The notes under the pieces are model-generated. The model saw only the letters and a list, made by a program, of their open reading frames with translations. It had not been told where the DNA came from and ran no database searches. A stretch of 64,000 bases of DNA. Origin: Desulfocurvibacter africanus subsp. africanus DSM 2603 (GTDB lineage Bacteria > Desulfobacterota > Desulfovibrionia > Desulfovibrionales > Desulfovibrionaceae). Positions 1 through 64,000 of the stretch are shown piece after piece. The stretch covers positions 62,001 to 126,000 of the forward strand of contig NZ_AULZ01000011.1 of NCBI RefSeq assembly GCF_000422545.1, read 5' to 3'. A program made the position numbers and the translations under genes. Each line of letters begins with the position of its first letter. Positions within the stretch are counted from its first letter, which is position 1.

Positions 1-259
1 GACCCTGTTTCAAAAGCTTCTGGATTGTGTCAAAGACACCCACCACGGTAGCGCCGGTTGCCTTGGCGATCTCCAGGGCCTGTCCAACATGGTCGCCATG
101 GTCGTGGGTCACGCATATGCAATCCGCATGGCCCACCGATCCCGAGGCGATCGGAGCATTCGGATTGCCTTCAAAAAATGGGTCGATAAGGATTGCTTTG
201 CCAGTAGAGGTTTGCAGCTTGAAGTTGGAATGGCCATACCAGGTTAATTGATGCGGCAT
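1..259 (-). CDS. MBL-fold metal-dependent hydrolase, UPF0173-like (partial)
   Basis: The reverse strand reads MPHQLTWYGHSNFKLQT, then a Zn-binding HDHGDH motif inside VTHDHGDHVGQA, which is the signature of metallo-beta-lactamase-fold hydrolases. The opening WYGHSNF and the IDPFFEGNPNAP stretch match the UPF0173 branch, whose substrate is not known. The start at 259 follows a strong AAAGGAGG site seven bases upstream. The gene runs off the left edge, so only about 86 N-terminal residues are seen and the remaining metal ligands cannot be checked. The family is clear; the specific function is open. Confidence 0.85.
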   Translation of the reverse strand, partial: MPHQLTWYGHSNFKLQTSTGKAILIDPFFEGNPNAPIASGSVGHADCICVTHDHGDHVGQALEIAKATGATVVGVFDTIQKLLKQG

Positions 260-300
260 GACAAGCCTCCTTTGGCTAAGACTCGGCGGAAAACGCCTGT

Positions 301-423
301 TAGAGCAGATTGCTTTTATGACGCCCGCTCCGGCGTTGACGACGCAAGTGAATTGCGCCTGCGCGGCTGCAAGCCATGCCGACGCACGGCTTGCAGAGCA
401 TTTTCAAAAAGCAAAATGCTCTA
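301..423 (+). repeat. TA-flanked hairpin repeat, copy 1 (MITE-like)
   Basis: Begins TAGAGCAGATTGCTTTT and ends AAAGCAAAATGCTCTA, giving near-perfect terminal inverted repeats of about 17 bp with TA at both outer ends. The interior holds a GCGCAA/TTGCGC type hairpin and an AAGCCATGC-type stem, as in the copies at 7458, 22883 and 32399. It lies about 40 bp upstream of the MBL hydrolase start and has no coding content of its own. Confidence 0.9.
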
Positions 424-451
424 TTCTATGTAGTCAAAGAATGAGAGAAAC

Positions 452-1030
452 TCAATCCTCAGGTAAACCATTCCAGCGTTTTGAGAGTTCGTGGCTAACT
501 CCCAGGCGGTCCAGGATACGTGCCACGAGATGGTCAACGACGTCGGCGACGCTGCGCGGGCGATGATAGAAGGCGGGCATTGCCGGCAGAATCACAGCGC
601 CGGCCTCCGAGGCGGACAGCAGGTTGCGTAAATGCACGCGGTTGAGTGGCGTTTCGCGTGGCACGAGCACAAGCGGCCTGCCTTCCTTGAGCGTGACGTC
701 AGCGGCTCGATGCAGGAGAGAGCCGGCCAAACCTTGAGAGATGGCTGCCAGGCTGTGCATGGAGCAGGGGCAGACGACCATGCCCTGATGCAGCCAGGAA
801 CCGCTGGCCGGCGGCGCGGCCAAGTCGTCATCGGAATAAACGGCTGTGGCGCAAGTTGTAAGCGCTTCAAGGGGTTCATCCGCTTCCAGCGCCAAGACCT
901 GTTTGGCCGCTTTGCTGAGGATGAGGTGTAATTCCATGCCCGGAGTTGCGCCTAAAATCTTTGCCAGCTTGAAGGTGTAGGGCATGCCGCTAGCTCCGGT
1001 CACACCGAGGAGAATTCGTCGTGTGCTCAT
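452..1030 (-). CDS. ubiX: Flavin prenyltransferase UbiX
   Basis: UbiX joins a dimethylallyl group to FMN to make the prenylated flavin used by UbiD-type decarboxylases. The N-terminus RRILLGVTGASGMPYTFKLA carries the FMN-binding GASG loop, and the C-terminal EAGAVILPAMPAFYHRP block is diagnostic of the family. From the chosen start the protein is 192 residues, normal for UbiX. The open frame extends to 1099, but that extension overlaps the upstream gene and adds residues absent from the family, so MSTRRILLG at 1030 is preferred although its Shine-Dalgarno is weak. No ubiD is visible in the window, so the partner is unknown. Confidence 0.9.
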   Translation of the reverse strand: MSTRRILLGVTGASGMPYTFKLAKILGATPGMELHLILSKAAKQVLALEADEPLEALTTCATAVYSDDDLAAPPASGSWLHQGMVVCPCSMHSLAAISQGLAGSLLHRAADVTLKEGRPLVLVPRETPLNRVHLRNLLSASEAGAVILPAMPAFYHRPRSVADVVDHLVARILDRLGVSHELSKRWNGLPED

Positions 1031-1052
1031 GCTGTGCACCAGTGTTGAAGCT

Positions 1053-1718
1053 TCAGGAACGCCCTGGTTTTCTGAAAATGGTAGTTTCCCAGACGCCATT
1101 GGCGAAGGATATTCTGGGCCAAGCCGTTAGAACTACAAACAAAGATCTGTACTTGCTGCGTTCGCTATTGTCCAGGATGAGCACTCCCTCGGGTTTGAGC
1201 TTGTCCAGCGCGTTCATGGCGCATTCAATTCTGGCCCGTCCATCAACGCTCACGAAGTCAAAGGTCTCTGATGGGTAGTCCAGGATGGTGTCGCAATAAG
1301 CCGTGAACTCGGGCTTGGGCTTAAAGTCGAGTTCCTCCAGCATGGTCGGGCGCAGTTGAGAGGGTCGCGATTCAGTACCTGGTGGCCTGAAGAGATATGT
1401 TACATTGCACACATCGCGTTCAGCCAATCTGGATGAAACCTTTTGAAACCATTTACGCTTATGTTCCACCGATACCAATTTTGCGGAGCGCTGGGCGAAG
1501 AAAATCGTGCTGTGGCCGCTTCCCCATTCGAAGCCGTACATATAAGGCTTCAGAAAGCCCTGCAGCCACTTCACGCTGTCCTGGGCAAACCAGGGATAGT
1601 CCTGGCGCAGGGCCATGTGTAGCCGAACAGGTAGGTTTAGCGCTCCGCGGGCAAGCCATTTGGCGGCATGCACGAGCAGAGGATCTTTCGGTAACAGGTG
1701 AATTACAGGTATATACAA
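1053..1718 (-). CDS. Class I SAM methyltransferase-like protein
   Basis: A 221-residue protein with a Rossmann-type opening GFEWGSGHSTIFFAQR, an acidic residue after strand 2 (VSVEHKRKWF), and FDFVSVDGRARIECAMNAL followed by GVLILDNSER. This pattern fits the methyltransferase domains found in small glycan- or surface-related proteins, where the GxGxS loop binds S-adenosylmethionine. No substrate can be assigned. The start is TTG at 1718, chosen because an AGGAGG site sits six bases upstream. It precedes ubiX on the same strand with 22 bases between them and is probably co-transcribed. Confidence 0.7.
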   Translation of the reverse strand: MYIPVIHLLPKDPLLVHAAKWLARGALNLPVRLHMALRQDYPWFAQDSVKWLQGFLKPYMYGFEWGSGHSTIFFAQRSAKLVSVEHKRKWFQKVSSRLAERDVCNVTYLFRPPGTESRPSQLRPTMLEELDFKPKPEFTAYCDTILDYPSETFDFVSVDGRARIECAMNALDKLKPEGVLILDNSERSKYRSLFVVLTAWPRISFANGVWETTIFRKPGRS

Positions 1719-1850
1719 AGCGGACCTCCTGGCTGCGCACCTTTTTATCAGAGATTACCAGGACAGGTAAGGCGTTGAGATAGAAAACGCCGGCAAGGCT
1801 GAACCAATCGGCTTGACTAAAGCCGACTACAAGGATATTTCATCGTTCTT

Positions 1851-1927
<77 letters not shown>

Positions 1928-1938
1928 AAGACATCAAG

Positions 1939-1976
1939 GGCTTATGACCGTAATGGACATAAGCCTTTTTCTTTTT
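1939..1976 (+). terminator. Rho-independent terminator of tRNA-Arg
   Basis: The stem GGCTTATG/CATAAGCC with an 11-nt loop is followed by TTTTTCTTTTT. It begins 11 bases after the tRNA CCA. The terminator after the CAU tRNA near 22.4 kb ends in nearly the same tail, GCCTTTTTTCTTTTTGGCT. Confidence 0.85.
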
Positions 1977-2053
1977 GGCTACCCTATTGCTACCCTGAGC
2001 TTCGAAGCGAGCTTCCCATCAGGAGGTGTTCCTGATGGGCTGGACAGGCAAGC

Positions 2054-2851
2054 CTAGACGTGCTCTGGCAGGACCCGAGTACGCTCCATAAAATCCATGA
2101 CTGCGGACAGAAAGAGCGTGGGGCAGTCCTTGTGCGCCTCATGTCCGGCAAAGGGAACATTGAGGAAGTGGGCGCCTTGAACGCGTTTCCGCAACTCCAC
2201 GACTTCGGCCAAAGACAGGAAATGATCGTGATCTCCGCGTACGATGAGCATGGGCGCCGTTATCCGAGCCATGGATTCGTTCGGATAACCACTGGATCGG
2301 GTATCTGTCCACAGGGATACGGCTGCCTTCACTAGGGCGTGGAAATCCGGGGAGGGGTTGATGGAGTTGTAGTAGGAGACCGAGTCGGGGAACATCTCCA
2401 TCCACATCTCAGGAGTCAACCCGCTCAGCATGGAGAATGCGGGGTCATCTGGCTCCAGTCGCCACTGCGCACCCAGGGTCACCAGCGCCTGGACCTTTGA
2501 GGGGGACTGAGCGGCCATCCTGTAGGCGACAATCCCGCCGTCACTGAATCCGAGAACCGTGCAGGCAGCCATGCCCAAATGGGCGAGAACGGCCTCAACG
2601 TCAGCCTGAAAGCGCTGGTAGGTCAGTGGGGTTGAGCCCAGCGTGGATCTGCCGTGACCTCGAAAGTCGATCCCGATGACCCGATACTCCGTCGGCAGCT
2701 TGCCAAGGAGGCCATTGAAGTCAGCCATGCTTCCAAGGCCGCCATGGAGCAACACAAGAGGCTTTCCCTCATGATTTCCAGCGATTTCGAAATAGATGCT
2801 GGCCTCGTCTACCTTGAGGCAATGTCCGGATGAATGGTCAAAGCGGGTCAT
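2054..2851 (-). CDS. Alpha/beta-fold hydrolase
   Basis: The catalytic triad of the alpha/beta hydrolase fold can be read: the oxyanion-hole strand LVLLHGGLGS, nucleophile elbow LGFSDGG (G-x-S-x-G), acid in LIVRGDHDHF and histidine in FAGHEAH near the C-terminus. The spacing fits an esterase or lactonase-like enzyme of about 265 residues; the substrate is not evident. The open frame begins at 2896, but MTRFDHSSG at 2851 is the more likely start. No operon partner is adjacent: tRNA-Arg lies on the other strand downstream and a gene-poor region lies upstream. Confidence 0.85.
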   Translation of the reverse strand: MTRFDHSSGHCLKVDEASIYFEIAGNHEGKPLVLLHGGLGSMADFNGLLGKLPTEYRVIGIDFRGHGRSTLGSTPLTYQRFQADVEAVLAHLGMAACTVLGFSDGGIVAYRMAAQSPSKVQALVTLGAQWRLEPDDPAFSMLSGLTPEMWMEMFPDSVSYYNSINPSPDFHALVKAAVSLWTDTRSSGYPNESMARITAPMLIVRGDHDHFLSLAEVVELRKRVQGAHFLNVPFAGHEAHKDCPTLFLSAVMDFMERTRVLPEHV

Positions 2852-2906
2852 GATCGAAACACCCCTGTTTTCGAATGGAGAGCGCAGGACAAACAATCAT
2901 ACTTCC

Positions 2907-2985
2907 GTGAATTGCGCTTGCGCCAAAGCTGGGGACACTCCGTGCCGGGGCATGGCGCTGAGGGTTTTCAAGAGCAACATGCTCC
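2907..2985 (+). repeat. Worn right-half copy of the TA-flanked hairpin repeat
   Basis: Starts GTGAATTGCGCTTGCGCC and ends GAGCAACATGCTCCA. It follows the order of the right two thirds of the full copies with many substitutions, and it lacks the left arm. It shows that the element family has been in this genome long enough for copies to decay. Confidence 0.6.
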
Positions 2986-3842
2986 AAGACCTGCACAACA
3001 AGCCGACCTGTGAAGTCGTCCAGCGCAGAGGCCTGTCCAGGCGCCCCGCAACGCCAAGGCCCTGAAGTTGCTTTGGAAGCCTTCGCAACCATACCGATAA
3101 TTCCCATATGCGGCAATCACTGTTCCCCTGTCTGAGCCGGAGCCGGGTAGGGCGCCTGGACGAGGGGGGCTATCCGTAAATAGACAACAGGCTACATCCG
3201 TAAATAAACGAACACCAATTAATTCCGGACAGACAAATTATTAACGGATAACCCGGCGAAGAGGTCATACGGTGTGGCCGACAATGTCCATCCGTAAATA
3301 ATACAAATCCGGGGCCCCCTTGGCCAGGCGTATGGGGAAGCCGCTCAAGTCGCAAGCGGTCTGGCCAGGCCCGCAATCAGCGCCGCGCTTTGTTGCTCCT
3401 GCGGGACGGAACATGTTCTGCACGCGCGCTCGATATCGCCGCAAGGCTTGAGGTTGGAACGAGATTCCGGGCATGGGCCGACCAGTGTCGAGCGCGCCGC
3501 AGCCCGAAAGGCGGCCTGAAGCCCAACGTCCAGATTCGGACGTGTGACTGACAGTGTGACTGAACTGAGCATCTGGCGGATGCCTGTCGGGCGACTCGCT
3601 GCGGACGGTGTGACTGGGAGCATGCTCGAACGCCTCACGGATTGAGGGGAATCGAGCACAGGATGACCTCAGGAGGCTGGGACTGCCGGACATGGTCCGA
3701 ATCCCGGGCATGCTGTGGACATCCGTGTGTGGGATTTGTATGCTTGAATAAGTCTCGTAATGTAAATTATGTTAACTTTTAGATTGAGGAACTCTTTGAA
3801 ATCAAGAACTCAGTGAAAATAACCATAGGAGCTGAGAATTTC
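2986..3842. other. Gene-poor stretch, no gene supported
   Basis: About 850 bases without a convincing gene. Several frames stay open by composition, including 148- and 104-residue reverse-strand frames around 3265-3711, but they have no recognisable motif and no good ribosome site. The part up to 3300 holds the ATCCGTAAATA words listed separately. Around 3541-3620 the word GTGTGACTG occurs three times. From about 3720 the sequence turns AT-rich. This could be the remains of a decayed insertion. Confidence 0.6.
3172..3300. repeat. Cluster of ATCCGTAAATA repeats
   Basis: The 11-mer ATCCGTAAATA occurs exactly at 3172-3182, 3196-3206 and 3290-3300, and a related inverted form TTAACGGATAA lies at 3241-3251. 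Three exact copies in 130 bases is far above chance. The arrangement resembles protein-binding sites (recombinase or iteron-type), but no partner gene is adjacent. Confidence 0.7.
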
Positions 3843-4067
3843 CTAGAAGTCAGTGAAAAGTGACTGCCCTGCCAGTAAGCGTCCGCATGCGCTCCTGAAA
3901 AACAGCCGCCCACGCCTGCTAATGGAGATCGAGCCGGGCCTTTGGCGTACAGACTTAGGACGAATAGTAAGGCGATTTGGAAGAAACCCGTGATTCACGG
4001 TCAACTCACTGGGGTTGCCGGTGAACGCCTCACGCAGATGTCTGCGCCTTTCAGGAACGAGTGGCAT
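3843..4067 (-). CDS. Possible small hypothetical protein
   Basis: A 74-residue basic, arginine-rich frame beginning MPLVPERRRHLREAF. The main support is an AGGAG site six bases before the ATG at 4067. I recognise no domain, and the composition could also reflect a decayed gene. It lies upstream of nothing obvious on its own strand and downstream of the phosphatase stop at 4130. Treat it as tentative. Confidence 0.3.
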   Translation of the reverse strand: MPLVPERRRHLREAFTGNPSELTVNHGFLPNRLTIRPKSVRQRPGSISISRRGRLFFRSACGRLLAGQSLFTDF

Positions 4068-4129
4068 GATCTCTCCTGATGGAACTTTGCCGGTACATTC
4101 TTGGGTGATGAGCGTACCGGCTACGCCAG

Positions 4130-6184
4130 CTACTCTCTTTTATCTTGTACGGCTCCTTCCCTTGGACTGCCAGGCGCGACACGCACATCCTTGATTACCA
4201 CGAGAGTCAGGTCATCCTCCTGGGCCACGTCGCCCTGGAAGGCCCGCACCGCCTTCACTATCTCCTCAAGTATCCGTCCGGCCGCGAGATCCCGGCTCTT
4301 GCGGATCACATCCTCCAGCTTTTGTCTTCCGAACATCTCGCCCGCGGCATCATGGGCCTCGGTAATGCCGTCGGTGCCAAGGACGAGAATTCCTCCCCAC
4401 GGGTAGGTCACCACCTGCTCCTGGAATTCCATCTCTTCATCAAGACCCAAGGCCGCGCCCGGGCCCCGAAGCTGCACGACTTCATCCCGACTTGGATCAT
4501 AGAGAAGCCCTGGTTCGTGACCCGCGCGTATCCAGCGGATGGTCCGCACGGCCGGGTGGACTTGGGCATAGATGAGGGTGGCAAACTGCCCTGTTTCACG
4601 CGTATCCACGGCCACAAGCCTGTTCACGTCGCGCAGGGCTTCGGCCATGGAGCCAGGCTGGGTTAGCCTGCCGCGCAGGGCGGCTCTTACCGTGGTCATG
4701 AGCAGCGCGGCGGAAAGTCCGTGGCCAGACACATCGCCCACCGCCACGCTGAGGATGTTCGGGTCCTGGCAGCAGACTTCGAGGAAGTCGTAGTAATCCC
4801 CGCCGGTTTCATCGCTGTAGAGGCTCGCCCCGGCAACATCGAGTCCCGCAATGAGCGGAGCCCTGACCGGCAGAAGGTGCTGCTGCACCTCCTGGGCAAC
4901 CATGAGGCCCTGGCGGATGCGCACGCTCTCCTGGAGCGCCGGGACCATGCGGTTGAAGGTCGTCGATAGTTCGCCAATCTCGTCCCGGCCCTCCACCGGC
5001 ACGCGGGCCTCGAAATCGCCTGCGGCCACGCGGCGCACCCCTGAGACAAGGTTGCCGATGCGGCGCGTGATGGTGCGTGTTCCGGCAAGTGCAGCGGCCA
5101 ACGCAAGCAGGCCGACTACTGCAACGACCGCCATGGAAAAGCGCTCCTGCTGGCCCACCCGGCCGCGCACGTAGGCCTCGACTGCCTCGGCCTCGCGGGT
5201 CACGTCTGCGGCGGGGATGACGAAGAACAAGTAGCTGCGCATCCCCGGGATGCGCGCGTAGACCCATACACTCTCGCGCGAGTCAAAGGGCATGATCCTG
5301 ACGCCGTTACGGCCCTGCCGCAAATCCGAGGCAAGCCTGGCAAGGCCAGCCTCGTCCTCGGAAGCCAGCCAGAGCGGCTTGTCGGGCACGCTCCAGCGCA
5401 CATTCCTGTGCCCGGCGGTGCTCCGCTGGGCGATGATCTTGATGCGTCCGTCGTCCGGCCCGCCTTCAGCCTGGGGTGCAGCCATAAAGAAGACGAGGTT
5501 TGGCGAGAGCATGTGCGTATGGATGTTCTCCTTGAGTACCGTGTCCACTGACACGGACACGGCCGCCACCCCGAGGAACTGCTCTTCATGGCTGTAGAGG
5601 GAGCGAGAGACCGTGAAGACCACGTCTCCGGTGAGCGGATCCCGCTGCGGGTCGGACCACTTCGGATCGCGCGTGTCCAGGCCGAGCCGGACCCATGGGA
5701 GGTCCTGCATTCGCCCAAGGTCAGCCATGAAGCGTTCAGGAAAGACCGAGTAGCGGCCATCCTCGAACAAGGCCGCCTGCCAGTGGACAAGGTGCGCGTA
5801 CTTCTGCTGCACGGGCGCGAAGACGCCCTTGAGCGAGATGAAGCGCTCCGGACGCATGGCCTCGGCGGCAGGACACGCCGCTCCTTGCATAGCGCCAACT
5901 CGCTGGCAGGCAAGTTCGCCAGTCCGGGCCAATTCTCGAATATCCTTGGCATCGGACTGCAGGACCAACTCGAGCACGTCCATCTCCAGGCGCAAGACAC
6001 GGGCGTGGTCCTCGACCATGCGCTGCAAAGCCGTGCTGGTGCGCTCCAGGAGCGAATCACGCCCACTCTCCGCCAGGTCCGTGCCCATGCCCTGCATAGC
6101 CTTGTAGGATACGCCCGTAACCAGGAGCAAGGGGATGAAAGATATGCCTAACAGAAGAATAAGGGTCTTCCACAAGATGCGCAT
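4130..6184 (-). CDS. Membrane sensor with HAMP and SpoIIE-type PP2C phosphatase
   Basis: A 684-residue sensor phosphatase. An N-terminal membrane anchor (LILLLGISFIPLLLVTGVSY) is followed by a roughly 300-residue periplasmic region resembling a Cache sensor, then a second membrane segment (VVAVVGLLALAAALAG), a HAMP linker (RRVAAGDFEARVP...GRDEIGELS) and a RsbU/SpoIIE phosphatase domain. The metal-binding motifs are present: GGDYYDF, VGDVSGHG, GTDGITEA and EDDLTL. Such proteins dephosphorylate anti-sigma-factor antagonists in partner switching, but no STAS or anti-sigma gene is in the window. The start follows an AGAGGG site, 20 bases after the histidine kinase gene, so the two are probably one operon. 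Confidence 0.9.
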   Translation of the reverse strand: MRILWKTLILLLGISFIPLLLVTGVSYKAMQGMGTDLAESGRDSLLERTSTALQRMVEDHARVLRLEMDVLELVLQSDAKDIRELARTGELACQRVGAMQGAACPAAEAMRPERFISLKGVFAPVQQKYAHLVHWQAALFEDGRYSVFPERFMADLGRMQDLPWVRLGLDTRDPKWSDPQRDPLTGDVVFTVSRSLYSHEEQFLGVAAVSVSVDTVLKENIHTHMLSPNLVFFMAAPQAEGGPDDGRIKIIAQRSTAGHRNVRWSVPDKPLWLASEDEAGLARLASDLRQGRNGVRIMPFDSRESVWVYARIPGMRSYLFFVIPAADVTREAEAVEAYVRGRVGQQERFSMAVVAVVGLLALAAALAGTRTITRRIGNLVSGVRRVAAGDFEARVPVEGRDEIGELSTTFNRMVPALQESVRIRQGLMVAQEVQQHLLPVRAPLIAGLDVAGASLYSDETGGDYYDFLEVCCQDPNILSVAVGDVSGHGLSAALLMTTVRAALRGRLTQPGSMAEALRDVNRLVAVDTRETGQFATLIYAQVHPAVRTIRWIRAGHEPGLLYDPSRDEVVQLRGPGAALGLDEEMEFQEQVVTYPWGGILVLGTDGITEAHDAAGEMFGRQKLEDVIRKSRDLAAGRILEEIVKAVRAFQGDVAQEDDLTLVVIKDVRVAPGSPREGAVQDKRE

Positions 6185-6204
6185 GTCTGCCCTCTCTTAC
6201 TCCC

Positions 6205-7227
6205 CTATTCATCTGTCTCCGGTTGCGGCAGGATTACCTCGAAGACGGTGCAGGCCTCATTGCCATCTCCCGTGGGCACGCTCTCCACGCGCACTTCGCC
6301 GTTCATCTTGCGCGTGAACCTGTCCACCAGGGGCAGGCCGAAGCCGGTGCCGGGCTCGCCGCAGGTTCCGGGCTTCGTAGTATGTTCGCAGGGCGAGAAG
6401 AGCCTGGCCTTTTCCTGCTCGGGAATGTGCGGGCCCAAGTTGGTCACGCAGATATGGATCCTTCCAGCAGCCCGGTGTACCGAGATGTCGATTTCCCGTT
6501 TGGGCAGGGAGAACTTCACGGCATTGCTCATGAGGTTGCCAAGGATCGAATTCTTGAAGGTGACGGGTTCCACTGCGGCGACCACAGGTCCATCCGGGAC
6601 ATCCAGCCTGATTGCTACCTCCTTCTGGCTGGCCTTGTCGCAAAACAGGCGCACGGCGTCCCGGACCAGCGGCACGATATCCTGCCTGGAGAGGGTTATC
6701 TCCAGCTTGCCGCTAGCGATGGCCATGATCTGGCGTGTGAAATCGATGAGTTCGTGAGCATGCAGCAGGGTCTGGTATACCTCGGCCACGTTCTCCACGA
6801 TCTCTTCCTTGGGCAGCGTACGGCCCTTGCGGGCTACGATCTTCAAGTAGGCCGAGGCGGATACGATGGCGTTGGTCAGGTCGTGCGTCAAAATCCTCAG
6901 CAGGCTCTCCCGCTCGGATAAAACCTGCTCCAGAAGCAATGCGTTATCGCGCAGGCGGGCATTTCGAATCTTGACCTTGCGGCGCAGGATGCCGCTCGAC
7001 AGTCCGGATACGAAGCCTATGGCAGCGAAGTAGAAACCCATGAAATTGAAAAGCGCGTGGCCGGTATGCACCAGATTGAAGGTACCGCCATTGTGGGGGA
7101 TGCCCACGATGATCATGGCCAGGGGATGCAGGAGAAAGAAACCGAGGACGGCCCCGAAGAAGGAGTCCGTGATGATCGGATTGCCTGACAGGCCTGTCCT
7201 GGTGGTATCGTCGCGTATTCGCGCCAT
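6205..7227 (-). CDS. Sensor histidine kinase
   Basis: A 340-residue kinase with two short hydrophobic segments near the N-terminus (AVLGFFLLHPLAMIIVGI and FMGFYFAAIGFVSGLSSG), then a coiled region and the phospho-acceptor box RILTHDLTNAI. The ATPase domain shows the N box (ILGNLMSNAVKFS) and a G box (GTGFGLPLVDRFT). There is no receiver domain and no adjacent response regulator; the gene downstream encodes the PP2C phosphatase. This suggests the pair links a phosphorelay to partner-switch control, which is inference from adjacency only. The start is ATG at 7227 with a weak ribosome site. Confidence 0.9.
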   Translation of the reverse strand: MARIRDDTTRTGLSGNPIITDSFFGAVLGFFLLHPLAMIIVGIPHNGGTFNLVHTGHALFNFMGFYFAAIGFVSGLSSGILRRKVKIRNARLRDNALLLEQVLSERESLLRILTHDLTNAIVSASAYLKIVARKGRTLPKEEIVENVAEVYQTLLHAHELIDFTRQIMAIASGKLEITLSRQDIVPLVRDAVRLFCDKASQKEVAIRLDVPDGPVVAAVEPVTFKNSILGNLMSNAVKFSLPKREIDISVHRAAGRIHICVTNLGPHIPEQEKARLFSPCEHTTKPGTCGEPGTGFGLPLVDRFTRKMNGEVRVESVPTGDGNEACTVFEVILPQPETDE

Positions 7228-7457
7228 GGCAATACCTGCTGAGTTGCTGGCCGAGTCCTGGTTTCAAGCGTCCATCAGGGATTCAAACCGCAAGATCCCG
7301 ACCGCCTTGATTCTCCTCTCTTCCACTACGTGGGTTCTGCTTCCAAAGATGGGCGGGATCATCCTGTTTACATTACTACACCTGAAGGCAAGCCAAGGCC
7401 AAGCATCCTCAGCCAAACTTTAGGCCCTGAGATTTCTCCCCCTGACAGCGCAGTTGC

Positions 7458-7586
7458 TAGAGCAGATTGCTTTTAAGACGCCCGCTCCGGCGTTGACGGC
7501 GCAAGTGAATTGCGCCTACGCCGAAGCTAGCGGCAAGCCATGCCGACGCATGGCTTGCAGAGCATTTTCATAAGCAAAATGCTCTA
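7458..7586 (+). repeat. TA-flanked hairpin repeat, copy 2
   Basis: A full-length element of 129 bp. The interior has a perfect 11-bp stem GCAAGCCATGC/GCATGGCTTGC, and the ends are TAGAGCAGATTGCTTTT and AAGCAAAATGCTCTA. It occupies the middle of the 480-bp space between the histidine kinase and the lipid A acyltransferase gene. Nothing else was recognised in that space. Confidence 0.92.
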
Positions 7587-7707
7587 AGTATAGCGTATCC
7601 ATGGGATAGCCGGAGACGGGTAATGGGAAACTTGAATCTACCCTGCGGGGCGGTCTTTCTGACCTGAACAATACGGATTTACTATCTGGAGCGAAAATAA
7701 CCTTACG

Positions 7708-8622
7708 TCATTCAGCCATCGGCGTAGCTTGGCTGTCTGGTTCCGTTTCCGCATCCGGCTTGGTCTTCCAGCGTTTATGCATCCAGAACCACTGCTCCGG
7801 ATGTTGGCGCACCTGGCGTTCCACCGCTTCATTATAGAATTCGGTTACAGCCTGAACCTGCTGCTCCCGGTCTCCAGGGATCGTCGTGGTATCCAGGGGG
7901 TCTTCCACGTGGATGCGATACCGGCCACCCGGCTCGCGAAACAAAAACAGCGGCAGCACCAGGGCCTTGGCACCGACTGCAAGGATGGCCGGTCCCTTGT
8001 TTACGGCAGCTACTTCGCCGAGAAAAGGAAGGAAAATTGATTCGCGCGAGGAGGTGTTGTGATCCACCACGAAGCCGGCAGCCTCATTGTTCTTAAGGCG
8101 CCGTAGCACTTGCCTGGCTGCATTGCGATGGGGAATTACCGAAATACAAGGCCGCTCGCGCAATCTCATCATGACGACGTGCATGGCTTCGCTTTTGGGC
8201 TTGCGGGCTATGCCGGTGACGCGCGTGATGCCAAGAATCTCCCGCACTATAGTCGAACAGAATTCCCAGGCTCCGATATGGCCTGAGACAAGGACAATCG
8301 GTCGCTCCAGCTTGCTTATCGCTGCGATGATATCCGGGCGGTTAATCGTGCAGCGCTCCTCAAGGAAAGCCTTATCAAGCTTGGGGACATACAGCAGTTC
8401 CAGAAAGGAACGGCAGTTTTGTCGAAAGCTCTCGTAGGCCAAGGCCTTGGATTCGGCCTCTCCAAGCCCCAGGTGTTCCTGGATGGCCTTGGTAGCCAAT
8501 CGCCTGCGTGAGCGTAGTACGAGCCAGAAGAGCCTGCCGAGCCCATCTCCCGCACGATCGATCTGCGCAATGGACATGCGCTGGCCAAGGCACGCCAGCC
8601 ACCACAATAGGCGCGTCTTCAT
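7708..8622 (-). CDS. lpxL: Lipid A biosynthesis (late) acyltransferase, LpxL/HtrB family
   Basis: This family adds a secondary acyl chain to the Kdo-lipid A precursor at the inner membrane. The 304-residue length, the N-terminal hydrophobic anchor (LLWWLACLGQRM), the catalytic HX4E motif in VSGHIGAWEFCS, the FVVDHNTSS block and the C-terminal HPEQWFWMHKRWK segment all match the family. Starting at ATG 8622 places AAGGA five bases upstream; a second ATG at 8628 is too close to that site. It is the last gene of a probable msbA-DUF374-lpxL operon. Which acyl position it fills cannot be told. Confidence 0.9.
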   Translation of the reverse strand: MKTRLLWWLACLGQRMSIAQIDRAGDGLGRLFWLVLRSRRRLATKAIQEHLGLGEAESKALAYESFRQNCRSFLELLYVPKLDKAFLEERCTINRPDIIAAISKLERPIVLVSGHIGAWEFCSTIVREILGITRVTGIARKPKSEAMHVVMMRLRERPCISVIPHRNAARQVLRRLKNNEAAGFVVDHNTSSRESIFLPFLGEVAAVNKGPAILAVGAKALVLPLFLFREPGGRYRIHVEDPLDTTTIPGDREQQVQAVTEFYNEAVERQVRQHPEQWFWMHKRWKTKPDAETEPDSQATPMAE

Positions 8623-8683
8623 GTGCATCCTTAACGCTGAATCACCGAGGCAACAGCCTCGGCAAGGTTATTAAAGTATCACT

Positions 8684-9355
8684 TTAACAAGATGGCTCTT
8701 GCGAATGCGTCAGCCCGGACAATTCGGCATCCAAGGCTTCCAGGCGATTTTCCAGCTGGCTTCGCTCTTGCGCGATTCCCGCTTCATCGAGGCTGCGGGA
8801 AACAGCATACGGCTCTCCGAAGACTACCCGACATCTTGTAAGCGGCCAAGGAAGCTGAAATTTATCCCAGGCCTTATGAAAGATATGAGTTCTTTTCATG
8901 GAAACGCGCACCGGCATTATATGCGCCCCGGTCCTGGAGGCCAAGTGGATAGCGCCCTCCTTGACGATATGTCGGGGCCCGCGTGGACCGTCCACAGTGA
9001 TGACAATGTCATGCCCCTGCCTCTCGATGAGCCGTATGGCGGACACCAGAGCCTTGACCCCGCCCCGCGAGCTTGATCCACGTATGGTTGGTATGCCTAG
9101 GGATTCAATGATGCCTGCCAGAAGTTCCCCATCGCGGCTCTGGCTGACCATGGCCCCCACGGTAAGGCCCTTGCGGGTGGCGTACCAGACCAGGGGGAAA
9201 AGCTCGTCATGCCAGATGGCGTAAATCAATCTGCGCCCCTGGGCTGCTGCGCAATCAAGATGCTCCTGGCCGACATCCTGAAAGCGAAGAGATCGGCACC
9301 AGAGGCGATATGCCATTGAAATGGGCCTGGAGAGCTTGCTCGGATCTATGCGCAT
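8684..9355 (-). CDS. DUF374 lysophospholipid acyltransferase-like protein
   Basis: A 223-residue member of the DUF374 branch of the acyltransferase superfamily. Family marks are IYAIWHDELFPLVWY (the acyltransferase His-x4-acid motif appears as HDELFP), VSQSRDGELLAGIIESLG, RGSSSRGGVKALVSAI and ITVDGPRGPRH. Proteins of this group act on lipid A or phospholipids in some Gram-negatives; the substrate here is inferred from its place between msbA and lpxL. A GGAG site lies inside the msbA stop region six bases before the ATG, so translation is probably coupled to msbA. Confidence 0.85.
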   Translation of the reverse strand: MRIDPSKLSRPISMAYRLWCRSLRFQDVGQEHLDCAAAQGRRLIYAIWHDELFPLVWYATRKGLTVGAMVSQSRDGELLAGIIESLGIPTIRGSSSRGGVKALVSAIRLIERQGHDIVITVDGPRGPRHIVKEGAIHLASRTGAHIMPVRVSMKRTHIFHKAWDKFQLPWPLTRCRVVFGEPYAVSRSLDEAGIAQERSQLENRLEALDAELSGLTHSQEPSC

Positions 9356-9358
9356 GAA

Positions 9359-11149
9359 TCACTCCGCCAAGGCGGGTTCGGTTTCGAGCATTGCTTCGTT
9401 CCCGAACTGCATGCGGTTAAGCTTGGCATATAGCGGACAAGTTTCCAGAAGCTTGGCATGCGGCCCTTCGGCAACAACCCTGCCCTTTTGCATAACCACG
9501 ATCTTGTCGGCGGTCATGATGGTTGACAGCCGGTGCGCTATGACAATGCTTGTACGGTCCTTCATGAGGTTCTCCAGCGCCAACTGCACGATGCGTTCGG
9601 ATTCCGTATCCAGGGCGCTGGTAGCCTCGTCGAGGATGAGCAAGGGAGGGTTTTTGAGCAGGGCTCTGGCGATGGTCAGACGCTGCTTCTGACCGCCTGA
9701 TAGTTTGACTCCGCGCTCCCCAACCACCGTATCGTAACCTTCCGGAAGCTCGCTGATGAAGTCATGGGCATAGGCTGCCTTGGCCGCGCGCACGACATCC
9801 TCTTCGTCGTAGCCCACCATGCCGTAAGCGATATTGTCCCGGATGGACAGATTGAACAGGAAGGCGTCCTGAGAAACCATGCCGATGTTCATACGCAGGC
9901 TGGCCAAAGAGTATTCGTCCAGCCGCTGGCCGTTGAGGTAAATCGCCCCTTGCTGCGGTCTGTAAAACAGCGGAATAAGGTTGATGAGTGTGGTCTTTCC
10001 CGAGCCGCTGGGACCGACAATGGCCACGCGTTGGCCCGCTTTGATGCTCAAATCAACATGATTCAGGGCCGGTGCATCATTCTCGGAATAAGCGAATGAA
10101 ACATCCTTGAGTTCAAGAGCCTGGAAAGGAGTGCTGAATTGCTTGTCTCCACCCTGCTCTTCGAGCACGTCCTTGGAATCAAGAATTTCAAAGACGCGCT
10201 CGGCTCCAGCCAGGGCCTTTTGAATGTCCTGGTTGGAAGAATTGATTTTCTTAACTGGCTCGTACAAGAGAATGAGCCCGGTCATGAAGGAGAAGAACGT
10301 GCCCGGCGTGGATTCACCGGCGATGACCATTGATCCGCCATACCAGATGACCAAACCCATGCCCAAGGCGCCGATGACCTCCATGACTGGCGAGGAAAGC
10401 TCGTTATACAGGGTCTGCTTGATGACGTTCTTAACAAGCCGGTCGTTTTCCTGATCAAAGCGTTCGTTTTCTTTCTTCTCGTTGGCGAAAGCCTTGACCA
10501 CGCGTATCCCGCTGAAGATCTCCTGCAAGAAGACTGAAATGTCGGAAAGCTTCGCCTGGTTCTTGCGGCTCAGTTTGCGCAGCTTGCGTCCGAAATAGAT
10601 GAGCGGGAAGTAGGCCAGCGGCAGGACGAGCACAGCCCAGATAGCCAGAAACCAGTCGCGGTAAAAAACGACGAAGATGAGGGCGATCATGGTCAAGGCT
10701 TGCCTGAGGATCATGATCACTGAAGGCAAGCTGGAGCGGATCATGGTCACGTCCTGAATTATACGGGACATGAGCATGCCAACCTGGTTGTCTTCAAAAA
10801 AACGAAGCGGGAGTCTGATAATCTTTTGATAGAGTTCCTGGCGCAGTTTCTCCAGGACCATGTAGCCACAGTATTGCATGAGGTATTGCTGATAGAAACG
10901 CCCCGCTCCCTTGAGCAGGTAAACCGCCATGAACAGGATCGGAATAAAAATTAGGGCGGTTTTGTCCTTATTGATGAAAATCTCGTCCATGGCCGGCTTG
11001 ACCAGGAAAGCCGTGGCGCCATCGCCGGCAGCCACAAGGACCATGGCCAGCATTGAAAATGCAATACGCACCTTGAAGGCCTTGAAGTAGCTTAGCATTC
11101 TGAGGATAAGGTACTTATTCGACATGTAGGCAGGGCCTTTGCTTCCCAC
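9359..11149 (-). CDS. msbA: Lipid A flippase, ABC transporter MsbA family
   Basis: A fused membrane-ATPase half-transporter of 596 residues. The N-terminal half has six membrane segments (for example IAFSMLAMVLVAAGDGATAF and ALIFIPILFMAVYLL). The C-terminal ATPase has Walker A GPSGSGKTT, signature LSGGQKQR and Walker B LLILDEATSALD. The neighbouring lipid A acyltransferase genes support a role in moving lipid A-core across the inner membrane. The start is GTG at 11149, supported by AAGGAG five bases upstream; ATG nine codons later is the alternative. It heads the three-gene operon. Confidence 0.9.
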   Translation of the reverse strand: MGSKGPAYMSNKYLILRMLSYFKAFKVRIAFSMLAMVLVAAGDGATAFLVKPAMDEIFINKDKTALIFIPILFMAVYLLKGAGRFYQQYLMQYCGYMVLEKLRQELYQKIIRLPLRFFEDNQVGMLMSRIIQDVTMIRSSLPSVIMILRQALTMIALIFVVFYRDWFLAIWAVLVLPLAYFPLIYFGRKLRKLSRKNQAKLSDISVFLQEIFSGIRVVKAFANEKKENERFDQENDRLVKNVIKQTLYNELSSPVMEVIGALGMGLVIWYGGSMVIAGESTPGTFFSFMTGLILLYEPVKKINSSNQDIQKALAGAERVFEILDSKDVLEEQGGDKQFSTPFQALELKDVSFAYSENDAPALNHVDLSIKAGQRVAIVGPSGSGKTTLINLIPLFYRPQQGAIYLNGQRLDEYSLASLRMNIGMVSQDAFLFNLSIRDNIAYGMVGYDEEDVVRAAKAAYAHDFISELPEGYDTVVGERGVKLSGGQKQRLTIARALLKNPPLLILDEATSALDTESERIVQLALENLMKDRTSIVIAHRLSTIMTADKIVVMQKGRVVAEGPHAKLLETCPLYAKLNRMQFGNEAMLETEPALAE

Positions 11150-11325
11150 GCGGTCTCCTTAATACATGACGCTACCCTGGAGCGACGCGCCGGTCGGAGC
11201 GGCCAGCACGTTTCACAGGATTGCATCTGATTATTCTATGGAAAAAGTAATATTCTATCCGGCAATCAAATTTGACGACGTTGGCGAATTATGATCCCAA
11301 GTCAGATCTGCAAGGAGGAACACCC

Positions 11326-11958
11326 ATGCCCCATAGGCATTTGGATTGCAAGGGTCTGGCTTGTCCAGGGCCGGTTCTGGAATGCAAGCGGCTCATCGAT
11401 TCCCAACAGCCGGATTGCCTGACCGTAACCGTGGATAACGAGGCCGCCAAGGAAAATGTCAGCAGGTTTCTAAAAAATCAAGGCTACACCATCACCACGG
11501 AATCGGCTGGCGATGGAGTGTGGAGCATTGCTGGAAATCGCGTGACTTCCACTACCGGCGGGAAGCCGGATGGTTGCGCCGAGTGCGCGGTCATGCCTGA
11601 CGATGAACTTGCCCGACTCGCGCGGAAAACCGTGGTCTTTATCACTGCGGACACAATTGGCCGTGGCGATGAAACTCTGGGTAGCAAGCTCATGAAGAGT
11701 TTTCTGTCCACCCTGCCTGAACTGGGCGAGGAACTCTGGCGCGTCATCTTGCTCAACAGCGGTGTCCGGCTGACTATCCAAGACAGCCCTGTTTTAGACG
11801 AACTCAAACGCATCGAGGATTCGGGTGTGACCATCCTGGTTTGCGGCACCTGCCTTGATTTCTTCGGCCTTCTGGCTAAAAAGGCCGTAGGAGACACGAC
11901 CAATATGCTGGATGTGGTCACAAGTCTGCAATTAGCCAACAAGGTTATTCAGATCTGA
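11326..11958 (+). CDS. yedF: Sulfurtransferase-like selenium metabolism protein YedF
   Basis: Two domains are visible. The N-terminal 75 residues are a TusA/SirA-like fold with the CPxP active-site motif (DCKGLACPGPVLECKRL). The C-terminal half is a DsrE-like domain with TADTIGRGDETLGSKLMKSFL and ITILVCGTCLDFFG-type elements (here VTILVCGTCLDFFG). This two-domain form is typical of anaerobes that make selenoproteins and often sits near selD; no other selenium gene is in the window. The start at 11326 has AAGGAGG seven bases upstream. The frame opens 54 bases earlier without a ribosome site. Confidence 0.9.
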   Translation: MPHRHLDCKGLACPGPVLECKRLIDSQQPDCLTVTVDNEAAKENVSRFLKNQGYTITTESAGDGVWSIAGNRVTSTTGGKPDGCAECAVMPDDELARLARKTVVFITADTIGRGDETLGSKLMKSFLSTLPELGEELWRVILLNSGVRLTIQDSPVLDELKRIEDSGVTILVCGTCLDFFGLLAKKAVGDTTNMLDVVTSLQLANKVIQI

Positions 11959-12006
11959 GCACAGCCTCTCGTCGAAATTCGACTACACTTTCCTCTTTTC
12001 TGATAA

Positions 12007-12031
12007 GGGCCCCTTCCGATAGAAGGGGCCC
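12007..12031 (+). promoter_or_regulatory. Perfect hairpin abutting the rluB-like start codon
   Basis: GGGCCCCTTC, loop CGATA, GAAGGGGCCC: a perfect 10-bp stem with a 5-nt loop whose last base is immediately before the ATG at 12032. The right arm contains the only purine-rich ribosome-site candidate (GAAGGGG), so the folded form would hide it. No U-tract follows, so this is not a normal terminator for yedF. Confidence 0.8.
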
Positions 12032-12796
12032 ATGCGACTAAACAAAGCATTGGCCATGGCTGGGGTCTGCTCTCGACGTAAGGCAGATGAGCTTGTTTTT
12101 GCCGGTAATGTAGCTGTTAACGGCATCACAGCCTCGTCCCCTGGCATACAGGTCGATCCCCAGAATGACATCGTCACCGTGTTCGGCAAACCGGTGGCGT
12201 TTCTCCCTCAAGAGGGGCAAGCTACGGAGCATGCCTACTATATGCTGAACAAGCCAGTCGAAGTAGTGACCACTGCCAGCGATCCACAGGGCCGGCGAAC
12301 CGTGCTGGAAATCTTGCCCGAGGAGGTACGCAAGAGGCGTGTTTTTCCCGTTGGTCGTTTGGATTTCTTCTCCGAAGGCCTTCTCCTACTGACTTCCGAT
12401 GGTGACTTGACCTATCGCATGACGCACCCGCGCTATCATTTGCCTAAGGTCTATGAAGTGCTGGTTCGCGGTGAAGTGACCAGGGACAAGCTTGAGGCCA
12501 TGCGCCGGGGCATGACCTTGGCTGAAGGCGAGAAACTCGCTCCAGTGGAGGTCAAGGTTTTGGATAAACAGATGCTTGGCAAGACCCTTCTGGAATTGAC
12601 GCTCATTCAAGGCATCAATCGACAGATAAGGCGCATGTGCCGCGATTTAGGCCTTACGGTGCTCAAACTCCGACGCACCTGTGAAGGTCCGCTCTCCCTG
12701 GGCGCGCTTCCTACTGGAAAACTCAGGACCCTGACTCCCGCTGAAGTCAAGGTCCTGAAGACAGCCGTGGCCGTCGGTATTCCCGGCTCTGAATAG
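12032..12796 (+). CDS. rluB: Pseudouridine synthase, RluB/RsuA family
   Basis: The enzyme converts a uridine in rRNA to pseudouridine. An N-terminal S4 RNA-binding domain (MRLNKALAMAGVCSRRKADEL) is followed by the catalytic domain with VFPVGRLDFFSEGLLLLTSDG, which holds the active-site Asp (GRLD), and the C-terminal QGINRQIRRM block. Length 254 fits the 23S-specific RluB type better than RsuA. The start codon is directly preceded by a perfect hairpin. The stop codon abuts the stop of the convergent lolA gene, TAG next to CTA. Confidence 0.9.
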   Translation: MRLNKALAMAGVCSRRKADELVFAGNVAVNGITASSPGIQVDPQNDIVTVFGKPVAFLPQEGQATEHAYYMLNKPVEVVTTASDPQGRRTVLEILPEEVRKRRVFPVGRLDFFSEGLLLLTSDGDLTYRMTHPRYHLPKVYEVLVRGEVTRDKLEAMRRGMTLAEGEKLAPVEVKVLDKQMLGKTLLELTLIQGINRQIRRMCRDLGLTVLKLRRTCEGPLSLGALPTGKLRTLTPAEVKVLKTAVAVGIPGSE

Positions 12797-13447
12797 CTAT
12801 GAACCTGTTTGGGTATTGTCCTGCACCTCTACTCCAGACGGTGGCGTGAAGTGAAAGTAGCTTCTGGACAGAACCGGGTTGAGTTCCAGGTCGCGGAGGT
12901 TCACCTGATTAGCATTGCCATAGAAGTCCATCAGCAAGACGCTACGGATGAGGTAAGTCTTCGGGTCCAACCAGATATAGGCCAAAACTAGCGAAGGTTC
13001 AGGCTCTTTGGGATCAAGGCGGATCTTGATCAATCCGCTCTCCTCACCTTGATTAGCCACGGCGAAGTCTTCCTCAAACCGAGCTTTGCCCGAAAGAAAC
13101 CTAATCATGGTCTTGGAGTTGAGCACTTGGGCAAGAGGATACTTTATAACTAGGTTGTCATCGCTGAAATAGTCCCAGACGGCATTCTCGCCTACGATGA
13201 GCAACTCCTTCTCCGGCTCCACCGTCTCCCAGCGGATAAGGCTTGGCTGCATGAAAGCTATCGTGCCACGTCTTTTTTCTACCTCGCCAGTAGCGGCATT
13301 CGTCAGCTCTTGTGTGAACCCGGCCTTGAAGCCCTTCAAGGTTTCATACTGCTGCTGGATGCGGCGGGTGATCTCCTCACTCTGGGCGCTTGAGCTGACC
13401 ACTACCAGAATGAATACCGCTCCCAATGCTATGAAAAATCTTTTCAT
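12797..13447 (-). CDS. lolA: Outer-membrane lipoprotein carrier protein LolA
   Basis: Periplasmic chaperone carrying lipoproteins from the LolCDE complex to the outer membrane. A signal peptide (MKRFFIALGAVFILVVVSSSAQS) precedes a mature domain with YETLKGFKAGFTQEL, RGTIAFMQPSLIRWE and KFLSG/RFLSGKARFEEDF-type segments typical of LolA. Length 216 is usual. The start has AGGAG six bases upstream. It lies downstream of ftsK on the same strand but is separated by an opposite-strand gene, so it probably has its own promoter in the AT-rich gap at 13448-13545. Confidence 0.88.
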   Translation of the reverse strand: MKRFFIALGAVFILVVVSSSAQSEEITRRIQQQYETLKGFKAGFTQELTNAATGEVEKRRGTIAFMQPSLIRWETVEPEKELLIVGENAVWDYFSDDNLVIKYPLAQVLNSKTMIRFLSGKARFEEDFAVANQGEESGLIKIRLDPKEPEPSLVLAYIWLDPKTYLIRSVLLMDFYGNANQVNLRDLELNPVLSRSYFHFTPPSGVEVQDNTQTGS

Positions 13448-13551
13448 TATCGCTCCTCTTGGCTGCTGGACTAAGAGATTTCTTTATGGGTATACTTTTA
13501 TATACAATTATAGATGCGCTTTGCCACTTAAACTAATTTAAGGTAGTGTCT

Positions 13552-14016
13552 ATGCCCCTCCTGACGCAAACAGAACAGAGACGTTTCGAGGCTGACATCC
13601 TTCGGCGCGTTTTTGAAACGCTTATTGATCGTATTGGGCGTGCCGAAGCGCTTAAGGTGATTGGGGAAGCCACTCGCGACGTGGCCAGAGAGGCCGGCAA
13701 AGCCCTTGCCGAATCGTGTGACACCACTCCCAATCTGCCCCATTTCGCCACGGTGGTAAATACATGGCGAAGCGGTCGGTCCTTGGACATTGGCAAATTT
13801 GAGATTGGCTTGGATAAGATGCGAGTCGTAATCAAACGTTGCGCCCACATTGATGCATACCGTGAATTGGGCCTGCCCGACGATCTAGCTTGCCAACTGG
13901 CCTGCGTCCGCGAAGAAGCCTTTGCCGAGGGTTACTCCACGCGTCTGAGCTTCAAACGGCCCACCTCTATCTGTCAGGACAACAAGCTCTGCGAGCTCAT
14001 CTATACTTGGAAATAA
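13552..14016 (+). CDS. Possible L-2-amino-thiazoline-4-carboxylic acid hydrolase-like protein
   Basis: A 154-residue cytoplasmic protein. The final third reads CQLACVREEAFAEGYSTRLSFKRPTSICQDNKLCELIYTWK; the paired REEAFAEGY and CELIYTWK segments resemble the L-2-amino-thiazoline-4-carboxylate hydrolase-like family, which in most genomes has no tested function. The assignment rests on pattern recall, so it is moderate. The ATG at 13552 follows AAGG eight bases upstream; a GTG two codons earlier is possible. It is divergent from lolA, and its last 20 bases overlap a convergent small frame. Confidence 0.5.
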   Translation: MPLLTQTEQRRFEADILRRVFETLIDRIGRAEALKVIGEATRDVAREAGKALAESCDTTPNLPHFATVVNTWRSGRSLDIGKFEIGLDKMRVVIKRCAHIDAYRELGLPDDLACQLACVREEAFAEGYSTRLSFKRPTSICQDNKLCELIYTWK

Positions 14017-14293
14017 GGGCTTTTCCTTGGGGGAGAACTTCCTCGTGGGCCGGGATCCAATCTCCATATATAAAAAACGACAAGTCGATGCTAGAGCGTG
14101 TTACCAACTGCCTGAAGACGAAAGCACGGGAAGCAAGCAAGGCATGAAAGTCCAAATATCCAGGAGATTGCCGATCCGGCGGCATAAGCTCTTCGGCATC
14201 GAAACTCTCCCGAAATGCCCTTTCATCCCATCTTTCTGCAAAAAAAGCCAGGTAGTGTTCAACAGGCTCTGAATAGGTCGAACCGAAATTCAT
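13997..14293 (-). CDS. Hypothetical protein (98 residues)
   Basis: The frame reads MNFGSTYSEPVEHYLAFFAE and continues with normal-looking amino acid balance (DFHALLASRAFVFRQLV, DLSFFIYGDWIPAHEE) to a stop that overlaps the convergent gene's end by 20 bases. No family was recognised. It begins 48 bases after the ftsK stop on the same strand, so it could be the last gene of the aroQ-efp-ftsK run. The ribosome site is weak (GGGA). It may be real; without homologs this is uncertain. Confidence 0.4.
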   Translation of the reverse strand: MNFGSTYSEPVEHYLAFFAERWDERAFRESFDAEELMPPDRQSPGYLDFHALLASRAFVFRQLVTRSSIDLSFFIYGDWIPAHEEVLPQGKALISKYR

Positions 14294-14340
14294 CTTGATC
14301 CCGTCTTGAACACTCCGGGATCTGAACGCATTTGGATTAT

Positions 14341-16800
14341 TTACTCTCGCCCCCTGAGCACCTGCCTGGGTTTACTGCCTTCCTGGGGTCCTAGGAGGCC
14401 ATCCATCTCCATCTGCTCAATGTAGCGTGCTGCGCGGTTGAAGCCAATGCGGAAACGTCGCTGGATAAGCGATATGGAAGCCTTGCCTTGCTCGAGGACA
14501 AAATCCATGGCTTCCTGGTATACCGGATCACCATCAAGGCCTCCCGGCATTCCTTCCGCTGTTTCATTCGTGCCATCTTGTTGCCAGGCAGCGAAATCAA
14601 GCTCAAAAGATTGTGGAATTTTGGCCTTCCAGAACTCCACCACGTGCGCGATCTCATCCTCGCCTACATAGGCTCCATGCAGACGAAGAAAACTGCCTCC
14701 GCTAGGCTTGTAGAGCATGTCGCCGCGCCCGAGGAGCTTTTCAGCACCAATCGTATCCAAAATGGTCCGCGAATCGTGTTTGGACGTCACCTGGAAGGAG
14801 ATACGCGTCGGGAAGTTGGCTTTAATGAGTCCGGTGACGACATCCACCGAAGGACGCTGCGTGGCCAGGATGAGGTGAATGCCGGAAGCGCGGGCCAACT
14901 GGGCCAGACGCACGATGGCCATCTCGGCTTCCTTGGCGGCTGTCATCATGAGGTCCGCCAACTCATCGATAACAATGACCAGATATGGCATGGGCGCCAG
15001 ATCCGCCAAGTCGGGACGGGCCTCAATATTCGTCTTGGCCAGCTTCTGGTTGAACCCGTCAATATTGCGCACTCCGAGCCGGGCCATGGCCTCGTAGCGT
15101 TTCTCCATTTCGTAGACTGCCCATTCCAAGGCGTTCTTGGCCATGGCCATTTCCGTAACTACAGGATGCACCAGATGCGGCAGATCGGCATAAACCGAGA
15201 GTTCAATACGTTTAGGATCTACCAGGAGCAGCTTTACTTCGTCCGGATCGGCCTTGTAGAGCAGGCTAAGCAGGATGCCATTGAGACAGACACTCTTGCC
15301 TGCACCGGTGGCGCCCGCCACCAGCAGATGCGGCATCTTGGCCAAATCTGCCACAAAGGGCTTGCCCTGAATGTCCTTGCCCAGGGCTAACGTCAATCGG
15401 GACTTGGACGAGCTGAAATCCTCGGACTCAAAAATGTCCCGTAAGAACACCACCTCCCGGTCTTCGTTAGGAATCTCAATGCCCACGAGATCCTTACCCG
15501 GGATTGCGTTGATGCGTACTGCCATGGCTCGCAGGGCCATGGCCAAGTCATCCGAGAGGCTCGTTATACGCGTGAGTTTCACACCTGGAGCTGGCTTATA
15601 CTCGAACATGGTCACCACAGGGCCGGGCACGATGCGCTGCACTTCTCCATTGACACCAAAATCCGACAGACAGGCGGCTAAAGCCCGGGCTTTCTCCTCC
15701 AGGTCCGCCATGTTTTGGACGCTGGTGCTCCCTGTTTGTTTGGCTAACAACTCCAAGGGCGGCAGAGCAAGTGATGTGTCGATAGGTATATGCTCATCTT
15801 CAGGCTCGTCTGACTCTTCGGGCAATGGAGCTTTAGTGGCGGCTGCGGCACGCGGAGTGATCGCGCGGGAGCGTGATGCTGAACCGGAAGGCGGCTGTAC
15901 TGATGTAGCTGAACCAGACCGTTCTGCAGATCCAGCCTTGGTTTGAGGATCTTGCGGCGGCAGAAAAAGTTCTGCCGGGAACGCCAAGTCAGCTTCCCCA
16001 GCTTCCTCCTGTCCTCTTTCTGAAGGGATCAGGGGATTTCTTTTTCTTTCGTATGTATCCTCAGCCTCTTTCTCCGGCTTAAAAAGTGCGGTGAAGGAAA
16101 AGTCGCTCTTCCGTTCGGAAGTTGGAGAGGCAGGCTTAATAGGAGACGCTTCATCGACTACGGAGGTAAAGGCTACAAACTGGGCCTTTGCTGATTCCGG
16201 AGCCGAAATGGCAGGCTTTAACAATCTGTGCGGCTTGCTCTTGAATTTGCGCCGTTGCCAAACGCCCAAGGCGCGATTGTGCAGTCCGCACCCGGCCATT
16301 ACCCAGGAGATGCCCAAGGTGAGCTGGATGGAAGCCATTAGTATGAAAGACCAGACAATAAGTGCACCAAAGGGGCGCAGCAGGAATTGGGACCAGCGAT
16401 ATATCTCTTTGCCCAGCAAACCGCCGCCCGAGGTCCTCAAGATGGAAATATGCTGTATGGCCCATGGCGTATTGGCCCAGGTTATCAGGGTCAAAGTCAG
16501 CAGGAAGACGCCGAGGCCTCGCCACCACTCCATGGCCAGCCTGCGCACGAAACAGAGCGCACCCAGGTAGAGGCACAAGAACGGGACGAGAATCCCCCCG
16601 ATGCCGAAAAATTCCACGAATAAGCCCGCGGAGTGAGCGCCAAAGATACCGGCAAGGTTGCTGGCATCTCGGCTATTGCTGGAGATATAAAAAAAGCTCG
16701 GGTCCTGCGGATGATAAGAAAAAAGGCTAACGGCAAGGAAAATGCCGGAAAATATTAAGAACAGGCCGACGATTTCGCGGAAAAGCTTATTTCCGTCCGT
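14341..16800 (-). CDS. ftsK: DNA translocase FtsK/SpoIIIE
   Basis: FtsK pumps chromosomal DNA through the closing division septum. Four membrane segments at the N-terminus are followed by a charged linker, then a motor with Walker A VAGATGAGKSVCLNG and Walker B LVIVIDELADLMM, and a C-terminal winged-helix gamma domain (QRRFRIGFNRAARYIEQME). The first canonical start in frame is GTG 16617, but the frame continues upstream with REIVGLFLIFSGIFLAVSLF, clearly the first membrane helix. An AAAGGAGG site sits eight bases before an ACG at 16800 (ACG GAC GGA AAT AAG), so ACG is taken as the start, giving 819 residues. A single-base error or frameshift there is the alternative. Confidence 0.85.
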   Translation of the reverse strand, partial: TDGNKLFREIVGLFLIFSGIFLAVSLFSYHPQDPSFFYISSNSRDASNLAGIFGAHSAGLFVEFFGIGGILVPFLCLYLGALCFVRRLAMEWWRGLGVFLLTLTLITWANTPWAIQHISILRTSGGGLLGKEIYRWSQFLLRPFGALIVWSFILMASIQLTLGISWVMAGCGLHNRALGVWQRRKFKSKPHRLLKPAISAPESAKAQFVAFTSVVDEASPIKPASPTSERKSDFSFTALFKPEKEAEDTYERKRNPLIPSERGQEEAGEADLAFPAELFLPPQDPQTKAGSAERSGSATSVQPPSGSASRSRAITPRAAAATKAPLPEESDEPEDEHIPIDTSLALPPLELLAKQTGSTSVQNMADLEEKARALAACLSDFGVNGEVQRIVPGPVVTMFEYKPAPGVKLTRITSLSDDLAMALRAMAVRINAIPGKDLVGIEIPNEDREVVFLRDIFESEDFSSSKSRLTLALGKDIQGKPFVADLAKMPHLLVAGATGAGKSVCLNGILLSLLYKADPDEVKLLLVDPKRIELSVYADLPHLVHPVVTEMAMAKNALEWAVYEMEKRYEAMARLGVRNIDGFNQKLAKTNIEARPDLADLAPMPYLVIVIDELADLMMTAAKEAEMAIVRLAQLARASGIHLILATQRPSVDVVTGLIKANFPTRISFQVTSKHDSRTILDTIGAEKLLGRGDMLYKPSGGSFLRLHGAYVGEDEIAHVVEFWKAKIPQSFELDFAAWQQDGTNETAEGMPGGLDGDPVYQEAMDFVLEQGKASISLIQRRFRIGFNRAARYIEQMEMDGLLGPQEGSKPRQVLRGRE

Positions 16801-16888
16801 AGCACTACCCTCCTTTATCGGACCGATTGATGCGGATCGAGCGCGGTCGCGCGGGACATGCCTCGATTACCGGCGGAAACGCGAAACC

Positions 16889-16914
16889 GGCGGAAGCGGC
16901 TGCCCGCTTCCGCC
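16889..16914 (-). terminator. Strong hairpin downstream of efp
   Basis: GGCGGAAGCGG, loop CTGC, CCGCTTCCGCC: a perfect 11-bp stem 24 bases past the efp stop and 89 bases before the ftsK start. A T-rich but broken tail follows on the reverse strand (GGTTTCGCGTTT). It may end or attenuate efp transcription and partly insulate ftsK. Confidence 0.6.
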
Positions 16915-16937
16915 ACGACCTGCTGTCACTGAAGACC

Positions 16938-17495
16938 TTACACTCGGCTGATGTAATCTCCGGTGCGCGTATCGACCTTGATCATATCACCTTGGTTGAC
17001 GAACAGCGGAACCTTGACCTGCAAACCGGTCTCAAGCTTGGCCGGTTTGGTGGCGTTGCTCACGCGGTCGCCCTGCACGCCAGGTTCAGTTTCCACGACC
17101 TGAAGCTCCACGGAGGCAGGCAAGTCAAGGTCGAGCAACTCGCCCTTGTACAGCAGCACCTGCACTTCCTTGCCCTCTTTGACAAAGCCCCCCTTGTCAC
17201 TGAGCTTCTCCTCGTTCACATGGACTTGTTCGTATGTCTCCATATCCATGAATACAAAATCGCTGCCATCTCTGTACAGATACTGCATGGACGTGGTGGC
17301 CATGTCGGGCTTGCTGAATTTTTCGCCGGAGCGGAAAGTTTGATCGGTTACCCTGCCGTTGAGGAGGTTACGCAATTTGGTGCGCACGAATGCTCCGCCC
17401 TTGCCAGGTTTCACGTGCAGGAACTCGACAATTTCATAGGGAATATTGTCTATTTCAATCTTCAGGCCTGGCCTGAAAGAGCTGGTGGACAGCAT
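16938..17495 (-). CDS. efp: Elongation factor P
   Basis: EF-P relieves ribosome stalling at proline runs. The 185-residue protein has the three beta-barrel layout, with the modifiable lysine loop in [15 protein letters not shown] near residue 33. The loop carries lysine at the tip, the form modified by EpmA or left as is. The C-terminal block [23 protein letters not shown] is canonical. The start has GGAGG six bases upstream. It lies 24 bases after aroQ on the same strand, with ftsK following; this order suggests one operon. Confidence 0.97.
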
Positions 17496-17519
17496 GTCGC
17501 CTCCGATAAGCTTCTGAAA

Positions 17520-17990
17520 TTAAATTGTTTGTTTATCTGAAAGAAGTCTCCACAGCGATTGCACGGCCAGGGCATAACTCAAGAGCCCAAATCCGGCAAC
17601 AACACCGACGCAGCGGGACCCGATGTAGCTACGCTGACGAAGCGGCTCATCCGTGCGCGCCCATATATTGCTAAGGTGCACTTCAACGCAAGGAATTGTG
17701 ATCCAGGCCAGGCAATCGGCCAAGGCCAAGCTCGTATGTGTGTAGGCACCGGCATTGAAGACTATGCCGTGCACCCCATGGTTCCAGGCCTGCTCCAGGC
17801 GATCGATGAGACCGCCTTCGGAGTTGGTCTGGAAGAAAGAGAGGCGCACGTCGCCTGCCTTTTCACCCATTAGCTCACGAACTAGCGCAGGCACCTGATC
17901 CATGCCTTGCGAACCATATATTTCAGGTTGTCGCTTGCCGATATAGCCAAGATTTGGACCATTAAGCACAAGAATGTCGAAGCCTGCCAT
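17520..17990 (-). CDS. aroQ: 3-dehydroquinate dehydratase, type II
   Basis: Third step of the shikimate pathway. The sequence starts MAGFDILVLNGPNLGYIGKRQPEIYG (loop with the catalytic Tyr), followed by FFQTNSEGGLIDRL, GIVFNAGAYTHTSLALADCL and CVEVHLSNIWAR with the catalytic His, all hallmarks of the dodecameric type II enzyme. The open frame runs 54 codons further upstream, but that part is unlike the family; start 17990 gives 156 residues with GAGG upstream. It is divergent from engB across about 170 bases. Confidence 0.95.
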   Translation of the reverse strand: MAGFDILVLNGPNLGYIGKRQPEIYGSQGMDQVPALVRELMGEKAGDVRLSFFQTNSEGGLIDRLEQAWNHGVHGIVFNAGAYTHTSLALADCLAWITIPCVEVHLSNIWARTDEPLRQRSYIGSRCVGVVAGFGLLSYALAVQSLWRLLSDKQTI

Positions 17991-18163
17991 CGGGATCTGC
18001 CCTCGTCGGCGGAGAGGTCGCCGAAGTCGTACTGTAACTGGAGTGGATGCCTGACGAAGCTTACGATATATACCCGCTTCACACGGCGAAGACAAGCCGG
18101 CGGACACCCGTTCCCCGGCGTCCAGCTGGACTTCAGCAGACATAACGAGCAATAAGGAAATAC

Positions 18164-18754
18164 ATGAACAGAGTAGTTCGCTTGACCAGTACGATTTATA
18201 CTCCGGACCAGCTCTCGTTGCCCGACGCTCCGCAGATCGCTCTGGCCGGGCGCTCCAATGTGGGCAAATCCTCGCTTATCAATGCCCTGGCCGGGACCAA
18301 GAAACTGGCCAAGGTCAGCGGTACGCCAGGCAAGACGCGCAGCATCAATCTCTATCACGTTTCTCCCGCGGGCTATTACCTCGTGGATTTGCCGGGATAT
18401 GGCTACGCGCGCTGCTCCAAACAGGAACGCCAGAGTTGGGCCTCGCTCATCGACGCATACATCAGCAAGGCGACTGCACTATGCGCCGTGGCCATGCTCA
18501 TCGATTGTCGCCACTCGCCGCAGCTGCTCGATCTCGAGCTGGGCTCTTATCTGCGCCAGATCGGCATGCCCATCCTCGTGGTCCTGACCAAGGCAGATCA
18601 GTGCAAGCAGGCAGAGCGAGCCAAGCGCCAGCGTGAATGGACCGAGATTTTGGGGGATATTCAGCGGCCCGTGCCCTTCTCCGCCCGTACGAGTCAGGGG
18701 CGCGAGGAACTCTGGCAGGCCCTGGACGCGGCGGTGGGAAGCGTTCCAGGCTAA
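18164..18754 (+). CDS. engB: Ribosome-biogenesis GTPase EngB (YsxC/YihA)
   Basis: GTPase needed for maturation of the large ribosomal subunit. Motifs in order: G1 GRSNVGKSS, switch region VSGTPGKTRSINLY, G3 DLPGYGYA, G4 TKADQ and G5 near PFSARTSQG. The 196 residues are typical. The last four bases overlap the stop codon of the convergent lptG gene. Confidence 0.96.
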   Translation: MNRVVRLTSTIYTPDQLSLPDAPQIALAGRSNVGKSSLINALAGTKKLAKVSGTPGKTRSINLYHVSPAGYYLVDLPGYGYARCSKQERQSWASLIDAYISKATALCAVAMLIDCRHSPQLLDLELGSYLRQIGMPILVVLTKADQCKQAERAKRQREWTEILGDIQRPVPFSARTSQGREELWQALDAAVGSVPG

Positions 18755-19833
18755 TGCGTTGACTTGGCGATGCTCCTCCAAAACAATCGTGTCGTGGCCC
18801 CCAGGATAAAAACGGCGTTGCCCAGCCATGCGCCGGCAATTGGCGGGAGGAAGCCCATCTCGCCGGCGGACGAGCCAAGCACGAAGAAGCCATAGAAGAG
18901 GAACGTCGCCACCAAGCCGGCGGTCAGGTTTAAATATACGTTATGCTCGAAGGTGATGATCGCGAGAGCCAGGAGGGCCATAATCGTAATAGAGAAGGCA
19001 TAGGACAGCTTCCCATGCCAGATGGTGCGCAGGCCTTCCACGTTCGAACCTGTTACTTCCAGTTGGTGTATGGCTCGGCCTAACTCCCACAAAGGAAGCT
19101 GAGCCGGATTGTTTCTCGACTCCGCCAACGTGAAGGACTTGAAAGCTTCCCCTAGACTTAGTTTCAAGGTCGGCTTGTATTCTGAGGTAAATCGGATGGG
19201 ATCAATAATGGTGACATCATTTAGCACCCAATTCCCCTCTTTCGCTTCAAATGTTTTTGCGTTGATGAATTGAACAACCGACCGCCTGTCCTGCGCAAGG
19301 GTATAGATGCTCAAGTTGCGGCCCTTGCCTGATGCAGGCTGGACAGTATCAATATGCAGGATATCGTTGTTTTCTCGAAGCCAAAGCTTGTGGATAGTCT
19401 TGGTTACATACTCCTTGCCACGCACATCTTCAGCCCAAATTCGCTTGGAGTACTCCAGGCCTTTGACCCCAAGGTACTGGGAGATGAAGAGTTGGCCTCC
19501 CGACCAAAAGAGGCTGTAGACTAGAAAGAAGGAAATGATAGCTTTGTATGATATTCCGCCAGCGCGTAGCGCCAGGAGTTCGCGATTCGAGCGCATGGCT
19601 GAAAGCTGGACGAGCATGGCGACCAGAAAAACGGCCGGCAATATCTGGGAAATGATAAGCGGGATTTTCACCAGGAAGTAGACGAGCATGATCTTGAGTC
19701 CTCGGCCAGCCTCAAGGAAGTCGTCCAATCGTTCAAACAAATCCGAAAGGAGGTAGACAGCTATACCCAGACAGAGACAGATGCTCATTAGATAGAGGTT
19801 TTGCCTCAGTAGATAGCGGCTTAGGACACTCAC
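18751..19833 (-). CDS. lptG: LPS export permease LptG
   Basis: One of the two membrane subunits that, with LptF and the LptB ATPase, extract LPS from the inner membrane. The 360-residue protein has three N-terminal membrane segments (LMSICLCLGIAVYLLSDLFE; PLIISQILPAVFLVAMLVQL), a periplasmic beta-jellyroll region and three C-terminal membrane segments. SNRELLALRAGGISY is the coupling-helix motif shared with LptF. The start is GTG overlapping the lptF stop (GTGA), so translation is coupled. Confidence 0.92.
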   Translation of the reverse strand: MSVLSRYLLRQNLYLMSICLCLGIAVYLLSDLFERLDDFLEAGRGLKIMLVYFLVKIPLIISQILPAVFLVAMLVQLSAMRSNRELLALRAGGISYKAIISFFLVYSLFWSGGQLFISQYLGVKGLEYSKRIWAEDVRGKEYVTKTIHKLWLRENNDILHIDTVQPASGKGRNLSIYTLAQDRRSVVQFINAKTFEAKEGNWVLNDVTIIDPIRFTSEYKPTLKLSLGEAFKSFTLAESRNNPAQLPLWELGRAIHQLEVTGSNVEGLRTIWHGKLSYAFSITIMALLALAIITFEHNVYLNLTAGLVATFLFYGFFVLGSSAGEMGFLPPIAGAWLGNAVFILGATTRLFWRSIAKSTH

Positions 19834-21014
19834 GAACTCTTCTTCCTAAATGGCATGCGCAAGTTGGTCAGCCAATCCCCAAGCCTGATGGATTTTTCTT
19901 GAGCTGTTAGCCGAATGCCGAAGATGGCCGACACAAAAAAGATTACATTGGGCAACCATAGCCCGATCCAAGGCGCAAGAAAACCTGATTCCCCCAGGCT
20001 TATGCTGATGGAGTATAAACTGTAATAGACTATGAACATGCCTAAGGCCATGAGCACGCCGACATACTGTTTAACTCCTTGAAAGGAGCAGGCAAACGGC
20101 AAGGCGAATAACCCGAGCACTAGGCAAGCTACTGGCAAAGTGTAGCGCTTCTGTATCTCAACATTCACCTTGCGAACGTAATCTTCATCCCTTTTCTTGG
20201 CCAAGTCGGGATCAGCCGCAAGCCGGCGAAGGTTAATGATGGACATCTCTCTTGGTCTGGTTTCAGAGAGCTGCTCGGCATTGAATGTCTTCCAGATGTC
20301 CAGGTTGACCAGGTACGATACAAACTTAAGGGTATGAACCTGATCCTTGGCCGTGCGGTATATGGCGCCATCGTTGAGCAGGAACTGCAACCTTCCTCTT
20401 TCCTTGTCGGTAACCACTCTGCCCTTTTCAGCGACGATGGTGGCGGAAGTCTCGTCTCCCCGGCTATCCTGGACAAATATCAGCCGCATCTCCTTGTTTC
20501 CTGGGTCGTATTGCTCGGCAAAAATTGTCAAGCCAGGAAAATCGCTGTTGAACGTGCCGGGCTGGATCATGATCTGGGTGCGGTTGCGGGCGAATTCAAG
20601 GACTTCCGCCCGGAAATTGTCCATGCCCCAGGATATGCCCCAAAAGGCCACGGCCAAGTTCGCCACACAGCACAAACAGCAGAAAAGGACCGGCGATGGC
20701 AGCAGCTTGTACAGGCTCACTCCGCCAGCCTTGAGGGCTATGAGTTCCCGGTCGCTGCTTATGCGGAGAAAGGTTAGAAAAATTGCCAGCATGCAGCTGA
20801 TGGGCATGAGCAGCTGCAGGAAAAAAGGGCTTAGATAGAAGAATAGGCGACCTATCTCCATCACTCCAAGGCTTTGCCCCAGAAAAAGTTCTTTCAGTTG
20901 GAGCATCCTGCCGATGAGGATAAGAGTCAGGAGTGAGCCCAGACAAATGATAAAAGTCAGGAGCAGTTCCTTAAAAACATGCTCACTGGCCAGCTTGAAC
21001 GGAGTAAGCCGCAG
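19830..21014 (-). CDS. lptF: LPS export permease LptF
   Basis: Partner of LptG. The coupling motif SDRELIALKAGGVSLYKLL, the periplasmic domain and the C-terminal membrane segments are present. The first ATG in frame (20906) would drop the first membrane helix. Upstream, the same frame reads RLTPFKLASEHVFKELLLTF and then ICLGSLLTLILIGRM, a normal LptF N-terminus. The only initiator candidates there are CTG at 21014, with AAGGGAG six bases upstream, or the rarer GTT or ATC just before it. CTG is chosen and gives 394 residues. The stop of the upstream small gene is in the same frame, five codons before the CTG. Confidence 0.88.
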   Translation of the reverse strand: MRLTPFKLASEHVFKELLLTFIICLGSLLTLILIGRMLQLKELFLGQSLGVMEIGRLFFYLSPFFLQLLMPISCMLAIFLTFLRISSDRELIALKAGGVSLYKLLPSPVLFCCLCCVANLAVAFWGISWGMDNFRAEVLEFARNRTQIMIQPGTFNSDFPGLTIFAEQYDPGNKEMRLIFVQDSRGDETSATIVAEKGRVVTDKERGRLQFLLNDGAIYRTAKDQVHTLKFVSYLVNLDIWKTFNAEQLSETRPREMSIINLRRLAADPDLAKKRDEDYVRKVNVEIQKRYTLPVACLVLGLFALPFACSFQGVKQYVGVLMALGMFIVYYSLYSISISLGESGFLAPWIGLWLPNVIFFVSAIFGIRLTAQEKSIRLGDWLTNLRMPFRKKSS

Positions 21015-21026
21015 AACGATGCTCCC

Positions 21027-21221
21027 TTACTTTACCTTACTGCGGTCTTCCGCGTAAAAGCGCTGCAAAAACTCTGCATCCAAGGGGCTCATGTTAAAGC
21101 GCATGGCAGCTTCCTCAAGAAGCTTCTTAAGGCAGGCGGCATCGCACTTCTCGGGCCGGTGCTCGCTGATCCACTGGACAGCTCGGCGGTGCAACTCGCT
21201 CTTGGGAACTATTGTGGGCAT
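21027..21221 (-). CDS. Small conserved-looking hypothetical protein upstream of lptF
   Basis: A 64-residue protein starting MPTIVPKSELHRRAVQWISE, with two cysteines (KCDAACLKKLLEEAAMRF) and a helical, charged C-terminus ending FLQRFYAEDRSKVK. No family is recognised. It ends 12 bases before the CTG start of lptF and is in the same reading frame as lptF, separated by TAA, so readthrough would fuse the two. The ribosome site before ATG 21221 is modest (GAGAGAAA). The frame opens further upstream at 21284 without support. Confidence 0.6.
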   Translation of the reverse strand: MPTIVPKSELHRRAVQWISEHRPEKCDAACLKKLLEEAAMRFNMSPLDAEFLQRFYAEDRSKVK

Positions 21222-21360
21222 GTGTTTCTCTCTCGTCGGCTTGGTCGGCAAGGTTTGCCGGAACGCATTTCGTACACGACCCAAGGTTGGCTTGCAACTT
21301 GAAACGGCCTAAGCTAGGGCTCTTTGGCTTGCTGCATGAACCATGTTTGGGGGAGGGGAA

Positions 21361-22218
21361 ATGGATTCCTGGATTTCGGCCGCATTGCTCGGTGTCGTGG
21401 AAGGATTGACCGAGTTTCTGCCCATCTCGAGCACTGGGCACCTTATCCTTGCCAACTCCCTGCTCGGGCTATCCGGCCAGAAAATAGCCACCTTTGACGT
21501 CATCATCCAACTCGGGGCGATTCTGGCGGTTGTCGTACTCTATAGACGCCGCTTCCTGGGGCTCGTGGCGCCATCCCTGGTCCAGATCGATCAAGATCAA
21601 TCCGGGCTAGCCGGATTCGCTCCTCCCCTCTCGTCCCAGTTCGCTGGAATACGCGGGCTGTTCCTGCTCTTCCTAACATCGCTACCAGCGGCGCTCCTGG
21701 GCCTGGCCTCACACGATCTCATAAAGAGCAATCTGTTTGGCCCTATCAGCGTTGCCTGGGCTCTGGGAGCAGGTGCGGTAATTATTTTGGTCATCGAAAC
21801 CGTGCGGCCAAAGCCGCGCTACGCGAGCCTGGACGATATAACCCCTCTGCTCGCCCTGGGCATTGGCTGCTTCCAATGCCTGGCTTTGTGGCCCGGCTTC
21901 TCCCGCTCGGCGGCAACCATTATGGGTGGCATGATCCTGGGCGCCCGCCGCACCATGGCCGCCGAATATTCCTTCATCGCGGCGGTGCCGATAATGGTTG
22001 CGGCGAGTGGACTGGAGATGTTCAAGAATCTTGGACTCTTCACAAGTGCGGATATGCTGTTCCTGGCTATCGGCTTCGTTGTCTCCTTCTTCTCGGCCTG
22101 GGCTGCGATCAAATTCTTCATAGCCCTGCTCGGCAAGACAACGCTACGCCCCTTCGCCTATTACCGCCTGGCCTTGGCCCCGCTGGTGCTTCTTTTCTGG
22201 AGCACGGGGGTGAATTGA
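21361..22218 (+). CDS. uppP: Undecaprenyl-diphosphatase UppP (BacA)
   Basis: Integral membrane phosphatase that recycles the undecaprenyl carrier for cell-wall and O-antigen synthesis and confers bacitracin resistance. The (E/Q)-rich motif EGLTEFLPISSTGHLIL lies in the first re-entrant loop, and the PGXSRSXXT motif appears as PGFSRSAATIMGGMILG. About eight hydrophobic segments fill 285 residues. The start at 21361 has GGAGG four bases upstream; an ATG six codons earlier lacks one. Confidence 0.95.
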   Translation: MDSWISAALLGVVEGLTEFLPISSTGHLILANSLLGLSGQKIATFDVIIQLGAILAVVVLYRRRFLGLVAPSLVQIDQDQSGLAGFAPPLSSQFAGIRGLFLLFLTSLPAALLGLASHDLIKSNLFGPISVAWALGAGAVIILVIETVRPKPRYASLDDITPLLALGIGCFQCLALWPGFSRSAATIMGGMILGARRTMAAEYSFIAAVPIMVAASGLEMFKNLGLFTSADMLFLAIGFVVSFFSAWAAIKFFIALLGKTTLRPFAYYRLALAPLVLLFWSTGVN

Positions 22219-22315
22219 TAGGGCCGGAAAAATTGTGTGCAGACCTCTTGCTATTTATGGCGAGAGTGGGTAGTTAATCGCTCCCGCGGCGGTTGAAAGA
22301 AATGCGTTTTTTTGT

Positions 22316-22392
22316 GGCAAGGTAGCTCAGTTGGTTAGAGCATGCGGTTCATACCCGCAGTGTCGGGGGTTCAAGTCCCTCCCTTGCTACCA
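22316..22392 (+). tRNA. tRNA with CAU anticodon (Met, or Ile2)
   Basis: A 77-nt cloverleaf with an encoded CCA. The anticodon stem TGCGG/CCGCA encloses TTCATAC, so the anticodon is CAT. The acceptor is GGCAAGG with CCTTGCT, a G.U first pair rather than the mismatch of initiator tRNA, so this is an elongator Met or a lysidine-type Ile tRNA. Sequence alone does not separate them. It is followed by a terminator and an integrase fragment, and is a likely attachment site. Confidence 0.93.
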
Positions 22393-22401
22393 CAGAAATC
22401 T

Positions 22402-22430
22402 AAGGCTCTGGTTTTCCAGAGCCTTTTTTC
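22402..22430 (+). terminator. Rho-independent terminator after the CAU tRNA
   Basis: AAGGCTCTGG, loop TTTT, CCAGAGCCTT, then TTTTCTTTTT: a perfect 10-bp stem with a U-tract ten bases beyond the tRNA CCA. Confidence 0.92.
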
Positions 22431-22474
22431 TTTTTGGCTGGCCTGAAGGCCTCCGGAAGTCGCTCAAAGCTGCT

Positions 22475-22514
22475 TTTGGTACAAGTTTGGTACAAGTTGG
22501 ACCAGATTTGTACC
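22475..22514. repeat. GGTACAA repeats beside the integrase fragment
   Basis: Two exact tandem copies of TTTGGTACAAG (22475-22496) and an inverted TTTGTACC at 22507-22514. They lie between the CAU tRNA terminator and the truncated integrase start. Such short repeats next to a tRNA and integrase are usual for arm-type or autoregulatory integrase sites. Confidence 0.6.
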
Positions 22515-22530
22515 AGAAACGGAGGCTTGA

Positions 22531-22644
22531 ATGGCTTCCCGTCTGGTTCTTCGCGCGGGCCACTACCACTTCCGCTTGACCGTCCCAGTCGATCTTCGGC
22601 ATGTTTTCTCTCTACGGGAAATCAAAGCAAATCTAGATACATGA
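22531..22644 (+). pseudogene. Truncated tyrosine recombinase (integrase) N-terminus
   Basis: A 37-codon frame with a GGAGG site upstream reads MASRLVLRAGHYHFRLTVPV, then DLRHVFSLREIKANLDT and TGA. The pattern YxFRxxVPxDLRxxFxxREIxxSL is the N-terminal domain that begins many tRNA-targeting integrases of mobile islands. The rest, including the catalytic R-H-R-Y domain, is absent. Position 139 bases after a tRNA gene supports an old integration event whose cargo has been lost. Confidence 0.7.
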
Positions 22645-22681
22645 CTTGCTCAGCTCCTTCAAACCATTATAATTTGAGGAG

Positions 22682-23098
22682 ATGGCTCCCAGCAGTAGAC
22701 GAGGAGCCACGAGAAAAGGCCGTTTTTCAGACGAGCAGATGGTGAACATCCTTGCGCGAGACCGACCGCGGTCCGGTGGCGCAGGTTGCCAAGCAGCACG
22801 GCATCAACGAGTGGACCATCTACACCTGACGAAAGAGCTTCGGCGGCATGCGTGCCTACGAGGTCAAGGAGCTGCGACAGTTTAGAGCAGATTGCTTTTT
22901 AAGACGCCCGCTCCGGCGTTGACGGCGCAAGTGAATTGCGCCTACGCCTACGCGGCGGCAAGCATGCCGACGCATGGCTTGCAGAGCATTTTCAAAAGCA
23001 AAATGCTCTAAAGGAGAGAATGGCCACCTCAAGAAGCTCCTTGCTGAGCGCAACCTTAAAGTTGAGGCCCTGAAGGAGATCACTGCAAGAAAATGGTA
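22682..23098 (+). pseudogene. IS3-family OrfA remnant, interrupted by repeat copy 3
   Basis: Reads MAPSSRRGATRKGRFSDEQM and VNIL, then a one-base insertion near 22757, then RETDRGPVAQVAKQHGINEW and TIYT-stop. The stop stands where W is normal in the IS3 helix-turn-helix segment TIYTWRK. It continues RKSFGGMRAYEVKELRQ up to the repeat at 22883-23010 and resumes after it as ENGHLKKLLAERNLKVEALK, the leucine-zipper end of OrfA, closing with TAG at 23096. Dropping the repeat plus one TA gives LRQFKGENGHLKKL in frame. Confidence 0.88.
22883..23010 (+). repeat. TA-flanked hairpin repeat, copy 3, inserted in IS3 orfA
   Basis: A 128-bp element, TAGAGCAGATTGCTTTT to AAAAGCAAAATGCTCTA (15 of 17 arm bases pair). 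It splits the leucine-zipper part of the IS3 orfA remnant. Removing the element with one of the two flanking TA dinucleotides rejoins CAG TTT AAA GGA GAG AAT, an open and sensible OrfA reading. This is direct evidence of insertion with TA duplication. Confidence 0.95.
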
Positions 23099-23352
23099 GG
23101 CGCATCCGTTCGTCGCCAGCAGGTCGATTGCGCCAAGGAACGCGGCTTCTCTCTGCGTCGTGCGTGTGCGTTTTCTACCTTTCGACGCTTACCAGTCGCG
23201 CATGCGGCACAGTATCCGGGTATGAATACCGCCGCATTCAGGTCTTAATGAAGTGGCTTGGGCAGGCCATGAGCCCGGACAAGGCCTGCTGACTCTGGGG
23301 CAGGGCCGGTCTGCAGGTGCCGCGCAAGAGGCCGCGAAAACGGGTGGCCTCT
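23093..23352 (+). pseudogene. IS3-family OrfB (transposase) N-terminal remnant
   Basis: Starts at the ATG overlapping the orfA stop (AAATGGTAG) and reads MVGASVRRQQVDCAKERGFS LRRACAF, the usual OrfB opening. After a small deletion and frame changes it resumes as AQYPGYEYRRIQVLMKWLGQ AMSPDKAC-stop-LWGRAGLQVPRKRPRKRV, which matches the helical part before the integrase core. The DDE domain is missing, so it cannot encode an active transposase. Confidence 0.8.
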
Positions 23353-23603
23353 GCCAACTGGAAATAGTGAACCTGAGCCTGGAGGCCACTCTCAAAAGTT
23401 GAGTGGACCAAAGATATCAGGCAGATCACTTGACATACTAACCACATATCGAGCGCAACATGAGACTTTATGTGACCACATGTCAAGCCTACAAGAACCA
23501 AGTAAGAACATTAAATGAATTATGCACGCTAAACACCGCCATGACTACGCTATAGCTACACTTTGGTGCTCAGACGTACGCCTACATCAGCATTGTTTAG
23601 GGC

Positions 23604-23855
23604 TTAAGGTTGGAGTCGCTTACTCTTTAGGAGCCGCCTGTCAACTTGCCATTTGCCTATAGGAAGACCATAATTAACAACTTGAGTGAATTCGCAAAGT
23701 TGAACCTTGAGCAAACCTTTGTGACATTTCCCCGGCTGAACCGGATCAATGCCTGGCTGTCCTGACATAGTATATGCAAATTGGCCCGCGTGCGCCCATA
23801 CGGGCTCCGCGCCAAAGCTTGCCATATAATGTCCATCCCAATACACCGTAATCAT
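23604..23855 (-). CDS. Hypothetical protein (83 residues)
   Basis: The frame reads MITVYWDGHYMASFGAEPVW and ends NYGLPIGKWQVDRRLLKSKR plus three residues. The composition is protein-like, but no domain is recognised and the ribosome site is weak. Its start overlaps the beginning of the divergent MFS frame. It sits at the inner edge of the integrase/IS scar and may be leftover cargo. Low confidence. Confidence 0.35.
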   Translation of the reverse strand: MITVYWDGHYMASFGAEPVWAHAGQFAYTMSGQPGIDPVQPGKCHKGLLKVQLCEFTQVVNYGLPIGKWQVDRRLLKSKRLQP

Positions 23856-23898
23856 GAGTGGTCGCTCGACCTGGGCGTACCGCTTCACGCAATGGAGA

Positions 23899-25068
23899 AT
23901 GCATGTGCGAGGAATGATACTCCTTTTGGCTCTCTTATCCGCCTTTCCACCCTTGTCCATCGACATGATCCTGCCTGCCCTGCCCACTCTGGCAGAAACC
24001 TGGAACCAACCAGTTGCCACGATCAACCTGATCCTGGTCTGCTTCGTCGTCACCTATGCGTTCTTCCTGCTCGTATACGGCCCGGTATCGGATCGCTACG
24101 GCCGACGGCGCCCACTCATGGTGGGTTTAAGCGTGTTCGTCGTCTCCAGCCTGCTGGGTGCGATAATGGATAACGTGAGTTCGGTGATCTTCTTCCGTGC
24201 TCTGCAGGGAGCCGGCGCCGCTGCCGGGCCATCCTTGGCTCTAGCTATGAGCAAGGATCTCTTCACCGGCAAGGACCGCGAGCGCGTGCTGGCTTACCTC
24301 GGCATCATTGTGCCCCTGGCGCCCATGCTGGCTCCCACATTTGGCAGCTGGATCACAGCTTGGCTCTCCTGGCATTGGATATTCTATGCCCAAGCTATCC
24401 TAGGCCTAATCGCCCTCATCGGAGTAAGCAGATGCCCGGAAACTCTTGTGAGCAGATCCAGCAATTCGCTTGCCCAAGTTGCCGGAGCCTATATCCGCCT
24501 GGCAAAAAATCCGACCTATGTAGCCTTGACCCTGCTCATGGCCACGATCATGCTCCCATTCTTCGGATTCATTGCCGGCTCCTCGCACATCTACATCACT
24601 GGCTTTGGCCTCAGCGAACAGAATTTCGGTTATTTCTTCGCTTTCAATGCCTTGTGCATCATGCTTGGTTCGATCGCCTTCCTACGACTTGTGAGGGGGT
24701 ATGAATCCAAGACGCTGATCACGGTCGGCTTTGCGGGGATTTTTGTGGGGGGGCTTGGCCTGCTGTTCGGAAAGGGGCTGGGGCAGTGGGGCTTTGCCCT
24801 GGCCATGGCCGTGATTGCCTTCTCGGGTGGCTTGAGCCGTCCGCCAAGCAACAACCTCATCCTGGAGCAGGTGAAGCATGAGGCTGGCGCGGCATCGTCT
24901 CTGCTACTTTTCACCTACTTTATCCTTGGTGCCGTCGCCATGTGGTTCGTTTCTTTGGAATGGGAGAGCAAGCAGGCAATCATCGGTCTTCTGGGCGTGA
25001 GCTGCGGCGGCCTGTGCCTGACGGCATGGCTGACGATGAGGCGCATGGGCATGTTGCGACACGAATAG
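23899..25068 (+). CDS. MFS multidrug transporter, Bcr/CflA type
   Basis: A 12-helix major facilitator, about 389 residues from the chosen start. The N-terminus MILLLALLSAFPPLSIDMIL followed by PALPTLAETW is the Bcr/CflA hallmark. Motif A appears as GPVSDRYGRRRPLMVG between helices 2 and 3, and FFRALQGAGAAAGPS matches the helix 4 pattern of proton-driven drug exporters. The frame is open from 23854, but the extra 15 residues lack a ribosome site and are unlike the family; ATG 23899 or GTG 23905 (GGAG upstream) is more likely. Substrate unknown. A shared bidirectional terminator separates it from ilvC. Confidence 0.85.
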   Translation: MHVRGMILLLALLSAFPPLSIDMILPALPTLAETWNQPVATINLILVCFVVTYAFFLLVYGPVSDRYGRRRPLMVGLSVFVVSSLLGAIMDNVSSVIFFRALQGAGAAAGPSLALAMSKDLFTGKDRERVLAYLGIIVPLAPMLAPTFGSWITAWLSWHWIFYAQAILGLIALIGVSRCPETLVSRSSNSLAQVAGAYIRLAKNPTYVALTLLMATIMLPFFGFIAGSSHIYITGFGLSEQNFGYFFAFNALCIMLGSIAFLRLVRGYESKTLITVGFAGIFVGGLGLLFGKGLGQWGFALAMAVIAFSGGLSRPPSNNLILEQVKHEAGAASSLLLFTYFILGAVAMWFVSLEWESKQAIIGLLGVSCGGLCLTAWLTMRRMGMLRHE

Positions 25069-25148
25069 CCGACTGGATTCCGAATCTGCTTGGCGTCCGG
25101 CCGCAGGTTATCACGAGCTGTCCTGGCCGGCGCTCGGCCCGTCAACGA

Positions 25149-25183
25149 AAGAGCGCCCGATCCCACGTGGGGTCGGGCGCTCT
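25149..25183. terminator. Bidirectional terminator between MFS gene and ilvC
   Basis: AAGAGCGCCCGATCCCA/TGGGGTCGGGCGCTCTT, a long nearly perfect stem with a CG loop between two convergent genes. Short T-rich tails are present on both strands. Confidence 0.85.
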
Positions 25184-25206
25184 TGTTCAATTCGTGATCA
25201 GCCCTG

Positions 25207-26229
<1,023 letters not shown>

Positions 26230-26381
26230 TCATCATCCGGAAGCCAATCTTGGATGCGGAATGGCTTCCGGGCCTTGGACAAGCCATTGACCTGGCACAA
26301 AACAATGCGGCGCAGAACACTCCACAGCCGGCTACTGCTGGCGACAGGTCAAGGCTGAGTACATTCGAGTCCGGCGAAAGG

Positions 26382-26861
26382 CTACTGCATGCTCCGTTTC
26401 ATGGCCACGGCACCGGTGCGCGCGACCTCCTTGATGCCGAAGCGCTGCAGGAGGCTAATGAGCGCGAGAATTTTCTCCTCATCACCCGTTGCTTCAAGCG
26501 TTAGTTCATCCGGGCTTACGTCCACCACTTTGCAGCGGAAGATGTCCGCGATGCGCAGCACCTCGGCGCGTCCGGCATCGCCGGCGTGCACCTTGATAAG
26601 CGCCATGCGTCGTTGGATGGACTTGACCTCGTTGATATGCACGACCTTGATCACCGTGACCAACTTGCGCAACTGCTTGATGATCTGCTCGATGATCGCA
26701 GCATCGCCTTCGGTCGTGATGGTCATGTGCGATACGCCTTCATCCAGGGTGGGTGCCACATTGAGGGATTCGATATTGAATCCTCGGCCGCTGAACAGGC
26801 CGGCCACCCGCGCAAGGACGCCCGGCTCGTTTTCCACGAGGACCGAGAGCACGTGTTTCAT
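26382..26861 (-). CDS. ilvN: Acetolactate synthase small (regulatory) subunit
   Basis: Regulatory subunit that binds valine and stimulates IlvB. The ACT domain reads HVLSVLVENEPGVLARVAGL FSGRGFNIESLNVAPT, and the C-terminal domain has RMALIKVHAGDAGRAEVLRI. Length 159 is typical. ATG 26861 has AGGTGG six bases upstream; a GTG start at 26870 directly after the ilvB stop is also open. Gene order ilvB-ilvN-ilvC. Confidence 0.95.
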   Translation of the reverse strand: MKHVLSVLVENEPGVLARVAGLFSGRGFNIESLNVAPTLDEGVSHMTITTEGDAAIIEQIIKQLRKLVTVIKVVHINEVKSIQRRMALIKVHAGDAGRAEVLRIADIFRCKVVDVSPDELTLEATGDEEKILALISLLQRFGIKEVARTGAVAMKRSMQ

Positions 26862-26870
26862 GGCGCCCAC

Positions 26871-28568
26871 CTAGACGAGAAGCATCTCGGTTAAGGATTT
26901 TCCGGCCGGCACCATGGGGTAGACGTTTTCCTCGGGGCAGACCGTCACGTCCACGATGACCGTATTGTTCAGGGCAAAGGCCTTCTGGAGCGTCGGTATG
27001 AGGTCCGCTTCCCGCGTCACACGGAATCCGGCGGCGCCGTATGCCTCGGCCAGCTTGACGAAATCGGGCTGGGCATCCATGCATGTGGCGCAATAATTCT
27101 TCTTGTAGAAGAGTTCCTGCCACTGGCGCACCATGCCCAAATTGCGGTTGTTGAGGATGACGATCTTCACCGGCAGCTTGTAACAGACTGCCGTGGCCAA
27201 CTCCTGGCTGTTCATCTGGATTGAACCGTCACCCGCGATGTCGATAACCAGCTTGTCGGGAAAAGCCATCTGAGCGCCGATGGCGGCCGGAAAGCCGAAG
27301 CCCATGGTGCCCAGGCCACCCGAGGAGATGCAGGTGCGGGGCTTCTGGAATCCGTAGAACTGGGCGGCCCACATTTGGTTCTGCCCCACTTCGGTGCAGA
27401 TAATGGCCTCGCCCTTGGTCAACTCGTAAATGGCCTCGACGACCGTCTGGGGCTTGATGACGCCATTTTCCCGATTGTAGCGCAGGGGATGCTCCACAGC
27501 CCAGGCACGGACCGTCTCGACCCAATCCTTATGATCATCGGATGCCGTGAACTCTTCCGGCTTGGCTTCCATCTCCTGACGCAACTCCGACAGTGCCGTC
27601 TTGCAGTCCGCCACAACGGGCACGTGCACATTCACGTTCTTGCGAATGGAGGTCGGGTCGATATCAACGTGCACGATGGTGGCGTTGGGCGCGAAGGTAC
27701 TGACCTTGCCCGTGACCCGGTCGTCGAAGCGCGCTCCGATGGCCAGGAGGAGGTCGGCATTATTCACGGCCATATTGGCGGCATAAGTACCGTGCATGCC
27801 AAGCATGCCCAGCCACAGCGGGTCGGCGGCCGGAAAAGCGCCCAGGCCCATGAGCGTGGCCGTGACCGGAACATTAAACGTCCGGGCCAGCCAGGTCAGA
27901 TCTTCGGAAGCATCCGAGGATATGACGCCGCCGCCTGCGTAGATGAGCGGCTTCTTGGAACTCTTGAGCAGTTCCAAGACTTTGCGCAGCTGTTTCACAT
28001 TGGGTTTCAAGTTGGGCTGGTAACTGCGCATCTTGATCTGCTCGGCCTTGGGGAACACGAAACTGGTGATCTGCTGCTGGACATCCTTGGGTATATCCAC
28101 CAAGACCGGGCCCGGCCGCCCGGTCTTGGCGAGATAAAATGCCCTGCGAAGCGTCAGCGCCAGATCATCCACGCTCTTCACCAGGTAGTTGTGCTTGGTG
28201 CACGGCCTGGTGATGCCGACGATGTCAACTTCCTGGAAGGCGTCGTTGCCGATGAGCGGCGTAGGCACCTGCCCGGTGATGATGACCACGGGTATGGAGT
28301 CCATGTAGGCCGTGGCAATGCCCGTGACCGTGTTGGTGGCGCCGGGGCCGGAAGTGGCCAAGCAGACGCCTACTTTACCAGTGGCTCGGGCATACCCGTC
28401 CGCCGCGTGGATTGCGCCCTGCTCGTGGCGCACGAGGACGTGCTTGAAGGGATAGTTGGGGAGTTGGTCATAAATATCAATGACGGCTCCCCCAGGAAAA
28501 CCGAAGACGACCTCAACGCCCTCGAGCCTCAGACATTCGAGCAGAATCTGAGCTCCGCTGAGCTCCAT
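26871..28568 (-). CDS. ilvB: Acetolactate synthase large (catalytic) subunit
   Basis: Thiamine-diphosphate enzyme making 2-acetolactate. [15 protein letters not shown] and the catalytic Glu in [16 protein letters not shown] lie in the first domain. The ThDP motif [20 protein letters not shown] followed by ILNN lies in the last domain. At 565 residues it has normal length. Start [11 protein letters not shown] at 28568 follows GGAGG; the open frame to 28631 runs into the preceding gene. It begins a few bases after the DUF465 stop, so it may share that operon. Confidence 0.96.
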
Positions 28569-28572
28569 AGGA

Positions 28573-28803
28573 TCATGCCTCCGCTGATTTGTAACGCTCC
28601 AGAAGCTGTTGCAGCTTTGTCTTGCCCGCAAGCTTCTTTTTCTTGAGTTCCCTGACCTCAGTTTCTTCCACGGGGGTTAGCGCGGGCTTTTTTAGTAGCT
28701 TCTCTAGCCGTTGTTCATAATCGGCATGGAGGTCCCAAAGCGCTTTGAGCTCATTGTCTTTTTGTCCGTACTTCTTGATGAGTTCAATCTCATGCTGTTC
28801 CAT
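28573..28803 (-). CDS. DUF465/YdcH family protein
   Basis: A 76-residue, highly charged helical hairpin: [20 protein letters not shown], with [14 protein letters not shown] and [20 protein letters not shown]. The HxxL..K(K)xLK pattern identifies DUF465. The function is unknown. GGAG sites lie upstream of ATG 28803. It is packed between DUF167 and ilvB. Confidence 0.85.
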
Positions 28804-28829
28804 GGGAGTCCTCTCCTTTTTTATTACCA

Positions 28830-29159
28830 CTAATCCATCATTACGGCAGACCACTTTGGTTCGGTTGCCGAATGTATGAGCAGCGATTTGCGCCGACTGG
28901 TCAAACCGTTCTCAAGTAAAACCTGATTTTTTCGTAGGCCAAGAAGGCCGGCAATATAGACAACCAAAGCTTTGTTAGCCTTGTTGTCCACGGGAGGAGC
29001 AGACAGCTTTATCTTGCAGCAATCTTGGTACAGACCGACGGGCTCATTGCGATTCGCACCTGGCTGCACCCATATGTTGAGCCTCCAGACCCCCGGCTCA
29101 ATGCTGATTACGCAGCCGGGTAGTGCTGATGCGGCAGATGTGGCTGAACTTCTTTTCAC
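28830..29159 (-). CDS. DUF167/UPF0235 family protein (YggU-like)
   Basis: A 109-residue protein with LNIWVQPGANRNEPVGLYQD and KIKLSAPPVDNKANKALVVY, the conserved core of the UPF0235 family. Function is unassigned, though the gene is frequently linked to yggT and division genes, as here. Start GTG 29159 overlaps the stop of the divIVA gene (GTGA). Confidence 0.9.
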   Translation of the reverse strand: MKRSSATSAASALPGCVISIEPGVWRLNIWVQPGANRNEPVGLYQDCCKIKLSAPPVDNKANKALVVYIAGLLGLRKNQVLLENGLTSRRKSLLIHSATEPKWSAVMMD

Positions 29160-29659
29160 TTTGCCTTTTTGAAGAACTTCAGTTTGGATTCCAGAGCCTC
29201 AAGTTGCTCCTGATCCTGATTCTCCATCTCGAGCATGCGCAGATGCGCATCGAGAAGGCTGCGAAGCTTGACCTCGAACTGAGTGCGCTGCCGTTTGAGT
29301 TCGGTGATATCCTCATGAAGTTGAGCCAGGCGCAGGTGCGCGCGATTGAGTATGGCCTCGGCCTTGGCTTGTGCTTCGTCGATGATGAGTTGAGCTTCGC
29401 GACGGGCATTGGCCTTGAGGTCGTCTATCATGCGCTGCGTCGTCATGAGCGTATCGCGCAGAGTCTCCTCGCGCTGCTTATGTTCGGCGAGGCTGGCCTC
29501 CAGGTCTGCGATACGGCGGTGCAACTCCTTCTTGTCTTCAGAAAGGTCGCCGATAGCTTCGGCTGCTTCTTGAAGAAGCTGATCCACCTCCGTACGGCAA
29601 TAACCGCGGAACCTTTTGCTAAAGCGCTTGTTGAGCAAATCTATCTTGGACAAATTCAT
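29156..29659 (-). CDS. divIVA: DivIVA-domain coiled-coil protein
   Basis: The N-terminal NLSKIDLLNKRFSKRFRGYCRTEVDQLL is a DivIVA membrane-binding domain, in which F-x-x-x-x-R-G-Y is the core. A long coiled coil follows from about residue 40 to the end. In other bacteria such proteins sense membrane curvature and organise poles or septum. The order yggT-divIVA-DUF167 is similar to Gram-positive ylm clusters. The role in a Gram-negative cell is inference. Confidence 0.88.
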   Translation of the reverse strand: MNLSKIDLLNKRFSKRFRGYCRTEVDQLLQEAAEAIGDLSEDKKELHRRIADLEASLAEHKQREETLRDTLMTTQRMIDDLKANARREAQLIIDEAQAKAEAILNRAHLRLAQLHEDITELKRQRTQFEVKLRSLLDAHLRMLEMENQDQEQLEALESKLKFFKKAK

Positions 29660-29666
29660 GATTTAA

Positions 29667-29966
29667 TCACCGCATAGTGAATGCTAATTGAAGAAGACTC
29701 TGCACCACGAAAATCTTTAGAAATTGAATGCCAAGCAACACCACCAGGGGTGTAAGATCGAACCCGCCGACGATAAGAAAGGGCATCCAACGCCGCAAGC
29801 GCATGAAAACCGGCTCTGTCAGGTTGCGCAGAATCCGGACTATGGGGTTATATGGATCTGGATTCACCCACGAAAGAAGTGCGGAGATGATGACGATCCA
29901 GAAGTAGATGGAAAGAATCGCCTCAATGACTACGGCGATGGCCTGCAGGAAATTGCTCAGGAACAT
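29667..29966 (-). CDS. YggT family membrane protein
   Basis: A 99-residue protein with two membrane helices (AVVIEAILSIYFWIVIISAL; LTPLVVLLGIQFLKIFVV) and the conserved link SWVNPDPYNPIVRILRNLTE, which defines YggT. Possible role in osmotic tolerance or division by family literature; not shown here. ATG 29966 has GGGGAGG four bases upstream; the frame to 30050 is unsupported. Confidence 0.9.
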   Translation of the reverse strand: MFLSNFLQAIAVVIEAILSIYFWIVIISALLSWVNPDPYNPIVRILRNLTEPVFMRLRRWMPFLIVGGFDLTPLVVLLGIQFLKIFVVQSLLQLAFTMR

Positions 29967-30062
29967 TGTTCCTCCCCAGGATTGCGGCAGCCCCTGAAAG
30001 ACGGATAGGGCAGTCGCATGGCTAAAAACCTTGCACAGCGAGACCGACAAATCAAGAGATTT

Positions 30063-30740
30063 TTAGGGCATACAGGGTCTACAGCCGGCGTCCACCTGCT
30101 TCAGGCAGGCTGACAATTCCGCATAAGCGGAGAGGTGCAGTTCGGCCGACAGGCGCTCGTTGCGGTATGCCCAGAAGCGCACGCCGGCCGCTCTAGCCGT
30201 CTGTTCGTCCACATGGCTATCACCGATGAACACTGCCTCTTCCGGCAGCATGCGCCAGCCATTCAAGATGACGTGCACTCCTTCAGGGCTGGGCTTGGGC
30301 CTGGACACGCAACTGGCCTGGATGACGGGGTTAAAGATGCCGGACAACCCGAAATGCTCCAGGAGCATGTCCATGGTGTTGGTCCGATTCGTGTTCACGC
30401 CCAAGTGAAATCCCTTGCCGCGAAGCCAGGTCAGCAGTTCCGTGAGACCTGTTTCCAGCTGCAGCCACGGCAGGACCATTCGGTAATCGAGCGTCTTACG
30501 GAATTCTTCAGCCTCGGCACGGAATTCTGCCGGTAAAATGCGGTCCAGCGACTCCTGATTGGAGGCGCTGTGCACATACAGCTCCTCCTCACGACTCATG
30601 GGCGGCAGGCCGAAGTGCTCGCGGAAGATATTGTAATAGGCCATATTGGCGGCCATGGAGTCCACGAGCACCCCATCGCAATCGAAGATAAAGCCGCGGA
30701 TGCCAGTGAAGAATTCTTTGTCCAGAAAGGAAATATGCAT
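30063..30740 (-). CDS. HAD-superfamily phosphatase (phosphoglycolate phosphatase-like)
   Basis: HAD motif I FDCDGVLVDSMAANM, motif II VNTNRTNT, motif III lysine in SRPKPSPEG and motif IV FIGDSHVDEQTARAAG are all present, with a helical cap between I and II (subclass IA). The 225-residue size matches Gph or beta-phosphoglucomutase types. Substrate cannot be assigned. It lies 12 bases after the next gene on the same strand. Confidence 0.85.
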   Translation of the reverse strand: MHISFLDKEFFTGIRGFIFDCDGVLVDSMAANMAYYNIFREHFGLPPMSREEELYVHSASNQESLDRILPAEFRAEAEEFRKTLDYRMVLPWLQLETGLTELLTWLRGKGFHLGVNTNRTNTMDMLLEHFGLSGIFNPVIQASCVSRPKPSPEGVHVILNGWRMLPEEAVFIGDSHVDEQTARAAGVRFWAYRNERLSAELHLSAYAELSACLKQVDAGCRPCMP

Positions 30741-30752
30741 GCTGTTACGTCT

Positions 30753-31517
30753 CTAGATCAGGGCCTTTTTGGAATAGGAGACGGAGATTTCACCATTCAG
30801 CCATGGCCGCCTGGCGTCCGTTTTCGAAAGGCCCAGCATCTTCCAGGCAGGAGCCTTGAAGGTGCCTAGACCATTGCCGGCTCCCACCAGCCCCTGCTCT
30901 TCCAGGTCGGCCAGCACTTGCGGGTCATCGGTATAGTAATCGGAGCAATCCGTGAGCAGGAGCATGGCCTCGAACACAGTGCGCCAGGCCGAGGCCAAAG
31001 GGGCGGGCTCCTGTGGGATCTCCAGCGCGTCCTGCAGGCCCATTTCGCGCATCTCCTCGAAATCATCTTCGCTGAACCCGAGAGCCATAGCCAGTTTGGC
31101 GTGTCCACTCTGCACTCCTTCCTGGCAGGCATCAACCTCAAGAACGCGTTGCTCCAGACTGTAAGCTAGCAGGAGCAGGCTCTGGGCCCTGGCCTTGGAG
31201 GCGAAGTCATTCTCCGTGCTCACACCCTCAATCCTTGCACGCAATTCCGAGCGGATAGCCATGCTTGTATGGTCGAAACAATTCTCCTGCTTGCCGACGG
31301 CATGATAGGACAGGTCCTTGATGTTGGAGAACTGTTCGCCAAAGCGCAGGGATTCCTGCACGAAGGCTTTGGCGCTTCTTTCATCCATCGGCAGGCCTGT
31401 GGGTCGGACAGAGCGGCCACCGGTCTGCTCGGCAAAGCCAGGATCGAGGAAGCAGACTTCCAACGGAGCCTCATCGGAGGCGAATTCGAGATGCATGGAT
31501 GGGAAGTAGAGCAACAT
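30753..31517 (-). CDS. Hypothetical protein (254 residues)
   Basis: Acidic soluble protein, MLLYFPSMHLEFASDEAPLE at the start, with internal helical stretches (KARAQSLLLLAYSLEQRVLE; WRTVFEAMLLLTDCSDYYTD) and a C-terminus PAWKMLGLSKTDARRPWLNG. No motif is recognised. GAGGGAG precedes ATG 31517, so it is very likely a real gene. It is followed closely by the HAD phosphatase and preceded by the cysteine-rich gene; the three may form an operon. Confidence 0.7.
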   Translation of the reverse strand: MLLYFPSMHLEFASDEAPLEVCFLDPGFAEQTGGRSVRPTGLPMDERSAKAFVQESLRFGEQFSNIKDLSYHAVGKQENCFDHTSMAIRSELRARIEGVSTENDFASKARAQSLLLLAYSLEQRVLEVDACQEGVQSGHAKLAMALGFSEDDFEEMREMGLQDALEIPQEPAPLASAWRTVFEAMLLLTDCSDYYTDDPQVLADLEEQGLVGAGNGLGTFKAPAWKMLGLSKTDARRPWLNGEISVSYSKKALI

Positions 31518-31553
31518 GGTCTCCCTCGCCACGCTGGTTGTGCAACTGAGCAC

Positions 31554-31988
31554 TCAGCGAGATTTAAATCTGCGGCACATGCCCTGACATGCGGGCAGCC
31601 GCAGCACACACACATCGTCCAGGAGATGGATGCAGTTGACTACCGCCACGTCGCCGCCAGAGGTAAACTCCTGGCACTGCAGCGGACCCTCGGCCAATTT
31701 GCGGAAGCGCTTGTCCCATATGCGGCCAGCCGTTTCGTCGTCCAACTGAAAGACTTCGGCCTGGTCGAGAAACTGGTCATACTCATCCTCCCAACGCGTC
31801 AGAACGACACAACGAAAGCCCGTCTGAAAGCCAGGATTAAGGCGCTCCTCGTAGATGCAGTGGCCTTGCGCGTAATACGCGCACTCCCTTCCGGGCATCC
31901 GGCTGATTATCGCTCTGTTTCTGTCCATCCTCTTCGCGTGGGGGAAGCTATTAACCCGCTTGCCTTCCTTTGCGCAATGTTCTTTCAT
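31554..31988 (-). CDS. Cysteine-rich hypothetical protein (144 residues)
   Basis: Seven or more cysteines are arranged in pairs: [26 protein letters not shown], then [20 protein letters not shown] near the C-terminus. The spacing suggests a metal or Fe-S site, which is inference. The start at 31988 has GAGG five bases upstream. The open frame reaches 32474, but that part crosses tatA antisense and repeat copy 4 and is not coding. Confidence 0.65.
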
Positions 31989-32118
31989 GCCTACCTCACC
32001 TGCGCCGCAGCAATCAGCAAAAGCCGCTTCAGCCATGCAGCCGCGCGTCCAAACGCGCCTTGACCTCATCAAAAGGCGCGTGTATAGCCCGAGTCTACTC
32101 GTAAATGGAGGCGCTTTC

Positions 32119-32325
32119 ATGTTTGGAATCGGAATGCCTGAACTGATCATCATTTTGGTGATCATTCTCATCATTTTCGGCGCTAACAAACTGCCGGAAA
32201 TCGGCGGAGGACTCGGGCGGGCCATCAAGAATTTTCGCAAGGCCACCAACGAGCCCGAGGAGATCGACATCACTCCAAAGAACAATAAAGACTCCGGGGA
32301 AAAATCCAAGGACGAATCGAAATAA
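32119..32325 (+). CDS. tatA: Sec-independent translocase protein TatA
   Basis: A 68-residue protein: [20 protein letters not shown] membrane helix, [20 protein letters not shown] hinge and amphipathic helix, then an acidic/lysine-rich tail. The F-G motif after the helix is diagnostic of TatA/E. It has TGGAGG eight bases upstream and its own terminator downstream. No tatC is adjacent. Confidence 0.93.
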
Positions 32326-32350
32326 TCTGCGGGAAAAGACGTGGCAAGTA

Positions 32351-32380
32351 CCGGAAAGCGCAAGCTTTCCGGTTTTTTTT
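32351..32380 (+). terminator. Rho-independent terminator of tatA
   Basis: CCGGAAAGC, loop GCAA, GCTTTCCGG, then eight T: a perfect 9-bp stem with a GNRA-type loop, 26 bases after the tatA stop. Confidence 0.96.
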
Positions 32381-32398
32381 GGTCCAACTCAGCCCTGT

Positions 32399-32526
32399 TA
32401 GAGCATTTTGCTTTTGAAAATGCTCTGCAAGCCATGCGTCGGCATGGCTTGCCGCCGCGTAGGCGTAGGCGCAATTCACTTGCGCCGTCAACGCCGGAGC
32501 GGGCGTCTTAAAAGCAATCTGCTCTA
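32399..32526 (-). repeat. TA-flanked hairpin repeat, copy 4 (inverted)
   Basis: Full-length 128-bp copy in the opposite orientation: TAGAGCATTTTGCTTTTG at the left and AAAAGCAATCTGCTCTA at the right. Internal stems GCAAGCCATGC/GCATGGCTTGC and GGCGCAA/TTGCGCC are conserved. It is inserted 18 bases past the tatA terminator. Confidence 0.93.
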
Positions 32527-32529
32527 GAC

Positions 32530-32559
32530 TGTTGAAAACCGTTCTGGACTTTTTCAACA
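32530..32559. terminator. Hairpin downstream of pgsA
   Basis: TGTTGAAAA...TTTTCAACA, a 9-bp inverted repeat with a 12-nt loop. It lies 66 bases beyond the pgsA stop, on the side where pgsA transcription would end, and could serve as its terminator. Confidence 0.45.
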
Positions 32560-32624
32560 CCGTATTGGTTTGACGCCCAGCATCCGGGGAGCCATCCTGA
32601 CCGCACAGCCATTTCAATGAGATG

Positions 32625-33188
32625 CTATGCCTCGTCTTTGACCATGGCCATGCCACGCACGATATACTGGGCGGCCGTCAGCACGGTCAGCCCGGAAACT
32701 CCGGCCAACAACAGCAGTCGAACTGCATTCTGATCAAAGCCGAATGTCTGCTCCAGGAGTACGAAAAGCACCAGGGATATCTGCAGCAAGGTATTGAGCT
32801 TACTGGTCCAAGCAGGCCTGGCTATGTTCTTGACGTCAATGCCCCAAAAATTGAGAACGAGCAGGCCGCCGATAATGAGCGCATCCCGGCTCACGACGAG
32901 AACGGCCAAAAAGTCGGGCAGCCAACCTTTTACGGCTAAAGTGATGAAGCTGGCATCCAGGAGCACCTTGTCGGCAAGAGGATCCAGCATAGCCCCGAGC
33001 TTGGAACGCTGCCGGAGGACCCTGGCCAGAAACCCGTCCAGGCCATCCGTGAATCCCGCCACTGCGAACAGGATCCACGCCAGGGTGAACCACTCCTGCA
33101 AAAAGGCCATGATGAAGCCGGGAGTGAGCAGGATGCGCACCATGGTCAGGAGATTTGGCAGTGTCCAGTTCCTGTTCAGCTCCTCCAT
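32625..33188 (-). CDS. pgsA: CDP-alcohol phosphatidyltransferase, probably phosphatidylglycerophosphate synthase
   Basis: Makes phosphatidylglycerophosphate from CDP-diacylglycerol. The CDP-alcohol motif is complete: TDGLDGFLARVLRQRSKLGA followed by MLDPLADK, with all Asp ligands. About five membrane segments fill 187 residues, and NLLTMVRILLTPGF at the N-terminus is typical of PgsA. It is followed by nothing on its strand until the repeat. The specific alcohol is inferred from the family branch. Confidence 0.88.
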   Translation of the reverse strand: MEELNRNWTLPNLLTMVRILLTPGFIMAFLQEWFTLAWILFAVAGFTDGLDGFLARVLRQRSKLGAMLDPLADKVLLDASFITLAVKGWLPDFLAVLVVSRDALIIGGLLVLNFWGIDVKNIARPAWTSKLNTLLQISLVLFVLLEQTFGFDQNAVRLLLLAGVSGLTVLTAAQYIVRGMAMVKDEA

Positions 33189-33221
33189 GCTCTCTGCCCC
33201 GCCCTTAAGCTAAGGTGTGAA

Positions 33222-34190
33222 TCAGGGCGCCGCTAGCTGAGATCCGGCGGTCGGCTGTACATCGAGCGCGGCATCCGGTGAATGCAGAAGCACAGTAAGC
33301 CCCTGTGATGCAAGCCTGACGTCCAAGGCTTGCTGAACTTCTTGCACTTTGTCCGTAAGAATCTGCCAACGCGCGGTCAAGCCACCGGCCTCCAGGGATA
33401 CATCCACGAGCTCTGCGGCGGATACGCTATGTTCCCATGTCTGCAGCTCTTCGTCAAAGATACGGATATCATCCGGTGCCTTCCAGCCCACCACCTGCAC
33501 GCTCATGGCCTTGTTGCCCCTGGCTGCCATACCCGTGCGAGAAAAATAATTGCCCCACAAGGTCAGCCACAGGACCTCCAGATCCTTTGAGCGGCTGCGC
33601 CATTCCCCCACGTCGGACTCCAGGTGCCCGGACCAGACATCCTGCGGCCCACTCTCCAGGGTCAGCCTGGGCTTGACTCCATGGATGGAAGAAAGGCCAG
33701 AGAGAAACTGCAGCCTGGTGATCTGCTCTCCAATCGAGCCCATGCCCTGCCCCATGGACAGAGTATAGGGCAAGAAAGCATCCACTGTGTACAGGATGCC
33801 CAAGTCCTGCAGCATTTTCTTGAGGGCGTTGCGATTGACCGCGACATGGGCATAGATGCGCACGCCATTGGAAATGTGCTCGTTGGATACGTCGGAGTAT
33901 CCTTGGATGTACTTGGCCGACCGGTTAGACAGGAAAGAATAGAGCAACTCGCTACGCAACGGTTGAAGTTGGCCCGGCAAGAGATCCAGAGCTTCATTAT
34001 AGACTGCGCGGGTAAAGGCGGCTTGCAGGGCTCTAGCCTGGAGTTGCTGCTGGCTCTCCCCTTCCATGCGCAAGACGTCAAGTTCGATATCCGCTGCCAG
34101 GGCAGGAGACACCCCCATCAGGCCAACAATCAAAAGGCCGACGATCTGGGCCAGACACGCAAGGCATCTGCGGACAAGCGCTCTTTTCAT
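33222..34190 (-). CDS. DUF2066-like exported protein
   Basis: Signal peptide CLAQIVGLLIVGLMGVSPAL-AA, then a 290-residue periplasmic domain with RALQAAFTRAVYNEALDLLP and VRIYAHVAVNRNALKKMLQD. This resembles the DUF2066 family, whose function is unknown and which is often found near pgsA or miaA-type genes. Start MKRALVRR at 34190 begins a normal signal sequence; the upstream frame to 34238 is unsupported. The family call is tentative. Confidence 0.6.
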   Translation of the reverse strand: MKRALVRRCLACLAQIVGLLIVGLMGVSPALAADIELDVLRMEGESQQQLQARALQAAFTRAVYNEALDLLPGQLQPLRSELLYSFLSNRSAKYIQGYSDVSNEHISNGVRIYAHVAVNRNALKKMLQDLGILYTVDAFLPYTLSMGQGMGSIGEQITRLQFLSGLSSIHGVKPRLTLESGPQDVWSGHLESDVGEWRSRSKDLEVLWLTLWGNYFSRTGMAARGNKAMSVQVVGWKAPDDIRIFDEELQTWEHSVSAAELVDVSLEAGGLTARWQILTDKVQEVQQALDVRLASQGLTVLLHSPDAALDVQPTAGSQLAAP

Positions 34191-34340
34191 GGTCTTCACT
34201 GTGTTACTGTTTTGATCTTGGGAGATATGGCGGAGCATGCGGCATCCTGTGCGGTTTCGTTCTGTCTACTTCCGTTTATGGTTTTTGGCAATGTAACTAC
34301 GACTCCAATGCCGGTAATGCTCACCCTCCACAAGGCCATG

Positions 34341-35276
34341 TCAGTCTTTAACGCCGTGGAGCCAGCGTTGCGCAAGGCCCAGCATGGCCGGATAATCAGC
34401 CGGAGCAAACCAGTGGATGCCCGCATCGCGCCGAAACCAGGTCAACTGGCGCTTGGCGTAGGCTCGCGTATGTTTTAGCCAGATGCGCTTGGCCTCTTCC
34501 AGACTCGTCCTGCCGAGAATGACATCCAGCAGTTCGCGGCAGCCAATACCCGTGAAGCCTGATGCATGCTCGTCCGGGCATAGGGCGTACGCCCGGCGCA
34601 TCTCCTCCAGCGCGCCGGCCTCAAGCATGCGCTCGATGCGCAACGCCAGTCTGGTTTCCAGATCCGTCATGTCCAGAACGACACCGATCTTCAGGGCATC
34701 GTAGCGTGGACTTGCAGCCTGGGCTTGCTGCAAGTCGTGCCATTCCGAGAAGGTACGCCCGGTAGCGGCGTGCACTTCCAGGGCGCGCGTGATGCGCTGG
34801 CGGTCATTGATGTGGATCTTGGCTGCATAGCGCGGATCGACGGCCGTAAGCCGCTCATGCAGTCTAGCCGTGCCCTGACTGTCGCACTCAGCCTGCACCG
34901 ACTGGCGAATCTCGGCCGGCACCGGAGGGATCTCGGCCAATCCGAGCAGCAGGCCATCCAGATACATGCCCGTGCCGCCCACCAGAATCGGCAGCAGCCC
35001 TTTTTCGCGCAGTTTCGCCATGGAGTCCTCGGCCATGGCTATGAATGCGCCCGCGCTGATGGACTCGCACGGATCCAGAAAGCCGTACAGGAGGTGCGGA
35101 ACTGCGCGTCGCTCCTCATGACTAGGTTGGGCCGTAACAATGGGCAGATAACGGTAGACCTGGCGTGAGTCGAAATTGACCACACCGCCGTGCAAGCCTT
35201 CGGCTAGGGCCACCGACGCATCGGTCTTTCCCGCGCCCGTGGGGCCGAGGATACAGAGAACCTTCGGGAGCGTCAT
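34341..35276 (-). CDS. miaA: tRNA dimethylallyltransferase MiaA
   Basis: Adds the dimethylallyl group to A37 of tRNAs reading UNN codons. P-loop LGPTGAGKTDASVALA, DSRQVYRYLPIVTAQPS and VGGTGMYLDGLLLGLAEIPP are all family marks, and the C-terminal swinging domain ends KHTRAYAKRQLTWFR. 311 residues. The start lies four bases after the aminopeptidase gene's stop, suggesting coupled expression. Confidence 0.96.
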   Translation of the reverse strand: MTLPKVLCILGPTGAGKTDASVALAEGLHGGVVNFDSRQVYRYLPIVTAQPSHEERRAVPHLLYGFLDPCESISAGAFIAMAEDSMAKLREKGLLPILVGGTGMYLDGLLLGLAEIPPVPAEIRQSVQAECDSQGTARLHERLTAVDPRYAAKIHINDRQRITRALEVHAATGRTFSEWHDLQQAQAASPRYDALKIGVVLDMTDLETRLALRIERMLEAGALEEMRRAYALCPDEHASGFTGIGCRELLDVILGRTSLEEAKRIWLKHTRAYAKRQLTWFRRDAGIHWFAPADYPAMLGLAQRWLHGVKD

Positions 35277-35279
35277 GAT

Positions 35280-36479
35280 CTAAAGCGTAAACATGCCCTG
35301 TTCGTATATGACGGTCTTACCTCCGCCACGCAAATAGGCCGTAACGCGTTTGGCTTCGGTGTTGATGAGGTCCCAGTGCAGGGCCGAGTTGTTGAAGCCC
35401 AACTCCTCTTTGCGCTCCAAAGTCAGCTCCGCCGGATCACCGGCGTACGTATCGGAATAAGAGGAACCCACAGCCACATGGCAGTTGCCGTTCTGCCCGC
35501 CGAAATTCTCGTCGTACAGGGTGTGGGCCATGAAACGATCGATGCGCGAGAAACGCCTGTCCGTGAGCGAGAACTCGCCAAGGCGCCTGGCTCCCTGGTC
35601 CATGTTGAGCTGCTGAATGGTGAACTCCTGGCCCTGCTCGGCCTGCACGTCGGTGACCACGCCCGCCTTGAAGGTCAGCTTCACGCCCTTGATGTAGTTG
35701 CCGCTGCGGTACGAGGGCAGGTCGGCGAAGAACACACCCTCGGTCCCGCGCCAGTCGGGCGAGATGTACATCTCGAAGCTGGGGATGTTGTGTCCCGTGA
35801 TGCCTACCCAGCGCCGCATGAGGCCGCCCACCACACGCAGGTCCGTGCGCTCGGACTCGATATGGTAGGACTCGATGTCCAGGCTGTTGAGCTTGGCCTT
35901 GATCTCCTGGGCCGCGTTCCAGAACTGCTGCCAATCCTGCTCGGGCTGGGCCATGTTCAGGTAGCAGGCCTTCTCGATCTGGCGGGCGTACTCTTCAATG
36001 CTCAGGCCGGCCTTTTCGGCCAGGGCTGGGGTCGGATAGAGGCACAGGGTCCAGCCGAACTCGCCCTGCTCCTCCCGGCGGTCCATGATGTCGCGCAGGA
36101 ACTTGCGGCTCTTCTGGAACATGCCGAAGCTCGCGGGGTCCACATGGCTCAAATGTGTCAACGACTGCGGAGCCAGGATGGAGACTAGCCCGGACAGGTT
36201 GTCCACCAGCTCCTTTTCGCCCGGCGGCACGAAGGTGAGCTGCTTCTGCCCGGACACATCATAAAAGCTGCGCTCCATGCCAGCGGTGGGTTGCAGGCGG
36301 ACGACCGGATTGAGTCGCATGTCCAGAAGCTTGCCATAAAGCGCTTCGACGAGCGGCAGGGCCGGCGCATCGAAGCGCACGAGCACGACATCGCCATTCG
36401 CGAAAGGTTTCTTGCGCGAGGTCTTGAGTCCCCAGATGAGCACGTCGGCGTACTTTTCCAGTCGCATGCTGTCGAACAT
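35280..36479 (-). CDS. M29-family metallo-aminopeptidase
   Basis: A 399-residue soluble peptidase. The C-terminal domain of M29 enzymes is readable: NIPSFEMYISPDWRGTEGVF, GARRLGEFSLTDRRFSRIDR, GNCHVAVGSSYSDTYAG and NSALHWDLI, which supply the two-metal ligands (Glu, His, Asp). GGAGG precedes the ATG. It lies between dinB and miaA on one strand with gaps of 3-11 bases, so the three are probably co-transcribed. Confidence 0.9.
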   Translation of the reverse strand: MFDSMRLEKYADVLIWGLKTSRKKPFANGDVVLVRFDAPALPLVEALYGKLLDMRLNPVVRLQPTAGMERSFYDVSGQKQLTFVPPGEKELVDNLSGLVSILAPQSLTHLSHVDPASFGMFQKSRKFLRDIMDRREEQGEFGWTLCLYPTPALAEKAGLSIEEYARQIEKACYLNMAQPEQDWQQFWNAAQEIKAKLNSLDIESYHIESERTDLRVVGGLMRRWVGITGHNIPSFEMYISPDWRGTEGVFFADLPSYRSGNYIKGVKLTFKAGVVTDVQAEQGQEFTIQQLNMDQGARRLGEFSLTDRRFSRIDRFMAHTLYDENFGGQNGNCHVAVGSSYSDTYAGDPAELTLERKEELGFNNSALHWDLINTEAKRVTAYLRGGGKTVIYEQGMFTL

Positions 36480-36490
36480 GAATCCTCCGC

Positions 36491-37657
36491 TTATTTCTTG
36501 AGGTCGAAGACTCTGCCCTGCACTAGGATCTTGTCTCCAAATTTGTCTCGTATGGCGTCAAGAGTAAGATCAAGTTTATCCGGACGCGGCTCCAGGCTCT
36601 CGATCAAACTGAACTGGCTCTCGCCTTTATCGAAATTCGACACGCCGACTCCGATGAGCCGGACCTTTCTGGCAAAAGATATCTCGGCCATCAAGCTCAC
36701 GGCCGTTTCGTGAATGACACGCGTGCTGTTGGTGGCCACATGCAGGGACCGACTGCGGGTAAGCTGCGTGAAGTCGGCGTATTTGACCTTAAGCGTCACG
36801 GTACGGCCGAACCAGCCGTGTTCGCGCAAATCCCGGCCCACTCGCTCCGACTGACGCCATAGCCAGCGGCGCAGTATCTCAGAGTCGTCAACATCCTTCG
36901 AAAAAGTGTTTTCGGCGCTGGAGGACTTGGTCTCGTGCTCCGGGGAAACAGCCCGCCCGTCGATGCCCTGGGCTCGGTCATGGAGCACGCTCCCCCACTT
37001 GCCGAGCTTTTCGACCCAAAACTCGCGAGGAAAACGCAGCACGTCCGCGGCCGTTTTGACGTTCAGTTTGCCAAGCACCTTCATACAACTGGCGCCCACT
37101 CCGGGGATCTTCTCCACAGGCAGTTCGCGCAGGAAGGTTTGCACGTCCTGGGGCCTGAGTTCGTAAAGTCCGTCAGGCTTATTCAATTCCGAGGCTATCT
37201 TGGCCAGAAACTTGTTGGGCGCTATTCCCACGGAACAGGTAAGTTGTGTGGCCTGGCGGATCTCCTGCTTGAGGCGCCGTGCCAATACCACGGGGGGCCC
37301 ATAGAGTCGCTCCGTGCCACTGGCGTCCACGTAAGCCTCGTCCACGGAGGTCTGCTCCACCACCGGGACCAAGTCGCGCAATACGGTCATGATATGCCCG
37401 GAAACTTCGGCATAACGTTGCATGCGGCCCTTGAGGAAGACTCCCTGGGGGCAGAGTCTTCGAGCCGTGGCCGAGGGCATGGCGGAGCGCACTCCAAACT
37501 TGCGCGCTTCATAAGAGGCCGCGGAAACCACACCGCGCTCCTGACCGCCGATGATGACCGGCTTGCCCTTGAGTTCGGGGTTATCTACCTGCTCCACGGA
37601 GGCGAAGAAGGCATCCATGTCCAGATGCATGATGACGCGCATTACCTGCTCTGCCAC
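36491..37657 (-). CDS. dinB: DNA polymerase IV (Y-family)
   Basis: Translesion polymerase. The palm carries VIMHLDMDAFFASVEQVDNP and TSVDEAYVDAS with the metal-binding carboxylates. The little-finger domain ends with REHGWFGRTVTLKVKYADFT. 388 residues from GTG 37657; ATG 37642 (MRVIMHLDMD) is an equally good start. No beta-clamp motif was judged. Confidence 0.93.
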   Translation of the reverse strand: MAEQVMRVIMHLDMDAFFASVEQVDNPELKGKPVIIGGQERGVVSAASYEARKFGVRSAMPSATARRLCPQGVFLKGRMQRYAEVSGHIMTVLRDLVPVVEQTSVDEAYVDASGTERLYGPPVVLARRLKQEIRQATQLTCSVGIAPNKFLAKIASELNKPDGLYELRPQDVQTFLRELPVEKIPGVGASCMKVLGKLNVKTAADVLRFPREFWVEKLGKWGSVLHDRAQGIDGRAVSPEHETKSSSAENTFSKDVDDSEILRRWLWRQSERVGRDLREHGWFGRTVTLKVKYADFTQLTRSRSLHVATNSTRVIHETAVSLMAEISFARKVRLIGVGVSNFDKGESQFSLIESLEPRPDKLDLTLDAIRDKFGDKILVQGRVFDLKK

Positions 37658-37783
37658 GTGTACGCCCTGCGCTTCGATGGTTGACGGCTTTGTCCGGCTT
37701 CGGACGGAATCCGCCGGGGGCCTTGGGCGAGGGCAACATGGAATGCCCCTCGCGTCAATGACTTGCCGGAAACAGGCTTGGGC

Positions 37784-38341
37784 TCAGCTCACCAAGTTGG
37801 AAAACGCCTGGCCGCCGGGCAGAAGCTTCATCCAGGCCGCGCCGCTAGCGGTGTGGAAATAGAGCTTGCGGCCCTTGAGGCCCAATACGTCTTCACGCAG
37901 GATGGCAAAACCGTGCCGAATCAACTCGCGCCGTGCCTGTTCGACGTTCATGCCGCCCACATCCACAATGTCCCGCAAGACCTCCTTCTCCCGACGACTC
38001 ACGGTGAAGCCGCCGCCGAAGAGCTTGACCTGCACTTTGCTGAGATCAATACGCCGGGCGGTGTACTTATCGGCGATGAGCTTGACGGCCCCGTCCACGT
38101 ACTTGCAGGCAAGGACTTGCCGTGAGTCCATATCTCCTGTGGGCAGCATGGCGTGAAACATGGCGGACAGGCGCGTTGCCGGATGGTGGAAGGTTGCCGA
38201 GACGCACGACCCGAGCACCGTGCTTATGAGCAGATCATGCCCCGACACGATACACTCGCCTATCAGCAGATGGATATGGTTGACCCCACTATCCATGAGC
38301 TGCCTGGGACCTGCCGTGTCCCAGGCCTTGTTCACATGCAT
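37784..38341 (-). CDS. cheD: Chemoreceptor glutamine deamidase CheD
   Basis: Deamidates receptor glutamines and binds CheC in chemotactic adaptation. The catalytic Cys-His pair is visible in TVLGSCVSATFHHPATRLSA and MFHAMLPTG; KVQVKLFGGG follows. GAGG lies six bases before ATG 38341. 185 residues. Other chemotaxis genes are absent nearby, though the flagellar motor genes are 4 kb away. Confidence 0.92.
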   Translation of the reverse strand: MHVNKAWDTAGPRQLMDSGVNHIHLLIGECIVSGHDLLISTVLGSCVSATFHHPATRLSAMFHAMLPTGDMDSRQVLACKYVDGAVKLIADKYTARRIDLSKVQVKLFGGGFTVSRREKEVLRDIVDVGGMNVEQARRELIRHGFAILREDVLGLKGRKLYFHTASGAAWMKLLPGGQAFSNLVS

Positions 38342-38529
38342 GCTCGCCTCGCTTTGCGCCCCACTTATGCCGAAAACATCACGTAAGACAAGTTCATTTG
38401 CCTAGCGTGAGCGGCAGGGCACAGCTCGTACGATACGTTAGAAACCTGCTGCGAAAAAAAACTTTGCCCTGGCTCACGAATTCCAGTTTACTCGCTATCG
38501 TGTATAAATCACCGCCAGAGAGGTTTGCC

Positions 38530-39444
38530 GTGATCCGTACCATTATCCTGACGCTTGCTATTGCCGTGCTCGCAGGTTTAGGAGCGCAACCTGTCATGGC
38601 CCAAAAGCCCGTGATCGTGGGCTCGAAGATCGACACCGAAGGAGCCCTGCTAGGCAAGATGATCGTGCTCCTGCTCCGCCACCACGGCATGGAGGTGCAA
38701 GACCGCACCGAACTGGGCGGCACGCCTATCGTGCGTCAAGCCATCCTCTCCGGCCAGGTGGATCTCTATCCCGAGTACACCGGCAACGGCGCCATCTTTT
38801 TCCCGGAAGCGCCAGTTGACACCTGGAGAGACGCACGCAAAGCTTACGCCACTGTAAAAGAACTGGATGCAGAGAACGAACTGGTCTGGCTGCCGCCCGC
38901 ACCGGCCAACAACACCTGGGCCATCGCCGTAAGCCAGGAATTGGCCGGCAAGGGAGTTCGCACCCTTGAGGATTTTGCCCGCCATATCAGCCAAGGCGGG
39001 AACGTCAAGCTGGCCGCATGCGACGAATTCGTGGAGCGGCCTGACGCCCTGCCCGCCTTCACCAAGGCTTACGGCTTCAGTCTATCCAAGGAGCAGATGC
39101 TCATTCTCTCGGGCTGCAACACGGCCCAAACCGAGCAGGCAGCGGCCCAGGGCATCGACGGGGTCAATGCAGCCATGGCCTACGGCACTGACGGCGGCCT
39201 GGCCGCGCTCGGGCTTACGGTGCTCGCCGATCCCAAGTCCGTGCAGCCGGTGTACGCTCCTGCTCCGCTGGTCAGGCGCGAGGCCTTGGAGCGCTATCCG
39301 AGCATTGAAGCCATCCTGCCGCCCGTTTTTTCCGATCTGGACCAGAAAACACTGCAAGAGCTCAATGCGCGCATCTCCATCGAAGGCCTGGATGCCGAAA
39401 GCGTGGCTCGGGAATACCTCTCCTCGCGCGGCTATATCCATTAA
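38530..39444 (+). CDS. yehZ: Betaine/choline-type ABC importer, substrate-binding protein (OsmF/YehZ-like)
   Basis: A signal peptide (TIILTLAIAVLAGLGAQPVM-AQ) precedes a mature protein with IVGSKIDTEGALLGKMIVLL, DLYPEYTGNGAIFF and APLVRREALERYPSIEAILP, the marks of the quaternary-amine (OpuC/YehZ) binding family. Start GTG 38530 has GAGAGG seven bases upstream; the open frame from 38398 is unsupported. It is the first gene of a four-gene operon in the same order as E. coli yehZYXW, so a low-affinity osmoprotectant role is inferred. Confidence 0.88.
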   Translation: MIRTIILTLAIAVLAGLGAQPVMAQKPVIVGSKIDTEGALLGKMIVLLLRHHGMEVQDRTELGGTPIVRQAILSGQVDLYPEYTGNGAIFFPEAPVDTWRDARKAYATVKELDAENELVWLPPAPANNTWAIAVSQELAGKGVRTLEDFARHISQGGNVKLAACDEFVERPDALPAFTKAYGFSLSKEQMLILSGCNTAQTEQAAAQGIDGVNAAMAYGTDGGLAALGLTVLADPKSVQPVYAPAPLVRREALERYPSIEAILPPVFSDLDQKTLQELNARISIEGLDAESVAREYLSSRGYIH

Positions 39445-40642
39445 GCCCGGCCTGGACAAAGTTCTGGCCCTGAGCGCTGGATTGGGCTGGCTTGCGCTCC
39501 TGTTCGGCCCGTTGCTCGTACTGCGACCCAACCGCTTGGCCGCGGGCGAGGGATTGCGCGTCTGGGAAGTCTTTAATCCATTGGGGCCTTCAGGGCTGGC
39601 AGGGTTGACCGGACTGGTCCTGCTGTCCGGAACGCTCCTGCTGCTCAGCTTCGGAGCACTGCCTGCGCGGGCCAGATTCATCCGTGTCGGAAAGCTGGCC
39701 CTGCCTGTGGCCTGGACGGGTGTCATGCTCTTCGTTTTTCTTGCCGGCCAAGGCGCACGACAGATCATGGATGCAGCCACACCTTTTACCAGGGTTTCCC
39801 TAGGTTGGGGCTTCTGGATCCTGCTCGTGAGCCTGGGCACGATCTGCGCGGACAGATTCAAGCGCGTCGGCCAATTCGCCGGAGCCTTGGCCGTTTGGCT
39901 CTGGTTGGTCGGCCTGGCGGGGCTCATGGCCGCTGGAGGTCTGGACTCGCTGGCTATAACCAAGGAGTTCTATGCCAGGCAGAGTCGCTTCCTGGGAGAG
40001 CTTTCCGCCCATCTGACCATCACCGGACTGTCAGTGGCCGCAAGCGCCACGGTCGGCATTCCCTTGGGCCTGCTCCTGCACGTCAGGCGATTGCTGGCGC
40101 CCAGAGTCTTCCTGGTGCTCAACGTGGCCCAGACTATCCCCAGCCTGGCCTTGTTCGGATTACTCATGGTGCCTCTAAGCCTGCTGGCCGAGCGTTTTCC
40201 GGCTCTGGGCAAACTGGGCGTACAGGGCATCGGCGCGGCGCCGGCCATAATCGCCCTGACGCTGTATGCTCTGCTGCCTGTGGTACGCAACACCTATGCC
40301 GGCTTGGCCAGTATCGACCAGGCAGCGGTGGATGCGGGCACGGGCATGGGCATGAGTAAGTGGCAACTTCTGCGCGGTGTCACGATCCCTCTGGCTTTGC
40401 CGGCCATTCTGGGCGGCATCCGTATTGCCCTCGTGCAGAACATCGGCAATGCCGCCGTGGCCGCACTCATAGGCGCAGGCGGTTTCGGCGTCTTCATCTT
40501 TCAGGGCCTGGGCCAGGCCGCCACCGACCTCGTCCTGTTGGGCGCGTTGCCAACAGTGCTGCTGGCCGTGGCCGCCGACGCGCTCATGCAGGTCGCCATT
40601 CCCTTACTGGCGCCCGAACGCAACCGGGGAGCACAGGCATGA
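39392..40642 (+). CDS. yehY: Betaine-type ABC importer permease (YehY-like)
   Basis: A permease with an extra N-terminal membrane domain (about residues 20-200) before the standard transport domain. The EAA-like loop reads AAVDAGTGMGMSKWQLLRGV with IPLALPAILGGIR, and LVQNIGNAAVAALIGAGG follows, as in OpuC/YehY permeases. ATG 39392 overlaps the end of yehZ by 53 bases and has AAGG upstream; no canonical start closer to the first helix exists. The stop overlaps the ATPase start (ATGA). Confidence 0.85.
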   Translation: MPKAWLGNTSPRAAISIKPGLDKVLALSAGLGWLALLFGPLLVLRPNRLAAGEGLRVWEVFNPLGPSGLAGLTGLVLLSGTLLLLSFGALPARARFIRVGKLALPVAWTGVMLFVFLAGQGARQIMDAATPFTRVSLGWGFWILLVSLGTICADRFKRVGQFAGALAVWLWLVGLAGLMAAGGLDSLAITKEFYARQSRFLGELSAHLTITGLSVAASATVGIPLGLLLHVRRLLAPRVFLVLNVAQTIPSLALFGLLMVPLSLLAERFPALGKLGVQGIGAAPAIIALTLYALLPVVRNTYAGLASIDQAAVDAGTGMGMSKWQLLRGVTIPLALPAILGGIRIALVQNIGNAAVAALIGAGGFGVFIFQGLGQAATDLVLLGALPTVLLAVAADALMQVAIPLLAPERNRGAQA

Positions 40643-41727
40643 TCAGCCTGCAGCATGTGAGCAAGCGTTACGGCAGCAGCCTGGCCGTGGACGACCTTTC
40701 CCTGGAGATTGAACGCGGCGAATTCTGCTGCCTCATAGGTCCCAGCGGCTGCGGCAAGTCCACAACTCTGCGCATGATCAACCGCCTGGTCGAGCCATCC
40801 TCGGGCACGATCCTCGTGCATGGCCATGACGTGCGCCTGGCGCGGCCAGAAGTCCTGCGTAGGAGCATGGGCTACGTCATCCAGAGCGTGGGACTTTTCC
40901 CGCACATGACAGTGCAGGAGAACATTGGAGTCGTGCCTCGCCTGCTGAACTGGGACAAAGCCAGGATCAGGCGGAGGGCATGGGAACTCCTGGAGTTGCT
41001 TGCTTTGCCTCCCGACGAATACGCAGGCAAGTATCCTTGGCAGCTCTCGGGCGGCGAAGCCCAGCGCGTGGGAGTGGCCCGGGCCCTGGCCGCGAACCCG
41101 GACATACTGCTTATGGACGAGCCCTTCGGCGCTCTGGACCCGGTAACCCGTGAGCATCTGCAAACCGAGTTGGCCCGCCTGCAGCAGGAACTGCGCAAAA
41201 CCATCGTCTTTGTGACCCACGACATTGAGGAGGCCGTGCGTTTGGCTTCACGCATGGCGCTCATGCGCGAGGGCCGCCTGGTGCAGCACGACACGCCTGA
41301 AGAGCTGCTGGCCCATCCCGCAGACAGTTTCGCACGCAGCTTCGTGGGTGCGGACCGCGGCCTCAAGCGCTTATCTCGGTTGTTCGTGCGCGATTTCATC
41401 CAGCCTGCGCCAGCCGTGGGATTAAATGATTCGCCCGAGCGGGCCAACAGTCTATTCAGGATCGACCGCAGGCTGCCGTCGTTATGGGTCACCGGAAATG
41501 GCGGCAAGCTGCTCGGTTGGATGAACCGTCCCGAGAACGGCAATCCTGAACACCCCATCGAATCCCTGGTTCCCGTGGACCTGCGCTCGTTTCCACTGGC
41601 CCCGGACTTGACCCTCAAACAGGCCCTGAGCACGTTCATCCGCTTCGGCGTGGAAACGCTGCCGGTCATCGATCAGCAGGGCAGACTCCTCGGTCAACTA
41701 AGTCTGCCAATACTGCTCGAAGCCTGA
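40639..41727 (+). CDS. yehX: Betaine-type ABC importer ATPase (YehX-like)
   Basis: Walker A LIGPSGCGKSTTLRM, Q-loop YVIQSVGLFPHMTV, signature LSGGEAQRVGVARAL, Walker B ILLMDEPFGALD and switch FVTHDIEEAV are all intact. After about residue 245 comes a C-terminal part with one recognisable CBS-like segment (LKQALSTFIRFGVETLPVID), as in OpuCA/YehX, where CBS domains sense ionic strength. 362 residues; GGGGAG upstream. The tail before the CBS segment is variable. Confidence 0.9.
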   Translation: MISLQHVSKRYGSSLAVDDLSLEIERGEFCCLIGPSGCGKSTTLRMINRLVEPSSGTILVHGHDVRLARPEVLRRSMGYVIQSVGLFPHMTVQENIGVVPRLLNWDKARIRRRAWELLELLALPPDEYAGKYPWQLSGGEAQRVGVARALAANPDILLMDEPFGALDPVTREHLQTELARLQQELRKTIVFVTHDIEEAVRLASRMALMREGRLVQHDTPEELLAHPADSFARSFVGADRGLKRLSRLFVRDFIQPAPAVGLNDSPERANSLFRIDRRLPSLWVTGNGGKLLGWMNRPENGNPEHPIESLVPVDLRSFPLAPDLTLKQALSTFIRFGVETLPVIDQQGRLLGQLSLPILLEA

Positions 41728-41737
41728 GGAGTCGCCA

Positions 41738-42487
41738 GTGGCCACAGTCCGCACCCGTTCGCCACGTATCCTGCCCCTGGGGTTGGCAAGCTGCGCGCTC
41801 CTGCTGCTCGCAGGCAATATGCACTGGCTGGAAACGCCCCTGACCTTTATATTCCCGCACGCGCCAAGCCTGCTCTACGACCGATCGCCATTCATGTCTC
41901 TGCTGCTAGAGCACCTCTTTCTGGTGCTCATGTCCAGCGGCCTTGCCGTGGCCGTGGGATGCTGCCTCGGCATAACCGTCACTCGGCCTGCCGGAAGGGA
42001 CTTTCTGCCCGTGGCCGACGCATTGGCCTCCGTGGGCCAGACCTTTCCGCCCGTGGCGGTGCTGGCTCTAGCGGTTCCAATGGTGGGCTTCGGCACAGAG
42101 CCTACAATCATCGCCCTCTTTGTCTACGGGTTGTTTCCAGTGCTGCGAAATACAGTGACCGGATTGGAAGGGGTTCCCGAAGGCATGCGGGATGCGGCCC
42201 GAGGCATGGGCATGACCCAATGGCAGGCGCTGTCGCAGGTGGAGCTGCGCACGGCCATGCCCATGATCATGGCAGGCGTGCGCACCTCGGTCGTGATCAA
42301 CATCGGCACGGCCACCCTGGGCGCCACCATTGGCGCTGGCGGGCTGGGTGAACCGATTCTCGCCGGACTGGCTACGCGCAATCCAGCCTTCGTGCTCCAG
42401 GGCGCGCTCGTGGTTGGATGGCTGGCTGTCGTTGTTGACGGCTGGCTGGGGCTTACGCAAGCCGCCTTGGGCGAGCACGCCCGCTGA
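41738..42487 (+). CDS. yehW: Betaine-type ABC importer permease (YehW-like)
   Basis: Second, shorter permease: five to six membrane helices in 249 residues, with GMRDAARGMGMTQWQALSQV as the cytoplasmic coupling loop and VINIGTATLGATIGAGGLGE at the C-terminal side. Start GTG 41738 follows GAGGAG seven bases upstream and ten bases after the ATPase stop. Two unequal permeases, a CBS ATPase and one binding protein complete the transporter. It ends eight bases from the convergent motB stop. Confidence 0.88.
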   Translation: MATVRTRSPRILPLGLASCALLLLAGNMHWLETPLTFIFPHAPSLLYDRSPFMSLLLEHLFLVLMSSGLAVAVGCCLGITVTRPAGRDFLPVADALASVGQTFPPVAVLALAVPMVGFGTEPTIIALFVYGLFPVLRNTVTGLEGVPEGMRDAARGMGMTQWQALSQVELRTAMPMIMAGVRTSVVINIGTATLGATIGAGGLGEPILAGLATRNPAFVLQGALVVGWLAVVVDGWLGLTQAALGEHAR

Positions 42488-42495
42488 GCGAAGAC

Positions 42496-43257
42496 CTACC
42501 AGACACCCTCGGCGTTGGGCTTGTGGAAATAGAACTCGACCCGGCGGTTGAATGCCCTATTTTCCTCGGTACTGTTAGGAACAAGCGGCCTGGAGTCGGC
42601 ATAGCCGATGGCCTTGATGCGATTGGTGTCGATCGCGCCGCGCTCGATGACCAGTCTTGCCGAGGCTGCGGCCCTGGCCGCCGAGAGTTCCCAATTGGAC
42701 GGGAACTGCGCGCTATGTACGATATGGGAGTCTGTATGGCCGCGAATGACCACGCTGAAATTGCGCTCCTTGAGGATGGTCACGGCTTTGTCAATAATCT
42801 TGACCGCCTCGGGCTTCAATGCCGCCGAGCCGGGATCGAACATGGCACCGGCTTGGACGCGCAGCAGCGCGCCGTTTCGATCCGAAGAAACCACCGCTAG
42901 GTCCTTCACGTCCACATCTTGGTGCACGAGTTTGCGCAGCACGAGCACCAGCCCCAGAATGTCTTTTTGGTCGGCGGACAAGTTCTCGCTCAACTCCTGC
43001 GAGACTCCTGGAGGCGAGGCGAACTCGGAATCAGAAGGGGTGCGCTGGACGCCGAAGGCGTACTTGAGAGAGCCCAGCACCTTCTCGTACTTGGCGACAT
43101 CCATGCTCGAAAACGACAACAGCAGGATGAAGAAACACAGCAGCAGGCTCATCATGTCCGCGAAGGTGGTCATCCACCCCGGAGCGCCTTCCTCCGACGC
43201 CTCTTCCTGCGTGCGTCGCGGTGGAACAGGTGGGGTCTCGTCCAATTGCTTGGCCAT
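42496..43257 (-). CDS. motB: Flagellar motor stator protein MotB
   Basis: The N-terminal FADMMSLLLCFFILLLSFSS is the single membrane helix with the ion-carrying Asp. The C-terminal OmpA-like peptidoglycan-binding domain shows VVIRGHTDSHIVHSAQFPSN and NRIKAIGYADSRPLVPN. 253 residues. Translation starts one codon after the motA stop (GGAGAAGTAGATG), so the pair is coupled. Proton or sodium use cannot be decided from these residues alone. Confidence 0.93.
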   Translation of the reverse strand: MAKQLDETPPVPPRRTQEEASEEGAPGWMTTFADMMSLLLCFFILLLSFSSMDVAKYEKVLGSLKYAFGVQRTPSDSEFASPPGVSQELSENLSADQKDILGLVLVLRKLVHQDVDVKDLAVVSSDRNGALLRVQAGAMFDPGSAALKPEAVKIIDKAVTILKERNFSVVIRGHTDSHIVHSAQFPSNWELSAARAAASARLVIERGAIDTNRIKAIGYADSRPLVPNSTEENRAFNRRVEFYFHKPNAEGVW

Positions 43258-44010
43258 CTACTTCTCCGCCCGCATGGACGGCGCGAGGAAGGCCTGCAGC
43301 CGCTCCTGAACGACCCTGGGATTCTCACCATTCTGTATGGCCATGACCCCATCCACGATGATGGCCATGTAAAAGGCCTCCTCGTTGGAGCGTTCCTCCA
43401 GCTTTTTAGCCATGGGCAGAAAGATGACGTTGGAGGCAACAGCTCCATAGAACGTGGTCAACAGGGCCACGGCCATGGCGGAACCGATGGAGGATGGGTC
43501 CGCCATGTTCTGGAGCATCTGCACCAATCCGACCAGAGTTCCTATCATGCCGAACGCCGGAGCCATGGCGCCCATGCCCTTGAAGACCGATTGGCCGCGG
43601 CGGTGACGTTGCTTCATGAAATCGATCTCGGTTTCCATGACCGCACGCACGAGATTGGGCGCTGAGCCGTCGGCCACAAGCCGCACTCCCCTGCGCAGGA
43701 AATCATTATCCACCTGGGCTTTCTCCAGGGCCAGCAGGCCCTCGCGGCGGCCGGTGTCGGCAAGCTTAATGATCTGCTGAATCAGCTGCTCTTCATCCGG
43801 ACTCTTGGCCGTGAAGGCTTTCATTCCGACCTTGATGGAACCCAGCACGACATTCCAGGGAAACATGACCAGCGTTGAAGCCATGGTTCCGCCTCCGACG
43901 ATGGCGATTGACGGCAAATCAATGAAGCCGCCAAGTCCGCTTCCCATTGCAATGGCGCCGACGATGAGCCCCAGGCCAGACAAAATTCCAAGTAATGTTG
44001 CGATATCCAT
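43258..44010 (-). CDS. motA: Flagellar motor stator protein MotA (PomA-like)
   Basis: Four membrane helices with a large cytoplasmic loop carrying the charged residues that contact FliG. MDIATLLGILSGLGLIVGAI with GGFIDLPSIAIVGGGTMAST at the N-terminus and MGAMAPAFGMIGTLVGLVQM at helix 3 match the PomA-type stators of polar flagella. 250 residues. AGGA precedes the start. It is the middle gene of DUF342-motA-motB. Confidence 0.93.
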   Translation of the reverse strand: MDIATLLGILSGLGLIVGAIAMGSGLGGFIDLPSIAIVGGGTMASTLVMFPWNVVLGSIKVGMKAFTAKSPDEEQLIQQIIKLADTGRREGLLALEKAQVDNDFLRRGVRLVADGSAPNLVRAVMETEIDFMKQRHRRGQSVFKGMGAMAPAFGMIGTLVGLVQMLQNMADPSSIGSAMAVALLTTFYGAVASNVIFLPMAKKLEERSNEEAFYMAIIVDGVMAIQNGENPRVVQERLQAFLAPSMRAEK

Positions 44011-44135
44011 AGCAATCCTGATTTCATTCTAGCGTGCTCGACAAACAGCAACCATGCTGAGAATTACGTGAACTACAACAAAACAACGCGTGCAAAATGG
44101 AGGCTATAGATGCGGAGCGGAAATGAAAATTGAGC

Positions 44136-45254
44136 CTACCGGCCTTGCAAGGCCGGAGAGGCGATTACAATATCCTTGTCCCTGCGCAAAAAAACCACAT
44201 TGCGCATAGTGCGATCAATCCTCAGAAACGCTTCACCGATGCTGATTTCAACACCGGGCCGCACCTCTCCAGGAACCACAACCCTGCAACTGCCAATGCT
44301 TTCCACGGGACACACGTTCGTCCAGAGTTCACGCTTGGCCTGCAAAAGAGTTTTGAATCGCTGAGCTAGGGCTGCGGAGTCATCCGACTTACCGTCCCTG
44401 CCGGGCGACTTTGTGCCTTTGCCGGGCCTGTGGTTCGAAAGCCGACGCAGAACTTCGCGGAGATTCTCGTCCAGCCGCTCGGCTTCCAGGAAAAGCTTAG
44501 GGGCGTAGCCAAGCACGAGTCGGGTTTCCACGCCCAAGCCGCCCCCAAGCACATCTCCCACGTACACGAGCCCGCGGCTGTATATATCTCCCCCCATGAG
44601 CGCTCCCTGCACGGCCAGGCTGCCGCCACAATAGATGGAGCAATGCAGACAGGAATGCCGCACGACGATGTTGCCGCCAGACCTGAGCTGCGCGTTCTCG
44701 CAAAAAGAAACCTTTATCTTGTCTCCAGCCTCCAGCAATCCCGATCCGTTGCCCTTGAAGCCAGCCTCGGTATCGATATTGCCGCTAGCCTTGACCTCGG
44801 CAGCTTCCACTACATCCTTAACCTGAACGTTTCGACCTGAAACGGAAAAGCCGGAGCGCACCGGGCCATGGACGACTACGTCAGCCACAAAATCTATATT
44901 GCCGGTTCGGAAGTCCACTCCTCCGCGCACATTGAGTTCGGATTTGACAGTTATCTTGCCGTCCAGATAAAAAACGTAGCCGTCTGCGGCGGCCAGCAGC
45001 TTGTCGGGGTTCTTGGGGTGGACGAAGCAGTTTGCCCCGGCCGGAAAATGTTTGTCCTTGAAGATGAACCGGCCGTCCAAAGCTGCGGCTTGCCTGGGAC
45101 TGACTTCTTCCCACTCGGCGAGCACATGGCCTTTCCTGACATTCTGGGCATAGCCGAGATTGAAATGGTCTACCCTCTCGCCGTCGTTATCCTTGGGCTT
45201 GAGGTGCAGGTGATCGAAATCGGGATCAAAAGAATGCTTGAGCACGTATGGCAT
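44136..45254 (-). CDS. FapA/DUF342-family protein, upstream of motA
   Basis: A 372-residue protein with a beta-helix core: SELNVRGGVDFRTGNIDFVA, VVVHGPVRSGFSVSGRNVQV, VKASGNIDTEAGFKGNGSGL and GNIVVRHSCLHCSIYCGGSL are successive DUF342 turns. The C-terminal region from about 255 is helical. Family members are called FapA, flagellar assembly protein A, but their role is poorly defined. The position directly before motAB supports a motility link. The start at MPYVLKHSF lacks a good ribosome site, so 45254 is uncertain. Confidence 0.75.
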   Translation of the reverse strand: MPYVLKHSFDPDFDHLHLKPKDNDGERVDHFNLGYAQNVRKGHVLAEWEEVSPRQAAALDGRFIFKDKHFPAGANCFVHPKNPDKLLAAADGYVFYLDGKITVKSELNVRGGVDFRTGNIDFVADVVVHGPVRSGFSVSGRNVQVKDVVEAAEVKASGNIDTEAGFKGNGSGLLEAGDKIKVSFCENAQLRSGGNIVVRHSCLHCSIYCGGSLAVQGALMGGDIYSRGLVYVGDVLGGGLGVETRLVLGYAPKLFLEAERLDENLREVLRRLSNHRPGKGTKSPGRDGKSDDSAALAQRFKTLLQAKRELWTNVCPVESIGSCRVVVPGEVRPGVEISIGEAFLRIDRTMRNVVFLRRDKDIVIASPALQGR

Positions 45255-45769
45255 GAATATGCTGTAGCAATGCGCTCGCCATGTTGAAAGAGGTACACAC
45301 AACCGATAAAGGACTGGGTGCGGTACAGATAGCCATGCAAATAAATCCTTTTGCTTTGTATTGCAAGAGCCGCATGGCCCTTAGTCTTGGCAGAAGATTG
45401 CGCAGCATAGGCCCTGACCGGCTATACGCTCGAGAGATCTGGCGAAAATTTGCGACAAGGCCGGCCTTACGTATATTATCTTCGACATCCGCATGGAATC
45501 CCTTTATCATACGTACTCCAAGCAGTGGATGAGAGCAAAGTACATCTATCTTTCAGAACCAGCCTTGCGTCAATTGAAACTTTTTCAAGGCACTGAAATG
45601 ATTACTTATAGCCACTGCCGCTCACTTGCGTCGGCCATTGATCCGGACGGCTGCAAATCGATTATTATACCCTTCTGCTCATCGTTGTGCGCCGGGTGTT
45701 TGGTTTTTAGTGGCGTCAGTTTGACACGCCGCTTCCCCCCTCGATCCTAATTGAGACTGTGGAGGCCTG
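45255..45769. other. Intergenic region between two divergent FapA-family genes
   Basis: About 515 bases with no convincing gene; an 85-codon forward frame at 45493-45750 has no family or ribosome site. At its right end TTGACA, 18 bases later TCCTAA, form a possible sigma-70 promoter before the second FapA gene, whose ribosome site is GTGGAGG. Confidence 0.5.
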
Positions 45770-47671
45770 ATGGAGACGACCCCCAATGCATCCAACAAGG
45801 ATCCTTTACTGACCATAGTCATCTCCGAATCGGGATCCGAAGCCATCGCGGTGCCGACACCTCAGCTGCGCCAATCGAGTGCGGCGCTTACCAAAACCGC
45901 CGTGGAGAGTTGGGCCAAGGCTGCGGGAGTGCGTATCCCCCTTGATGCCGACGCCGTCGCACAAATCCTGACCATACAGCCAAACAAGTATCCGGATGAG
46001 GGTATCGTCATAGCCAGGGCCATCCAGCCTCGTCCCGCACGCGCGGCGAGCCTTGAATGGAAAGGCGATCCGACCTTGCCTGTTTTCCCAGGCGATGTAT
46101 TCGGCCACCTTCTCCCGCCGGAAGAAGGAGCCAAGGGCTCTACGGTGGATGGCAAAATCATTGAACCGATCCAAATGCCGCCTGAAGCCGAAGTAAAGCT
46201 TGGAGCTGACAGCGGCATCAACTTCGATGAAAATACGCACGAAATAACGGCCACCCGGTACGGCATTGCGCGCCTCGACCAGGGAGTGCTCTCCATCACT
46301 CCGCTCCTTTCCGTGTCCGGCGATGGCCTGCAGATTCTGGGCACGGTTCATCCTAAGGATTATTTTGGGGACCCCACCACTATCGGACACCTACGGAATG
46401 CTTTGCGCTTGGCCAAGGTAAAGGTCGATCTCAAGATCGATGCCCTCAAAGAAGCCCTGGCTCAAGCACGCAAGTCCGGTGCTCCCCAAGAGAATATCCT
46501 GATGGCAGAAGGCCGGTCACCTGTGGATGGCGCCGACGGTTACTTCCAGCCCGCCTTCAAAGGCTTAAGTTCTGGGGCGGTCCTCCAGGACGGGCGCATT
46601 AACTTCATGGAACGCGGCGCGGCGGAATCGGTACAAGAAGGACAGGTGCTGGGCCGAATCGTCCCTCCCAGCCGTGGCAAGCCCGGTGTCAACGTATTTG
46701 GAGAGGAGTTGATGGCCCGTGACGGGCAACCCTTCAAGCTCAGCATCGGCGAGGGCGTGAGAGCAGCCGAGGATGGGCAGACCTACCTTGCCACGACTGC
46801 CGGTGTAGTGGTCTACAGCCAGGCCAAACTGTCCGTGACCGATCTGTACACTGTGGACAAGGACCTGGACTATTCCGTCGGGAACCTGCGCATTGACAAG
46901 GGCTCGGTCCAGGTGAGCGGCAATGTCCTTGAAGGATTCTCCGTCGCCGCGCCAGGCTCTGTCTTCATCGGACAGGTCGTGGAAGGCGCGAACATAAGCG
47001 CCGGCGGAGACGTAGTGGTCCGCGGCGGCCTGGCCATGGGGAAAAAAGGGTTGATAAAAGCCAGCGGAAGCATCTTCGCCAAGTTCGCCCTGCACGCCAC
47101 GCTCGTTTCCGACGGCGATGTGGACATCGGCGTCATTACGGACTGCGACATCACCGCCGAGGGCAAGGTCACCTGCCTGCGAGACAAGGGTGCCATCGTC
47201 GGAGGAATCATCCGCTCCAGCAAAGGCGTGGAAGCCAAGGAGATCGGCTCTGAACTTGGGGTGGCGACGCACATCGTGCTCGGCATGCAGGTCAAGCAGA
47301 GGGAAGAGTTACTGGCCGAACGCAAGAGTCTGAAGGAACAGATCGTCAAGATAAGCAATGCCTTGGGATCCGGCTCGCCTAAAGATATTCTCAAGCGCAC
47401 CCCGGAGAGCAAGCGTCAGGCAGTGGCCGAACTCATCAGGGCGCTAATTCGCCTGAGTGAAAACCTGGACGAAGTCAACCGAAAGATCCAGGACGATCAA
47501 TTGTTGGCCCGCAAGGCCCTGCAAGCCACGCTCAAGGCCCAAAAAGCCATTTATCCAGGTGTGAGCATCACCATTGGCGGGTTGACCTCCCACGTTAAGG
47601 AAACGATAAAATCCGCCAAGATTTTTTATGACCAGCAAGCAGGGCGCATCGCCATTGATCAAGGTTCCTGA
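45770..47671 (+). CDS. FapA/DUF342-family protein (633 residues)
   Basis: A long DUF342 protein. The N-terminal ~200 residues are unlike the short paralog. The core has GRSPVDGADGYFQPAF, GRIVPPSRGKPGVNVFGEEL, then repeated beta-helix turns (VSGNVLEGFSVAAPGSVFIG; ISAGGDVVVRGGLAMGKKGL; GDVDIGVITDCDITAEGKVT). A coiled coil lies around residues 500-590 (KQREELLAERKSLKEQIVKI). This is the classical FapA layout. It is divergent from the motA-linked paralog. Confidence 0.82.
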   Translation: METTPNASNKDPLLTIVISESGSEAIAVPTPQLRQSSAALTKTAVESWAKAAGVRIPLDADAVAQILTIQPNKYPDEGIVIARAIQPRPARAASLEWKGDPTLPVFPGDVFGHLLPPEEGAKGSTVDGKIIEPIQMPPEAEVKLGADSGINFDENTHEITATRYGIARLDQGVLSITPLLSVSGDGLQILGTVHPKDYFGDPTTIGHLRNALRLAKVKVDLKIDALKEALAQARKSGAPQENILMAEGRSPVDGADGYFQPAFKGLSSGAVLQDGRINFMERGAAESVQEGQVLGRIVPPSRGKPGVNVFGEELMARDGQPFKLSIGEGVRAAEDGQTYLATTAGVVVYSQAKLSVTDLYTVDKDLDYSVGNLRIDKGSVQVSGNVLEGFSVAAPGSVFIGQVVEGANISAGGDVVVRGGLAMGKKGLIKASGSIFAKFALHATLVSDGDVDIGVITDCDITAEGKVTCLRDKGAIVGGIIRSSKGVEAKEIGSELGVATHIVLGMQVKQREELLAERKSLKEQIVKISNALGSGSPKDILKRTPESKRQAVAELIRALIRLSENLDEVNRKIQDDQLLARKALQATLKAQKAIYPGVSITIGGLTSHVKETIKSAKIFYDQQAGRIAIDQGS

Positions 47672-48023
47672 CAAGCCTTTGTAAAGGTTAAGCTTATTTT
47701 AACATCGCTATGATTGGACAAACGCGGTCACCCTTCCAATGATTGCGTTCTTTACATCCAACGAGTCTTTCCGACCCCACAGCCGTTTTAAACGGGCTGT
47801 CCGCCTTGGATCCAAACCCTAGGCTGTGCAGGGAAACAGCAATGCCATGACCGTCAGGGGCAAGCCCCAACCAAGATCAACCATTCACATCACAATTGTC
47901 GTTGATTACCAGCCCGGATTTGACTAGAAGAACAGGTAGGTCAATAAATCCGGTAGCTCGTACGGCTCCGGCCAGAGGACACTGAGTCCCCGGCCCAGGA
48001 CGAGCGCCGAGGAGCAGCGGTAT
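47672..48023. other. Intergenic region with a hairpin
   Basis: About 350 bases. A hairpin with arms ACAGCCGTTTT and AAACGGGCTGT (one bulge) lies near 47779-47800, and AT-rich sequence precedes it. No small gene or known riboswitch consensus was recognised. The right end carries GAGGAG, the ribosome site of the next gene. Confidence 0.4.
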
Positions 48024-48323
48024 ATGAGCATCATTCCAGGAAGGTACTTGGGCATAATAGACGTTCTTGGCTCCTATACGGATCTCGCCGAGGAATATTC
48101 CATCGAGATGCGACCCAACGGCGCCTATGTTCTCTACATGCGCAATGATCCCGAAGAAGAGTTCGTACCCATGAACGAGGGCGGAGACGGACGCAGCTTG
48201 GCGGAGTATTGCCAGTGTCACGGCCTCGACTGCGAGGTCATGTACTCGGAGATTAACCGCGTTAATAAGATGCTTGCTGACCAGTTTATCGAATTCATGG
48301 ATGAGCGGCTGAGCGTGGCTTAG
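48024..48323 (+). CDS. Small hypothetical protein (99 residues)
   Basis: MSIIPGRYLGIIDVLGSYTD followed by YSIEMRPNGAYVLYMRNDPE and a cysteine pair in AEYCQCHGLDCEVM; acidic, soluble, no membrane segment. No family was recognised. GAGGAG eight bases before the ATG makes it a probable real gene. It stands alone, 140 bases before the histidine phosphatase gene on the same strand. Confidence 0.65.
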   Translation: MSIIPGRYLGIIDVLGSYTDLAEEYSIEMRPNGAYVLYMRNDPEEEFVPMNEGGDGRSLAEYCQCHGLDCEVMYSEINRVNKMLADQFIEFMDERLSVA

Positions 48324-48463
48324 CCGCTGCTGAATATTAAGGCGTGGAGAGAATTCGCGCCTTTCTTCTTCCCTTCCATCTTCAGTAGATGATGCAACGA
48401 TACACTTGTTGCAACCAATGAACACTTCATGCCTATGTGCACACCAAATAAGGGAACTAGTCG

Positions 48464-49084
48464 TTGACCGCGAATGCTGCGATTATTTTGGCACGTCACG
48501 GCCAGGTAATACAGAATTCTCCCAGGCGCTTCATCGGCCAGCGTGATGTGCCCCTCGACAAGGTGGGCAGGCTCCAGGCCGAGACTTTGGCCCAGGCTCT
48601 GGCAAACACGCATCTGGACGGAATCTGGGCCAGCGACCTGTCACGCGCCATGGATACGGCCAAGCCGACGGCCGCTGGACGAGAAATCACGACTGTGCCC
48701 GAGCTGCGTGAGATTTGTCTTGGGGATTGGGAAGGTCTGACCTCGGATGAGGTGCGGGCCAGATTTCCGGGCGAGTATGAACGGCGCGGAGCGGACTTTG
48801 CCGAGTACAGACCTGTGGGCGGTGAGAGCTTCCGGGATGTGCAGAAGCGAGCTCTGCCTGCCCTGGAGCGTATCGCCGACTTACGCGGCCGGCACCTCGT
48901 GGTTGCCCATGGAGGCGTCAACCGAGCACTCCTTTGCGCCATTCTGGGCCTACCGCTCGCCCAGCTGATGCGCCTTGAGCAGGATTACTGCCATGTGAAT
49001 GTTCTGCTCCGCGCTGCCTCAGGCTGGCGCTTGCTGGGCCTGAATATTCCGCCCCGCGGCCCTTTCGCCCTACCTTTGCGTTAA
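48464..49084 (+). CDS. Histidine phosphatase family protein (phosphoglycerate mutase-like)
   Basis: Catalytic motif LARHGQ (usual RHG) near the N-terminus, the conserved Arg in RRFIGQRDVPLDKVGRLQAE, ASDLSRAMDTA, acid donor in EICLGDWEGLT and the second histidine in VVAHGGVNRALL. 206 residues. It resembles alpha-ribazole phosphatase/CobC-type enzymes but the substrate is open. Start TTG 48464 follows AAGGGA. It ends in a terminator just upstream of glgE, so it is likely separate from that operon. Confidence 0.85.
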   Translation: MTANAAIILARHGQVIQNSPRRFIGQRDVPLDKVGRLQAETLAQALANTHLDGIWASDLSRAMDTAKPTAAGREITTVPELREICLGDWEGLTSDEVRARFPGEYERRGADFAEYRPVGGESFRDVQKRALPALERIADLRGRHLVVAHGGVNRALLCAILGLPLAQLMRLEQDYCHVNVLLRAASGWRLLGLNIPPRGPFALPLR

Positions 49085-49117
49085 CCCTGCCCACTGCTTT
49101 GCCTGCATCCCGAGCTG

Positions 49118-49149
49118 GCCTACTTGCCTTGACGCGAGTAGGCTTTTTT
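49118..49149 (+). terminator. Rho-independent terminator before glgE
   Basis: GCCTACT...AGTAGGC followed by six T, 33 bases after the phosphatase stop and 70 before the glgE start. It separates the two transcription units. Confidence 0.85.
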
Positions 49150-49219
49150 GCTGCATACTTGTAGCCAGTCTTTTTCCGGGCCTGAGTGTGAAGTGGAAAT
49201 GTAACTGGACAGGTGCAGC

Positions 49220-51229
49220 ATGGAGCAGCGGAGCAAGGGCAACGGGCGGCAGCGCGTAATCATAGAAAACGTCACACCTCGGATAGACGGGGGAACCTTC
49301 CCGGCTAAACGCGCTGTGGGCGAAAGCGTGGAGGTCACTGCCGACATCTTCGCCGACAGCCATGACATCATCTCGGCCAGGCTCCTGTGGAAAATGGACG
49401 GAGATTCCGGGTTTGCCGAGATGCCCATGCGGCTGCTGGGCAATGACCGTTGGAGCGCCGAATTTCCGATTCTGGAGCTGACTGCGCACATTTACACCGT
49501 GGTGGCCTGGATCGACCAATATCGGAGCTGGTTGGAGAAGGCGGAAAAGAAACACGCCGCCGCCCAGGACGTCACGGTGGAGCTGACCACAGGTGCTCAA
49601 CTTGTGGCCGAGGCAGCCGATCGGGCGGAAGGCGTGTACAGGGATTTCCTGCGCGAGCACGTCGGCCTGCTGGAAACACCCCAAAGCCAGGATCTGGGCC
49701 TAACCACCGCGCGCAGCCCTGCCCTGCTGACGATCATGGACCGCCATGCCGACCGCGCCCTGGCCACCCGTTATGCCAAGGAGCTGCGCGTCCAGGTGGA
49801 CCCGCCCAAGGCCGGCTTCAGTACCTGGTACGAGTTGTTCCCGCGCTCGGCCGGTTCAGGCGGACGGGGCGGATCGGGCGGCCACGGCACGTTCAGGGAT
49901 GTGCAGGCCTGGCTTCCGCGCATCGCGCGCATGGGCTTCGACGTGCTCTACTTCCCACCAATCCATCCCATCGGCGAGACGTTCCGCAAGGGCAGGAACA
50001 ACAACCCCGCGTCCGAACCCGGTGAGCCGGGCAGCCCGTGGGCCATCGGCAACAAGGATGGCGGGCACACTGCCATCAACCCGTCGCTGGGCTCGCTGGA
50101 GGACTTCCAACAACTGCGCGGGAAGGCACGCGAGCTCGGCATCGACATCGCCCTGGACATGGCCTTTCAGTGCTCGCCGGACCACCCGTGGGTGCGCGAA
50201 CACCCGCAGTGGTTCAAACACCGGCCTGATGGAACCATTCAGTATGCCGAAAATCCGCCCAAGAAATACCAGGACATATATCCTCTGGACTTTGAAAGCG
50301 AGGATTGGGAGAAGCTGTGGGAGGCTCTGCGGGACGTGTTTCTTTACTGGTGCCGTCAGGGCGTGCGCATCTTCCGCGTGGATAATCCGCACACCAAACC
50401 ATTGCCCTTCTGGCAATGGTGCATAGGCGAGGTCAAGGCGAACTATCCGGAGACCCTGTTCCTTTCCGAAGCTTTCACCCGACCCAGGATCATGTACAGG
50501 CTGGCCAAAGCCGGTTTCACCCAATCCTATACCTACTTCACCTGGCGCAACACCAAGCACGAGCTGACCACATACATGGAAGAGCTTGTGCGCAACGCGC
50601 CACGAGACTACTTCCGGCCCAATTTCTGGCCAAACACACCGGACATCCTGCCCGAGTACCTCCAGTACGGCGGCCGCCCGGCTTCCATCATCCGTTTGGT
50701 GCTTGCAGCTACATTGTCTTCCAACTACGGCATCTACGGCCCGGTTTTCGAATTGGTGGAGGTGGCCGGCAGGCCGGGCAGCGAGGAATATCTCGATTCG
50801 GAAAAGTACGAGATCAGGCAATGGGACCTGCAGCGACCCGGCACGCTGGAGCAGTTCATCACCCGCATGAACGCTATCCGTCGCGAGCACCCGGCCCTGC
50901 AGTCCACCTGGAACGTGCGCTTCCTTCCGGCGGACAACGAGTTCATCCTGTTCTATGCCAAGAGCGACGAGGCTCTCGGGGAGACGCTGCTCATCGTCGT
51001 AAATCTTGATCCGCACCACACGCAGTCCGCCTGGCTGCACCTGCCACTGGAAGAATACAGCCTCGATCCGGGCAGACCGTTTCTGGTGCACGACCTTTTG
51101 GGCGAGGACAAGTTCATCTGGCAAGGCGAGCGCAACTTTATCGAGCTCGACCCGCACGTGCAGCCTGCGCGCATCTTCACGTTGCGGGCGCGGCTGCGTA
51201 GCGAGACGGACTTCGACTACTTCATGTAA
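49220..51229 (+). CDS. glgE: Alpha-1,4-glucan:maltose-1-phosphate maltosyltransferase GlgE
   Basis: GH13_3 enzyme that elongates alpha-glucan with maltose units from maltose 1-phosphate. An N-terminal beta domain opens RVIIENVTPRIDGGTFPAKR. The catalytic barrel has FDVLYFPPIHPIG, nucleophile Asp in FRVDNPHTKPLPFWQW, acid/base Glu in LFLSEAFTRPRIMYRLAKAG and the third acid in NTPDILPEYLQYGG, all intact. 669 residues, the usual size. First gene of glgE-treS::mak-glgB-treZ. Confidence 0.96.
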   Translation: MEQRSKGNGRQRVIIENVTPRIDGGTFPAKRAVGESVEVTADIFADSHDIISARLLWKMDGDSGFAEMPMRLLGNDRWSAEFPILELTAHIYTVVAWIDQYRSWLEKAEKKHAAAQDVTVELTTGAQLVAEAADRAEGVYRDFLREHVGLLETPQSQDLGLTTARSPALLTIMDRHADRALATRYAKELRVQVDPPKAGFSTWYELFPRSAGSGGRGGSGGHGTFRDVQAWLPRIARMGFDVLYFPPIHPIGETFRKGRNNNPASEPGEPGSPWAIGNKDGGHTAINPSLGSLEDFQQLRGKARELGIDIALDMAFQCSPDHPWVREHPQWFKHRPDGTIQYAENPPKKYQDIYPLDFESEDWEKLWEALRDVFLYWCRQGVRIFRVDNPHTKPLPFWQWCIGEVKANYPETLFLSEAFTRPRIMYRLAKAGFTQSYTYFTWRNTKHELTTYMEELVRNAPRDYFRPNFWPNTPDILPEYLQYGGRPASIIRLVLAATLSSNYGIYGPVFELVEVAGRPGSEEYLDSEKYEIRQWDLQRPGTLEQFITRMNAIRREHPALQSTWNVRFLPADNEFILFYAKSDEALGETLLIVVNLDPHHTQSAWLHLPLEEYSLDPGRPFLVHDLLGEDKFIWQGERNFIELDPHVQPARIFTLRARLRSETDFDYFM

Positions 51230-51241
51230 GGACAAGTCCAC

Positions 51242-54550
<3,309 letters not shown>

Positions 54551-54573
54551 AACCCCTTAGGCGAGGAAGCGGC

Positions 54574-56568
54574 ATGCACTCACTGCATCATGACATCAGT
54601 CTGCTCACGGACCATGATATCTACCTGTTCAAAGAAGGTCGCCACTTCCGATTATGGGAGAAGCTCGGTTCGCATTTCATGGAGCGCCACGGCGAACGCG
54701 GAGTGCTCTTTGCGGTCTGGGCGCCCAATGCCCAGGCTGTGAGCGTCAAGGGCGACTTCAATGGATGGAGCACTGACGAGCACCCTCTGCGAGTGCGCGA
54801 GGACGGTTCGGGCATTTGGGAGGGCTTCATCACTGGTCTGGGACAAGGCACCAAGTACAAGTACCACATCCGCTCGCACTTTCATGGCTATCGCGTGGAC
54901 AAGGCCGATCCGTTCGCCGTCCACTGCGAAACCCCGCCGTATACCGCGTCCATCCTGTGGGACATCGACTCGGGCCAGCCTTGGACAGACCAGGATTGGA
55001 TGACCACGCGCCACGAGCGCAACGGCCTCAGCGCACCCATGGCCGTGTATGAAATGCACCTGGGCTCCTGGCAGCGCAAGATCGAAGAGGGCAACCGCTC
55101 CCTGAGTTACCGGGAGATCGCCGGCCCGCTGGTCAACTACCTCAAGGAAACGGGCTTCACGCACATCGAGCTCATGCCTGTGCAGGAGCATCCTTTCTAC
55201 GGCTCCTGGGGCTACCAGAGCACAGCCTATTTCGCACCAACCTCGCGCTACGGCACGCCACAGGATTTTATGTTCCTGGTGGACGAGCTGCACAAGGCCG
55301 GAATCGGCGTCATCGTGGACTGGGTGCCCTCGCATTTCCCCACGGACGAGCACGGCCTGGGCTACTTCGACGGCACGCACCTCTTCGAGCACTCGGACCC
55401 GCGCCAGGGCTTCCACCCTGACTGGAAAAGCTTCATCTTCAACTACGACCGCTGGGAGGTGCGCTCGTTCCTCATCTCAAGCGCCCTGTTCTGGTTGGAA
55501 AAATATCATCTGGACGGCCTGCGCATGGATGCCGTGGCCTCCATGCTCTACCTGGACTACTCGCGCGGGGACGATTGGATTCCCAACAAATACGGAGGCC
55601 GGGAGAACCTCGGGGCCGTCGAGTTCCTGCGTTCGCTCAACGAAGCCGTATACCGCGACTTCCCGGATGTGCAGACTATCGCCGAGGAGTCCACGGCCTG
55701 GCCCATGGTCTCGCGGCCCATCTATGTCGGCGGGCTTGGCTTCGGCCTTAAGTGGAACATGGGCTGGATGCACGATACCCTGGATTATTTCTCTCACGAA
55801 GCCGTGCATCGCAAATACCACCACAACCAGATCACCTTCAGCATCTGGTACGCCTTCACCGAGAATTTCATGCTTTCCCTGTCCCATGACGAAGTCGTGC
55901 ACGGCAAAGGCTCGCTGCTCGGCAAGATGCCTGGCGACGCGTGGCAGAAGTTCGCCAACCTGCGCCTTTTGTTCGGCTACATGTGGGCTCATCCGGGCAA
56001 GAAGCTCCTGTTCATGGGCATGGAATTCGGCCAGGGACCCGAGTGGAATCATGAAAGCAGTCTGGATTGGCATCAGCTGGAGTTGCCTGCGCACCAGGGC
56101 GTGAAGAACTGGCTTGCGGACTTGAACCGGGTTTACCGTGACTGCCCGGAGCTGCACGAAGTGGACTTTTCACCCGCCGGCTTCCGCTGGGTGGATTTCG
56201 GCGATGCCGAGCAGAGCGTGTTCAGCTTCCTGCGCATCGACTCCAAGGGCCGAGAAATGCTCATAGTGCTCAACTGTACGCCCGTGCCTCGACAGAACTA
56301 CCGCCTAGGCGTGCCGCGGAGCGGTTTCTGGCGCGAGGTGCTTAACAGCGACGCAGCATACTACGGCGGCAGCGGCTGGGGCAACGCGGGCGGCGTGCAG
56401 GCGACGCCCATCCCGTCCCATGGGTTTTTCGATTCCATTTCAGTGGCCCTGCCGCCACTTGGAGTGCTTTTCTTCAGGCCCGAGGACCAGCGTCCGCGCG
56501 AACCCGAGCACAAGCGCTTCGTGTACCCCTATCCGCTCTCACCCGAAGAACCGGAGACCGAAGGATAG
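54574..56568 (+). CDS. glgB: 1,4-alpha-glucan branching enzyme
   Basis: Adds alpha-1,6 branches to the glucan built by GlgE. A carbohydrate-binding N-terminal domain (VLFAVWAPNAQAVSVKGDFN) precedes a barrel with nucleophile Asp in DGLRMDAVASMLYLDYSR, Glu in TIAEESTAWPMV and LSHDEVVHGKGSLL. 664 residues. ATG 54574 has GAGGAAG seven bases upstream. An ATG at 54547 overlapping the treS stop is open but lacks spacing for a ribosome site. Confidence 0.96.
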   Translation: MHSLHHDISLLTDHDIYLFKEGRHFRLWEKLGSHFMERHGERGVLFAVWAPNAQAVSVKGDFNGWSTDEHPLRVREDGSGIWEGFITGLGQGTKYKYHIRSHFHGYRVDKADPFAVHCETPPYTASILWDIDSGQPWTDQDWMTTRHERNGLSAPMAVYEMHLGSWQRKIEEGNRSLSYREIAGPLVNYLKETGFTHIELMPVQEHPFYGSWGYQSTAYFAPTSRYGTPQDFMFLVDELHKAGIGVIVDWVPSHFPTDEHGLGYFDGTHLFEHSDPRQGFHPDWKSFIFNYDRWEVRSFLISSALFWLEKYHLDGLRMDAVASMLYLDYSRGDDWIPNKYGGRENLGAVEFLRSLNEAVYRDFPDVQTIAEESTAWPMVSRPIYVGGLGFGLKWNMGWMHDTLDYFSHEAVHRKYHHNQITFSIWYAFTENFMLSLSHDEVVHGKGSLLGKMPGDAWQKFANLRLLFGYMWAHPGKKLLFMGMEFGQGPEWNHESSLDWHQLELPAHQGVKNWLADLNRVYRDCPELHEVDFSPAGFRWVDFGDAEQSVFSFLRIDSKGREMLIVLNCTPVPRQNYRLGVPRSGFWREVLNSDAAYYGGSGWGNAGGVQATPIPSHGFFDSISVALPPLGVLFFRPEDQRPREPEHKRFVYPYPLSPEEPETEG

Positions 56569-56587
56569 GTCAGGCCAGGAGCCAATC

Positions 56588-58540
56588 ATGCGTCGTGAAC
56601 GCTTCCCCCATCCAGTGCCAATCGGCCCCAGCCGCACGGCTGACGGCTGGAGCTTCACGGTCTGGGCACCGCTGGCTTCCAGCTTGGTGCTGGAATTACC
56701 CGGATCGGACCTGGACCCCGTGGATATGCGACCAGACGCCGAGGAGCCGGGTTACTGGCGAGCCGAAATAGAAGGTCTGAGCGCCGGTTCCCTGTACGGC
56801 TTCCGCATGGATCGAGGCCCTCTACGACCTGACCCGGCCTCGCACTTTCAGCCGCTGGGAGTGCATGAGCCTTCGGCCCTGGTAGACCATGAGGCTTTTC
56901 ATTGGCGCAACTTGGCTTTCAAGCCGCTGACCATGGGCGAGGTAATCCTTTACGAGCTGCACATCGGAGCGTTCACTCAGGAAGGTAGTTTCCAGGCCGC
57001 GATTGCCAGGCTGGACGATCTGGCCGAGCTGGGCGTGACAGCAGTGGAAGTCATGCCCGTGGCCCAGTTTCCGGGCGAGCGTAACTGGGGCTACGACGGC
57101 GTGCACCCCTATGCGATACAGAACAGCTACGGCGGTCCACAGGGATTCAAGGCCTTTGTGGACGCCTGCCATGGGCGAGGCCTGGCCGTGATGTTGGACG
57201 TGGTTTATAACCATCTGGGGCCGGAGGGAAACTATCTGGCCGATTTCGGCCCCTACTTCTCGGCGCGCTACACCACGCCTTGGGGCCTGGCCCTGAACTT
57301 CGATGGTCCGCACAGCGACGGCGTGCGCAACTTCTTCGTGCAGAATGCGCTGTTCTGGTTCCGGCATTACCGCATCGACGGATTGCGCCTGGACGCCGTG
57401 CACTCCATACACGACGAGGGACCGCACCACTTCCTGCGCGAGTTGGCCGAGGCCCGCGACGTGTTTGCACAGGAAACCGGACGGCGGCCCTTGCTCATGG
57501 CCGAGAGCCACCTGAACAGCCCCAGGCTGGTGGAAGCGTACGCGCAGAACGGTTTGGGACTGGACGCCATGTGGAGCGACGACCTCCACCATTCCGTACA
57601 CGCCTTCCTGACCGGCGAGCGGGACGGCTACTACCAGGATCATGGCAGCCTCGAGCACGTCGCCGACACGCTGGAGCACGGCTTCGCCTATGAAGGACAG
57701 CTCTCGGCCTACTGGAAGCGCGCGCAAGGCGTATCAGGAAGACATCTGCCGCCGCAGGCCTTCATAAACTTCCTCCAGACGCATGACATGACGGGCAACC
57801 GGGCCGGAGGCGAACGGCTGTCGACGCTGATCGGCTTCGAGTTGGCCAAGGCCGCGGCGGCCCTGCTCCTGCTTACGCCCTACACGCCGCTCCTGTTCAT
57901 GGGCGAAGAGTATGCCGAGAACAATCCTTTCCTTTACTTCGTAAGCCATGGCGACCATGGGCTAGTGGAAGCGGTGCGAAACGGCCGCAAACGGGAATTC
58001 GCCGACTTTGCCTGGAACAAATCGTCCGCCGAGTCCTCCGAGCCAGCCGACCCACAGGACGAGGAGACATTTCAGCGCTCAAAGCTTGATTGGGACAAAC
58101 GCTCGCAGGGACTGCACGCGCGCATGCTGGCTTATTATCGAGAGTGCATCAGGCTGCGCAAGCTCCTGTTCACCCTTGCCGATACAACCCCCCATGTGGA
58201 CAAGATATCCGCCGGGACATTCGGCCCGGATACTGACGCGGCGGAACTCAAGCATGGATTGCGCGCTCTGGCCACGGATCAGGCCGGAGTGCTGGCCTTG
58301 GACATGCACTTCCAGGCAGGCCATCTGCTGGTTATCTTCAACTTTTCGGCAACCCCTCTGGACCGGCTGGATTCCTTGCTGCCACGGGCCCCATTCATGA
58401 CCGAGGTCCTGTCTTCGGCCGATGCCCGCTGGGGTGGGCCCGAGGACATCATCACCGGCCGCACGGAGAACATTCTCTACTGCCCGCCGGCCAGCGCCCT
58501 TGTTCTGGCTGATGAACGCCTGGCGAGCTACCTGATGTAG
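56588..58540 (+). CDS. treZ: Malto-oligosyltrehalose trehalohydrolase TreZ
   Basis: Releases trehalose from maltooligosyl-trehalose. RMDRGPLRPDPASHFQPLGV (substrate-side domain), YELHIGAFTQEGSFQAAI, nucleophile DGLRLDAVHSIHDEGPHHFL, acid LLMAESHLNSPRL and FLQTHDMTGNRAGGERL give the GH13_7 signature. 650 residues. AGGAG precedes ATG 56588. The usual partner TreY is not in this window, so its substrate source must be elsewhere. The 3' end overlaps the convergent sat gene by 13 bases. Confidence 0.93.
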   Translation: MRRERFPHPVPIGPSRTADGWSFTVWAPLASSLVLELPGSDLDPVDMRPDAEEPGYWRAEIEGLSAGSLYGFRMDRGPLRPDPASHFQPLGVHEPSALVDHEAFHWRNLAFKPLTMGEVILYELHIGAFTQEGSFQAAIARLDDLAELGVTAVEVMPVAQFPGERNWGYDGVHPYAIQNSYGGPQGFKAFVDACHGRGLAVMLDVVYNHLGPEGNYLADFGPYFSARYTTPWGLALNFDGPHSDGVRNFFVQNALFWFRHYRIDGLRLDAVHSIHDEGPHHFLRELAEARDVFAQETGRRPLLMAESHLNSPRLVEAYAQNGLGLDAMWSDDLHHSVHAFLTGERDGYYQDHGSLEHVADTLEHGFAYEGQLSAYWKRAQGVSGRHLPPQAFINFLQTHDMTGNRAGGERLSTLIGFELAKAAAALLLLTPYTPLLFMGEEYAENNPFLYFVSHGDHGLVEAVRNGRKREFADFAWNKSSAESSEPADPQDEETFQRSKLDWDKRSQGLHARMLAYYRECIRLRKLLFTLADTTPHVDKISAGTFGPDTDAAELKHGLRALATDQAGVLALDMHFQAGHLLVIFNFSATPLDRLDSLLPRAPFMTEVLSSADARWGGPEDIITGRTENILYCPPASALVLADERLASYLM

Positions 58541-60240
58541 CCCTGTTCCTCCAGATAGAGAAAAACCTCCTGGGCCGCCTCGGTGGGCGTCATCTCCGAG
58601 GTATCTATGCGCAGCTCAGGATTTGAGGGGGCAATGTACGGATCGTCCACACCAGTTACGCCCTTCATGAGCCCTGCCCTGGCCTTGGCATATATGCCCT
58701 TGCGGTCGCGCATTTCGCAGACCGACAGCGGCGTGCACATGTGTACTTCGATGAAACCGCCGTAGCCCTGGATGAGTTCGCGCACGATCTGGCGGGGCTC
58801 CTCATAGGGTGCGATGGGAGCGCAGATGGCGATGCCGCCGTTCTTGGTGATCTCGCTGGCCACAAATCCTATGCGTCGTATGTTCAGTTCCCGGTGCTCC
58901 CGGCTGAAACTCAGCTCGCTGGAGAGATTCTTGCGCACGATGTCGCCGTCCAGCAGTGTCACGGGACGGTCACTCATCTCCATGAACTTGGCCAGAAGCA
59001 CCTTGGCCAAGGTGGATTTGCCCGCTCCGGACAGGCCTGTAAGAAAAATGGTGAAGCCTTGCCTGTGCCTGGGCGGATATGCCTTGCGCAGTTCCGCCAC
59101 AACCTCTGGAAAGGAATACCAATCCGGAATTTCCAGATCCTCCATAAGCCTGCGCCTCAACTCGGCCGAGGAGATCTCCTTGACCGACATGCCGGGCTGG
59201 ACCTCATCCACGGCGATGTACTGGGACTTGTCCTCGACATAGACCATACGCCTGATGGGCACCATGGTGATGCCGATGTCGCCCACGTGCTCGGCCAATA
59301 CATCCTGGGCACTACCACGCGGGTAGAATAGGTCCTGCCCGTTGGCGGCGAAGGGATCGCCCTGATCCTCGGAAACCATGTAATGCGTGCAACCGAAATT
59401 CTTGCGCACTATGGCCTGCAGGAGCACTTCCCGTGGCCCGGCGAAACGCTCCGCAAAGGGAGTCAGCCCAAGCCGGATCATGTTGCGGGGGAATTTCTGA
59501 ACAAACTGCTTGTAGCAATGGACAAGGGTGAAATAGTCCAGGTCCCCCGAACGCGGCCTGCCCACGACCGGATGCAGCAGGATGCTGGCTCCGGCTTCGC
59601 GTGCCGCACGCAGAATCATCTCCTTGTGCGCGCAGTGCAGATTGTCACGAGTATGAAAACCAATCACCTTGCGCCAGCCATTCTGAGAAAAGATCCGATG
59701 CGTTTCCGAGGGCGTCAGACGCAGCTCGGGGAAATCATAATGCTGGGGCAGATGCAGCCCCTCGATCTTGCCGCCCACGTACCAAGGCTTGGTCTCCTCG
59801 AAGAAAGCGCGCACACCGGGGTGGCGTGCCGGGTCCCTGGTGCCATAGACCACCTCGGCCTCCCGCCCCAGGTCGGGTTGCCAGATGTCCTCGACATGGA
59901 GCACGGCCAGCATGAAGCCTTCGCCGTCGCGTATGGCCAGGGACTCGCCCGGGGCCAGACTGCTCGCAAGTTTCTCGGTCACGTCCAGGCAGATGGGAAT
60001 AGGCCACAAGGCGCCATCTGGCAGACGCATGTGCTCCAGCACTGATTCGTACTCATCGCGCGTCATGAAGCCCTGCAGCGGATAGAAGGCCCGATTGACC
60101 AGCAATTCGAGATCGCAAAGTTGACGGACGCCCAAGTCCACGGAAGGATAGCTCACGGACTCGCTCTTGATGCTCTCGACCCGTCGAAAATGCACGAGCA
60201 GGCTTTCAGCATAAGGAGAAAACTGGGGTTTCACAGTCAT
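58528..60240 (-). CDS. Bifunctional sulfate adenylyltransferase/adenylylsulfate kinase
   Basis: Residues 1 to about 385 are an ATP-sulfurylase domain and about 395-570 an APS kinase, which together make PAPS from sulfate. The kinase has P-loop FLTGLSGAGKSTLAKVLLAK, VTLLDGDIVRKNLSSELSFS and IYAKARAGLMKGVTG. In the sulfurylase the usual QTRNPxHRxH motif reads HTRDNLHCAH (residues 196-205): Arg198 and both His are kept, while the Gln, Asn and Pro differ. A separate dissimilatory Sat is expected in a sulfate reducer; this fused form more likely serves assimilation or sulfonation. That role is inference. Confidence 0.9.
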   Translation of the reverse strand: MTVKPQFSPYAESLLVHFRRVESIKSESVSYPSVDLGVRQLCDLELLVNRAFYPLQGFMTRDEYESVLEHMRLPDGALWPIPICLDVTEKLASSLAPGESLAIRDGEGFMLAVLHVEDIWQPDLGREAEVVYGTRDPARHPGVRAFFEETKPWYVGGKIEGLHLPQHYDFPELRLTPSETHRIFSQNGWRKVIGFHTRDNLHCAHKEMILRAAREAGASILLHPVVGRPRSGDLDYFTLVHCYKQFVQKFPRNMIRLGLTPFAERFAGPREVLLQAIVRKNFGCTHYMVSEDQGDPFAANGQDLFYPRGSAQDVLAEHVGDIGITMVPIRRMVYVEDKSQYIAVDEVQPGMSVKEISSAELRRRLMEDLEIPDWYSFPEVVAELRKAYPPRHRQGFTIFLTGLSGAGKSTLAKVLLAKFMEMSDRPVTLLDGDIVRKNLSSELSFSREHRELNIRRIGFVASEITKNGGIAICAPIAPYEEPRQIVRELIQGYGGFIEVHMCTPLSVCEMRDRKGIYAKARAGLMKGVTGVDDPYIAPSNPELRIDTSEMTPTEAAQEVFLYLEEQGYIR

Positions 60241-60735
60241 GGTCTAACTCCATGGACCTCTGCATGATTAGCAGGCTTTCCTCAGCGCGAAGCAGAAACA
60301 GCCGATACGACCAAGTTGAGAATAGGCTTTTTTCCGCCAGGGCGACAATAGGTATGATTGAGCAGTATACAGCTTCCGTCTTGGCGCATGCAGCCTGTTA
60401 CGCTGGCTGATAAGAGCTTAAGCGCAGCGCTCAGGCACCTGGACATGCGTCTGCTTGAGAAACGCCGCAGGCGGGAATAGTTGGAAGCCATTGCCTTAAT
60501 GAGAGCGTACCGATTCTCAGTACCCACCTGCAAGCTGCTTACTATGGCGTAAGAGGTTGGTGTTCTTTGACGGATCGCCCTGATGGTCAACGGCCTCGCC
60601 CATGTGCCATGCACATGGGCTTGCGTTCCTCCAGCCTTCTGGAAGTCCTCAGGCAATGGACATAGCTGCATAATCATGCCATGTGATGCGCATCACCGAA
60701 CAGCGTTCCCATCATCGCCAGCAAGGATGAATTGT
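60241..60735. other. Intergenic region between divergent sat::cysC and HD-GYP genes
   Basis: About 495 bases. A 131-codon reverse frame (60282-60677) has no motif or ribosome site and is not called. The notable element is the perfect inverted repeat at 60598-60620. An AAGGATG ribosome site lies before the HD-GYP start. Confidence 0.5.
60598..60620. promoter_or_regulatory. Perfect 10-bp inverted repeat upstream of the HD-GYP gene
   Basis: GCCCATGTGC, spacer CAT, GCACATGGGC. It lies 116 bases before the HD-GYP start and is short-spaced, so it looks like an operator for a dimeric regulator rather than a terminator; no T-tract follows. Confidence 0.6.
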
Positions 60736-61998
60736 ATGAGCAGGTCCTTGGATGTCGTGACGGCCGAGTCTGCCGTTTCCAGGATTCTCGGTATCACGAA
60801 CGAGCTGAACCGACTCCAGGATGTGGATGCCATACTCGACCGCATTCTCTTCGAGGCAAGACAGCTGTCAAAGGCCGATGCGGGATCAATTTTTCTTGTC
60901 GAAGATGGCAAGCTGCGCTTCAGTTATATGCAGAACGACACGCTCTTTGGAAAGCAGAGCCTTACTCCAGCCGTGTACTCCAACTTCAGCGTACCTATCG
61001 ACGAGACATCCATCGTGGGATATGTGGCCAAGACAGGCGAAATTTTAGTTATCGATGATGCTTATCAGCTTAATCCCGAGCAGCCATACAGCTTCAACCG
61101 TTCCTACGACGAAAAGAGCGGCTATCGCACCACCTCCATCATGACCATCCCCCTGCGTTCCTTCGAGGATCGCCTGCTGGGGGTCATGCAGATCATCAAT
61201 GCCATGGACGAGGAGAATAAATTTACTTCGTTCGGGCCTGACAGTCGCATTTACCTTCCCCTGTTCGCCAGTCATGCCACGGGAGCCATTGAGCGCAGTA
61301 GGATGACTCGCGAGATCATCCTGCGCATGATGCGCATGGCCGAGTTGCACGACCCGCGCGAAACAGGCCAGCATGTTCAGCGAGTCGGGGCTTTTGCCGC
61401 GGAAATCTATCACCGCTACGCATTGAACAAGGGCTACTCCCGCGAGCAGATTCGTTACATGAAGGGCATGATTAGGCTGGCGGCCATGCTCCATGATGTG
61501 GGTAAAATCGGCGTTCCAGACTCGGTGCTAAAGAAGCCAGGCAAGCTCACGGACGAGGAATTCGATCTAATGAAACTGCATACGCTGAAGGGTGCCCGCC
61601 TGTTCAGTCAACCGACTTCGGAGTTGGATCGTCTGTGTGGCGCCATCGCCATGCACCATCATGAAAAATGGAATGGCACGGGCTATCCGGGTCACTGGGC
61701 CGAGAACTCCACCCAGGCGGAACAACCTCAGCCGCTTTCCGGCGAAAACATTCCGCTGGGCGCGCGCATCGTTGCCGTGGCAGACGTGTATGACGCGCTC
61801 ATGTCCGTTCGCTGCTATAAGGAACCCTGGCCCGAAGAACGCGTGTTGGAGACGTTGCGCAAGGACGCGGGCTCACATTTCGATCCCGAAGTAGTCGAGG
61901 CTTTTTTCCAGATTCACGATGTCATCGTGGCGATTCGCGAAAAATACCAGGAGATCCCTGCCGAAGCTGCCGCTTGCAGAACAGTGGTGGCCCCATAG
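60736..61998 (+). CDS. GAF and HD-GYP domain protein, probable cyclic-di-GMP phosphodiesterase
   Basis: An N-terminal GAF sensor (residues about 12-185: DAILDRILFEARQLSKADAG, SIFLVEDGKLRF) is joined to an HD-GYP domain. The latter has LHDPRETGQHVQRVGAFAAE, metal-binding HD in MLHDVGKIGVPDSVL, HHHEKWNGTGYPG with an intact GYP, and VADVYDALMS. These residues are those needed for c-di-GMP hydrolysis. There is no receiver domain or membrane segment, so it is a cytoplasmic sensor with unknown ligand. Start ATG 60736 follows AAGGA; the frame upstream is not family-like. 420 residues. Confidence 0.92.
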   Translation: MSRSLDVVTAESAVSRILGITNELNRLQDVDAILDRILFEARQLSKADAGSIFLVEDGKLRFSYMQNDTLFGKQSLTPAVYSNFSVPIDETSIVGYVAKTGEILVIDDAYQLNPEQPYSFNRSYDEKSGYRTTSIMTIPLRSFEDRLLGVMQIINAMDEENKFTSFGPDSRIYLPLFASHATGAIERSRMTREIILRMMRMAELHDPRETGQHVQRVGAFAAEIYHRYALNKGYSREQIRYMKGMIRLAAMLHDVGKIGVPDSVLKKPGKLTDEEFDLMKLHTLKGARLFSQPTSELDRLCGAIAMHHHEKWNGTGYPGHWAENSTQAEQPQPLSGENIPLGARIVAVADVYDALMSVRCYKEPWPEERVLETLRKDAGSHFDPEVVEAFFQIHDVIVAIREKYQEIPAEAAACRTVVAP

Positions 61999-62193
61999 CG
62001 CTTCAGGCTTGAAAGGCAGCTCTAATCTAAGGCAAAGGCCCCCTAATAACCTTAAAAACAAGCCGTGCGGGCCAGGAAGGCCTGGAGGTTTCTGGCCATC
62101 GGGGCCGGGTCCATACACACTTTAAACCGCTTTTCCAACCAGTTGATGAATCTGATGGCTATGACTCAGCAAGCCAAAGCGGTCGCAGCTTGC

Positions 62194-64000
62194 CTACAGC
62201 TTGGCCGCAGGCGCTAAAACCTCACGCACAGCTCGCGCGATACCAGCCTCATTCAGAGCAAGCCGCGCTCGCAACTCAGATTGGGAGCCATGCTCCACAA
62301 AAATGTCCGGAATACCCTGCTGGCGTATGGTCCGGCCAGAGAGCATGTCTTTGCTGGCCAACAATTCGAGTACAGCCGAGCCAAAACCTCCGGCCTGCAC
62401 ATTTTCCTCCACCAAGAGGATGGTCTTGAAGCGTTCTGCCAGTTCCATAAGCTGGGCTTCGGGCAGTGGTTTGACGAATCGGGCGTTGAAGACCGCCACC
62501 TGCAGCCCGTCCTCGCGCTCCAGGCGTTCGGCGGCGGCCAGTGATGGATGGACCCGGTTGCCGATGGCCACCAGGAGAGCATCCTTGCCCTCGCGCAAAA
62601 GTTCGCCCTGACCAAGAGGCATGGGGTTAAGCCCATCGGACAGCGGAGAACCCAGGCCGACGCCACGCGGATAGCGCACTGCGCAAGGTCCATTATGGCT
62701 CAAAGCGGTCTTGACCATGAGACGCAATTCGGCTTCATCCTTTGGGGCCATGATAACCAGGTTGGGAATATGCCGCAGGAAAGACAAGTCGAACACGCCA
62801 TGGTGCGTGGGGCCGTCCTCCCCCACCAGCCCTCCCCGGTCCAGGAAAAAGCTCACCGGCAAGTTCTGCAGACAAACGTCATGCACAATCTGGTCGTAGG
62901 AACGTTGCAGGAATGTGGAATAAATGGCCACAACCGGTCTGAAACCTTGGGAGGCCAGTCCTGCAGCAAAGGTCACCGCATGCTGCTCGCAGATGCCGAC
63001 ATCCACGAAGCGTGAAGGGAATTCTTCGCGGAAACGTGTGAGGCCCGTACCCTCCGGCATGGCGGCTGTGATGGCGATGATCTTTTCATCCTGTCTGGCA
63101 AGCTCGCATAAGGTTTGGCCAAAGACTTCCGTGAAAGATGGGTAGCTGCAGTTGCCGTATTTGAGAGCTTGACCCGTTTCGGGCTCAAAGCAGCCCACGC
63201 CATGAAAGTAGGTGGGATTCTTTTCGGCCGGCGCGTAGCCCTTACCCTTCTTTGTGAGTACGTGCACCAAAATGGGGCCTTTGAGATTGCGCACTTGCTC
63301 GAAAATCTCAATGAGTTCTCCCAAATCGTGGCCATTAATAGGCCCTAGGTAATTGAAGCCGAAGGATTGGAAAAGCATGCCCGGTGTGAACAGGCCTTTA
63401 AATGAGTCTTCGCTACGACGGGCATACTTAAGCAGATCCTCGCCTATGCGCGGCACGCTTTTGAGAAAACCTTCGACCTCACGCTTGAGCTTGGTAAGCA
63501 GCGGTCCGGAAAGCTTGCGCGAGAGAAATAGGGACAATGCGCCAACGTTCTTGGAAATGGACATTTCATTGTCATTGAGCACAACGACCATATCCAAACC
63601 CATGCCGCCGGCCTGATTCAAGCCTTCATAGGCCAACCCCGCGGTCATGGAACCGTCGCCGATGACGGACAGCACGTTATGCTTCTTGCCGCCGAGATCA
63701 CGCGCCAAGGCCATGCCCAGTGCTGCGGAGATGGATGTGGAAGAATGCCCAACTCCGAAGTGGTCGTACTCGGGACTCTCGGCGATGCGGGGAAAGCCGG
63801 AGATGCCTCCCAACTGGCGCAAAGTATGGAAGCGCTCGGCGCGGCCAGTCAGGATCTTATAGGCATAGGCTTGGTGGCCCACATCCCAAACGATGCGGTC
63901 GGCATGCGGATCATAGACCTTGAGCAAGGCCAAGGTCAGTTCCACCACGCCAAGACTTGGAGCCAGGTGTCCGCCATGCTTGGAAACGGTATCGATTATC
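62194..64000 (-). CDS. dxs: 1-deoxy-D-xylulose-5-phosphate synthase (partial)
   Basis: First enzyme of the MEP isoprenoid route. Motifs: [36 protein letters not shown], the ThDP motif [37 protein letters not shown] and, in the pyrimidine-binding domain, [20 protein letters not shown]. The C-terminal transketolase domain is complete. The right edge cuts the gene; the frame runs to 64000 as [18 protein letters not shown], so only about the first 40 residues are missing. Confidence 0.96.

Follow-up and report, generated by a model that had tools for sequence, protein, structure and literature searches.

The perfect hairpin that abuts the start codon of a pseudouridine synthase gene in Desulfocurvibacter africanus resembles a lineage-specific fold-back copy more than a conserved control switch. 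In the reading that we favor, with a probability of slightly under one half, a lineage-specific template-switch inverted copy moved the start of the gene to the ATG at position 12032 of the window (the whole 64,000-nucleotide stretch analyzed) and left behind a passive brake on read-through mRNA. We found no evidence for a dedicated regulator of the hairpin, and a stem that hides the Shine-Dalgarno (SD) sequence of read-through transcripts is already a known kind of structure, described in phage T4. The original prediction was thus confirmed as an observation; its interpretation was partly supported, as regards occlusion of the SD (as a prediction), and partly not, as regards autoregulation and coupling to the upstream gene.

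Position, sequence, and predicted fold of the hairpin

The gene (12032 to 12796, + strand) encodes an RsuA/RluB/RluF-family pseudouridine synthase of 254 amino acids with S4 and PseudoU_synth_2 domains, and its product matches TIGR00093 above cut-off. The RluB, RluF, RsuA, and RluE equivalog models all match below their own cut-offs; as far as sequence goes the subfamily is not fixed, and "rluB" serves here as a shorthand label. Upstream and codirectional lies yedF (11326 to 11958, + strand, its start taken as ATG 11326), which encodes a sulfurtransferase-like selenium metabolism protein with a TusA-like domain (TIGR03527, E value 3.6e-65). The gap between the two genes is 73 nt, of which 48 nt separate the yedF stop codon from the hairpin; it also holds a short palindrome, GTCGAAATTCGAC (11971 to 11983, + strand), which occurs exactly once in the genome. 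The start of rluB is probably ATG 12032, because the Pfam S4 domain is matched from the first residue of the product onward and a TAG in frame with the gene (12020 to 12022) lies at the junction of loop and 3' arm, where the end of the loop and G12022 close the synthase frame upstream.

The hairpin occupies 12007 to 12031 (+ strand) and consists of a 5' arm, GGGCCCCTTC (12007 to 12016), a loop, CGATA (12017 to 12021), and a 3' arm, GAAGGGGCCC (12022 to 12031), which would be the newly copied arm in the reading given above. All 10 pairs are Watson-Crick, as expected from the perfect, GC-rich 10-bp stem first described; the single base that had been placed between stem and start codon has to be corrected to none, the 3' arm running directly into ATG 12032. 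The 3' arm does take up the SD candidate, AAGGGG (12023 to 12028), 3 nt ahead of the ATG. Against an anti-SD string, AAGGGG scores −7.1 kcal/mol, a value equalled or bettered by 43% of 332 open reading frames (ORFs) of at least 450 nt, a comparison that favors those ORFs, since for each the best-scoring candidate start was used. Folded alone, the hairpin has a predicted energy of −20.6 kcal/mol, and the leader fold has a z score of −2.95 against shuffled sequences. Rfam covariance models gave no match to the hairpin; the sole match was to a miRNA model, elsewhere and far below its gathering score (E value 4.2).

The hairpin is single-copy, with one site within 3 mismatches in the window genome; that it might be a dispersed repeat was ruled out on this count. 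The 3' arm together with the ATG (AAGGGGCCCATG) likewise has one exact site in the genome, and 46 sites fall within one mismatch; the same pattern read backwards has 5 sites within one mismatch versus 46 forward, a difference that perhaps reflects base composition.

Perfect stems across the genome

The window contains 15 perfect stems of 10 bp or more (loop of 3 to 8 nt), compared with an average of 0.33 over 40 sequences from a first-order Markov model; a dispersed repeat accounts for 6 of the 15. Across 464 kb of the genome, window included, we counted 102 such stems, 43 of them flagged as dispersed repeat, and ORFs of at least 250 amino acids contain 14 (3 from the dispersed repeat) compared with 3.3 in 30 synonymous shuffles. 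Since stems are over-represented in this genome, a perfect stem is in itself ordinary here, and it is the placement that is unusual. In a set of 389 ORFs, which are greedy calls and not curated genes, as are the other ORF sets used here, no perfect stem of 9 bp or more other than the rluB hairpin directly adjoins the first start; one overlaps the start codon of its ORF, and three stop 5 to 8 nt short of the start. By folding energy, the rluB start region ranks 10th of 379.

Other inverted repeats were encountered in the same genome. Perfect stems of 25, 22, and 20 bp occur at loci L094 (15188 to 15240), L095 (15850 to 15897), and L084 (13657 to 13699), and a stem class of the form CTGGAGAGGGGC..GCCCCTCTCCAG recurs. 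A dispersed element of about 130 nt with two terminal hairpins, perfect in most copies, lies at window positions 298 to 422, 7455 to 7585, and 22881 to 23009 (+ strand), with a further copy at about 32400 to 32530 (− strand). From 375 first-look candidates for this element in the genome, 40 matches were scored, at 97 to 100% identity, and the copy number may reach hundreds; weaker matches were found in 7 of 58 other genomes, the best at 82% (G029).

Predicted effect on translation

Opening the SD candidate and the AUG is predicted to cost 18.4 to 20.3 kcal/mol in read-through transcripts (range over nine assumed 5' ends, the first at 11326 and the last at 12007). In our folding model the stem would therefore strongly impede initiation at ATG 12032, and poor translation of read-through mRNA is to be expected from so high an opening cost; the block to initiation originally proposed thus stands as a prediction. 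That a ribosome arriving from yedF could open the stem, as had also been suggested, seems unlikely, since the yedF stop lies 48 nt before it. We looked for a figure linking stability to yield in the accessible part of PMC4611024 and found none there, and transcript maps of Desulfovibrio were sought in the literature, from which nothing was used for the present locus.

Search for the hairpin in relatives of other genera

The start regions of homologous genes were compared first at 50 loci (the window locus and 49 relatives) and then at 114 (the window locus and 113 relatives, 94 from the family and 19 from other families of the order). The window genome is the only member of its genus in the comparison, the relatives all belonging to other genera with protein identities of at most 65%, and the 113 are a non-random sample made up mostly of best matches and genera of interest. 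The named close relatives proved to be distant only (27 to 45% identity) and were left out. The rluB hairpin was not seen ahead of the gene in the 49 relatives, nor in the 113, none of them of the same genus. Among 288 family genomes, the exact 10-bp arms GGGCCCCTTC/GAAGGGGCCC were found only in the window genome and one other, G066, where they occur three times (L078, L079, and L080), each time inside longer stems; because the arms are embedded in longer arms, these copies are probably unrelated.

What most of the relatives do have is room for an N-terminal extension: an in-frame ATG lies within 110 nt upstream at 93 of the 114 loci, and the codon that matches ATG 12032 is often one for Ile, Val, or Leu. 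The window gene has no such extension, its upstream frame being closed by the TAG at the loop/arm junction. A PSD-like motif occurs in the extensions at 8 of the 114 loci, from three genera, which is too few to prove homology.

A fold-back inverted copy as the proposed origin of the hairpin

We propose that a replicating strand folded back and that GCCCCTTC served a second time as template, yielding GAAGGGGC beyond the 5-nt loop CGATA. The new arm would have thrown a former N-terminal extension out of frame, so that the gene would now start at ATG 12032, and it would have provided the SD candidate yet locked it in the 10-bp stem. The result would be a passive brake, with yedF read-through mRNA translated poorly and better yield requiring transcription to begin within the stem or downstream of it. 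One arm is indeed the exact reverse complement of its neighbor (10 of 10 pairs), but this is true of any perfect stem and is weak evidence alone.

A trace of the older frame may survive at 12000 to 12021 (+ strand; CTG ATA AGG GCC CCT TCC GAT A), which is suggestive of ancestral sequence from an N-terminal extension. When the 8-nt GAAGGGGC is left out, 12000 to 12021 aligns with the beginning of the extension in six species that belong to a single clade, at 15 to 17 of 22 nt (extension sequences such as MPNAPSDTIRLNK and ATGCCCAACGCCCCTTCCGATA), with CTG 12000 over the ATG of the six species, all at one offset. This offset, −2, is the best of 91 by mean identity (z score of 4.1), and the observed match was reached by 2 of 400 codon permutations at offset −2 and by 7 of 400 at any offset. 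Against this, a base-shuffled probe gave a mean of 1.2 and up to 9 matches of at least 14 of 22 nt in 200 trials, compared with 8 observed, six of them from the one clade. The match may be due to chance, because the matching species form a single clade, this clade lies away from the window genome on an RluB tree with an unresolved backbone (43 of the 114 rows, the rest having no hand-entered genome label or being shorter than 225 amino acids), and sister species in the genus of the matching clade have quite different extensions. Six species from a single clade (L119, L121, L122, L131, L132, and L133) have a GGGGC ahead of the start ATG that would, by prediction, pair with GCCCC in codons of the extension, giving an SD-region hairpin of another shape.

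It is unlikely, in our estimate, that the whole chain was the work of one event, that is, that a single fold-back destroyed the extension, created a start with its SD, and locked that SD, converting a coupled gene into a transcript-gated one. Comparable fold-back events could have arisen independently in this gap in other genera. If the proposed origin is right, rluB would be a compact case in which one template-switch mutation shifts a start codon and imposes RNA control, and it would also caution against taking every perfect hairpin at a ribosome site for a selected regulator.

Alternative explanations

The hairpin could instead be the 3'-end stem of the yedF transcript, terminator-like or decay-blocking, that lies near the rluB start because the gap is short; we consider this somewhat unlikely. 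Its strength comes from the stretches between the yedF stop and the conserved RLNK codon in other species. yedF was found upstream at 74 of the 114 loci, of which 5 with an interval above 260 nt were excluded, and stem statistics were taken from 46 stretches of 45 to 200 nt, coding extensions and the window's own stretch included. Perfect stems of at least 8 bp occur in 15 of the 46 (0.8 expected) and stems of at least 10 bp in 11 (0.01 expected), with mostly unrelated sequences; 7 of the 15 begin 8 to 14 nt past the yedF stop, and one (L152) has a terminator-like T run. For comparison, 7 of 61 codirectional gaps of the window genome contain a stem of at least 8 bp and 5 contain one of at least 10 bp (window gap included), these gaps being measured to the first ORF start, with repeat-bearing gaps dropped, under a slightly different definition from that of the 46 stretches. 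Stems are thus common in such gaps and perhaps more so between yedF and rluB, the species compared being non-independent. This stretch, where unrelated strong stems recur family-wide, would lend itself to work on the origin and turnover of such stems. The rluB hairpin shares with intrinsic terminators a GC-rich stem past a stop codon; however, intrinsic terminators have a T tract, whereas the tail here (ATGCGACT) has none and the next start codon follows the stem directly, with the SD of that gene lying inside the stem. Of the 14 other stems with 8 bp or more, moreover, 10 begin closer to the yedF stop than this one, which starts 48 nt past it.

Rather improbable, in our view, is a read-through gate of the phage T4 kind, with a promoter just upstream of the hairpin, so that transcripts starting inside the stem are translated and yedF read-through is not. 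There is precedent for it in the T4 genes I-TevI, soc, and e, at least in the portion of PMC2988022 available to us, and an AT-rich run precedes GATAAG (12002 to 12007). The predicted opening cost also falls to 10.3 kcal/mol with a 5' end at 12013 and to 8.1 to 8.3 kcal/mol with a 5' end in the loop; the original prediction had named a start inside the stem as its refuting case, and such a start would cut the cost to about 8 to 10 kcal/mol. Even so, short transcripts are still predicted to pair over the AUG: with a 5' end at 12013, an alternative, weaker pairing spans 12027 to 12055 (+ strand), joining 12027 to 12030 with 12052 to 12055 and 12032 to 12035 with 12047 to 12050. A consensus scan of the yedF-rluB gap, confined to sigma-70-type promoters, returned no promoter-like site at the set threshold, either inside the stem or elsewhere in the gap, and the candidate read by hand, TCGACT-17-GATAAG, matches the consensus at 8 of 12 positions and is without the final T.

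That the gene family has retained a translational control element at this place, autoregulatory or not, is very unlikely. The idea of conserved pairing fared unevenly: the same hairpin was not seen in the 113 relatives (none of the same genus), an outcome that the original prediction had listed as refuting, but other stems lie at most 3 nt from the spot in three species of two genera. Two of these (L004 and L125, both of genus g3) share an 8-bp stem with a 5-nt loop, placed 48 nt past the yedF stop and directly against the RINK codons, in which one paired change has occurred (A-T versus G-C); read by hand, this difference also alters two residues (Glu/Gly and Leu/Pro), and it could be a template-switch correction of the inverted repeat. 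The third species (L115), from a different genus, carries a stem of 11 bp closed by a 9-nt loop and ending 3 nt ahead of the homologous codon, and with G-U pairs allowed, weaker stems among the 50 loci end at most 5 nt from the codon in L010, L013, and L061 and cross it in L054. The best-matching proteins for the rluB product include those of L004, L114, L115, and L125. Against such an element, the stems of L004, L125, and L115 lie within a coding extension and end about 60 nt downstream of its ATG, and perfect stems near the codon are rare: those of at least 7 bp with a loop of 3 to 8 nt (a limit that misses L115) end at most 5 nt from the codon at 3 of 114 loci and stand against a candidate start ATG at 1 of 101. 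The same-spot stems point either to a constraint of some sort or to a mutational process that recurs, the two being inseparable here.

The more specific proposal that the enzyme controls its own translation by binding the stem found no support. The longest words shared with E. coli 16S and 23S rRNA, which were used as a stand-in because the 23S rRNA of the window genome was not found, are 7 nt, and 237 and 283 of 300 shuffled hairpins, respectively, share 7-nt words equally, so that the likeness is not beyond chance; an rRNA mimic was rejected accordingly. In the part of PMC3919597 consulted, the stem-loop bound by RluB has a bulge and seven pairs, whereas the hairpin at the rluB start has no bulge.

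Finally, a DNA operator, that is, a 25-bp dyad bound by a repressor, is highly implausible, as the perfect dyad does lie just downstream of an AT-rich run, a feature of sequence only, but no second dyad site within 3 mismatches exists in the genome.

Comparison with known systems

Set beside known systems, the favored fold-back origin has its closest counterpart in template switching, which has been reported to create perfect hairpins (PMC8794818, seen in part). As far as the consulted portion of that paper goes, the cases described there resemble the rluB hairpin in being perfect, single-copy stems in which one arm can be read as the reverse-complement copy of its neighbor; they differ in that they draw on reconstructed ancestral sequences, whereas the ancestor of the rluB start region would have to be read from distant relatives only. 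The proposed brake has its counterpart in phage T4. According to the accessible part of PMC2988022, an internal late promoter of I-TevI yields transcripts too short to form the stem, a promoter for which the sigma-70 scan found no equivalent in the rluB gap; like the rluB hairpin, however, the hairpins of I-TevI, soc, and e are stable stems that cover the SD beside the AUG in longer transcripts.
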